Source: Actinomycetes bacterium (GTDB taxonomy: Bacteria > Actinomycetota > Actinomycetes > Prado026). From it: a stretch of DNA of 43,190 bases. The notes below the pieces were generated by a model, which was not told where the DNA came from, did no database searches, and saw only the letters and a program-made list of their open reading frames with translations. The stretch covers positions 1 to 43,190 of the forward strand of contig DATCDE010000361.1 of assembly GCA_036510875.1 (NCBI GenBank), given 5' to 3'. A program made the position numbers and the translations under genes. Shown here in pieces: positions 1 to 43,190 of this stretch. The first letter of the stretch is position 1. Each line of letters begins with the position of its first letter.

Positions 1-47
1 CATCCGTTACCCGAAGGCCGCGTAACCATGTTCGGAAGACCGTCGAT

Positions 48-80
48 AAGCCGTGTGCGGGAAAACCGCACGCACGGTTT
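48..80 (+). ncRNA. Group II intron domain V hairpin
   Basis: This 33-nt hairpin matches the domain V consensus. The lower stem is A48-G55 with C73-T80. The characteristic two-base bulge is C71-G72. The upper stem is T56-G60 with C66-A70, capped by a GAAA-type loop at 61-65. The catalytic triad AGC is at 49-51. Domain V is the most conserved part of group II introns and binds the catalytic magnesium ions. Such agreement is unlikely by chance. Confidence 0.85.
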
Positions 81-91
81 GAAAGGGGGAT

Positions 92-126
92 GGGGAACCA
101 GGGCCGCTACGCGGCTCCTGCGCCCC
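92..126 (+). ncRNA. Group II intron domain VI hairpin
   Basis: This stem-loop lies 11 nt after domain V, as expected for domain VI. Pairing is GGGG 92-95 with CCCC 123-126, CAGG 99-102 with CCTG 117-120, and GCCGC 103-107 with GCGGC 111-115 around the triloop TAC; T116 is bulged. The branch-point adenosine cannot be assigned with certainty: the 3' strand lacks an obvious bulged A, and A129 just below the helix is the nearest candidate. Confidence 0.7.
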
Positions 127-135
127 TGACTACCA

Positions 136-2829
136 ATGACCACCGCCGACCGGTCGACCGAGCGGCCGCGGCTGCTGCTGCTCGACGGGCACTCGCTGGC
201 CTACCGGGCGTTCTACGCGCTGCCGGTCGAGAACTTCTCGACGACGACCGGCCAGCCGACGAATGCCGTCTACGGCTTCACCTCCATGCTGATCAACGCG
301 CTGCGCGATGAGCGGCCCACCCACCTCGCGGTGGCCTTCGACGTCTCCCGGCAGACGTTCCGCAGCGAGGAGTACCCCGAGTACAAGGCCACCCGCAGTG
401 CGACTCCAGACGACTTCAAGGGGCAGGTGAGCCTGATCCAGGAGGTGCTGGGCGCGCTGAACGTCCCGGTGCTCCAGGTCGACGGGTTCGAGGCGGACGA
501 CGTGATCGCCACCTTGACCAGCCAGGCGGAGGCCGCCGGGTTCGAGGTCGACATCGTCTCCGGTGACCGGGACGCGTTCCAGCTGGTCAGCGAGCGGACC
601 ACCGTCCTGTATCCCCGCAAGGGGGTCTCCGACCTGGCCCGGATGACCCCGGCTGCGGTCGAGGAGCGGTACGGCCTCACGCCGACTCAGTACCCCGACT
701 TCGCCGCCCTCCGCGGCGACCCCAGCGACAACCTGCCGAGCATCCCGGGGGTCGGCGACAAGACGGCGGCGAAGTGGGTCCGCGAGTTCGGCTCGCTCGC
801 GGAGCTGATCGACCGGGTGGACGAGGTGCCCGGCAAGGCGGGGGAGTCGCTGCGGGCGCACCTGGCCGAGGTCGAGCGCAACCGTCGGCTGACCGAGCTG
901 GTCCGCGACGTCCCCCTGGACCTGGGGCCGCTGGACCTGGCGCTTCGCCCATGGGACCGGGACGCCGTCCACAAGGTGTTCGACGCCCTGCAGTTCCGGG
1001 TGCTGCGCGACCGCCTCTACCAGACCCTCACGTCGACCGAGCCGGAAGCGGAGTCCGGCGTCGAGGTCACGGTTTCGGCGCTCCCGCCCGGGGAGCTCGC
1101 CGCCTGGCTGGGCTCGCACGCCGCCAACGCCCAGCGCTGCGGGGTCGCCGTCCACGGGACCTGGGGGAGAGGGACCGGGGAAGTATCGGCCGTCGCGGTG
1201 GCCGCCGCCGACGGCAGCGCGGCCTGGTTCGAGCCGGCCGAGCTGTCCGAGGCCGACGACCGGGCGTTCGCAGCCTGGTGCGCCGACCCGACCGCCCCGA
1301 AGGCCCTGCACGACGCCAAGGGGCCACTGCTGGCGCTGCGCGCCCGCGGCTACGACCTGCAGGGGGTGACCAGCGACACCGCGCTGTCGGCCTACCTGGT
1401 GCTCCCCGGCCAGCGCACGTTCGACCTCGCCGACTTGTCACTGCGCTTCCTCAAGCGCGAGCTGCGCGCCGACGACGAGGGCACCGGCCAGCTCTCCTTC
1501 GACGGCGCGGAGGAGGCCGCGTCCGTCGAGGTGCTGGGCGTGCGGGCCGCTGCGGTGATGGCCCTCGCGGACGTGCTGGACGCCGAGCTGCAGGCAAAGG
1601 GGCAGACCCCGCTGCTGCGCGACGTCGAGCTGCCGCTCGTACGGGTGTTGGCCGACCTGGAGCACGTCGGCATCGCCGTGGATGCCGACCACCTAGCCCA
1701 TCTCGAGGCCCACTTCGCCGGCGAGGTGAAGGCCGCCGCCCAGGCGGCGTACGCGGTGGTGGGGCGGGAGTTCAACCTCGGGTCGCCCAAACAGCTGCAG
1801 GGGATCTTGTTCGACGAGCTCGGGCTGCCCAAGACCAAGCGGATCAAGACCGGGTACACCACGGACGCCGACGCGCTGCAGGGGCTGTTCGCGCAGACCG
1901 GGCACCCACTGCTGGAGCACCTGCTGCGGCACCGGGACATGTCCAAGCTGCTGGTGACGGTGGAGGGGCTGCAGAAGTCGGTCTCCGACGACGGCCGGAT
2001 CCACACCACGTTCAACCAGACCGTGGCGGCGACCGGGCGGCTGTCCTCGACCGACCCGAACCTGCAGAACATCCCGATCCGCACCGACGAGGGACGCCGG
2101 ATCCGGCAGGCGTTCGTCGTGGGGCCCGGCTTCGACTCGCTGATGACCGCCGACTACAGCCAGGTCGAGATGCGGATCATGGCGCACCTGTCCGGCGACG
2201 AGGGCCTGATCGCCGCGTTCGCCTCCGGGGAGGACCTGCACACCACCGTCGCGTCGCGGGTGTTCTCGGTGCCGGCGTCCGAGGTGACCCCGGTGATGCG
2301 CGGCCGGATCAAGGCGATGTCGTACGGGCTGGCCTACGGGCTGTCCGCCTACGGGCTGTCCCAGCAGCTCGGCGTCACCCCGGACGAGGCGCGCGGCCTC
2401 ATGGATGAGTACTTCGAGCGCTTCGGCGGCGTGCGCGCCTACCTGCACGACGTCGTCGACGAGGCCCGCCGCACGGGGTACACCGAGACGATCATGGGAC
2501 GGCGGCGCTACCTGCCCGACCTCACCTCCGACAACCGGCAACGGCGCGAGATGGCCGAGCGGATGGCGCTCAACGCGCCGATCCAGGGCTCGGCCGCGGA
2601 CATCATCAAGGTCGCCATGCTGCGCGTCGACGACGGGCTGCGCGCCGCCGGGCTCGCCTCTCGGGTCCTGCTGCAGGTGCACGACGAGCTGGTGCTCGAG
2701 GTCACCGACGCGGAGCAGCCCGAGGTCGAGGTGCTGGTCCGGGCCGAGATGGCCGGTTCCTACCCGCTGCGGGCACCACTCGACGTGTCGGTCGGCTACG
2801 GCCGCACCTGGGACGACGCCGCGCACTGA
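136..2829 (+). CDS. polA: DNA polymerase I
   Basis: This 897-residue family A polymerase acts in Okazaki fragment processing and excision-repair gap filling. The N-terminal ~300 residues form the 5' nuclease domain (LLLLDGHSLAYRAF, GFEADDVIA, SGDRDAFQL, helix-hairpin-helix near IPGVGDKTAAKW). The middle domain lacks the DxE of exonuclease motif I (the region reads CGVAVHGTW), so proofreading is probably lost. Polymerase motif A (DYSQVEMR, near residue 673), motif B (RGRIKAMSYGLAYG, near 724) and motif C (QVHDELV, near 848) are intact. The O-helix has Tyr where E. coli has Phe762, as in Mycobacterium. The ATG fits the family N-terminus. No Shine-Dalgarno lies at a normal distance, because the intron 3' end abuts the start codon. 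Confidence 0.98.
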   Translation: MTTADRSTERPRLLLLDGHSLAYRAFYALPVENFSTTTGQPTNAVYGFTSMLINALRDERPTHLAVAFDVSRQTFRSEEYPEYKATRSATPDDFKGQVSLIQEVLGALNVPVLQVDGFEADDVIATLTSQAEAAGFEVDIVSGDRDAFQLVSERTTVLYPRKGVSDLARMTPAAVEERYGLTPTQYPDFAALRGDPSDNLPSIPGVGDKTAAKWVREFGSLAELIDRVDEVPGKAGESLRAHLAEVERNRRLTELVRDVPLDLGPLDLALRPWDRDAVHKVFDALQFRVLRDRLYQTLTSTEPEAESGVEVTVSALPPGELAAWLGSHAANAQRCGVAVHGTWGRGTGEVSAVAVAAADGSAAWFEPAELSEADDRAFAAWCADPTAPKALHDAKGPLLALRARGYDLQGVTSDTALSAYLVLPGQRTFDLADLSLRFLKRELRADDEGTGQLSFDGAEEAASVEVLGVRAAAVMALADVLDAELQAKGQTPLLRDVELPLVRVLADLEHVGIAVDADHLAHLEAHFAGEVKAAAQAAYAVVGREFNLGSPKQLQGILFDELGLPKTKRIKTGYTTDADALQGLFAQTGHPLLEHLLRHRDMSKLLVTVEGLQKSVSDDGRIHTTFNQTVAATGRLSSTDPNLQNIPIRTDEGRRIRQAFVVGPGFDSLMTADYSQVEMRIMAHLSGDEGLIAAFASGEDLHTTVASRVFSVPASEVTPVMRGRIKAMSYGLAYGLSAYGLSQQLGVTPDEARGLMDEYFERFGGVRAYLHDVVDEARRTGYTETIMGRRRYLPDLTSDNRQRREMAERMALNAPIQGSAADIIKVAMLRVDDGLRAAGLASRVLLQVHDELVLEVTDAEQPEVEVLVRAEMAGSYPLRAPLDVSVGYGRTWDDAAH

Positions 2830-2884
2830 TGGATGGAGGCGCCGCCCCAAGGTCGGGCAGCTGAGCTCGGGTTCGCCGTGCCGG

Positions 2885-2909
2885 GTCGCTGGAGGCCGGC
2901 CTAGGCGAC
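2885..2909. terminator. Possible hairpin between convergent polA and flippase gene
   Basis: GTCGC at 2885-2889 pairs with GCGAC at 2905-2909, and AGG 93-95 pairs with CCT 100-102 inside. It sits in the 118-nt gap between two convergent genes, where a bidirectional terminator would be expected. The stem is short, interrupted and has no T tract, so this is a weak call. I see nothing else in the gap. Confidence 0.3.
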
Positions 2910-2947
2910 GCGGAGTTCTCGCAGTACCAGGCACGTTCGATGAGTGC

Positions 2948-4192
2948 TCACGACAGGGGCAGACGTACCGAGCCCGTCCTTTGCTGCCCACGTTCGAAGG
3001 CAAGGGCAAAAAGGAGCAACAACCCTGTCGTTGCCAGCGCGGCGGTGACCACCTCGACCGGCGAGCCGTGGGCCCGCCAGGCAACCACCAGGCTCTCAAC
3101 CCCCACGGCCGCCCAGAGGCCCAGAACGGCCCAGCGGTCCCGGCGGGCAAGCCGGCCGAACAGGAGGAGCTGGGCGAGGCTGAAGCATGACCCCAGCAGG
3201 GCGAACATCCAGGCGTAGCCGTCGAGACCCGAGTACCCGTGACCTCCGACCAGCAGGACGGCGAGCCCGCCGGTCGCGGCCACACCCAACGTGACCAGGA
3301 CACCGCTGGCGGCGACCAGGACAACCGAGATGCGCAGTGTCGACTCCCGGCGGGCCAGGTCGCTCATCCGGGGCAACGCAAGCACGACGACGAACTGAGG
3401 CAGCCAGAATGCGACCTTGGTGATGACCGATCCCACACCGTACTTGCCTGCCTGGTCCGCGCTGAGGAAGTGCCGGGCGAGCAGCAGGTCGAGGTTCGAC
3501 AGCACCAGGAAGGCCAGCATCGAGTGCACGGCGTGCGCGGTCTCGCGGACGCCAACGGCAGGCCTGCGCGGCCTCCCGACGCCACTTCTGACCATGAAAG
3601 TGGCGGCCACGGCGCTCAGGGACGTTCCGACGGCCATGAATGCTGTCACGCCGATCAGGGTGGGCGTGGCCAAGACCCCCGCAATCGCCCCTCCGAGCCT
3701 GCCACCGGCAGTGAGCAGGAGCAGTACGGCCAGCAGTCCGAAGTCTTCCTCCCCTTGGGCCAGCCCGAGGACGTAGCCGGTCCATGTGAGAGGTACCAAC
3801 GTCGCTGCGAGAAGCGCGACCGGTGTGGGGGATGGCAGGTGTAGGAACGCCTGTAGCGGGCGGGCGGCCGCGACGGCGACGATCCCGATGGCGATCGAGG
3901 CCACAATGGCCATAAGAGCCAGCCGCCCAGACTCGGAGGGTCTCGCGGCCAGCCGTGCCTGAACCACCCTCCGCGTGGTCACCGTCTGGACAGACGTCGA
4001 CGCGACGTACCCGATGACGATCAAGCCCAACAGCGACGCGAGCGCACCGAACCCAGCCGGTCCGAGGCGCCGTGCCGCGATGATGTTCAGGCCGTAGGCC
4101 GATACGTTCGCAAGAGTGACGACTGCAGCGATGGCCACGCCCTCACGGACAACGTGAGTCGACGTCGTCACTCTGGCAGCTCGAGCCCACAT
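2948..4192 (-). CDS. Oligosaccharide flippase family membrane protein (Wzx/MATE-like)
   Basis: This polytopic protein of about 414 residues has roughly 12 hydrophobic segments. It starts with the pattern of polysaccharide flippases: an amphipathic lead, then ANVSAYGLNIIAARRLGPAGFG. That R-x-LGPxxFG signature is typical of Wzx/RfbX-type transporters, which move lipid-linked saccharides across the membrane. The substrate is unknown, but the neighbouring glycosyltransferases suggest an envelope glycan intermediate. I prefer the ATG at 4192. A TTG at 4234 would add 14 residues rich in Arg and lacks a Shine-Dalgarno. It is transcribed away from the GT-C-like gene and converges on polA. Confidence 0.85.
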   Translation of the reverse strand: MWARAARVTTSTHVVREGVAIAAVVTLANVSAYGLNIIAARRLGPAGFGALASLLGLIVIGYVASTSVQTVTTRRVVQARLAARPSESGRLALMAIVASIAIGIVAVAAARPLQAFLHLPSPTPVALLAATLVPLTWTGYVLGLAQGEEDFGLLAVLLLLTAGGRLGGAIAGVLATPTLIGVTAFMAVGTSLSAVAATFMVRSGVGRPRRPAVGVRETAHAVHSMLAFLVLSNLDLLLARHFLSADQAGKYGVGSVITKVAFWLPQFVVVLALPRMSDLARRESTLRISVVLVAASGVLVTLGVAATGGLAVLLVGGHGYSGLDGYAWMFALLGSCFSLAQLLLFGRLARRDRWAVLGLWAAVGVESLVVAWRAHGSPVEVVTAALATTGLLLLFALAFERGQQRTGSVRLPLS

Positions 4193-4292
4193 GGTTGATC
4201 TGGTTCGACCCACCCGAAGGTGCCTCCCCGCCAAGGGCGCCGCGAGATCATCGAACGCCGGACTACAGTGCAGCGCACAATCGAGGACACGG

Positions 4293-4298
4293 TAGCCT
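4293..4298 (+). promoter_or_regulatory. -10 element for the GT-C-like gene
   Basis: TAGCCT matches the actinobacterial housekeeping -10 consensus (TANNNT). It would start transcription near 4305. The Shine-Dalgarno GAGGAGG at 4315-4321 follows, with the ATG at 4332. No clear -35 was found. Confidence 0.5.
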
Positions 4299-4331
4299 CA
4301 CTGGCTCCTCGGCCGAGGAGGTTTGGCAGCG

Positions 4332-6083
4332 ATGCTGCGCAGGGGGTTGAGGAGCCGGCCGAGCTACCTGCTCCTCAGCTGGGTCCTCCTACTGACGCTC
4401 GCGATCCTTGCGCCCACTCTTCGACGCGGCTATGTGCTCACGCACGACATGGTGTTCACCCCTCGCCAGAGCCTCCTTCCGGACTCCCTGGGCGTCGGCT
4501 CTGCGCTGCCGCGCGCAGTGCCCGTCGACGCGGTCGTCTCCGTGCTGACGACGGTGGTTTCGGGCCAGGTGGTGGAGAAGGCCGCTCTCCTGCTCACGCT
4601 CTTCTTCGCTGGGTGGGGGGCGGGCGTGCTGGTGCCGTCCGGCTCCACACTCGTCAGGTGCCTTGCCGCAACGCTCTACCTGTGGAATCCCTATGTGGCC
4701 GAGCGCCTGTTCATCGGTCACTGGAGCCTGCTCGTTGCCTACGCCGCCCTGCCCTGGCTGATTCGCTCCCTCCTGTCGCTGCGAGCTGGACGAAGCAGGG
4801 CTTGGGCGTCCATCGTGCCGCTGCTGGCTGTGTCCGCAGTGACTCCCGGAGGCGGATTGATCAGCGCGCTCACCTCACTGTCGGTGCTGGCCTGGCCTGG
4901 GATACCGGGCCGGCTCCGTGACACCGGGCGGCTCGTGGGGGTGTGGGTGCTAGTCAATGCCCCGTGGTGGCTTCCCGGAGCGCTGCACGGCGCGACTGGT
5001 GCCGGCTCGGCTGGTGGCGTCGATGCCTTCGCCTCACGGGCGGAGCTGCCGCTCGGCACTGTCGGAAGCCTCATTGGTCTGGGCGGGATCTGGGATGCCG
5101 ATGTCGTCCCGGCGTCCCGGGGGTCTGTCGTTGCGCTGGCTGCCGCACTGCTGTGGCCGGCGCTGGCGATTGCGGGCTGGGACTGGCTGCGCAGGGGATG
5201 GGGTGGCGCAGCGGCGGGTCTGCTCGCTGCAGCAGTTCTCGGTACCGTCCTGGCAGCGGCAGGCGCCGTTCCAGGCTCTTCCGAGGTCCTGCGCTGGGCC
5301 GTAGTATCCCTGCCGGGGGCCGGTCTTCTCCGCGATGGGCAGCGGCTGGTCGCTCCGCTCGCTCTCGTCCTGGCCGTCGCAGCGCCGCTCGGCCTGGCTC
5401 GGTTGGTCCAACGCTTGGCCGAACCGGCGGTCCGGACCGTGGTCCTCGGCGGGCTCCTCCTGCTGCCCATCGTGGTGCTTCCAGACCTTGCGTGGGGAGG
5501 GCTGGGGCGCCTCGATCCGGTTCACTATCCAGCGGACTGGCGACAGGTTCGCTCCATCCTCGCCAATGACCCGCAGGGTGGCGACGTCGTCGCTCTGCCC
5601 TGGCAGCCGTACCGACAGTTCTCGTGGAACGGTCGACGGACCGTGTACGACCCGGCCCCACGGTTCATGACGCGAGAAGTGGTGCTGGACGGCAGCCTGG
5701 CCGTCGGTGGGCTCACGGTGCCGACGGATGATCCCCGGTCCGCTCGCGTGGGAGCGCTGCTCAGTCAGCACCGGGTGCCCGACCTTCGCCTTTTGGGGGT
5801 CGGTTGGTTCCTCGTAGAGAAGGGGACCCCCGGGGTCGTCGATCCCGCACTGCTCCAGCAGGGTGTCCTGGTCTTCGATGGGCCAACGATCGCCCTCTAT
5901 CGGATCGGCCCAGCGACAGGTGGCGGCTGGCCGCGGGAGTCCTGGCTCGTGGCCTCAGTCGATCTGATCGTGCTGCTCACCGTCGCCGCTTCGGTCGTCT
6001 TGCTGGCGCGGTTCTGGCTGGTTCGGCCGTCGTCGCGTCTCGGCGCTGCTATCGTGCGAAAGAGCGGGTACGGGAAGCCTTGA
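4332..6083 (+). CDS. Polytopic membrane protein, AftD/GT-C-like glycosyltransferase candidate
   Basis: This 583-residue protein has about 10-12 membrane segments in the N-terminal ~380 residues and a C-terminal extracytoplasmic part. The first loop contains THDMVFTP, an acidic position typical of GT-C enzymes that use polyprenyl-phosphate sugars. Features shared with the AftD-type protein nearby include GHWSLLVAYAALPWL and LLRDGQRLVAPLAL (compare FRNVHKFQPLVTLPLAL in AftD). By position and size it may correspond to mycobacterial Rv0226c, from memory. I chose ATG 4332 because GAGGAGG lies 10 nt upstream; a TTG at 4323 would be too close. The DUF2613-like gene follows 18 nt later and is probably cotranscribed. 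Enzymatic activity is inferred, not shown. Confidence 0.75.
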   Translation: MLRRGLRSRPSYLLLSWVLLLTLAILAPTLRRGYVLTHDMVFTPRQSLLPDSLGVGSALPRAVPVDAVVSVLTTVVSGQVVEKAALLLTLFFAGWGAGVLVPSGSTLVRCLAATLYLWNPYVAERLFIGHWSLLVAYAALPWLIRSLLSLRAGRSRAWASIVPLLAVSAVTPGGGLISALTSLSVLAWPGIPGRLRDTGRLVGVWVLVNAPWWLPGALHGATGAGSAGGVDAFASRAELPLGTVGSLIGLGGIWDADVVPASRGSVVALAAALLWPALAIAGWDWLRRGWGGAAAGLLAAAVLGTVLAAAGAVPGSSEVLRWAVVSLPGAGLLRDGQRLVAPLALVLAVAAPLGLARLVQRLAEPAVRTVVLGGLLLLPIVVLPDLAWGGLGRLDPVHYPADWRQVRSILANDPQGGDVVALPWQPYRQFSWNGRRTVYDPAPRFMTREVVLDGSLAVGGLTVPTDDPRSARVGALLSQHRVPDLRLLGVGWFLVEKGTPGVVDPALLQQGVLVFDGPTIALYRIGPATGGGWPRESWLVASVDLIVLLTVAASVVLLARFWLVRPSSRLGAAIVRKSGYGKP

Positions 6084-6101
6084 CATTCGGGAGAATCGCT
6101 C

Positions 6102-6245
6102 ATGGGTACGGTTGCGGGGTTGGCAGTCTCGTTGGCCGTCGGAGTCGTTTTGGCCGTCGTGGCCACGTTCACCGGCGCCACGTTGATCCAAAACAGCGCC
6201 CCGTCGACGGTGAGCGCGCCGCTGGTGGTCTACGGCAGTCGTTGA
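6102..6245 (+). CDS. DUF2613-like small secreted/membrane protein (47 aa)
   Basis: This short ORF encodes 47 residues: a single hydrophobic segment (about residues 3-24), then a small polar tail ending in VVYGSR. From memory, DUF2613 proteins (mycobacterial Rv0236A) have the same plan, end in a YG(S/N)R-type motif and sit beside aftD. The ATG is preceded by GGGAGAA at 6090-6096, a good Shine-Dalgarno. It lies 18 nt after the GT-C-like gene, which suggests one transcript. Its last 16 nt overlap the 3' end of the opposing glycosyltransferase gene. The function of the family is not known to me. It could assist the AftD-type enzyme or a related complex. Confidence 0.8.
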   Translation: MGTVAGLAVSLAVGVVLAVVATFTGATLIQNSAPSTVSAPLVVYGSR

Positions 6246-7426
6246 GCTGTGCTGACGCTGACGCGAGGATCTGTCGCGGCGACCCGGCGGGTGCCGCTCA
6301 GCGCCGCGTTCAGGACGATCCCGAACGACTCAGCCGTCTGAACCCAGGTGAAGGACTTGGCACGATCTCGGGCCGCGGCGCCGAGCGATTCCCGCAGGTC
6401 CCGGTCGGTCAAGAGCTGGTGCAGCGTATCGGTGAATGCGCGGACGTCGTCGTCGACCAGGACGCCGGTCACGCCGTCGACGATGGACTCGGCGACCCCC
6501 CCAGCGCTGTGATACGCGACCGAGGGGGTGCCGTGAGTGGCTGCCTCGACGACGGCCAAACCCCATCCCTCCTTGAGCGAAGGCAAGGCGAGCACCCAGG
6601 ATTGGGCCAACAGCTCGTGCTTGCGCTTCTCGTTGACGAAGCCAGTGAACTCCGTCAGGTCATCCACGCCGAGCCGTTGCGCCTCCGCGTTGAGCCGGTC
6701 TGACCACCAGCCGTCACCGACAACCACGAGTCGGATGCCCGGCATTGTCGTCCGGAGCTCCGCGACCGCCTGAAGACAGTGCTCAACCCGCTTATGTGGC
6801 ACCAGTCTTCCCAGAACGATGAGGGTGGGGACGGGGGATCGCTCGACGGGTCGGATCGGGACTTCCTCGGTGCCGTTGTGAACCACTGCCACCCGTTCCG
6901 CGCGGATCCCCAATTCGGCGAGCTCGCGTTTGGTCACCTCTGATACGGCGACGTACTGACAGTTCCGGTAGATCCTGGGGGCGAGCCAGGACTCGACCCA
7001 CCAGCCGATCCGGGCCCGAACGCGGCCGTAGACGATCGGCCACTGCTCACGGTGCACGTGATGGACGAGCACGATCACCGGCCGGCGGGTCACGAGGCGG
7101 CTGAGGAAGGGCACCCCGTTCTGCACGTCAACCACGACGTCCACGTGACCGAGCCGGTGAGTGGCGATCGCGGTCGCGGCCGCTGGGTATACGCCGAGCT
7201 TGCTGCCTCGACGGACGAACCGCACTCCGTCTCGCACCTCGTCGTCGGGCGCATTGCGGTGAGCGGCGCAGACGATCGTCACCCGATACCCGGCCTGGAC
7301 CAGCGAGGCGGCGACCCTTTCCACGTAGCGCTCGGAACCTCCGCCTTCCGGATTGTCCGTGTCGCGCCAGTTCAGGAAAGCGACATGCGGCGCCCGGGCG
7401 GCGCTGACGGGGGTCAGGCGCTGCAT
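6230..7426 (-). CDS. GT4-family glycosyltransferase
   Basis: This 398-residue GT-B fold retaining glycosyltransferase is predicted to be cytoplasmic. The N-terminal acceptor domain begins HVAFLNWRDTDNPEGGGSERYVE, with the glycine-rich GGGSE loop. The C-terminal nucleotide-sugar domain contains VVHNGTEE, VLGRLVPHKRVE and the EX7E motif region PSLKEGWGLAVVEAATHG. It resembles mycobacterial Rv0225, from memory, in family and neighbourhood. Donor and acceptor are unknown; a lipid-linked envelope glycan is inferred from the AftD-type and flippase genes. The start is supported by AGGAGG 9 nt upstream of the ATG. It is divergent from aftD across a ~150-nt region containing -10 elements on both strands. 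Confidence 0.92.
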   Translation of the reverse strand: MQRLTPVSAARAPHVAFLNWRDTDNPEGGGSERYVERVAASLVQAGYRVTIVCAAHRNAPDDEVRDGVRFVRRGSKLGVYPAAATAIATHRLGHVDVVVDVQNGVPFLSRLVTRRPVIVLVHHVHREQWPIVYGRVRARIGWWVESWLAPRIYRNCQYVAVSEVTKRELAELGIRAERVAVVHNGTEEVPIRPVERSPVPTLIVLGRLVPHKRVEHCLQAVAELRTTMPGIRLVVVGDGWWSDRLNAEAQRLGVDDLTEFTGFVNEKRKHELLAQSWVLALPSLKEGWGLAVVEAATHGTPSVAYHSAGGVAESIVDGVTGVLVDDDVRAFTDTLHQLLTDRDLRESLGAAARDRAKSFTWVQTAESFGIVLNAALSGTRRVAATDPRVSVSTAQRLP

Positions 7427-7472
7427 CGTCCCCGACCTCCTGCCCTTCGCCGGCCCGCTTCCGGTGGGAACG

Positions 7473-7478
7473 AACGTA
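7473..7478 (-). promoter_or_regulatory. -10 element for the GT4 gene
   Basis: TACGTT, read on the minus strand, would start transcription near 7466. It precedes the AGGAGG ribosome binding site and the ATG at 7426. The same hexamer is used before the methyltransferase gene at 19015. Confidence 0.4.
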
Positions 7479-7525
7479 GACCACTTCGAGTCTCCGGATG
7501 GCCTGGAAGCGAGAAGTCCCTCGGT

Positions 7526-7531
7526 TAGGGT
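7526..7531 (+). promoter_or_regulatory. -10 element for aftD
   Basis: TAGGGT places the transcript start near 7538. The long reading frame opens upstream of this at 7498, so the true start must be further in (7576, 7597 or 7624). The same hexamer precedes the TerC gene and gap. Confidence 0.5.
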
Positions 7532-7575
7532 CGGGGGATGCTCGCGCGCACCGCTACCCGCCGCTCCCCGCGGCG

Positions 7576-10500
7576 ATGCTCTCGGGGGACCATCAGGTGA
7601 CCCTTGGGCCGCAGCCGGTGCACATGCGCGTCGTCTGGTGGACCCGACACGCGGCGATCTGCGCTCTTCTCGCGGCTCTCACGTTCGCCCAGGATCCCGG
7701 GCAGGTGGTCCCGGACACCAAGGTCGACTTGACCGCGAATCCGCTCGGCCTGCTCACAAGGTCGCTGCACATGTGGGACCCCCACGGCTATCTGGGACAG
7801 GCGCAGGACCAGGCCTACGGCTACCTCTTCCCGATGGGACCGTTCTTCCTGGTCGGGCGCTGGTTCGGCGTCGCTGCCTGGGAGTTGCAGCGCCTTTGGT
7901 GGGCACTCCTTCTCTGCGTCGCCTACCTCGGGGTCGTCCGGCTCGGCCGTGTGCTCGGTATCGGCACACCGTGGTCGCTGGCGGCGGCCGGCCTGTTCTA
8001 CGCGTTCGCCCCGCGGATGGCCGGTGACGTCGGGCCGATCTCGGTGGAACTGCTCCCGATGGTGCTCCTGCCGTGGGTCGTGGCCCCGCTAGCCGTAGGC
8101 ACCCGGTACGGCTCACCGCGCAAGGCCGCCATGCGCAGCGGGGTGGCGGTGTTGTGCATGGGAGGGGTGAACGCCTCCGCGACCCTGTCGGTGCTGCCAC
8201 TGCCGCTCCTGTTCCTGCTCACCCGTGAGCGAGGCCAGCGACGGCGGGCGCTGATGGGCTGGTGGCTGCTCGCCGTCGCGCTGGCCGTCGTCTGGTGGGT
8301 GGTGCCTCTCATCCTGCTCGGCCGCTACAGCCCGCCCTTCCTCGACTGGATCGAGAACGCCCACGTCGCCACCGCGGCCACGTCGCTGGTCGAGACCCTT
8401 CGGGGCAATTCGAACTGGCTCTCGCTGTTGACGGGTCCCTACGGCCCGCAGCGGCCCGCAGGATGGTGGTTCGCGACCAGTCAGCTTGCGGTCCTGGACA
8501 CGGCCCTTGTCGCCGCCCTCGGCCTGTACGGTCTCGCCCGGCGTGATCTACCGGAACGCCGCTGGCTCGTGCTCGGTGTCCTCATCGGCGCGGTAGCGGT
8601 CACCTTCGGGCACCTCGGTGCCCTGGCACCGCCGTTCGCCGGGTTGGAGAACCGGCTCCTGGACGGTGCGCTGGCCGCCTTCCGCAACGTGCACAAGTTC
8701 CAGCCGCTCGTGACGCTACCCCTGGCGCTCTCCCTCGCACACGTGGTTGGGCTCGTCACCTCCGCTGCCGCGGCTCGCTCCCCGAGCGTGGCATTCCCGC
8801 GCCCTGCCGCTGCGGGCTCGCTGCTGCTTCTTGCCCTGGCCGGAGTCGGGTTCGTCCTGCCGGCCGTGGACGGTTCGCTGGTGCCCCCCGGCAGCTACGC
8901 CGGGATCCCCACGTACGAACAGCAGGCGGCGGGCTGGCTGGACCAGCGGGCCAGCCAGGGCAGCGTTTTGGTGGTTCCAGGGTCGTCCTTCGCGGTGTTC
9001 ACCTGGGGGACGACGCAGGACGACCCGCTCCAAGCGCTGAGCCGCGACGACTGGGTTGTTCGAAGTGCAGTTCCGCTGACACCGGCTGGCACGATTCGAA
9101 TGCTGGACGCTGTCCAGCAACGGCTCGCCACGGGTGTTGGTTCTGCCGGACTGGCCACGTACCTCGCCCGCGCCGGGATCGCGTTCCTCCTTGTTCGGAA
9201 CGATCTCGCCTACGGTCAGGCCGACGCGCCGCGACCCGTCCTCGTCCATCAGGCGATCGACGACTCGCCCGGTCTGGCACGAGTCGCCGCTTTCGGCCCG
9301 CTGGTTGGTGGCACGCAGGATGGTGCCGTCACTGAGGACCAGTCGCTGGATCGCCCTTACAACGCGCTCGAGGTGTACCAGGTGACCGTCCCGGTCGCCG
9401 CCGTGAAGGCTGTGCCGCTCGCGGACTCCCCACGGGTGGTTGGGGGACCCGAGTCGCTGCTTTCGCTTGACGACGGCTCTGTGTTCCAGGGCACGCCGAC
9501 CAGAATCGTCGGCGCCACTGCTGGTGGGGCCGTCGGGCCTACCGTCGTCACGGATGGCCTTCGGCGGCGTGCGCGCAACTTCGGCCAGATCGACAACTCG
9601 GCATCAGCGACGCTCACCCCCACCGAGCCGAGTCGCTCCTTGGGCGTCGTTCCCGACTACTTCCCACCAGGTTCCGGCCCCCGGACCACTGCGAGATACC
9701 TGTTCGCGCAGGTGTCTGCGTCCTCGTCCGCGGCAGACGTCTACACCGTCGGCGGGGCGCGCCCATACGAGCAGCCCTACGCCGGAGTGGACGGTTCTGG
9801 TGTCACCCAGTGGGTCTCGGCTCCCGCAACGACGGCAATCGGGCAGTGGCTGCAGCTGACCTTCCCGTTCGCGACCGACGTGCGTGGGAGCACATTGCAG
9901 CTTGGCACGGATCCCTCGGGATCAGTACCGACCCAAGTGGTTGTCTCCGGCGACAGCCAGCGGTACGTCGTCAATGTCGACAACCCGCAGGGGACCGTCC
10001 AGCTCCCGGATCTGGCGCCCACGAAGGCGCTTCGCATCACGTTGTCCGCCGAGAGCGGTGGCGGCGGCCTTCGCTCGTTCGCGATCCGGGAGATCGACGT
10101 GCCCGGCGTCCAGGTGCAGCGCACCCTGGTGACCTCCCCCGCTCCGCCAGGCTCTCTGGCGGCGGCCATCGTGCTCACGACGGCAGATGGTGCAGTCAAC
10201 GGGTGCCCTCGATCGCAGGGGCGCTCCTGGTGCGCCTCCGGCCTCGAGGCCCCAGGTGAGGACGAACTCGGACTGGACCGTACCGTCGAGGTCGGCACGG
10301 ACCGTGAGACGCTGCCGGTGCACGCCGTCGTGCTGCCGCATCCAGGCGCCGCGCTGGACAGGTTGATCGACCTGGCGTACCCCGGGATCCGGGTGACCTC
10401 GAGCTCCGCCTCGGTGAGCGATCCCGCAGGTCGCGCGCAATCAGCGTCCGACGCGGACCCGACCACCGGCTGGGTAGCTGCGACCGACGACGCTAGGCCG

Positions 10501-11946
10501 ACGCTGGATCTCACCCTGCCGGAGAAGCGCGAGATCTCATGGTTGCGGCTTGACGTCGACCCGTCTCTGGCTGCCTCGCCTCCAACGGCTGTCCACATCA
10601 GCGCGCCCGGGCTCATTGCAGACGCCCCCGTCCCCCCGGACGGCCTCGTCGTGCTGCCTCGTCCGGTGGTCGTCGACAGCCTGTCAATCTCCTTGGTGGC
10701 GGCGCAGCAAAGGCAGTCCCACAACCCGTACGACAACATCACGTCACCGCTGCCGGTGGGAGTCTCCGAGCTGACTCTCGGCGGTGCCGAGGACCTTCGA
10801 CAGCCGGTCGACCTCCAGCGACAGGTGCAGTTGCCGTGCGGCAGCACGCCCTCGGTCATCGTCGACGGGTTGGCCGTCCGGACCCAGGGCATGACAACAG
10901 TGGGTGACCTCATCGCGCTGCGGCCGATGGCGCTGACCCCCTGTGGCCCGCGATCTACGGCCGAGGTCGGTCCAACGAGCCGGATCGAGCTTCACTCGAC
11001 CGACCTGTGGACGGCGCGGCAGGTAGTCCTGGGGCCAGCCGTGGACGTCGTGGTCCCTACGATCGCCGCCCGGGTTACCGTCGACTCGCCGGCGAGCCGC
11101 AGCATCGATGTGGCAGCGCGACCCTCCGCGACGCTGCTGGCCTTCTCCCAGAACGCGAATCCTGGCTGGCGCGCTACGGCGGGAGGACGGCCACTGGTCG
11201 CCGTGACCGTTGACGGGTGGCGCCAGGGCTACGTCCTACCGGCCGGTCCGGCCACGTCCGTCACGATGACCTTCGGCCCGGATCACGCCTACAGGCTCGG
11301 CCTGCTGGGGGGGCTGCTCGCCGCGATCCTGCTCGTCTCCGCCGCTGTGGCCCCTGCGAGAGGCGGTGAGACCGCCCCACGGAACTCAAGCAACCGGCTC
11401 GCGACCCCGGTTGCGGTCCTGGTCGCCTGTGTGCTGATGGCCACTCTGGGATGGTGGCCGGCAGCGTTCACCGCCTTCCTTGCCGCCGCAACGGCGCGGT
11501 GGTGGCCGGCGGTAGCCCGCTGGCTTCTTCCGGCGGTGGCGGCTGCGACCGCCACGGCGGCGGGGCTTGTCCTGTTGTCCGCCCCGTGGGGCGGGAGCTC
11601 CCCGTACATCGGTAACTCGGCGCTGCCCCAGGGCCTCTGTCTCGTCTCCCTCGCGGCCGTGGCGGGCGGCTTAGCGTTTCGGTCAGAGCGGAACCCTGCG
11701 TTTCAACCGCAGGAAGGGTCGCTCGAGGATCGACCAGCTGGTGAACGAGACCGCGACCGTCCAGGTCCAAGTGAGGGCGAACACGGCGAGGAACCCCCCA
11801 GCGAACTCATGCAGGCCAAGGACCTGGAAGGCCGTAGACAACAGGATGAGGTGCCACAGGAACATGCCGTAGGAGACCTCACCCAGGCGGTGCGCGACGC
11901 CGCCACTCGTGATCCGCAGGAACAGCCCCGGCCGTTCCGAGGGTAG
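7576..11946 (+). CDS. aftD: AftD-type alpha-(1->3)-arabinofuranosyltransferase (DUF3367)
   Basis: This giant protein of about 1,450 residues matches AftD, which adds arabinofuranose branches to arabinogalactan and lipoarabinomannan from decaprenyl-phosphate arabinose outside the membrane. The N-terminal GT-C half has about 11 membrane segments and the DUF3367 hallmark PDTKVDLTANPLGLL...MWDPHGYLGQAQDQAYGYLFP. A long extracytoplasmic region follows. It includes a discoidin/carbohydrate-binding-like segment (SASDADPTTGW...TLDLTLPEKREISWLRL). C-terminal membrane segments come last. The start is uncertain: ATG 7576, GTG 7597 and ATG 7624 are all downstream of the -10 at 7526. The final ~88 codons run antisense through the convergent acyltransferase gene and look non-native. 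No other arabinan genes are visible here. Confidence 0.9.
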   Translation: MLSGDHQVTLGPQPVHMRVVWWTRHAAICALLAALTFAQDPGQVVPDTKVDLTANPLGLLTRSLHMWDPHGYLGQAQDQAYGYLFPMGPFFLVGRWFGVAAWELQRLWWALLLCVAYLGVVRLGRVLGIGTPWSLAAAGLFYAFAPRMAGDVGPISVELLPMVLLPWVVAPLAVGTRYGSPRKAAMRSGVAVLCMGGVNASATLSVLPLPLLFLLTRERGQRRRALMGWWLLAVALAVVWWVVPLILLGRYSPPFLDWIENAHVATAATSLVETLRGNSNWLSLLTGPYGPQRPAGWWFATSQLAVLDTALVAALGLYGLARRDLPERRWLVLGVLIGAVAVTFGHLGALAPPFAGLENRLLDGALAAFRNVHKFQPLVTLPLALSLAHVVGLVTSAAAARSPSVAFPRPAAAGSLLLLALAGVGFVLPAVDGSLVPPGSYAGIPTYEQQAAGWLDQRASQGSVLVVPGSSFAVFTWGTTQDDPLQALSRDDWVVRSAVPLTPAGTIRMLDAVQQRLATGVGSAGLATYLARAGIAFLLVRNDLAYGQADAPRPVLVHQAIDDSPGLARVAAFGPLVGGTQDGAVTEDQSLDRPYNALEVYQVTVPVAAVKAVPLADSPRVVGGPESLLSLDDGSVFQGTPTRIVGATAGGAVGPTVVTDGLRRRARNFGQIDNSASATLTPTEPSRSLGVVPDYFPPGSGPRTTARYLFAQVSASSSAADVYTVGGARPYEQPYAGVDGSGVTQWVSAPATTAIGQWLQLTFPFATDVRGSTLQLGTDPSGSVPTQVVVSGDSQRYVVNVDNPQGTVQLPDLAPTKALRITLSAESGGGGLRSFAIREIDVPGVQVQRTLVTSPAPPGSLAAAIVLTTADGAVNGCPRSQGRSWCASGLEAPGEDELGLDRTVEVGTDRETLPVHAVVLPHPGAALDRLIDLAYPGIRVTSSSASVSDPAGRAQSASDADPTTGWVAATDDARPTLDLTLPEKREISWLRLDVDPSLAASPPTAVHISAPGLIADAPVPPDGLVVLPRPVVVDSLSISLVAAQQRQSHNPYDNITSPLPVGVSELTLGGAEDLRQPVDLQRQVQLPCGSTPSVIVDGLAVRTQGMTTVGDLIALRPMALTPCGPRSTAEVGPTSRIELHSTDLWTARQVVLGPAVDVVVPTIAARVTVDSPASRSIDVAARPSATLLAFSQNANPGWRATAGGRPLVAVTVDGWRQGYVLPAGPATSVTMTFGPDHAYRLGLLGGLLAAILLVSAAVAPARGGETAPRNSSNRLATPVAVLVACVLMATLGWWPAAFTAFLAAATARWWPAVARWLLPAVAAATATAAGLVLLSAPWGGSSPYIGNSALPQGLCLVSLAAVAGGLAFRSERNPAFQPQEGSLEDRPAGERDRDRPGPSEGEHGEEPPSELMQAKDLEGRRQQDEVPQEHAVGDLTQAVRDAATRDPQEQPRPFRG

Positions 11947-12855
11947 CGCCGCTGGAAGGACCACCAGGACAGCGATGACGAGGTAGAGGAGGTTCTTCAC
12001 CACGGCTGCTCCGGGCGTCTGGGCCGCCTCGAACGCTCGCGGCCCCGCGATCGGGGTGGCGGCCAGCAGCAGGAGCGCTCCTGCGGTCGCCCAGCAGGTA
12101 CCCGGTGACGCTGCCAGTGACCTCAACGTAGACCCCCATGACGGCAGCTCTCCTGGCGCAAGCAACCGTTCGACAAGGGCAGCGAGCAGCATCCCTGCGC
12201 CGAACCAGGCCAGGTAACCGGGCAACCAGAAGGACCAGTACGAGGGTCGGCCGGCACTGTGCGAGAGGATCTGCCAGTAGATCCCCACAACGAGCATGAC
12301 GATCGAGCCGGCGATCACGGCGCGCAGCTGGCCCACGACGCGCCCGACGGTCGTGATCGCGAGCGCGAGCAGCGGCAGGATCAGGTAGAAGGCCACTTCT
12401 GTGGCCAGGCTCCACATCTGGGTCAGCCCCTCCGAGAGCAGGCCGGGAGCGTAGATCTGAACGAGGAGGAGCTGGGCGACCCACTGTCGGGGGGTTGCCG
12501 CGATGTTGGCCGGCATCAGGGTGAGGGCCACGACGACGACCAGCCAGTAGGCCGGGAGGATTCGCAGGGCCCGATGCAACAGGTACGCGGAGGCTTTCGG
12601 CCGGCGGGCGTCGAACTGGGCGGCGACGGCCCACGGGCGGTAGAGCAGGAACCCAGAGAGGACGAAGAAGACGGCCACGCCGCAGTCCATCCGTGCGAGC
12701 ACCGCCCCAACCGGCCCGCGAGCAGCGGTCCCGGTCTGGAACGCGGCGTGGGTGCTGAGTACCGCGGTCGCTGCCACGACGCGCATCGCGTCCAGCGCAG
12801 GGAGACGTGTGAGCGGGATGTCCCTTGCGCTGGGGGGGAGAGTGGCGATGGTCAT
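11683..12855 (-). CDS. Acyltransferase 3 family membrane protein
   Basis: This 390-residue protein of the acyltransferase-3 (OafA/NolL) family has about 10 membrane segments and transfers acyl groups to surface glycans or lipids. Diagnostic features are LDAMRVVAATAVLSTHAAF (proposed catalytic His36), FFVLSGFLLYRPW, and ALRILPAYWLVV with the conserved Arg and Pro. The C-terminus SILERPFLRLKRR is typical. It corresponds in family to mycobacterial Rv0228, from memory. Its ATG overlaps the stop of the upstream membrane protein gene as ATGA, so the two are translationally coupled. Its last 264 nt overlap the annotated 3' tail of aftD on the other strand. The acceptor is unknown. Confidence 0.9.
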   Translation of the reverse strand: MTIATLPPSARDIPLTRLPALDAMRVVAATAVLSTHAAFQTGTAARGPVGAVLARMDCGVAVFFVLSGFLLYRPWAVAAQFDARRPKASAYLLHRALRILPAYWLVVVVALTLMPANIAATPRQWVAQLLLVQIYAPGLLSEGLTQMWSLATEVAFYLILPLLALAITTVGRVVGQLRAVIAGSIVMLVVGIYWQILSHSAGRPSYWSFWLPGYLAWFGAGMLLAALVERLLAPGELPSWGSTLRSLAASPGTCWATAGALLLLAATPIAGPRAFEAAQTPGAAVVKNLLYLVIAVLVVLPAALPSERPGLFLRITSGGVAHRLGEVSYGMFLWHLILLSTAFQVLGLHEFAGGFLAVFALTWTWTVAVSFTSWSILERPFLRLKRRVPL

Positions 12856-14729
12856 GGACCTATCACGACCTCAGCCTGTCCGACTTGCGCGGCTCCGATG
12901 CACATTACGGCTGCGGGGTCCTGCAACGTGACGTTCAACTGGTCGCCGCCGCCCGCGAGCACGACGTAGACGTCGTGGAGCCCGCGTTCGAAACGCACCG
13001 GGACCGCGGGACCTGAACCTAGCTGCACCGTTCCATCGGTGCTGGACCCGTCCATATAGGCGAGGTGAAGGGTGTGCTGCCAATTGACGGCTGAGGCCGC
13101 AAGGCGGACGAGGCCGGCGCCGTCCGCAATCCGCCAGCACCCGGGGAGCGGCGGCGCAGCAGCTTCGGTCCCGCTGACCGCGCCAGGTCTGAGCACCCCA
13201 TCCTGATCGAAAACCTGAAGCCGGGAGGTTTGGGCCGTGAAGGGTGGGCGGTTGGGATACGCAGCGAACACTCGTGAGGTGAGGTTGTCCGGGTATGACA
13301 ACGGGAAGAGGACAAAGTCCGGGACGGTTTGGGGAAGCAGCCCCACGGCTTGGGGGGCTGCCTCGAGGCTCCGCTTCATGTTCACCAGCCACGGCTTCGA
13401 GGTGTTCGTTGTCGACCAGATATGGCCATAAGCCATGCTTGACGCCAGACAAAGCAGCAGGAAGGTCGCAGCTGTGACGGTGGCCACCGCGGTTGTCTGC
13501 GCCGGGTTACGGGCAAGGACTCGACGGGTGACGGCGACGGCCTCCTGCTCCACTTCCCCTCGGAGGGGCATCAGGACCAGCCCGAGCATCAGGGCGACGA
13601 AGACGGCGCCGTCGGCCGTGTACCGCAGCGCCAGTGGGAGCAGCGGCGCGAACGGGGCCGCCCCCCGGCCCACCTGGATGACGAACAGGTCAACGAGGAC
13701 GTAGGCCGCCGCTGCAAGCCAAGCTCGGCGCGCCCTCATGCGGATGGCCGACGTCGCCAGCACGACGACGGTCACGGCTCCGGCGGCAGAGACCATCAAC
13801 CAGACAGGGGGGTTCACGATGGCGCTGCCGTTGCCAGTGGGTACCCAGTCCACTGGCCCGCCCACAGCGGCGGGCACCACCGCCTGGCCAAGGCCACGTA
13901 CCACGAGCTCGAGGAGCACCTTCTGGGGGTCTCCGAGCATGCTTGGGCGATCGCTCAAGGACAGGTAGACGACGACGTAGGCCACGGCGAGGACGGCGTA
14001 GGCGCGCCACAGCCACCTGAACCGCCAGAGGCTGCCGATCCAGGAAGTGCCGGTGGCACGGGAACCTGGCGCAACGACGAGCGTGGCCAGCACGACGCCC
14101 ACGATGATCAGTAAGGACTTCTCGAAGAAGACCAGACTGACCGCCACGGCCCCGACCTGGCCGCCGAGATACGTCAGCCGCTCCGTCCTCAGGTAGGACA
14201 GGTGCATGCCCAGGGCGACGGCAAAGGCCGCCTCCATGGGAAGGATGTTCACCGCGGCTGCCCACCAGAGACCGGACGGGAGGGTGAGCGGGGAGAAGAG
14301 GAACAGCCCAAGCGGCACAAGGATCAGCGGACGGGCGCCGAAGGCTCTGACCAGCAGCCACAGCACCAGCGCGGACACTGCGGCCTGCAGGACCAGCAGC
14401 TCGATCGTGAGCGCGATCGGCGCCAGGGGCGCGAGCCTGGTCGTGAGCCAGGCGATCGCCAAGCCACCCGGCATGAGGTGACCGTCGTGCTGGTCAAGGA
14501 GGAACCCGGGACCACTCCGGCCTGGGACCGAGACAAGGCTCTGGAGGGCGAAGTCGTCGCTGTAGAGGGAGCCGCGCAGCGAGAGCCAGGCGTGGACCCC
14601 CAGCTGGATAGCGATCAGCCCTGTGGCGAGCGCGAGGACGTGCGGCCGCCGAATCCCGGTCAGCCGGACGTCGGCCCTGTCTGTGGGTGCGCCTTCCCGC
14701 GCCGTGAGCGGGAAGGCGAGGAGTGTCAT
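12852..14729 (-). CDS. Polytopic membrane protein, possible GT-C glycosyltransferase
   Basis: This 625-residue protein has about 11 predicted membrane segments and a ~170-residue C-terminal extracytoplasmic domain. The first loop contains YSDDFALQSL and then DQHDGHLMPGG. A paired acidic motif in the first periplasmic loop is the usual catalytic site of GT-C enzymes, so a polyprenyl-phosphate-sugar-dependent transferase is plausible. I do not recognise a specific family. It is the first gene of a two-gene unit, coupled by ATGA to the acyltransferase. The two may build and then acylate the same glycan. It is divergent from the DUF3068 gene, with a TACCCT -10 at 14791-14786. Confidence 0.75.
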   Translation of the reverse strand: MTLLAFPLTAREGAPTDRADVRLTGIRRPHVLALATGLIAIQLGVHAWLSLRGSLYSDDFALQSLVSVPGRSGPGFLLDQHDGHLMPGGLAIAWLTTRLAPLAPIALTIELLVLQAAVSALVLWLLVRAFGARPLILVPLGLFLFSPLTLPSGLWWAAAVNILPMEAAFAVALGMHLSYLRTERLTYLGGQVGAVAVSLVFFEKSLLIIVGVVLATLVVAPGSRATGTSWIGSLWRFRWLWRAYAVLAVAYVVVYLSLSDRPSMLGDPQKVLLELVVRGLGQAVVPAAVGGPVDWVPTGNGSAIVNPPVWLMVSAAGAVTVVVLATSAIRMRARRAWLAAAAYVLVDLFVIQVGRGAAPFAPLLPLALRYTADGAVFVALMLGLVLMPLRGEVEQEAVAVTRRVLARNPAQTTAVATVTAATFLLLCLASSMAYGHIWSTTNTSKPWLVNMKRSLEAAPQAVGLLPQTVPDFVLFPLSYPDNLTSRVFAAYPNRPPFTAQTSRLQVFDQDGVLRPGAVSGTEAAAPPLPGCWRIADGAGLVRLAASAVNWQHTLHLAYMDGSSTDGTVQLGSGPAVPVRFERGLHDVYVVLAGGGDQLNVTLQDPAAVMCIGAAQVGQAEVVIGP

Positions 14730-14785
14730 CGGTACTCAGCTCATCACCGTGCCGTTTCCCGGGGCGGGCCGCCGGCCGGGGGCCC

Positions 14786-14791
14786 AGGGTA
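14786..14791 (-). promoter_or_regulatory. -10 element for the GT-C-like/acyltransferase unit
   Basis: TACCCT on the minus strand lies about 57 nt before the ATG at 14729. It shares the 166-nt divergent region with the DUF3068 gene's promoter. Confidence 0.4.
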
Positions 14792-14847
14792 GCGGAGATT
14801 CCGCGGCGAGCAACCGCGAAGTCGCCACCGAGTCTGCTCAGTTCCGA

Positions 14848-14853
14848 TACGGT
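14848..14853 (+). promoter_or_regulatory. -10 element for the DUF3068 gene
   Basis: TACGGT would start transcription near 14860. The Shine-Dalgarno GGAGGTG at 14882-14888 and the GTG at 14896 follow at normal distances. Confidence 0.5.
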
Positions 14854-14895
14854 CACCAGCGAGGCGGGAGCGAAGGCCATCGGAGGTGGGTCACG

Positions 14896-16005
14896 GTGCG
14901 GAAGACCCTGGGACTGGTGCTAGTCGGTCTGGGCGCATTGCTGTTGGTCATTGCGCCTCTGCTCAAGTGGTACGTCGCTCCACGCGCGGAGGTGACCCCA
15001 CTGGCCTGCACGGGCACCACGCTGTGTGACGGTGGTGTCAGCCTCTCGCCCTCTGCGGGTATGGCTGCCACGCTGTTCGACGCGGGCGCACTCAAGTCGG
15101 TCACCAACGTGTCGTTGGTCTCGACGAGCCGGTACCGGACCGACGTTGCCGCGAGCCACGGGGCCGACAACCGAACTGTTTTCGAGGTCTTCCAAAGCGT
15201 CAACGCCTCGCCTGTGAGCCAGATCTCGGCCCCGGACGGACTCGTCGACGCATCAACGTCGCGGTACGCCTTCGACGGGCACACGTCCGACATGATCAAC
15301 TGCTGCAACGCTAACCTGTCCGGTACGCCGATCACCGACTTCACCGGCATGGTGCCGTTCAAGTTCCCGTTCAACGTGGCTCAGAAGTCCTACCCCTATT
15401 TCGACTCCACTCTCGGCAAACCGGTCACGATCGAGTTCAAGGGCACCGCGACCCTCCAAGGACTCAAGGTCTACAAGTTCAGCCAGACAATCCCGCCAAC
15501 GCAATACGCGACGCTTGAGGTTCCGGGCTCACTCGTCGGCCAGCCGGACCAGCCCTCAGTTAAGGCCCCGCGGTTCTACACGAACGAGCGGACGGTTTGG
15601 GTCGAGCCGACGACGGGGTCAGTCGTCAACGGCACGGAGCACCAGCGGCAGACTCTGCGTGGCTCTGACGGCACCGACCAGCTGGTTCTGCTCGATGCCA
15701 CGTTGTCATTCACCCCCGAGAACGTCCGAGGTTCAGTCGACGCCGCGAAGAGCGGCGCGAACAAGATCAACCTGATTGGGAGCACCCTGCCCCTCATCTG
15801 TTTGATCCTTGGGCTGGTACTGCTGCTGCTCGGTCTCTACTTCGCCCTCGGTCGCCAGGGGGGCGCCGCTCATGCCGGTCCGACCGGTCCGAAGGACAGC
15901 CCCGGCAGCACGGCCCAGACCGAGGCCGCTACAAACCTGACTGCTTTGCTCAACGAACCACGTCCCGCGAGCCCCGATCTACCTGGGCCCCCACCGGGGA
16001 CGTAG
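14896..16005 (+). CDS. DUF3068 (PorA-family) envelope protein
   Basis: This 369-residue protein has one N-terminal membrane segment (residues ~5-25, starting KTLGLVLVGLGALLL), a ~265-residue extracytoplasmic domain, one C-terminal membrane segment (~291-320) and a short low-complexity tail. The domain includes FEVFQSVNASPVSQI, RYAFDGHTSDMINCCNAN, VPFKFPFNV and RFYTNERTVWVEPTTGSVVNG, which I recognise as DUF3068; Rv0227c is the mycobacterial member. The family has been linked to porin PorA, but its role is unclear. I reject the frame's upstream starts because they overlap the divergent gene. GTG 14896 has GGAGGTG 8 nt upstream and a TACGGT -10 further up. The adjacent CC pair may form a disulfide or metal site. 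Confidence 0.88.
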   Translation: MRKTLGLVLVGLGALLLVIAPLLKWYVAPRAEVTPLACTGTTLCDGGVSLSPSAGMAATLFDAGALKSVTNVSLVSTSRYRTDVAASHGADNRTVFEVFQSVNASPVSQISAPDGLVDASTSRYAFDGHTSDMINCCNANLSGTPITDFTGMVPFKFPFNVAQKSYPYFDSTLGKPVTIEFKGTATLQGLKVYKFSQTIPPTQYATLEVPGSLVGQPDQPSVKAPRFYTNERTVWVEPTTGSVVNGTEHQRQTLRGSDGTDQLVLLDATLSFTPENVRGSVDAAKSGANKINLIGSTLPLICLILGLVLLLLGLYFALGRQGGAAHAGPTGPKDSPGSTAQTEAATNLTALLNEPRPASPDLPGPPPGT

Positions 16006-16174
16006 AGCCTCGGTCACGGGTCCGAAGTCCGAGCCCGCTCCGGATCATGATTTGTGGGCGACTTCATCTCTCAGGGCAGCGCCGGGGACTACACGTGGCT
16101 CCACCGTCGCTGAGCTGACCTATTTCCCTGATGGGGATTCATGGCAAGGCACCAGCCGCCCTTCGCTACCGGGA

Positions 16175-16180
16175 TAGTCT
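16175..16180 (+). promoter_or_regulatory. -10 element for the acyltransferase-SGNH gene
   Basis: TAGTCT would place the transcript start near 16187. The Shine-Dalgarno AGGAG at 16201-16205 and the TTG start at 16211 follow. The remainder of the 205-nt gap after the DUF3068 gene shows nothing I can identify. Confidence 0.5.
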
Positions 16181-16210
16181 CCTTGCCTCGGGTGGACAAG
16201 AGGAGCCGGG

Positions 16211-18175
16211 TTGGCAGAACGCACGCTCCCGCATCGGCCTGCCCTGGACGGCGTGCGGGCTCTGGCCGTGCTTGCCGTCCTGCTCTACCACGGGGACGTG
16301 CCGTGGACCCAGGGCGGATTCCTCGGGGTCGACCTGTTCTTCGTGCTCTCCGGCTTTCTCATCACCTCGCTGCTGCTCCGCGAGCACGAGGTCACCGGTC
16401 GGCTGGATCTGGGCCGATTCTGGGCTCGCCGGGCGCGACGGCTCCTCCCGGCGCTCGGGGTCCTGCTGGTCGTCGTGATGTGGGTGCTGCCTCTCGCCGG
16501 TGTCGTGTGGGGGCAACGCGTGCGCGGCGATGCGATCGCGACACTGGTCTACGTCTCTAACTGGCGCTTCATCCTCACCGGACAGTCCTACGTCGACCAA
16601 TACGCCGGTCCGTCGCCCCTGCTCCACACCTGGTCCCTGGCCATCGAGGAACAGTGGTACCTCGTCTTCCCGCTGATCGCCCTGTTCGTCCTCTCGCGGC
16701 CCCTCGGGCGGCGGTACCTGCCATGGATTCTCGGCCTGGGCGTGGCCGGCTCTGCCCTGCTGACGATGGTCCTCCAGGCTCATGGCGCCAGCCTGACGCG
16801 GTTGTACTACGGCACGGACACGCGGCTGCAGGCCATTCTCGTGGGCGCCCTCGCTGCCAGCTTGATCGGCCACCGGGTCTGGGACCACGAGCCGGGGGGG
16901 CACCGGGGCGCCTGGTATCGGTCGGTCTCGCTACCAGGATTCGCGGTCCTGGTGCCACTGCTCGTCCTCGCCCGGCCGGAGTCCGCGTGGCTGTATCAGG
17001 GCGGGCTGCTTCTCGTGGCAACTGCTTCGGTACTCGTGGTCGTCGGGGTCGCCGCGGAACCGGACGCCAGCGGTCCGACCCGTTGGCTGGGCTGGCGCCC
17101 GCTGGTCCTCCTGGGCACCATCTCGTACGGGGTGTACCTCTGGCACTGGCCGGTGTACGTGGTCCTCGACGCGCAGCGGACCGGGCTGAGCGCAGCGCCG
17201 CTGCTGGTCCTGCGGATCCTCGTGACGTTGGCCGCCGCCACCGGCTCATACCTGCTGGTCGAGCGTCCGGTCCGGCGGGGCTCGTTGCCGCAGCTGGGTC
17301 CCATGCCGGCCGAGGCGCTTCTGGACATCTCCGCGGCGGTCGTCATCCTCGCCGTGCTGGTCCCTTTGCCGGGCAAGGCCGTGCCCTCGTCCGACTCGAT
17401 AGATGCGCTGGCGAAGGTCGCCGCGAGCCTTCCCAGCACTGCTCCTCAGGCGGCGCCGCCCAGCCCAAAGGGTACGGCCATTCGGTCCGTCGTGCTGGTT
17501 GGGGACTCGCAGGCCCTGAGCCTGTACGCGGGAATCAAGGACGATCCTTCGAGCACTCTCACGGTCCGCCTCGTGACCCGGCTCGGTTGTGGAGTCGTCC
17601 CCTACGTCTCCGTTGTGGGCGGGCAGCCAGTGAGCCCGCAGGAGCCGCTCTGCGACGACTGGGCCAAGGCGCGAGGGTCCGAGATCGCGAATGCGGCTGG
17701 TGACCTTGGGGTGCTGTTCGCAGGCAGCTGGGAGCAGTACGACCGGTGGGTGGATGGGCGAGCGGTGCCCTACACCGACCCGGAGTGGATGACGCTGACG
17801 GTCGCCGACTACCGCACGGTGCTCGCCGAGATCCTCCACTCCATGCCCCACGCCGCCGTCGTCCTCGACCACTGCCACGACGTGCCGAACGTCGACATCC
17901 CGGCCAGCACGCTGTTCCAGTGGGGGCGTTACCCACCGGTGGTCAACGATCCCGGCCGCATCGCGGCGACCAACCGCGCGGTCGAGACCGCGGCGTCGTA
18001 CTTCCCCGCCGTCACGGTGGTCGACGTGGGGAGCCTGCTGTGCGCCCACGGCTACCAGGCCTCAGTCGACGGGGTCCAGCTGCGCACCGATGGACTGCAC
18101 TGGACCACCGAGGGTGCGCGTCTAGTATGGCGGTGGATGGAGCCCAAACTCGTGGCAGGTGCCGGGGTCCCGTGA
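16211..18175 (+). CDS. Acyltransferase 3 - SGNH fusion (OafA/YrhL type O-acetyltransferase)
   Basis: This 654-residue two-domain protein O-acylates surface polysaccharide. The N-terminal ~360 residues are a ten-helix acyltransferase-3 domain (RPALDGVRALAVLAVLLYHGDVP, GVDLFFVLSGFLITSLLL, FWARRARRLLPAL, then TWSLAIEEQWYLVFPL). A linker of about 50 residues leads to an extracytoplasmic SGNH hydrolase-fold domain. That domain carries the nucleophile motif VGDSQAL (near residue 430) and the catalytic Asp/His block DGLHWTTEG (near 627). The fused form is the classic bacterial O-acetyltransferase. TTG is the start, supported by AGGAG 5 nt upstream. It converges with the methyltransferase gene 45 nt downstream. 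The acceptor is unknown but probably a product of this locus. Confidence 0.92.
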   Translation: MAERTLPHRPALDGVRALAVLAVLLYHGDVPWTQGGFLGVDLFFVLSGFLITSLLLREHEVTGRLDLGRFWARRARRLLPALGVLLVVVMWVLPLAGVVWGQRVRGDAIATLVYVSNWRFILTGQSYVDQYAGPSPLLHTWSLAIEEQWYLVFPLIALFVLSRPLGRRYLPWILGLGVAGSALLTMVLQAHGASLTRLYYGTDTRLQAILVGALAASLIGHRVWDHEPGGHRGAWYRSVSLPGFAVLVPLLVLARPESAWLYQGGLLLVATASVLVVVGVAAEPDASGPTRWLGWRPLVLLGTISYGVYLWHWPVYVVLDAQRTGLSAAPLLVLRILVTLAAATGSYLLVERPVRRGSLPQLGPMPAEALLDISAAVVILAVLVPLPGKAVPSSDSIDALAKVAASLPSTAPQAAPPSPKGTAIRSVVLVGDSQALSLYAGIKDDPSSTLTVRLVTRLGCGVVPYVSVVGGQPVSPQEPLCDDWAKARGSEIANAAGDLGVLFAGSWEQYDRWVDGRAVPYTDPEWMTLTVADYRTVLAEILHSMPHAAVVLDHCHDVPNVDIPASTLFQWGRYPPVVNDPGRIAATNRAVETAASYFPAVTVVDVGSLLCAHGYQASVDGVQLRTDGLHWTTEGARLVWRWMEPKLVAGAGVP

Positions 18176-18220
18176 GTGCGGCCGCCCACCTTCATAAGCT
18201 GCAGCGCCCGGTCTGGGCCG

Positions 18221-19015
18221 CTACCGAGTGACGCACACGAAGATCGCCGTCCCAGGGACCAGCGCGCCGCGTAGGGGGCTCCAGCCGCCCCAGGTCGAGC
18301 TGTTCGACGCCGGCCACTCCGGCTCGACCAGGTCCACCAGCTCGAACCCGGCGGCCACGAGCTCGCGCACCCTGTCGCCGAGCGTGCGGTGGTGCTCCAC
18401 GTAGGTCGCTCGCCCGGCGTCGTCCTGCTCGACGTAGGGCGCCCGGTCGAAGTACGAGTGCCGCACCACCAGGCCCTCGGGACCGGGGGAGTCCGGCAGC
18501 GCCCAGCGCAGCGGATGGGTCACCGAGAACACCCAGCGCCCACCCGGGCTCAGCACCCTGGCCACCTCGCGGTGCAGGGCGGTCGGGTCTGCGACGAACG
18601 GTACCGCCCCGTAGGCCGAGCAGGCGACGTCGAACGACGCCACGGCGAACGGCAGCGCGCAGGCGTCCGCCTGCACCAGCGGCACCGGGACGCCGGTGGA
18701 CGCCGACAGCCGGGCCGCGTGGGCCAGCTGCCCGCCCGACAGGTCAGTCGCCACGGCACGGGCCCCCGACGCGACCAGCCAGCGGGCTCCCGAGGCGGCC
18801 CCGCTGCCCACCTCGAGGACCCGCCGTCCGCCCACCGGGCCGAGCAGCCCGGCGTCCGCCTCATCCAGCCCCTCGGGGCCCCAGACGAAGCGCACGTCGC
18901 CCAAGAAGCTGCCATGCTCGGCCTGGTAGGCGTCCGCCTCGGCGTCCCACCAGGACCGGCTGGCCCGCCGGGACTCGTCCGTCCCAGCCGGCCGGCGCTC
19001 GATTGACCCTCCCAC
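18221..19015 (-). CDS. Class I SAM-dependent methyltransferase
   Basis: This 264-residue Rossmann-fold methyltransferase has motif I VLEVGSGAASGARWL, an acidic residue at ATDLSGGQL (motif II), a DACALPF block, SFDVACSAYGAVPFV (motif IV) and SPGGRWVFSVTHPLRW. It has the methyltransferase-11 layout. A homologous gene lies beside rpsA in many actinobacteria. The substrate is not known. The frame stays open to 19369, but that would run deep into rpsA. I chose GTG 19015 because a TACGTT -10 lies exactly 7 nt upstream, giving a leaderless mRNA, and no downstream start precedes the conserved WWDAEADAYQAEHG segment. Confidence 0.88.
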   Translation of the reverse strand: MGGSIERRPAGTDESRRASRSWWDAEADAYQAEHGSFLGDVRFVWGPEGLDEADAGLLGPVGGRRVLEVGSGAASGARWLVASGARAVATDLSGGQLAHAARLSASTGVPVPLVQADACALPFAVASFDVACSAYGAVPFVADPTALHREVARVLSPGGRWVFSVTHPLRWALPDSPGPEGLVVRHSYFDRAPYVEQDDAGRATYVEHHRTLGDRVRELVAAGFELVDLVEPEWPASNSSTWGGWSPLRGALVPGTAIFVCVTR

Positions 19016-19032
19016 CTGCGCAAACGTAGACT
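19003..19032 (+). promoter_or_regulatory. rpsA promoter, overlapping divergent methyltransferase promoter
   Basis: TTGACC (19003-19008), an 18-nt spacer and TAGACT (19027-19032) form the clearest sigma-70-type promoter in the window. It gives a ~145-nt rpsA leader. On the opposite strand TACGTT (19028-19023) is the -10 of the methyltransferase gene, so the two -10 boxes overlap. Part of the rpsA -35 lies inside the methyltransferase coding sequence. Confidence 0.7.
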
Positions 19033-19184
19033 GTCCGCTGCGTTGTGGGCCTGCGCGACCTCGGACCGAGCAGGCTCGCGCTCGATGCGTCTCCCCAGTC
19101 CTCCCTGACCGGGTCCCGGCACGTCGATCCACGGGCCCTCTGCGCGCCGTTCGACCATCTGTCCGCATCGGAGTCCCTACCCCT

Positions 19185-20663
19185 ATGACCGCAAGCACCG
19201 CCGACACCGTCGCCGTCCCGACCGCGACGCCGCAGGTAGCCGTGAACGACATCGGCTCCGCGGAGGACTTCCTCGCCGCGATCGACCTGACCATCAAGTA
19301 CTTCAACGACGGCGACATCGTCGAGGGAGTCATCGTCAAGGTGGACCGTGACGAAGTCCTGCTCGACATCGGTTACAAGACGGAGGGTGTCATCCCCTCC
19401 CGCGAGCTCTCGATCAAGCACGACGTCGACCCCAACGAGGTCGTCAAGGTCGGTGACGAGATCGAGGCCCTGGTCCTGCAGAAGGAGGACAAGGAGGGCC
19501 GGCTGATCCTGTCCAAGAAGCGCGCCCAGTACGAGCGCGCCTGGGGCACGATCGAGCAGCTCAAGGAGGAGGACGGCGTCGTCACCGGCACCGTCATCGA
19601 GGTGGTCAAGGGCGGCCTGATCCTCGACATCGGGCTGCGCGGCTTCCTGCCGGCGTCCCTGGTCGAGATGCGCCGGGTGCGCGACCTCCAGCCGTACGTC
19701 GGCAAGGAGCTCGAGGCCAAGATCATCGAGCTGGACAAGAACCGCAACAACGTCGTGCTGTCCCGCCGGGCGTGGCTGGAGCAGACCCAGTCCGCGGTGC
19801 GGCAGAACTTCCTCACCACGCTGCAGAAGGGTCAGGTGCGCAGCGGCGTCGTCTCCTCGATCGTCAACTTCGGTGCGTTCGTGGACCTCGGCGGCGTCGA
19901 CGGTCTGGTGCACGTCTCCGAGCTGTCCTGGAAGCACATCGACCACCCGTCCGAGGTCGTCGAGGTCGGCCAGGAGGTCACCGTCGAGGTCCTCGACGTA
20001 GACATGGACCGCGAGCGGGTCTCGCTGTCGCTCAAGGCGACGCAGGAGGACCCCTGGCAGCAGTTCGCCCGGACCCACCAGATCGGCCAGGTCGTCCCCG
20101 GCAAGGTCACCAAGCTGGTGCCGTTCGGCGCGTTCGTCCGGGTGGACGAGGGCATCGAGGGCCTGGTCCACATCTCCGAGCTGGCCGAGCGCCACGTGGA
20201 GATCCCTGAGCAGGTCGTCCAGGTCGCCAACGACATCTTCGTCAAGGTCATCGACATCGACCTCGAGCGGCGCCGGATCAGCCTGTCCCTGAAGCAGGCC
20301 AACGAGGGCACCATCGGCGAGGCCGTGGAGTTCGACCCGACCATGTACGGCATGGCGGCGAACTACGACGAGCAGGGCAACTACATTTACCCCGACGGCT
20401 TCGACCCGGAGACCGGCGAGTGGCTGCCCGGCTACGAGACGCAGCAGGCCGAGTGGGAGAAGCAGTACGCCGCGGCCCAGGAGCGGTTCGAGGCGCACAA
20501 GGTGCAGGTCGAGGAGGCCCGTCGCAGCGACGCCGAGGCCACCACCGAGGCGCCGTCGGCCTACTCCTCCGAGGGCAGCGACGACGCCGAGGAGGCCGCT
20601 GGCACCCTCGCGTCGGACGAGGCGCTGGCCGCGCTGCGCGAGAAGCTGACCGGCGAGTCCTGA
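19185..20663 (+). CDS. rpsA: 30S ribosomal protein S1
   Basis: This 492-residue S1 has four OB-fold S1 repeats: about residues 44-113 (GDIVEGVIVKVDRDEVLLDIG), 130-197 (GTVIEVVKGGLILDIGLRG), 215-285 (GVVSSIVNFGAFVDLGG) and 302-370 (GKVTKLVPFGAFVRVDEG). An acidic, low-complexity C-terminal tail follows. S1 binds mRNA and aids initiation on structured leaders. In actinobacteria the first two repeats are diverged and the last two are the strong RNA binders. The ATG has a modest GGAG 11 nt upstream and a long leader with no recognisable known regulator. A strong hairpin follows the gene, separating it from coaE. Confidence 0.98.
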   Translation: MTASTADTVAVPTATPQVAVNDIGSAEDFLAAIDLTIKYFNDGDIVEGVIVKVDRDEVLLDIGYKTEGVIPSRELSIKHDVDPNEVVKVGDEIEALVLQKEDKEGRLILSKKRAQYERAWGTIEQLKEEDGVVTGTVIEVVKGGLILDIGLRGFLPASLVEMRRVRDLQPYVGKELEAKIIELDKNRNNVVLSRRAWLEQTQSAVRQNFLTTLQKGQVRSGVVSSIVNFGAFVDLGGVDGLVHVSELSWKHIDHPSEVVEVGQEVTVEVLDVDMDRERVSLSLKATQEDPWQQFARTHQIGQVVPGKVTKLVPFGAFVRVDEGIEGLVHISELAERHVEIPEQVVQVANDIFVKVIDIDLERRRISLSLKQANEGTIGEAVEFDPTMYGMAANYDEQGNYIYPDGFDPETGEWLPGYETQQAEWEKQYAAAQERFEAHKVQVEEARRSDAEATTEAPSAYSSEGSDDAEEAAGTLASDEALAALREKLTGES

Positions 20664-20680
20664 TCCAGCGGACTGGCTGG

Positions 20681-20716
20681 CTGCGGCCCCGCACCCCACC
20701 GGGTGCGGGGCCGCAG
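20681..20716 (+). terminator. rpsA terminator hairpin
   Basis: A perfect 16-bp stem, CTGCGGCCCCGCACCC at 20681-20696 with its exact complement at 20701-20716, is closed by a CACC loop. It starts 18 nt after the rpsA stop. No T tract follows, which is common for high-GC actinobacterial terminators. coaE has its own -10 just downstream. Confidence 0.85.
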
Positions 20717-20729
20717 CACGTTCTCCGTC

Positions 20730-20735
20730 TACGCT
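20730..20735 (+). promoter_or_regulatory. -10 element of coaE (leaderless)
   Basis: TACGCT lies 7 nt before the coaE GTG at 20743. No Shine-Dalgarno is present, which fits a leaderless transcript initiating at the start codon. Confidence 0.55.
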
Positions 20736-20742
20736 TCGAACC

Positions 20743-21339
20743 GTGCTGACGATCGGGCTCACTGGCGGGATCGGGGCCGGCAAGAGCGAGGTGGCCCGCC
20801 TGCTCATGACCTACGGTGCGGTGCTCATCGACGCTGACCGGATCGCCCGCGAGGTGGTCGAACCGGGCACCTCGGGTCTCGCCGAGGTCGTCGCGCAGTT
20901 CGGCTCCGAGGTGCTGACCGCAGACGGGGCGCTGGACCGGGCCGCCATGGCGCGCCTGGTGTTCGGCGACGAGCGGGCCAGGCGGCGGCTCGAGGCCGTG
21001 GTCCACCCGCTGGTGGCCCAGCGGACCCAGGACCTGCTCGCATCGGTCCCACCGGACGCCGTCGTCGTCCACGACGTCCCGCTGCTCGTGGAGAAGGGCT
21101 ACGCGGCGCGCTACGACATGGTCGTCGTGGTCGAGGCGCCCGAGGACGTGCGGGTGGACCGGCTGGTCGAGCACCGGGGGTTCAGCGCCGAGGACGCCGG
21201 TGCCAGGATCGCCGCGCAGGCGACCCCGGCCGAGCGGGCCGCCGTCGCCGACGTCGTCATCGACAACGCCGGGACGTTCGCTGACCTCGAGGTGCAAGTG
21301 GCCGAGCTCTGGGTGGAGGTCACCTCACGGCTGGCCTGA
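20743..21339 (+). CDS. coaE: Dephospho-CoA kinase
   Basis: This 198-residue P-loop kinase catalyses the last step of coenzyme A synthesis, ATP-dependent 3' phosphorylation of dephospho-CoA. The Walker A motif GLTGGIGAGKSEVA is at residues ~5-18. It is followed by DADRIAREVVEPG in the substrate region, VHPLV, and the DUX-type segment HDVPLLVEKG. It is the short single-domain form; from memory, mycobacterial CoaE carries an additional UPF0157 domain, which is absent here. The GTG start gives the correct N-terminus and is preceded by a -10 at leaderless distance. Gene order rpsA-coaE-uvrB is conserved in actinobacteria. Confidence 0.97.
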   Translation: MLTIGLTGGIGAGKSEVARLLMTYGAVLIDADRIAREVVEPGTSGLAEVVAQFGSEVLTADGALDRAAMARLVFGDERARRRLEAVVHPLVAQRTQDLLASVPPDAVVVHDVPLLVEKGYAARYDMVVVVEAPEDVRVDRLVEHRGFSAEDAGARIAAQATPAERAAVADVVIDNAGTFADLEVQVAELWVEVTSRLA

Positions 21340-21355
21340 CCGCACGGCCGCCCGC

Positions 21356-21538
21356 TCAGGTGCTCACCAGGGCGTCGACGACCAGCAGACTGAAGACGAC
21401 GACCATGATGCCGGCGGCGACGACCAGCGGGACGACCCAGCGGGAGTAGGGGTCGGTGCGCACACGGTGCCGCCCGGCCGGCCACCAGGGGTGGGTACGG
21501 CGGTGCCGCGGGAGGGACGCACCAGCCACCTTCACCAT
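21356..21538 (-). CDS. Small single-pass membrane protein (60 aa)
   Basis: The N-terminal half is basic ([24 protein letters not shown]). A single hydrophobic helix follows (about residues 35-58, [23 protein letters not shown]). This predicts a C-terminally anchored protein with its basic part inside the cell. A small gene of this kind is often found between coaE and uvrB in actinobacteria, from memory. It is convergent with coaE and divergent from uvrB, and the intergenic -10 region appears shared. The function is unknown. Coding is supported by the fit to the gap between genes and by the coherent hydrophobic segment. Confidence 0.65.
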
Positions 21539-21587
21539 GATAGGCGTCGGCGGCGGACGGCCCTGGGCGGTTGTCGGACCCGCCCCC

Positions 21588-21593
21588 TACCGT
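21588..21593 (+). promoter_or_regulatory. -10 element of uvrB (leaderless)
   Basis: TACCGT ends 6 nt before the uvrB ATG at 21600. No Shine-Dalgarno precedes the ATG. The transcript should begin at or next to the start codon. Confidence 0.6.
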
Positions 21594-21599
21594 GGACCC

Positions 21600-23705
21600 A
21601 TGCGCCCCGTGACCGACCTGCAGCGCCGGGTGGCCCCGTTCCAGGTGATCTCCGAGTTCTCGCCGTCCGGCGACCAGCCCGCCGCCATCGACGAGCTCGA
21701 GCGGCGGGTCCGCGCGGGGGAGCGCGACGTCGTGCTCCTCGGGGCCACCGGCACCGGCAAGTCCGCGACCACGGCCTGGCTGGTGGAGCGGCTGCAGCGG
21801 CCGACCCTGGTGATGGCCCCGAACAAGACCCTCGCGGCCCAGCTGGCCAACGAGTTCCGCGAGCTGCTGCCCAACAACGCGGTCGAGTACTTCGTCTCGT
21901 ACTACGACTACTACCAGCCCGAGGCGTACATCCCGCAGACCGACACCTACATCGAGAAGGACTCCTCGATCAACGACGAGGTGGAGCGGCTGCGGCACTC
22001 GGCCACGAACAGCCTGCTCACCAGGCGCGACGTCATCGTGGTGGCCTCGGTGTCGTGCATCTACGGCCTGGGCACCCCGCAGGAGTACGTCGACCGGATG
22101 GTGCGGCTGCGGGTCGGCCAGGAGTTCGACCGGGACCAGCTGCTGCGCCGGTTCGTGGACATTCAGTACACCCGCAACGACATCGCGTTCACCCGGGGCA
22201 CCTTCCGGGTGCGTGGCGACACGATCGAGATCTTCCCGGTGTACGAGGAGCGAGCCGTTCGGATCGAGATGTTCGGCGACGAGATCGAGCGGCTGATGAC
22301 CCTGCACCCGCTCACCGGCGAGGTGGTGACCGAGGACGAGGAGCTGTACGTCTTCCCGGCGTCCCACTACATCGCCGGGCCGGAGCGCATGGAGCGGGCG
22401 ATCGCCGGCATCGAGGCGGAGGCTGCGGAGCGGCTGGCCGAGCTGGAGCGGCAGGGGAAGCTGCTGGAGGCGCAGCGGCTGCGGATGCGTACGTCGTACG
22501 ACGTGGAGATGATGCGGCAGGTCGGCAGCTGCTCCGGGATCGAGAACTACAGCCGGCACATCGACGGCCGCGCGCCCGGCACGCCACCGAACACCCTGCT
22601 CGACTACTTCCCCGAGGACTTCCTGATGGTCATCGACGAGTCGCACGTGACCGTGCCACAGATCGGGGGCATGTACGAGGGGGACATGTCCCGCAAGCGC
22701 AACCTGGTCGACCACGGCTTCCGGCTGCCCAGCGCCATGGACAACCGGCCGCTGCGCTGGGAGGAGTTCGTTGAGCGGGTCGGGCAGACGGTCTACCTGT
22801 CGGCGACCCCCGGCCCCTACGAGCTCGGCCGTGGCCACGGGGTGGTCGAGCAGATCATCCGGCCCACCGGACTGGTCGACCCCGAGGTCGTGGTCAAGCC
22901 CACGAAGGGCCAGATCGACGACCTCGTGCACGAGATCAGAGAGCGGGCCGAACGGGACGAGCGGGTGCTCGTCACCACGCTGACCAAGAAGATGGCGGAG
23001 GACCTCACCGACTACCTGCTCGAGCTGGGCATCCGGGTGCGGTACCTGCACTCCGAGGTCGACACGCTGCGCCGGGTGGAGCTGCTGCGCGAGCTGCGGC
23101 AAGGCGAGTTCGACGTCCTCGTGGGCATCAACCTGCTGCGCGAGGGTCTGGACCTGCCCGAGGTGTCCTTGGTGTCCATCCTGGACGCCGACAAGGAGGG
23201 GTTCCTGCGGTCGGGGACGTCGCTGATCCAGACCATCGGCCGGGCGGCCCGCAACGTCTCCGGCCAGGTGCACATGTACGCCGACCAGATCACCCCGTCC
23301 ATGCAGCACGCGATCGACGAGACCAACCGGCGCCGGGCCAAGCAGGTCGCCTACAACACCGAGCGCGGCCTCGACCCGCAGCCGTTGCGCAAGCGGATTA
23401 GCGACATCACCGAGCTGCTGGCCAGGGAGGACGCCGACACCGAGCAGCTGATCGGCTCCGGCCGCAGCCAGTCGCGGGGAAGGGGGCCGGTCCGGGGAGG
23501 TGGCCGGGGCGTCGACGTCGGCCGGCACTCCACCGACCTGGCCGGGATGCCGCGCGCCGAACTGGCCGACCTGATCCAGCAGCTCACCGACCAGATGCAC
23601 GCGTCCGCTGCCGAGCTGCAGTTCGAGGTGGCGGCCCGACTGCGCGACGAGATCGGGGACCTGAAGAAGGAGCTGCGCGGCATGGACGCCGCAGGGGTCG
23701 GCTGA
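21600..23705 (+). CDS. uvrB: UvrABC excinuclease subunit B
   Basis: This 701-residue damage-verifying helicase-like subunit of nucleotide excision repair has Walker A GATGTGKS at residues 48-55. The UvrB beta-hairpin [29 protein letters not shown] (Walker B), SATPGPYE, and helicase motifs V/VI ([26 protein letters not shown]) are all intact. The C-terminal UVR domain that contacts UvrC is at about residues 650-690 ([32 protein letters not shown]). The frame is open upstream to a GTG at 21456, but that extension overlaps the small divergent gene. The ATG with a -10 6 nt upstream is the better start. Confidence 0.98.
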
Positions 23706-23755
23706 CGCGGCCTGGGCCTCCGATGGCGAGGAGACGACCTCGGGCGGCCAGCCGT

Positions 23756-23761
23756 TAGGGT
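23756..23761 (+). promoter_or_regulatory. -10 element of the TerC-family gene
   Basis: TAGGGT gives a transcript start near 23768. GGAAGGA at 23785-23791 is the Shine-Dalgarno for ATG 23804. I looked for a yybP-ykoY manganese riboswitch, which sometimes precedes TerC/Alx genes, and saw none in this ~100-nt gap. Confidence 0.5.
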
Positions 23762-23803
23762 GGATTGAGCCGGCCCTTGCTCCCGGAAGGAACGTCACGC
23801 TCC

Positions 23804-24787
23804 ATGGACGTCTCACCAGCCGTCTGGGGCGCCACGCTCGCCGGCATCCTCGCCGTCATCGCGATCGACCTGGTCGCGGTCAGCCGCCGACCGCATCGGC
23901 CGACGATGCGCGAGTCGACCGCGTGGGTCTTCTTCTACATCGCGCTCGCCCTTGCCTTCGGGGCCGTGGTCGCCGTCGCGTTCGGCAGCCGCTACGCCGG
24001 TGAGTTCTACGCCGGGTGGCTGACCGAGTACAGCCTGTCGGTCGACAACCTGTTCGTGTTCGTCATCATCATGTCCCGGTTCCGGGTCCCGGCGACCGCC
24101 CAGCAGACCGTGCTGATCATCGGGGTGATCCTGGCCCTGGTGTTCCGCGGGATCTTCATCGCGCTCGGCGCGGCCGCGATCGCCCGGTTCTCCTGGGTGT
24201 TCTACCTGTTCGGCGCGTTCCTGCTGTACACGGCGTACAAGCTGTTCAGCCACGACGAGGACGAGGAGGACGAGTTCAAGGGGAACGCGCTGTTGCGCCT
24301 GGTGCGCCGGGTGGTGCCCACCGCCCCCGACTACGACGGGATCAGGCTGCGCACCACGGTGGCAGGGCGACGGCTGTTCACCCCGATGCTCGTCGTGATG
24401 GTCGCCATCGGCACCACCGACGTGCTGTTCGCCCTCGACTCCATCCCGGCGATCTTCGGGCTCACCAAGGAGCCCTACCTGGTGTTCACGGCCAACGCGT
24501 TCGCGCTGATGGGCCTGGTCCAGCTGTACTTCCTGCTCGGCGGGCTGCTGGACCGGCTGGTCTTCCTGGGCCGGGGGCTGGCGGTCGTCCTCGCGTTCAT
24601 CGGCGTGAAGCTGGTGCTCGAGGCGCTGCACACCAACACGCTGCCGTTCATCAACGGGGGCGAGCCGGTGCCGTGGGCGCCGGTGATCCCGATCACGCTG
24701 TCGCTGGTGGTGATCGTGGTGATCCTCGGGGTCACCGCCGTGGCCAGCCTGCTGCACACCCGCCGGACGGCGCAGGCCGACGGCTGA
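23804..24787 (+). CDS. TerC/Alx-family integral membrane protein
   Basis: This 327-residue protein has eight to nine membrane segments and the TerC hallmark acidic residues in the membrane: EYSLSVDNLFVFVIIMSRF near residue 75 and GTTDVLFALDSIPAIFG near residue 205. The family is associated with metal homeostasis, particularly manganese export, and with tellurite resistance in some hosts. The cytoplasmic loop HDEDEEDEFKGN is strongly acidic. I chose the ATG giving MDVSPAVWG because it has a Shine-Dalgarno; the frame's earlier GTG adds 13 residues. Position after uvrB and before uvrA is typical in actinobacteria. A structured element overlapping its stop probably terminates transcription. Confidence 0.93.
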   Translation: MDVSPAVWGATLAGILAVIAIDLVAVSRRPHRPTMRESTAWVFFYIALALAFGAVVAVAFGSRYAGEFYAGWLTEYSLSVDNLFVFVIIMSRFRVPATAQQTVLIIGVILALVFRGIFIALGAAAIARFSWVFYLFGAFLLYTAYKLFSHDEDEEDEFKGNALLRLVRRVVPTAPDYDGIRLRTTVAGRRLFTPMLVVMVAIGTTDVLFALDSIPAIFGLTKEPYLVFTANAFALMGLVQLYFLLGGLLDRLVFLGRGLAVVLAFIGVKLVLEALHTNTLPFINGGEPVPWAPVIPITLSLVVIVVILGVTAVASLLHTRRTAQADG

Positions 24788-24846
24788 GCCCGGCCGCGCG
24801 CCATTGGTCCCCGACCATTTGCGTGGGAACCAGCGCGTGCGGGCTC
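24786..24846. terminator. Composite hairpin overlapping the TerC gene stop
   Basis: GAGCCCG (24786-24792) pairs with CGGGCTC (24840-24846) and CGCGC (24795-24799) pairs with GCGCG (24833-24837). Within the loop, TGGTC (24805-24809) pairs with GACCA (24813-24817). It lies between the TerC gene and a convergent small ORF and could terminate either strand. Confidence 0.55.
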
Positions 24847-24942
24847 GCTCACCGGCGCGACGTCCCCGACCCCCATGGTCGCTGGGTCCGTGACCGAGAA
24901 GCCGAGTCGTTCAGAACGCGAGTAGGCGTCGGCGTGTCGCAG

Positions 24943-25161
24943 TCAGGCCAGGTCGAGGACGTGGGCGCGCGCCCAGCAATGCTCAGTGGAGCAGTCTCGG
25001 CAGTAGTGCGCCGGGGCCACGCCGTCACCCAGCACAAGGCCGCGGGCCGGTTGTCCGCGCCCGCAGCTGTGGGCGGTGTCGTCGAACCCGCTCAGGTCCA
25101 CCGGCTGGGTCAGCGGCGAGGCAACGACCAAACCGGCCCGGAGCCTCTCCGCGTCGTCCAT
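24943..25161 (-). CDS. Small Cys/His-containing ORF (72 aa), unrecognised
   Basis: I do not recognise this reading frame. It is acidic at the N-terminus (MDDAERLRAG) and carries four Cys (33, 54, 57, 62) with several His in the second half, including HYCRDC and EHCWARAH. That spacing could bind a metal such as zinc. It lies downstream of the MBL-fold gene on the same strand and fills most of an otherwise empty ~490-nt gap that ends in a composite hairpin. No Shine-Dalgarno is visible. TACACG about 8 nt before the ATG could allow a leaderless mRNA. High-GC DNA produces many spurious frames, so coding is only tentatively proposed. Confidence 0.35.
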   Translation of the reverse strand: MDDAERLRAGLVVASPLTQPVDLSGFDDTAHSCGRGQPARGLVLGDGVAPAHYCRDCSTEHCWARAHVLDLA

Positions 25162-25258
25162 GACTGCATCGTGTACCCGATCGTTCGGCTGTGGCGGCTT
25201 CGGTGGCAGCTTCCTCGCGGAGTAGGTGACCAGCCCCCGCGACGGCCCACCGGGCTCG

Positions 25259-25275
25259 CGCCAAACCTTCTGGCG
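25259..25275 (-). terminator. Possible hairpin after the MBL-fold gene
   Basis: CGCCA at 25259-25263 pairs with TGGCG at 25271-25275 around a 7-nt loop, immediately after the stop codon of the MBL-fold gene. It is short and lacks a T tract. Confidence 0.35.
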
Positions 25276-25276
25276 T

Positions 25277-25930
25277 TCACCAGCCGCGGGCTGCCCACTT
25301 GGCCAGGTGGGGACGCTCGTCGCCGAGGTTGGTGTCGTCGCCGTGGCCCGGGTAGACCCAGGTCTCGTCGGGCAGCTTGTTGAACACCTTGGCCAACACC
25401 CCTTGGTAGAGGGACTCGAAGTCTGCCGGGCTTGCTGTCTTGCCTACGCCCCCTGGGAACAGGCAGTCGCCGCTGAACAGGTGCGGGCTGCCCTCCGGGT
25501 CGTCGTACAGCAGGGCGATGCTGCCCGGCGTGTGCCCGACCAGGTGGATCACGGCCAGCTCCACCTCGCCGAACCGCACCCGGTCGCCGTCGCGCAGGAA
25601 CACGTCGGTCTCGACCGGGATGCCCTCGGAGTCGTCGGGGTGCGCGAAGGTCCGTGCCCCGGTGGCCTTCGCGACCTCGGCCAGCGCCTGCCAGTGGTCC
25701 GCATGCCGGTGGGTGGTGACGATCCCGCCCACCCCGCCGGGACCGATCAGCTCGAGCAGCCGGTCGGCATCGTTGGCGGCGTCCACCAACAGCTGCTCGC
25801 CGGTGACCCGGCAGCGCAGCAGGTAGGCGTTGTTGTCCATCGGGCCGACCGAGATCTTGCTGATGACCAGCTGTGCCAGCTCGTGGACGTCGGCGGATCC
25901 ACCCGGGTGGACGTGTCCGGTGTAGGGCAT
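25277..25930 (-). CDS. MBL-fold metallo-hydrolase (glyoxalase II-like)
   Basis: This 217-residue metallo-beta-lactamase-fold hydrolase has the dinuclear metal motif THRHADH near residue 77, the later ligands in HLVGHTPGS and FSGDCLFPGG, and PGHGDDT near the C-terminus. The fold suits hydroxyacyl-thiol or other thioester hydrolysis. Pairing with a mycothiol-type DinB protein suggests a thiol-linked substrate, but this is inferred. ATG 25930 is preferred because GGAGG lies just upstream. An in-frame ATG at 25960 overlaps the upstream gene's stop and would add 10 residues. The two genes are probably one operon. A longer open frame reaching 26548 would overlap the upstream gene and is not credible. 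Confidence 0.9.
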   Translation of the reverse strand: MPYTGHVHPGGSADVHELAQLVISKISVGPMDNNAYLLRCRVTGEQLLVDAANDADRLLELIGPGGVGGIVTTHRHADHWQALAEVAKATGARTFAHPDDSEGIPVETDVFLRDGDRVRFGEVELAVIHLVGHTPGSIALLYDDPEGSPHLFSGDCLFPGGVGKTASPADFESLYQGVLAKVFNKLPDETWVYPGHGDDTNLGDERPHLAKWAARGW

Positions 25931-25956
25931 GGCAGCCTCCTGATCCGAGCCAGCGG

Positions 25957-26670
25957 TCATTGCCACGGCGGTGCGGACGGTACCGAACCGGTCCCGTCGA
26001 AGGACAGCCCGGTCCCGTCGCTGCGGCCGACCAGCCAACCGAGCAGGTCCTGCGCGGGGCCGGTCAGGACCGGCCGGTCGGGCGCGAGAGCCCACGACCG
26101 TCCGGTGTCCGGGTCGCGGAGCACGCCGACGGGGGAGCCGCCGATGGACGGCGTCAGCTCGGCCAGCGTGCGCTCGGCGAACGCGAGCGACCAGTCGGCC
26201 GGGTGGTAGGCCGCGGCGAGGTCGACCAGGTGGATCTCGACCTCGCGGATCCGGCGCAGCGGCAGCCCGGCAGCCGGGACGGTGGCCCCGGACCCCACCC
26301 GCAGCTCGACGCCGAGCGCGCCAGCCGGCAGGTCGGCCAGCGCCGCGGCGAGGCGTTCGCTGGCGGCCTCGGTGTCCGCGACCTGCTCGGACGCCGGCCG
26401 GCCCGCATCCCGCTCGATCTCGGCGTCCCGCGCTGCGCGGCCCCCCGGGTACATCGGGGTCTCGACCCCGGTGCGGGCCCAGGTGGCCAGGTTGACCAGC
26501 CCGTCGGCATTGCGGGCGAGGTGGGTGACCACGTGCCCCCGGGTCCATCCGGGGAGCAGCGACGGCTCGCGCAGCGCTGCGTCGTCCAGGGCTCGCACGG
26601 CCGCGACCAGCCGGACCGTCGAGCCGCTCAGCTCGGCCAGTGACGCCGCGTAGGGGTCAGCAGGGGGCAT
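25957..26670 (-). CDS. Maleylpyruvate isomerase/DinB-like (MDMPI) family protein
   Basis: This 237-residue protein has an N-terminal four-helix bundle of the mycothiol-dependent maleylpyruvate isomerase N-terminal type. The metal-binding pattern is visible: LPGWTRGHVVTHLARNADGL (His near residue 49), then REVEIHLVDLAAAYHP with Glu and His. A small C-terminal domain follows. Many members are uncharacterised mycothiol S-transferases, so the substrate is open. The ATG is chosen because TACGGT lies 6 nt upstream, indicating a leaderless mRNA; the frame itself extends far upstream antisense to uvrA. It precedes the MBL-fold gene by 26 nt. It is divergent from uvrA. Confidence 0.88.
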   Translation of the reverse strand: MPPADPYAASLAELSGSTVRLVAAVRALDDAALREPSLLPGWTRGHVVTHLARNADGLVNLATWARTGVETPMYPGGRAARDAEIERDAGRPASEQVADTEAASERLAAALADLPAGALGVELRVGSGATVPAAGLPLRRIREVEIHLVDLAAAYHPADWSLAFAERTLAELTPSIGGSPVGVLRDPDTGRSWALAPDRPVLTGPAQDLLGWLVGRSDGTGLSFDGTGSVPSAPPWQ

Positions 26671-26676
26671 GCCCCG

Positions 26677-26682
26677 ACCGTA
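26677..26682 (-). promoter_or_regulatory. -10 element of the MDMPI-family gene (leaderless)
   Basis: TACGGT on the minus strand ends 6 nt before the ATG at 26670, the same arrangement as uvrB and uvrC. Confidence 0.55.
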
Positions 26683-26744
26683 CTGCTCCGTCTCGGTGGG
26701 CGGGGCGGCCGGTCGCCGAGGACGCACCTGTCGGTGGCCCCGGC

Positions 26745-26750
26745 TAGCCT
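26745..26750 (+). promoter_or_regulatory. -10 element of uvrA
   Basis: TAGCCT gives a start near 26757 and a ~46-nt leader with GAGGA at 26791-26795, 7 nt before the GTG at 26803. I did not identify a LexA box with confidence. Confidence 0.5.
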
Positions 26751-26802
26751 GGACGCTGCGCGACCTGCCCCCGAGCCGCCCTGATAGAACGAGGACGCCG
26801 CT

Positions 26803-29748
26803 GTGCCCGACCGCCTGATCGTGCGTGGTGCTCGCGAGCACAACCTGAAGGACGTCTCGCTCGACCTGCCCAGGGACAGCCTCGTGGTGTTCACCGGGCT
26901 GTCCGGGTCGGGCAAGTCCAGCCTGGCCTTCGACACCATCTTCGCCGAGGGCCAGCGCCGCTACGTCGAGAGCCTGTCCGCCTACGCCCGCCAGTTCCTG
27001 GGCCAGCTGGACAAGCCGGACGTCGACTTCATCGAGGGGCTGTCCCCAGCGGTCTCGATCGACCAGAAGTCCACCTCGCGCAACCCCCGCTCCACCGTGG
27101 GCACGATCACCGAGGTCTACGACTACCTGCGGCTGCTGTTCGCGCGCATCGGCCAGCCGCACTGTCCGGTCTGCGGCCAGCCGATCGCGCGGCAGACCCC
27201 CCAGCAGATCGTCGACCGGGTGCTCGAGCTCGACGAGGGCGGCCGGTTCCAGGTGCTGGCCCCCGTGGTCCGGGCCCGCAAGGGCGAGTACGTGGACCTG
27301 TTCCGCGAGCTGCAGACCAAGGGCTACAGCCGGGCCAGGGTCGACGGCACCGTGATCAGCCTGGCCGAGCCGCCGACCCTGAAGAAGCAGGAGAAGCACA
27401 CCATCGAGGTGGTGGTCGACCGGCTCCAGGTCAAACAGTCCGCGCGGCGCCGGCTCACCGACTCGATCGAGACCGCGCTCACCCTCGGCGGCGGGCTGGT
27501 CGTGCTCGACTTCGTGGACCTGCCGGAGGACGACCCGCACCGCGAGCGCACCTTCTCCGAGCACCTGGCCTGCCTCGACGACGACCTGTCCTTCGAGGAG
27601 CTCGAGCCCCGGTCGTTCTCGTTCAACAGCCCATTCGGGGCCTGCCCCACCTGCACCGGCCTGGGCACCCGCATGGAGGTCGATCCCGAGCTCGTCGTGG
27701 CGGACCCGTCGGTGTCCCTCGACGAGGGTGCGCTGGTGCCGTGGCGCGGCGCCACCACCAGTGACTACTTCGGCCGGCTGGTCCAGGCGCTGGCCGACAC
27801 CATGGGCTTTCGCACCGACGTCGCGTTCGAGCGGTTGCCGGCCAAGGTCCGTACGGCGCTGCTGCACGGCATCGACGAGCAGGTGCACGTGCGCTACCGC
27901 AACCGGTACGGCCGGGAGCGCTCGTACTACACGGCGTTCGAGGGGGTGATCCCGTTCGTCCAGCGCCGGCACGCCGAGGCCGAGTCGGACACCGCGCGTG
28001 ACCGCTGGGAAGGCTTCATGCGCCAGGTCCCGTGCCCGGACTGCGGCGGGTCCCGACTCAAGCCCGTCGTCCTCGCGGTGACCGTGGGCGGGCACAACAT
28101 CGCCGAGGTCGCGGGGCTGCCGATCGGGGAGTGCGCCGAGTACCTGCGCACCCTCGACCTGTCCCCACGGGACCAGCAGATCGCCGAGCGGGTGCTCAAG
28201 GAGGTCAACGAGCGGCTGCGGTTCCTGCTCGACGTGGGCCTGGACTACCTGTCGCTCGACCGGGCCGCCGGCACCCTCGCGGGCGGCGAGGCCCAGCGGA
28301 TCCGACTGGCCACCCAGATTGGTTCCGGCCTGGTCGGTGTCCTCTACGTGCTGGACGAGCCGTCGATCGGGCTGCACCAGCGGGACAACCGCCGGCTGAT
28401 CGAGACCCTGGTCCGGCTGCGCGACCTCGGCAACACCTTGATCGTCGTCGAGCACGACGAGGACACCATCCGCACCGCCGACTGGGTCGTCGACATCGGC
28501 CCGGGTGCGGGGGAGCACGGCGGCCAGGTGGTGGTTTCCGGCACCGTCGAGGATCTGCTGGCCGCGGAGCACTCGATCACCGGGCAGTACCTCACCGGCG
28601 CGCGCAGCATCGAGATCCCCGCCGTCCGCCGACCGCGGACGAAGGGGCGCGAGCTGACCGTCGAGGGCGCCAAGGAGCACAACCTGCGCGACGTCTCGGT
28701 GCAGTTCCCGCTCGGCTGCTTCGTGGCGGTCACCGGGGTGTCCGGGTCCGGCAAGTCCACCTTGGTCAACGACATCCTGTACACGGCCCTGGCCAGGGAG
28801 CTCAACGGCGCCCGGGGGGTGCCCGGGCGGCACCGGCGGATCACCGGCACCGACCTCGTGGACAAGGTCGTGCACGTCGACCAGAGCGCGATCGGGCGCA
28901 CCCCGCGGTCCAACCCGGCCACGTACACGGGCGTGTTCGACCACATCCGCCGGCTGTTCGCCGAGACCACCGAGGCCAAGGTCCGCGGCTACCTGCCCGG
29001 CCGGTTCTCGTTCAACGTCAAGGGCGGGCGCTGCGAGGCGTGCGCCGGCGACGGCACCATCAAGATCGAGATGAACTTCCTGCCGGACGTCTACGTCCCG
29101 TGCGAGGTCTGCCACGGGGCCCGGTACAACCGGGAGACCCTCGAGGTGCACTTCAAGGGCCGCACCATCTCCGAGGTCCTCGACCTGCCGATCGAGGAGG
29201 CCCTGGACTTCTTCGAGGCGGTGCCTCCCATCGCACGGCACCTGCGCACGCTCACCGACGTCGGCCTGGGCTACGTGCGACTGGGTCAGCCCGCGCCCAC
29301 CCTGTCCGGCGGCGAGGCGCAACGGGTGAAGCTCGCCTCCGAGCTGCAGCGCCGGTCGACTGGGCGAACCGTGTACGTGCTCGACGAGCCGACCACCGGG
29401 CTGCACTTCGAGGACATCCGCAAGCTGCTCGGGGTGCTCGGCCGGCTGGTCGACGCGGGGAATACCGTGATCGTCATCGAGCACAACCTGGACGTGATCA
29501 AGACCGCGGACTGGGTCGTGGACATGGGCCCGGAGGGCGGCACCGGGGGCGGCCTGGTGGTGGCGACCGGCACCCCCGAGGAGGTCGCCGTGGCCGAGGG
29601 CAGCCACACAGGGACCTTCCTGCGGGAGGTGCTCGCCGACCGGCTGGCCGGGAACCTGCCGGGGCCACCGTCCGTCCCGGCTCGAGCCAGGCGCAGCGCG
29701 GTGAAGTCCACGACCGCCCGAAAGTCCCGAGCCCGAGGAGCGTCGTGA
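26803..29748 (+). CDS. uvrA: UvrABC excinuclease subunit A
   Basis: This 981-residue ABC-type damage-recognition subunit has two ATPase modules. The first Walker A is GLSGSGKSS (residues 32-40) and the second is GVSGSGKST (near 645). The two signature motifs are [12 protein letters not shown] and [12 protein letters not shown]. The Walker B segments are [10 protein letters not shown] and [10 protein letters not shown]. Cys pairs for zinc modules are CPVCGQP, CPTCTG, CPDCGGS and CEACAGDG...[10 protein letters not shown]. The GTG start has a good Shine-Dalgarno and gives the expected [16 protein letters not shown]. The last codon and stop overlap the GTG of the Rieske lipoprotein gene (GTGA), indicating coupling. 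A 1,216-codon antisense frame over this gene is an artefact of composition. Confidence 0.98.
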
Positions 29749-30161
29749 CCGACCGTTCCACCCCGGTCAGCCGCCGATCGGTCCTCAAGGGCGTCGCCGC
29801 AGCCGGGGTCGCCGCCCCGGTCCTGGCCGCCTGCGGCGGCGGGTCCGGGTCGGGAAGCGGCACCTCGGGGGGCGGCACGGTCACGACGGTCAAGGCCGCC
29901 GACGTGCCGGTCGGTGGTGGCGTGGTGAGCGGGCAGGCCGTGGTCGTCCAGCCCAGCGCGGGGACATTCAAGGCGTACTCGGCCGTGTGCACCCACGCCG
30001 GCTGCCTGGTCTCACAGGTCCAGGACGGCGAGATCATCTGCCCGTGCCACGGCAGCACGTTCGCCGTGGCCACCGGGGCGCCGGACGGCGGCCCGGCGCC
30101 GTCCCCGCTGGGCGCGCTCACCGCGACCGTGCAGGGCGACTCCGTCATCGTCACCGGCTGA
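29745..30161 (+). CDS. Rieske [2Fe-2S] Tat-exported lipoprotein
   Basis: This 138-residue exported iron-sulfur protein begins with a twin-arginine signal [13 protein letters not shown] followed by a lipobox LAAC (Cys near residue 28), so it should be folded with its cluster, exported by Tat and lipid-anchored. A Gly/Ser linker precedes a compact Rieske domain with CTHAGC and CPCHGS, supplying both cluster Cys/His pairs plus two extra Cys for the usual disulfide. It is not a cytochrome bc1 subunit by size. Its electron partner is unknown. The GTG overlaps the uvrA stop as GTGA, with GAGGAG just upstream. The same gene is found between uvrA and uvrC in many actinobacteria. Confidence 0.93.
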
Positions 30162-30173
30162 CCGGGCCGGCCG

Positions 30174-30179
30174 TAGCCT
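30174..30179 (+). promoter_or_regulatory. -10 element of uvrC operon (leaderless)
   Basis: TAGCCT ends 6 nt before the uvrC GTG at 30186. No Shine-Dalgarno is present. It lies in the 24-nt gap after the Rieske gene, so the uvrC operon can be transcribed independently. Confidence 0.6.
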
Positions 30180-30185
30180 GGCACC

Positions 30186-32201
30186 GTGGCCGACCCGTCG
30201 ACGTACCGTCCGGCACCGGGCTCGGTGCCGGACGAGCCCGGGGTGTACCGGTTCCGCGACGAGCGCGGCCGAGTCATCTACGTCGGCAAGGCGAAGAGCC
30301 TGCGGCAACGGCTCGGCTCGTACTTCCAGGACCTCGCGGCGCTGCATCCCCGGACCCAGACCATGGTCCGCAGCGCCGCGTCGGTCGAGTGGACCGTGGT
30401 GGCCACCGAGGTCGAGGCGCTGCAGCTGGAGTACTCCTGGATCAAGGAGTTCGACCCCCGGTTCAACGTCAAGTACCGCGACGACAAGAGCTACCCCTAC
30501 CTCGCGGTCACCGTCGGGGAGGAGTACCCGCGCATCCAGGTGATGCGTGGGGCCAAGCGCAAGGGGGTGCGGTACTTCGGCCCGTACTCGCACGCCTGGG
30601 CGATCCGGGAGACGGTGGACCTGCTGCTGCGGGTCTTCCCGGTGCGCACCTGCAGCGCCGGCGTCTTCCGGCGCGCCCAGCAGACCGGCCGGCCCTGCCT
30701 GCTCGGGTACATCGACCGCTGCTCGGCGCCGTGTGTGGGCCGGGTGGACGCCGAGGCGCACCGGGCGATCGTGGAGGACTTCTGCTCCTTCCTGGCCGGC
30801 AACACCGCCCCGTTCCTCCGCCGGGTCGAGGTCCGGATGGTCGCGGCGGCCGGCCAGCTCGACTACGAGACGGCGGCCCGGCTGCGCGACGACCTCGGGG
30901 CGCTGAGGCGGGCGCTGGAGAAGAACGCCGTCGTCCTCGGCGACGCCACGGACGCCGACGTCTTCGCCCTGGCCGAGGACCCGCTCGAGGCCGCCGTCCA
31001 GGTGTTCCACGTCCGAGGCGGCCGGATCCGCGGGCAACGGGGCTTCGTCGTGGAGAAGGTGGAGGACCTCGACACCGGTGACCTCGTCGAGCACCTGCTG
31101 CAGCAGCTGTACGGTGGGGAGGCCGGCGATGCCGTGCCCCGCGAGGTGCTCGTGCCGGTCCTGCCGGACGACCGGGCGGCCCTGACCGACTGGCTCCAGG
31201 AGCGGCGCGGCGGGCCGGTCGACGTGCGGGTCCCGCAGCGGGGGGACAAGAAGTCGCTGCTGGAGACCGTGGCGCGCAACGCGCAGCAGTCGCTCGCCCT
31301 GCACAAGACCCGGCGGGCCAGCGACCTGACCAGCCGCTCGCAGGCCCTGCAGGAGCTGCAGGAGGCCCTCAGCCTGCCCGAGGCACCGCTGCGGATCGAG
31401 TGCTTCGACGTGTCCAACCTGCAGGGCAGCGACATCGTGGCGTCGATGGTCGTCTTCGAGGACGCGCTGCCGCGCAAGTCGGAGTACCGCCGGTTCGCGA
31501 TCCGCGAGACCGGCGGCCCGGACGGCCCCGACGACGTGGCCAGCCTGCACGAGGCGGTGTCCCGGCGGTTCCGCCGCTACCTGGACGAGGCCACCGACTC
31601 CGGCGACCCCAGCCAGCTGGAGGCGTCCGGCCTCGACCCGGCCACCGGCCGACCCCGCCGGTTCGCCTACCCGCCCAACCTGCTGGTCGTCGACGGCGGT
31701 CCGCCTCAGGTGGCGGCCGCGCAGCGGGCCCTCGACGAGCTCGGCATCGACGATGTGGCGCTGTGCGGTCTGGCCAAGCGACTGGAGGAGGTCTGGCTGC
31801 CGGGCGACCCGGACCCGGTGATCCTGCCCCGCACCAGCGAGGCGCTCTACCTGCTGCAGCGGGTCCGCGACGAGGCCCACCGGTTCGCGATCACCTATCA
31901 CCGCCAGCGCCGTTCCCGGCGCATGGTCGTCAGCGTCCTAGACGACGTCCCCGGGCTCGGCGAGGTACGGCGCAAGGCTCTGCTCCGGCACTTCGGCTCG
32001 CTGAAACGGCTGCGCGCCGCCACCGTCGAACAGGTCGCTGAGGTGCCGGGCATCGGCCGGGCGACCGCGGAGGCCGTGGTCCGGGCCCTGACCCCGGCTG
32101 CGGGGGCGCCGGTGGCGGAGCCCGTCGCCGTGAACACCGCGACGGGTGAGATCCTCGACGACGTGAGCGACCAGACACACGCTGCTTCGGGGACGCCGTG
32201 A
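30186..32201 (+). CDS. uvrC: UvrABC excinuclease subunit C
   Basis: This 671-residue dual-incision nuclease has an N-terminal GIY-YIG domain ([19 protein letters not shown], residues ~19-37) that makes the 3' cut. A central UVR motif (about residues 215-245, [21 protein letters not shown]) binds UvrB. The RNase H-like domain ([25 protein letters not shown], then [11 protein letters not shown]) makes the 5' cut. A C-terminal tandem helix-hairpin-helix follows ([19 protein letters not shown] and [12 protein letters not shown]). The GTG start is leaderless. The stop overlaps the rapZ GTG by four bases, beginning a four-gene coupled operon. Confidence 0.98.
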
Positions 32202-33079
32202 GCGGCCCCGACAGCAAGCCGCCCGAGGTCACCGTCGTCACCGGCATGTCGGGGGCCGGCCGGAGCACGGCCGCCAAGGTGCTCGAGGACCTGGGCTGGT
32301 TCGTGGTGGACAACCTGCCCCCGGCTCTCATCCCGACCATGCTCGAGCTCGGCGGCCGCAGCCAGGGCGGGGTGCCCCGCATCGCCGTCGTCGTCGACGT
32401 CAGAAGCGGCGAGTTCTTCGCCGACCTCAGCGCCGCCCTGGACACTCTCGCGGCACACGGTCGTACGCCGCGGCTGATCTACCTCGAGGCCAGTGACGCG
32501 GCCCTGGTCCGACGCTTCGAGAGCGTCCGCCGCATGCATCCCCTGCAGGGCGACGGACGGATCCTTGACGGCATCGCCGCGGAGCGGGCCCTCGTCGAGG
32601 ACCTCAGGGCGGCGGCCGACGTGGTCATCGACACCACCGAGCTCAACGTGCACGAGCTGCGGGAGAAGGTCGAGCAGGCCTTCCTGGCCGAGGGTGAGCA
32701 GAGCCGGCTGCACGCCACCGTGGTGTCGTTCGGGTTCAAGTACGGGCTCCCGGTGGACGCCGACCTCGTGGTCGACGTCCGCTTCCTGCCCAACCCACAC
32801 TGGGTGCCGGAGCTGCGCCCGCTCACCGGCCTGGACCCGGCGGTCTCGGGGCACGTGCTCGGTGACCGGCAGGCCCAGGAGCTCATGGACCGCTACGCCG
32901 AGGTCCTGCGGGTGATCGTCCCCGGGTACCTGCGCGAGGGGAAGCGCTACCTCACCCTCGCCGTGGGGTGCACCGGGGGCAAGCACCGCAGCGTGGCCAT
33001 CGCGGAGGAGGTGGCGCGGCGGCTGCGCGCCGCCGGGATCGACTGTCAGGTCGAGCATCGCGACCTGGGCCGCGAATGA
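32198..33079 (+). CDS. rapZ: RapZ/YvcJ-family nucleotide-binding protein
   Basis: This 293-residue P-loop NTPase has GMSGAGRS near residues 16-23 and [15 protein letters not shown], then [22 protein letters not shown]. The C-terminal half carries the conserved block [25 protein letters not shown]. In E. coli RapZ directs decay of the small RNA GlmZ and senses glucosamine-6-phosphate. In Gram-positives (YvcJ) the role differs and is not settled. The gene is coupled to uvrC (GTGA overlap) and to yvcK (ATGA overlap). This uvrC-rapZ-yvcK-whiA order is a stable actinobacterial block. Confidence 0.96.
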
Positions 33080-34032
33080 CGTCGGGCCCCTCGGTCGTGG
33101 CCCTGGGCGGGGGTCACGGGCTGGCCGCCTCGCTGCAGGCCCTGCGCCGGGTCACCGACCGGCTGACGGCCGTGGTCACCGTGGCCGACGACGGCGGGTC
33201 CAGCGGCCGGCTGCGCGACGAGTTCGACTGCCTGCCGCCAGGCGATCTGCGGATGGCGTTGGCGGCGCTGTGCGGCGACGACGAGTGGGGCCAGCTGTGG
33301 AGCCGGCTGGCGCAGCACCGGTTCAGCAGCGGGGGAGAGCTCGACGGGCACGCCGTGGGCAACCTGCTGATCGTCGGGCTGTGGCAGCTGCTCGGCGACC
33401 CGGTCGCCGCGCTGGACCAGGTCGGGCGGCTGCTCGGCGCCCAGGGCCGGGTGCTGCCGATGTCGCGCGAGCCGGTCGGCATCGCTGCCGCCGTCGTGTT
33501 CGACGGCGAGCCCGCCCCGCAGATCGTCCGTGGGCAGGTGGCCGTGGCGACGACGCCCGGCCGGGTGGTGGAGCTGCTGCTCGAGCCGCCGACCCCGGTG
33601 GCCTGCGAGGAGGCGGTGCGGGCCATCGAGGCGGCCGACTGGGTGGTACTCGGCCCGGGCTCCTGGTTCACCAGCGTGCTGCCGAACCTCATGGTACCGG
33701 GCCTGCGCGACGCGCTGGTGAGCACCGACGCCCACCGCATGGTCGTGCTGAACCTGGCTCCCCAGCCGGGGGAGACCGAGGGCTTCTCCCCGGGCCAGCA
33801 CCTCGACGCCCTCGCGGCGCACGCCCCGACGCTGGCCATCGACGTCGTGCTCGCCGACCCGCGGGCGGTGCCCGACGTGGCCGCGCTGGCCGCGGTCACC
33901 GCGGGTCTCGGCGCCAAGCTGGTGCTGGAGCCGGTGGCCCGGGCCGACGACCCGCTGCGTCACGACCCGGTTGCGCTGGCAGGAGCGTGTGCCCGCCTGC
34001 TGGACCGTGGCAGGATCGGCGCATGGCGATGA
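33076..34032 (+). CDS. yvcK: YvcK/CuvA-family UDP-GlcNAc-binding protein
   Basis: This 318-residue CofD-like Rossmann protein opens with [20 protein letters not shown], then [27 protein letters not shown]. It also has [12 protein letters not shown] and the late block [21 protein letters not shown]. In Bacillus and mycobacteria (CuvA) YvcK binds UDP-GlcNAc and links growth on gluconeogenic carbon to cell-wall synthesis. ATG 33076 overlaps the rapZ stop. The frame continues upstream inside rapZ, but the conserved N-terminus begins here. The last 10 bases overlap the whiA start. Confidence 0.95.
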
Positions 34033-35003
34033 CAGCAGCGGTGAAGGACGAGCTCTCGAGGCTGAACATCACCAAACCCTGCTGTCGCAAGGCCGAGGTG
34101 TCGGCCATGCTGCGGTTCGCCGGCGGCCTGCACATCGTGAGCGGCCGGATCGTCATCGAGGCGGAGCTGGACACCGGGGCGGCCGCCCGGCGGCTGCGCC
34201 GAGAGCTGGCCGAGGTGTTCGGGCACGCCAGCGACGTCGTCGTGCTCGCCCCGGCCGGGCTGCGCCGCGGCAACCGCTACGTGGTCCGAGTCACCAAGGA
34301 CGGCGAGGCGCTGGCCCGGCAGACCGGCTTGCTCGACGGGCGTGGTCGCCCGGTCCGCGGACTGCCGTCGCAGGTCGTGTCCGGCTCCGCCTGCGACGCC
34401 GAGGCCGCGTGGCGCGGGGCCTTCCTGGCCCACGGCTCGCTGACCGAGCCGGGCCGCTCGTCGTCCCTCGAAGTCACCTGCCCGGGGCCGGAGGCGGCCC
34501 TCGCTCTGGTCGGTGCCGCCCGCCGGCTGGGCATCCCGGCCAAGGCCCGCGAGGTGCGGGGCGTCGACCGCGTGGTCATCCGCGACGGCGACGCGATCGG
34601 CGCGCTGCTGACCCGGCTGGGTGCCCACGACACCGTGCTGGCCTGGGAGGAGCGGCGGATGCGCCGCGAGGTGCGGGCCACCGCCAACCGGCTGGCCAAC
34701 TTCGACGACGCCAACCTGCGCCGGTCGGCCCGGGCCGCCGTCGCCGCCGGGAGCCGGGTGAAGCGGGCGCTGGAGATCCTCGGCGACGACGCTCCCGAGC
34801 ACCTGGCCGCCGCCGGTCGGCTGCGGCTCGAGCAGTCCCAGGCCAGCCTCGAGGAGCTCGGCCAGCTGGCCGACCCGCCGCTGACCAAGGACGCGGTGGC
34901 CGGTCGGATCAGGCGGCTGCTGGCCATGGCGGACAAGCGAGCCGAGGAGCTCGGCGTGCCCGGCACCGAGGCCGAGCTCACCCCCGAGATGCTGCAGGGC
35001 TGA
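34023..35003 (+). CDS. whiA: DNA-binding regulator WhiA
   Basis: This 326-residue WhiA has an N-terminal homing-endonuclease-like (LAGLIDADG) pair of domains ([79 protein letters not shown]) and a C-terminal helix-turn-helix ([17 protein letters not shown]...[26 protein letters not shown]). In Streptomyces WhiA works with WhiB to activate division and sporulation genes, and it is retained in non-sporulating relatives. The sequence is close to the Streptomyces consensus throughout. The start [13 protein letters not shown] matches the family. It overlaps yvcK by 10 nt and ends the operon. Confidence 0.98.
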
Positions 35004-35042
35004 CCGGGACCTTCGGACCGGCCAGGCGTTTGTCCGGTTCGA

Positions 35043-35048
35043 TAGGGT
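35043..35048 (+). promoter_or_regulatory. -10 element of the gap operon
   Basis: TAGGGT would start transcription near 35055, giving a ~53-nt leader. GAGGAGA at 35095-35101 is the Shine-Dalgarno for the GTG at 35108. No convincing -35 was found. Confidence 0.5.
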
Positions 35049-35053
35049 CGTGA

Positions 35054-36115
<1,062 letters not shown>

Positions 36116-36123
36116 GCGGCGGC

Positions 36124-37314
36124 GTGCGCACGGTCGACGACCTGGACGTCGCTGGTCGACGGGTGCTGGTCCGCTCCGACCTCAACGTCCCGCTCAAGGA
36201 CGGCGTCATCACCGACGACGGCCGGATCCGGGCCAGCCTCCCGACCATCCAGGCACTGGCGGCACGGGGGGCACGGGTCGTCGTGTGTGCGCACCTGGGC
36301 CGGCCCAAGGGCGAGGTCCGGCCCGAGCTGTCGCTCCGGCCGGTGGCCGACCGGCTCGGCGAGCTGCTCGGCCGGCCGGTCGCCTTCGCCTCGGACGTCG
36401 TGGGCGACCGCGCCCGAGCGGTCGTCGGCGGCCTGGCCGACGGCGAGGTCGCCGTGTTGGAGAACCTGCGGTTCGACCCGCGGGAGACGTCCAAGGACGA
36501 CGCCGAGCGGGCCGCCATGGCCGCCGACCTGGCCCAGCTCGCCGACCTGTACGTGAGCGACGGCTTCGGGGTCGTGCACCGAAAGCAGGCCTCGGTGTAC
36601 GACATCGCCGGGCTGCTGCCGCACGCCGCCGGCGGCCTGGTGCTGAAGGAGGCCAAGGCGTTCGACCGGGTACTCAACGACCCCGAGCGGCCCTACGTCG
36701 TCGTGCTCGGCGGGTCCAAGGTGTCCGACAAGCTGGGGGTCATCGGGAACCTGCTCGGCCACGTCGACCGGCTCCTGGTGGGCGGCGGCATGTGCTTCAC
36801 CTTCCTCAAAGCGCAGGGCCTCGAGGTCGGGGACTCCCTGCTGGAGGCCGACCAGGTCGACGCCTGCCGGGGTTTCCTCGAGCAGGCCGCCAGTGCTGGC
36901 GTCGAGCTGCTGCTCCCCGTCGACGTCGTCGTCGCCCAGGAGCTGGCCGCGGACGCAGAGACCCGCGTCGTTCCCGCCGAGAGGATCGAACCGGGCTGGA
37001 AGGGCCTGGACATCGGGCCGGCCACCATCGAGCTGTTCGGCTCGCGGCTCGCCGACGCGCGGACGGTCGTCTGGAACGGACCCATGGGTGTGTTCGAGCT
37101 GGCGCCGTTCGCGGAGGGGACCCGCGCGGTCGCCGAGGCGATCACCCGGGTCGACGGCACCACCGTCGTCGGCGGCGGCGACTCGGCCGCTGCGGTCCGT
37201 CAGCTGGGGCTGCCCGCGGACGGCTTCACCCACATTTCCACCGGCGGTGGTGCCAGCCTCGAGTTGCTCGAGGGCAAGACGCTGCCCGGCCTGGCCGTCC
37301 TCGAGGAGGACTGA
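36124..37314 (+). CDS. pgk: Phosphoglycerate kinase
   Basis: This 396-residue kinase transfers phosphate from 1,3-bisphosphoglycerate to ADP. Family blocks are [62 protein letters not shown] and [13 protein letters not shown]. The GTG at 36124 gives the expected [18 protein letters not shown]-terminus and lies 8 nt after gap. Its Shine-Dalgarno is weak, so translation may depend on coupling with gap. An ATG further upstream in the same frame lies inside gap and is rejected. tpiA begins 5 nt after its stop. Confidence 0.97.
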
Positions 37315-37319
37315 ACCGC

Positions 37320-38141
37320 GTGATCGACGTCCGACGCCCGCTCATGGCCGGCAACTGGAAGATGAACCTCAACCACCTCGAGGCCATCGCCTTGGTGCAG
37401 AAGCTGGCCTTCTCGCTGACCGACAAGGACCTCGCTGCGGTCGAGGTTGCCGTCCTGCCCCCGTACACGGACCTGAGGTCCGTGCAGACCCTGGTCGATG
37501 GGGATCGGCTGGCGATCAAGTACGGGGCGCAGGACCTGTCCGAGCACGACGCGGGTGCTTACACCGGCGAGGTGTCGGGGGCGATGTTGGCGAAGCTGGG
37601 GTGCAGCTTCGTCGTCGTGGGCCACTCGGAGCGGCGGCAGTACCACGCCGATGACGACGCGGTGGTCGGAGCCAAGGTGCGCGCCGCCTTGCGCAACGGC
37701 CTGGTGCCCATCGTGTGCGTGGGGGAGGGCCTGGACGTCCGCACGGCGGGGGAGCAGGTTCCGTTCACCCTGGCACAGCTGGACGGTGCCTTCGCCGGCG
37801 TGCCCGCCGAGCAGGCCCGGCCCGTGGTCGTGGCCTACGAGCCGGTGTGGGCGATCGGGACCGGTGAGGTGGCCACGCCAGCCGATGCGCAGGAGGTCTG
37901 TGCCGCCATCCGCACCCGGCTGGCTGAGCTGTACTCCGGCGATCTGGCCGACGGCGTCCGGGTGCTGTACGGCGGCTCGGTCAAGGCGTCCAACGCGGCG
38001 GGGATCATGGCCGAGGACGACGTCGACGGGGCCCTGGTCGGCGGCGCCAGCCTGACTGCCGAGGAGTTCGTGGGGATCTGCCGGTACCGGCTCACGCCGC
38101 CTGACCCCGCCACGCAAAGCGCGGGCCACCCCCTGCTCTGA
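37320..38141 (+). CDS. tpiA: Triosephosphate isomerase
   Basis: This 273-residue TIM barrel interconverts dihydroxyacetone phosphate and glyceraldehyde 3-phosphate. The substrate Lys is in [13 protein letters not shown], the catalytic His in [11 protein letters not shown] and the catalytic Glu in [15 protein letters not shown]; the phosphate loop is [14 protein letters not shown]. The C-terminus runs ~15 residues past the usual end ([17 protein letters not shown]). GTG 37320 gives the family-like lead [16 protein letters not shown] 37344 is a shorter alternative. It closes the gap-pgk-tpiA operon. No secG follows. Confidence 0.97.
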
Positions 38142-38166
38142 TGCGGGCCCGATCGGGCGGAGCATC
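38140..38166 (+). terminator. Possible terminator hairpin at the end of tpiA
   Basis: GATGC (38140-38144) pairs with GCATC (38162-38166) around an inner GCCC/GGGC stem (38147-38150 with 38155-38158, GATC loop). It overlaps the tpiA stop codon. The internal mismatches make this tentative. The rest of the ~200-nt gap to the next gene is presumably its promoter, but no clear -35/-10 pair was found and it holds no secG. Confidence 0.4.
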
Positions 38167-38348
38167 TACGGTCGTCGCCGGTCGTCACCGTAGGCTCTTT
38201 CGCATAACCGTTGGGTCACGATTGCGCTCGGGGGCTCTTTGGTTGGCTGCACCGGCCCACGGTGTCCGTATCGTTTGTTGGCGACATCGGTCGATGTCGG
38301 CAATTCCTGCTCTCGTCACAGTGGGCGAGGGCGGTTGGAGGGAGAAGG

Positions 38349-40136
38349 ATGCTCAAACCCCGAAGAGGCTTGGCGGCCGGCGTAACCGGCGTGGCGCTCG
38401 CCCTCGTGCTCGCTGCCTGTGGTGGCGGGAGCAGCGGTGGCGGGACTGGCGCGAGCGGCGACAAGACTGCCGTCAAGGGTGGCGTCCTGAACATGCTCGG
38501 TGCGGGTGATGTGACCTATCTCGACCCGAACGTGAGCTACTACTCGCTCGACTACATGGCCGAGCGCATGTACACACGCCAGCCCTACACCAACCCCGCC
38601 ATCGAAGGTCAGTCCACGAAGCCTGTCGCTGACCTGGCCGAGGGCGACCCCGTGGTGACCGACAGCGGCAAGACGGTCACGATCAAGCTGCGTACCGGCG
38701 TGCAGTGGAACTCGACCCCGCCGCGCGACGTCGTCGGCGAGGATCTGGTCCGTGGCCTGAAGTACGCCTGCAACCCGGCCCAGCCGTTCGGTGGCCTGCC
38801 GGACTTCATCGACCTGTTCGTGGGCTACAAGGCCTTCTGTGACGGCTTCGCGAAGGTCGGCCAGACCGCGGCGGCCATGGCGGCCTACGCGAACAGCCAC
38901 CAGGTTGAGGGCATCCAGCAGGGTGCTAACGCGCAGGAGGTCGTCTTCAAGCTCACGCATCCAGCGTCGTACCTCAAAGACATGATGACGCTGGTGACGT
39001 TCTCACCGCGGCCGAAGGAGTACGACGCGTATGTGCCGGCGAGCCTCGAGCTCTACCAGCACCTGCTGTCGATCGGCCCCTACAAGATCGAGTCCTACGT
39101 CCCGACGAAGAGCCTGACGTACGTGCGCAACGACGTTTGGAAGGCTGACACGGACCCGGTTCGCAAGGCCTACGTCGACAAGATCGTGGTGAACCAGACG
39201 CTGACGCAGGAGAGCGTGCAGCAGCAGCTGGAGACCGGCACGCCGACGGCCGACACCCAGTGGGACGTCCACACGCCGGCGTCGCAGATCCCGGGCCTGC
39301 TGGCCAAGAAAGACCCGAACCTGGTGTTCGGTGAAACGTCGTCGAGCAACCCGTACGTCGTCTTTAACAACGTGTCGCCGAACAACGGCGGCGCGATGCA
39401 GAAGGTGGAGTTCCGCAAGGCGCTGATGCAGGCGATCAACCGCGACAACCTGATTCAGGACTTGGGTGGGCCTTCGCTGAACACCGCGCTGACCCAGGTG
39501 CTGCCGTCCAACATCGTGGGCGGCGAACAGAAGATCGACCTCTACAAGTACGACCCCGAGGCGGCGAAGAAGGCGATCGCGGGGCTCGGCTTGCAAAACG
39601 TCACCTTGAAGTTGCTCTACCGCAACGCTAACGAGGGCTCGCGCAAGGAGTTCGCCACCATGCAGCAGGACCTCGCGAAGGCTGGCATCAATTTGGTCGG
39701 GGTCCCGTCACCCAACGCGGACTTCTACTCGAAGTACCTGCAGGTGCCGGACGTCGCCAAGCGCGGCGTGTGGGACCTGTCCACGGCTGGCTGGGGTTCG
39801 GACTGGTACGGTAACGCGGCACTCAGCTACATGGGCCCACTGTGGTCCGGCCAGGCCGCGTTCCCCCCGATCGGCTCGAACTTCGGCTTCTACGAGAACC
39901 CGAAGACGAACGACCTGATCACGCAGGCGACCCTGGCGCAGAACCTGGATCAGGCCAAGAACCTGTGGCACCAGGCCGACCAGCAGATCATGCAGGACGC
40001 GGCATTCTTCCCGATCACCAACCCGAAGGGCACCGTCTACCACGCCACGCAGGTGCACAACTGCTTCTACATGGACGTGTTCCAGATGTGTGACCCGACG
40101 AACGTGTGGCTGGACAAGAACACTCAGGGCGGCTGA
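38349..40136 (+). CDS. Peptide/nickel-type ABC transporter substrate-binding lipoprotein (SBP family 5)
   Basis: This 595-residue extracellular binding protein of the DppA/OppA family has a lipoprotein signal: basic KPRRG, a hydrophobic core, and lipobox LAAC with Cys at residue 24. A Gly/Ser linker follows. The body has GGVLNMLGAGDVTYLDPN, TIKLRTGVQWNSTPPRDVVGEDLVRGL, the family hallmark, and VEFRKALMQAINRDNLIQDLGG. It most likely binds oligopeptides, but nickel, heme or sugars are bound by some relatives. GGAGGGAG lies just before the ATG. It is the first gene of an importer operon, separated from the ATPases by a large hairpin that could favour high expression of the binding protein. Confidence 0.95.
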   Translation: MLKPRRGLAAGVTGVALALVLAACGGGSSGGGTGASGDKTAVKGGVLNMLGAGDVTYLDPNVSYYSLDYMAERMYTRQPYTNPAIEGQSTKPVADLAEGDPVVTDSGKTVTIKLRTGVQWNSTPPRDVVGEDLVRGLKYACNPAQPFGGLPDFIDLFVGYKAFCDGFAKVGQTAAAMAAYANSHQVEGIQQGANAQEVVFKLTHPASYLKDMMTLVTFSPRPKEYDAYVPASLELYQHLLSIGPYKIESYVPTKSLTYVRNDVWKADTDPVRKAYVDKIVVNQTLTQESVQQQLETGTPTADTQWDVHTPASQIPGLLAKKDPNLVFGETSSSNPYVVFNNVSPNNGGAMQKVEFRKALMQAINRDNLIQDLGGPSLNTALTQVLPSNIVGGEQKIDLYKYDPEAAKKAIAGLGLQNVTLKLLYRNANEGSRKEFATMQQDLAKAGINLVGVPSPNADFYSKYLQVPDVAKRGVWDLSTAGWGSDWYGNAALSYMGPLWSGQAAFPPIGSNFGFYENPKTNDLITQATLAQNLDQAKNLWHQADQQIMQDAAFFPITNPKGTVYHATQVHNCFYMDVFQMCDPTNVWLDKNTQGG

Positions 40137-40148
40137 TCCCCAGAGGTT

Positions 40149-40217
40149 AGCTGACCGATGCCCCGCCGGCATCGTCAACACCACGGTGTTGTCGAAGTCG
40201 GCGGGGCATCATCAGCT
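40149..40217 (+). terminator. Large composite hairpin, attenuator or partial terminator
   Basis: Nested pairing reads AGCTGA 40149-40154 with TCAGCT 40212-40217, GATGCCCCGCCG 40157-40168 with its exact complement 40199-40210, TCG 40172-40174 with CGA 40193-40195, and CAACAC 40176-40181 with GTGTTG 40186-40191. The apex loop is CACG. It begins 12 nt after the binding-protein stop. There is no T tract, so partial readthrough into the ATPase genes is likely. Confidence 0.75.
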
Positions 40218-40283
40218 GTGACCTATGATCGAGCGGACGCGAAGAGCGCAGCGATCCGACACTGATCGACGTTGGAGTCAAGA

Positions 40284-41303
40284 GTGGCCTTGCTCGAAGT
40301 CACGGACCTGCGGGTGTCGTTCAACACGCCCGACGGGGTCGTGCAGGCGGTGCGCGGGCTGTCGTTTGCAGTGGACCACGGGCAGACGCTCGGCATCGTC
40401 GGGGAGTCAGGGTCGGGTAAGAGCGTGGCCACTCAGACGATCATGGGTCTGACCGTCGGCGCCGAGATCACCGGCGAGGCGCTCTTCGAGGACCGTGACC
40501 TGCTGACCGTTCCGGCCAACGAGATGGGGAACTATCGCGGCGAGAAGATCGGTATGATTTTCCAGGACCCGCTGTCGAGCCTGCACCCCTACTACCGGGT
40601 GGGCTGGCAGATCGTCGAGATGATCCGTGCGCACCAGCCGGATACCAGCAAGGCCAAGGCGCGGGCGCGCGCCGTCGAGCTGCTCGACCTCGTCGGGATC
40701 CCGCAGGCCAAGAGCCGCGTCGACGACTTCCCGCACCAGTTCTCCGGCGGAATGCGCCAGCGGGTGATGATCGCGATGGCGATGGCACTCAACCCGCAAC
40801 TGCTCATCGCCGACGAGCCGACGACCGCTCTTGACGTGACCGTGCAGGCGCAGGTGCTGCAGGTGATGAAGCGGCTGCAGGAGGAGTTCGGCACTGCGAT
40901 CATCATGATCACCCACGACCTGGGCGTGATCGCCGACATGGCCGACGAGGTCGTCGTGATGTATGCCGGCGCGGCCATGGAGAAGGCCGACCGGCGCGAG
41001 CTCTTCTACCACCACCATCACCCCTACACCGAGGGGTTGCTGGCCTCGCTGCCGACGCGCGGTGCGAAGAAGGAACGGCTCACCCCGATCAAGGGGCAGC
41101 CGCCAAGCCTCATCGACCTGCCGCCAGGGTGCCCATTCAGCACGCGCTGCCCGTACGTTTTCGACAAGTGCTTCGCCGAGCCGCCGCCGTTGCAGCAGGT
41201 CTACGACAGCCCGAGACACGTCTCCGCTTGCTGGCTCGCCCTCGACGAGCCTACCCGTCGTGCGCAGCGGACCGAGATCGACAAGGTGAGGGGTTGGGCG
41301 TGA
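40284..41303 (+). CDS. Oligopeptide-type ABC transporter ATPase (DppD/OppD-like)
   Basis: This 339-residue ATPase has Walker [10 protein letters not shown]-loop [10 protein letters not shown], signature FSGGMRQRV, Walker [13 protein letters not shown] and the switch His in THDLG. The C-terminal oligopeptide-transporter domain carries four Cys in [15 protein letters not shown] and SACW, a pattern that can hold an iron-sulfur cluster in some DppD proteins. I chose GTG 40284 with GGAG 6 nt upstream over the earlier TTG at 40272. The stop overlaps the next gene's GTG (GTGA). The ATPase pair should heterodimerise on the inner face of the transporter. Confidence 0.94.
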
Positions 41304-42409
41304 CAGCGACCCAGAGCGGTGCCGGCCCCGCGGCTGCCACGGGTGACGTGCTGCTGCGGATCGAGCACGTCAAGAAGTACTTCCCGGTGCAGTCGGGCAA
41401 GTTGTTCGGTCGAAGCGCCGACGTCGTCCACGCGGTGGATGGCGTCACCCTCGAGGTGCGCCAGGGCGAGACGCTCGGGCTCGTCGGGGAGACCGGCTGT
41501 GGGAAGTCCACTCTGGCGCGGTGTATCACGCGGCTGTTCGACGTGACCGAGGGCCGGATCGAGTTCCAGGGCGAGGACATCACTCACCTGAGCCGGCGGG
41601 AGATGCGGCCGTACCGTCGAGAGATGCAGATGATCTTCCAGGATCCTTTCGGGTCGCTGAACCCACGCCGCCGGGTGGGGTCGATCATCGGGGACCCGTT
41701 CGCAATTCACGGCGTCGCCGACGGCAAGAGCCGAAAGAGCCGAGTCCAGGAGCTGATGGAACTCGTCGGCCTCAACCCCGAGCACTACAACCGGTTCCCC
41801 GCCGAGTTCTCCGGCGGTCAACGGCAGCGGATCGGTGTGGCCCGGGCGCTCGCGCTGCACCCGAAGCTGATCGTCTGCGACGAGCCGGTGTCGGCACTCG
41901 ACGTGTCGGTCCAGGCTCAGGTGATGAACCTGCTCACCGACCTACAGGACGAGTTCAACCTCACCTATATTTTCATCGCGCACGACCTGTCGGTGGTGCA
42001 ACACGTCAGTGACCGGGTCGCGGTGATGTACCTCGGCAGTGTCGTCGAAATCGCCGACGTCGATAGGCTGTACGGCCACCCGCGACATCCGTACAGCAGC
42101 GCGCTGCTCTCGGCGGTGCCGGTGCCGGACCCCGACGTCTCCGACCGGCGCGAGCAGATCATCCTCAGGGGCGACGTCCCGTCCCCCGTCAACCCGCCAT
42201 CGGGCTGTCGCTTCAATCCCCGCTGCCCGAAGTCCCAGCAGGAGTGTGTCGATAGGGTGCCGCTGCTGGAGCCGCGCCTGGCCGACGGCCCGCTGCACCT
42301 GACGGCTTGTCACTTTCCGATGCAAGATGGTGAGAAGCTCAGCTACGTTACGGCCACGATCGCACAGGCACATGACGAGCATTCGGAGACTTCCGGTGAC
42401 CACGCCTGA
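41300..42409 (+). CDS. Oligopeptide-type ABC transporter ATPase (DppF/OppF-like)
   Basis: This 369-residue second ATPase of the importer has an N-terminal ~18-residue Ala-rich lead, then [17 protein letters not shown]. Walker A is [11 protein letters not shown], the Q-loop is [12 protein letters not shown], the signature is FSGGQRQRI, Walker B is [12 protein letters not shown] and the switch is AHDLSV. The C-terminal domain again has four Cys ([15 protein letters not shown] and TACHFP), as in its partner. The GTG overlaps the previous stop as GTGA. The 3' end overlaps the permease start by 14 nt. Confidence 0.94.
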
Positions 42410-43190
42410 CACTGCTGACGACGCGACCGCGCCGGAGGAGGAGCCCCTCGGGGTCGCTTCGTCGAGCAACCCGGCGCAGCTCCGAGGCACGACTGTCGAG
42501 ATTGCGGCAGACGAGCTGCCCGAAGTGGCCAAGAAGATCCAGGGTCGCAGCCCCTGGCAGCTCGCATGGGCGCGGCTCAAGCGTGACCGGGTCGCGATGG
42601 TGTCTTTGGTCGTCATCATCGTCATCATCATGGTCGCGCTGGGTGCGCCGCTGATCGCGAAGCTCGTCGGGCACGGTCCCTATGAACAGTACCGCGAGAC
42701 CGGGTTGACCCCGGCGGGGCTGCCGAAGGGACCGAGCTCGCTCTTCTGGCTTGGCACCGACTCGCTCGGCCGCGACATCCTCGTGCGGATCGTGTACGGG
42801 GCGCGGGTGTCGCTGTTCGCCGGCGTAGTAGCCACCGGCATCGCGATCAGCCTCGGGGTGGTCGCCGGTCTCGCCGCCGGGTACTTCGGCAAGCGCGTCG
42901 ACACGGTGATCGCCCGCGTGATCGACGTGCTCCTCGCGTTCCCTTTCTTCTTGTTCGCCATCGCGCTCACGTCCGTCTTCCAGCCCAGTCTGAAGATCAC
43001 CATCCTCGTCATCGGCTTCTTCTCGTGGGCCGCCATCGCCCGTATCGTGCGCGGCCAGGTGCTGTCCATCCGTGAGAAGGAGTATGTTGAGGCGGCCCGG
43101 TCGCTGGGTGCCGGCGACTGGCGCATCATCTTCGTCGACGTGTTCCCCAACGTCCTCGCGCCGGTCATCGTCTACACCACGCTGCTGATC
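42396..43190 (+). CDS. Oligopeptide-type ABC transporter permease (DppC/OppC-like), 3' truncated by window
   Basis: The gene runs off the right edge; 265 codons are visible without a stop. An acidic ~55-residue cytoplasmic lead ([13 protein letters not shown]...) precedes the OppC N-terminal region ([17 protein letters not shown]) and the first membrane segment. The [24 protein letters not shown] block is diagnostic of the DppC/OppC family. Further helices and the EAA coupling motif, [21 protein letters not shown], follow. The GTG start overlaps the upstream ATPase gene by 14 nt, so the operon is tightly coupled. The partner DppB-type permease is not seen and should lie downstream. Confidence 0.93.

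Follow-up and report, generated by a model that had tools for sequence, protein, structure and literature searches.

According to a 2015 review (PMC4424553), bacterial group II introns have three target specificities, namely homing sites, terminators and attC sites. Introns of group IIC (class C) resemble the family described here in that they also have an En-less IEP and a very short IBS1, and in that a DNA motif, in their case terminators or attC, gives specificity (PMC4424553). In contrast, the motif in the present family is a −10 promoter box plus a start codon, and the intron brings a replacement start codon. Other En-less RT/maturases fall into ORF classes g1 and g2–g4/F (Toro and Martinez-Abarca 2013, PMC3552965; "G[g1]", PMC8919778); g1 is actinobacterial (Catenulispora, Rhodococcus), g2 comprises myxobacterial RT/maturases without En, and the 2013 description of g1 and its relatives gave no target sites (PMC3552965). 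The start-codon introns are present in Catenulispora, Mycobacteriaceae and Myxococcota, and g1 and its relatives are likely their IEP class, an agreement in host range and absence of En only, with YCDD in the Nannocystis IEPs as opposed to FADD in g2.

Two further comparisons come from outside the bacteria. In some fungal mitochondrial group II introns, the maturase ORF reads on in frame from the exon upstream. The same continuity is seen in one clade of the family described here, although there a start codon at the first nucleotide of the transcript makes up the whole coding 5' exon. Ty1/Ty3 retrotransposons insert at Pol III start sites and are thus likewise retroelements at transcription starts, but the machinery differs. 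Our literature search, which covered part of the journals, returned no report of leaderless or start-codon targeting by group II introns, and this choice of landing site appears to be previously unrecorded for them.

The intron tail before polA and its copies in the source genome

The window, by which we mean the whole 43,190-nucleotide stretch that was analysed, corresponds to contig C361 in a draft actinomycete genome of 4.05 Mb. Its sole gathering-level Rfam match (cmscan, whole window) is RF00029 (Intron_gpII) at positions 46–130 of the + strand, with 41.0 bits where the gathering score is 40 (E 8.4e-5). Domain V, with its catalytic AGC at 49–51, occupies 46–82 (+) and is followed by domain VI and the 3' tail CTACC at 86–134 (+); both the hairpin of domain V and the stem of domain VI fold (z −2.4), A129 is the candidate branch point in domain VI, and CTACC is nearly invariant in 123 copies. 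Upstream, positions 2–25 (+) read directly as ATC CGT TAC CCG AAG GCC GCG TAA, the IEP C-terminus IRYPKAA*. This tail agrees with the ...GTIRYPKAA ends of the relatives' IEPs, whose C-terminal GLHRLRGTIRYPKAA lies 25–30 nt upstream of domain V. These IEPs are ordinary En-less group II RT/maturases (RVT_1 and GIIM in Pfam, TIGR04416), of which the window shows the IRYPKAA* tail only. An earlier note on this DNA had placed domains V and VI of a sense-oriented group II intron in the translation-initiation region of polA, and the covariance-model match, the AGC and the folding stems bear this out.

A genome-wide search with the first 135 nt found five near-identical copies, all at contig ends, plus more divergent relatives, a number that argues against chance resemblance. 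The 3' parts of the five copies are 99–100% identical over their shared length and finish in ...GCGCCCCTGACTACCA-ATG (CTACCA-ATG), after which they diverge into different genes (polA, pyrE, glnE, a PatB-like lyase and one unknown). A pattern search of the genome for the intron 5' end gave exactly five 5' junctions, again all at contig ends and all of the form TANNNT-N6–7-GTG|GTGCGTCC; the flanks are TAGGATCGGGCCC-GTG|, TACGGTCGACGC-GTG|, TAGGGTCGGGCTC-GTG| (twice, in differing contexts) and TACGATCGGGCCC-GTG|, and GTGCGTCCTGAAAG follows each time. The ATG at 136–138 (+) thus belongs to a set with ATG at 5/5 3' ends and GTG at 5/5 5' junctions. Because the conserved unit includes this ATG and every copy diverges only from codon 2, the 3' boundary coincides with the ATG and does not fall 2–5 nt short of it as had been proposed. 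The 3' exon is the polA coding sequence from codon 2 (139–2829, +), in which Pfam recognises a DNA_pol_A and a 5'-3' exonuclease domain.

No intron interior turned up in the assembly, whose two RT genes belong to other introns. Such a gap, together with the presence of only the 3' part in the window, could mean that the copy here is dead, its remaining 138 nt reduced to a polA 5' leader with a captured ATG. This seems rather unlikely because the identical 3' parts, their stops at contig ends and the alike 5' parts of the five copies point to an unassembled multi-copy element, and because the IEP ORF is undamaged at its end; a missing interior is what is expected of a collapsed multi-copy repeat. 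We are fairly confident that the 5' edge of the window holds the last ~138 nt of a mobile En-less group II intron.

Two other features of this genome may be recorded here. The PatB-like ORF behind one copy (L029:15035–15796, −) matches only the N-terminal ~220 of 384 model positions and is possibly frameshifted or truncated. A second group II intron family (L023 on C80 at ~8.6–10.1 kb, L024 on C199, L025 on C354) has the 3' end CCCCGACCCAACC and does not lie at start codons; the C199 copy carries GGTGTGAGTCCGG in its 5' region.

Empty sites and the target motif

One of the five 5' junctions, on contig C36, aligns with the polA-upstream region of the family relatives G001 and G002, and C36 carries the upstream neighbour of polA; its link to the window is based on synteny, with no assembled join. 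In the two relatives, the empty polA sites read CCTAGGATCGCCGG-GTG-ACC and CCTAGGATCGGCGCC-GTG-ACC, and in alignment GCAGCCTAGGATCGCCGG-GTG-ACC and CGGCCTAGGATCGGCGCC-GTG-ACC stand against GCAGCCTAGGATCGGGCCC-GTG|intron...CTACCA-ATG|ACC-ACC here. Codon 2, ACC, directly follows the native GTG in the relatives just as it follows the ATG in the window, and the ATG is missing from their empty sites. From these sites and flanks, native polA starts at the C36 GTG, and the intron delivers the ATG at 136–138; by this sequence comparison, the intron sits between the native GTG and codon 2. Most polA loci examined in class relatives have TANNNT 6–7 nt before the start codon, and native polA looks leaderless, starting with GTG.

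The picture differs in several respects from that of the earlier note, which took the ATG for polA's own start and held that it had been cut off from a native leader and ribosome binding site. The relatives' polA has neither (TANNNT-N6–7-GTG), the ATG is part of the inserted unit, and the native GTG is still joined to its promoter on C36. Where the note had suggested looking leftwards for a 5' boundary and among relatives for a conserved polA leader, GTGCG is present at the former, and the latter have empty sites instead. Its suggestion that polA expression involves splicing or an intron-borne start signal gains support. Its description of the placement as unusual does not hold within the family, since every member with a readable 5' junction is placed in the same way.

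A second gene gives the same result. The glyA copy in the Mycobacterium-like genome G081 reads GATAGACTGGCGCCC-GTG|GTGCG...CTACCA-ATG|ACCGCC, whereas in 22 congeners the empty site is GATAGACTGGCGCCC-GTG|ACTGCC and variants, with no ATG. These pairs bear on whether the repeated RTG could be a target-site duplication or a co-converted exon, left by an ordinary retroelement that inserted at an ATG. Most copies do have the same codon at both ends (ATG/ATG, or GTG/GTG in four Nannocystis copies and L110). However, the source genome has GTG on the 5' side in 5/5 and ATG on the 3' side in 5/5, and G081, G084 and L076 are likewise GTG/ATG. Moreover, group II reverse splicing creates no target-site duplication. 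On these grounds we reject duplication, which we regard as highly improbable, and take the 3' RTG to be the intron's own.

We searched GTDB species genomes for the family with a domain V pattern that is independent of both junctions, and found at least 119 loci. By record title, the hosts among the matches listed span at least six phyla (Actinomycetota, Myxococcota/other former Deltaproteobacteria, Planctomycetota, Acidobacteriota, Pseudomonadota, Chloroflexota, Nitrospirota). A set of 123 distinct 3' flanks share CTACCA-RTG (ATG in 114, GTG in 9) and diverge from codon 2, which in most cases encodes T, A, R, S or P, a composition like that of protein N-termini. ORF length downstream of the intron RTG (85% versus 47% for random RTG) is too weak a test of gene starts to be relied on. 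On the 5' side, TANNNT precedes the splice-point codon by 6–8 nt in all 34 different junctions (shuffled flanks: mean 0.44, maximum 5), and that codon is ATG or GTG in 32; with L078 added, the counts become 35/35 readable junctions and 33/35. The 34 include an Embleya plasmid copy, TACGGTGCGTCC-ATG|GTGCG, which was found later by protein search and fits the motif. A class-wide search with a strict 5' pattern gave few matches (3/395 genomes), and its two new junctions fit as well.

The exact splice register is ambiguous by 0–2 nt because TG is repeated at both ends. The 5' RTG is followed by GTGCG or TTGCG (TTGCG in many copies in the RTG| register), and the 3' end is ...CCARTG; RTG|GTGCG fits the 5' GUGYG consensus in part of the copies, and RT|G...RT|G fits 5'G...AY3'. 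Three copies (L040, L118, L120), in two different contexts, end in CTACCAATC instead of CTACCAATG, which points to mutation of the 3' end or else to insertion at RT|C. Junctions likewise need not be GUGYG...AY in C.te.I1 of Clostridium tetani and in fungal rRNA introns (PMC3919590, PMC4424553), but unlike for those introns, with their shifted splice sites, no alternative splicing is claimed here.

All that the 34 sites have in common is TANNNT and RTG at an almost constant distance, which is not the fixed 20–35 bp of a homing site. Nor do they follow intrinsic terminators or lie in attC, as for group IIC: all 35 junctions are TANNNT-N6–8-codon, and the empty polA and glyA sites are leaderless starts, not terminators or attC. 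It is less clear, at first sight, whether this regularity reflects the choice of sites or the fate of insertions. If any RTG could be entered, only insertions at leaderless promoters, which keep both host gene and intron expressed, might survive. A kept start codon would make such insertions mild, and, in the clade whose IEP frame is fused to the host start codon, expression through that codon would be selected. Yet silent intergenic and spliced intragenic insertions should then survive too, and none is seen. The rule also extends to phyla where leaderless genes are probably rarer. Finally, short copies that lack an IEP, and hence are not selectable for its expression, occupy the same type of site (L132, L152, L049, L073, L151), which argues for targeting rather than selection for expression. 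We therefore think survival alone an improbable account. Targeting of a leaderless promoter plus start codon, a specificity that would be new for En-less group II introns, is in our judgement the probable one.

Among the short copies, L132 (228 nt from 5' end to domain V) and L152 (280 nt) keep both ends and domains V/VI, lie at leaderless promoters and are possibly trans-mobilised non-autonomous introns.

EBS1–IBS1 pairing and the host reading frame

How the start codon is read can be examined in relatives, since in the source genome EBS1 and most of the IEP lie in the unassembled interior. The loop of a domain I hairpin, GCCG-CUCAYNUCA-CGGC, contains CAYN, which is EBS1 and pairs with the target N-R-T-G. 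Standard pairs form in 19/22 cases at −4 and in 22/22 at each of −3, −2 and −1. Introns at ATG targets have CAT in EBS1 and those at GTG targets CAC, and the next base pairs with position −4; L202 and L076 combine CAT with a GTG target, giving a G-U pair. Watson–Crick pairs at −4 and −3 number 36/44 against 27.9 when shuffled (permutation p 5e-5, an optimistic value since the copies are related). The EBS1–IBS1 pairing of a group II intron is thus present. Since an IBS1 of 4 nt is insufficient alone, the −10 box must contribute to site choice.

The chromosome of Nannocystis poenicansa carries a GTG-specific sub-family (L045, L054, L057, L124; EBS1 CACT, 3' GTG) and an ATG-specific one (L067, L125; EBS1 CATG, 3' ATG), which form a natural retargeting pair. 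Two other pairings were considered and dropped: targeting of Shine-Dalgarno sequences by an anti-SD-like EBS, because the 5' flanks show −10 boxes and not SD motifs, and pairing of CTACC with GGTAG of domain I, because GGTAG is kept in introns without CTACC.

Nine fused introns, from Nannocystis, other Myxococcota, Planctomycetota, Pseudomonadota, Acidobacteriota and one actinobacterial MAG, have 0 stops over their first 600 nt in the frame of the host RTG, whereas the remaining two frames contain 60 and 59. In copies of greater length the host-RTG frame continues into the RT, reaching 633 aa in Nannocystis, and the spacers after the RTG (30, 57, 60, 69, 75, 78 nt) are all divisible by 3; the exception at L081 is an offset of motif matching, and its peptide aligns in frame.

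The open frame could nevertheless be accidental, with the IEP starting internally and the intron RTG acting as a non-coding RNA element, a second IBS1 complementary to EBS1. A Met before the RT domain is conserved in 6/6, so that an ordinary internal start there is possible. The first ~198 residues of the fused IEP are predicted by AlphaFold to lack secondary structure (pLDDT 46, a poor model and a hint only). A substitution test of the fused 5' frame found no codon-position bias and no third-position excess, although the same outcome would arise where the ribozyme holds the sequence constant and selection acts solely to keep the frame open. Within the actinobacterial clade, to which the window intron belongs, the frame closes no later than a conserved motif that lies ~125 codons into it, ~127 codons being the maximum, and the IEP lies in varying frames; expression of the IEP through the host start codon is thus unsupported in that clade. 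Against an accident stand the nine introns with their 0 stops and the divisible spacers, as well as L201, whose 3' RTG is ATG despite EBS1 CAC, with the host gene in frame behind it. Weighing these, we find accident conceivable but doubtful, and consider that introns of the fused clade probably rely on the promoter and start codon of the host gene for expression of their own IEP.

The intron-borne codon may serve the host gene in turn. In the degenerate, internally deleted L073 and L151, the 5' RTG has become CGG and AGG, and the intron ATG still stands before the gene, which suggests that it is able to serve as a start codon; here the intron has possibly taken over that role in full.

Proposed mechanism and implications

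The explanation that we favour, with a good measure of confidence, is an En-less intron that targets leaderless starts and brings its own RTG. What the sequences themselves establish are the boundaries, the empty sites, the target motif, the covariation of EBS1, the open frame and the spread in multiple copies. The intron would insert directly after or within the start RTG of a leaderless gene, at about +3 of a promoter TANNNT-N6–8-RTG, with EBS1 CAYN reading the codon as IBS1 N-R-T-G and the −10 box adding the remaining specificity. Splicing would restore promoter-RTG-codon 2 exactly, and with it a leaderless mRNA. The RTG carried at the 3' end would keep an in-frame host start even in unspliced RNA, which could be translated from it. 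In one clade, the host start codon would also open a frame across the 5' region of the ribozyme into the RT/maturase.

The −10 box could be found in either of two ways. The RNP may contact it through protein, or may use the promoter bubble melted by RNA polymerase. In an open complex the non-template strand is single-stranded from about −11 to +3, and insertion at about +3 would fall at the downstream edge of the bubble. By analogy with the Ty elements, we hypothesise that the introns could be tethered to RNA polymerase.

If this explanation is true, several consequences follow. First, bacterial group II introns would gain a fourth target specificity, the leaderless promoter plus start codon. 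Second, insertions of the family would serve as natural landmarks of leaderless transcription starts in different phyla. Third, transcription initiation would seem able to direct a bacterial retroelement to its site. For the hosts, an intron that comes with its own start codon may stay harmless even in essential genes such as polA, glyA, pyrE and glnE.
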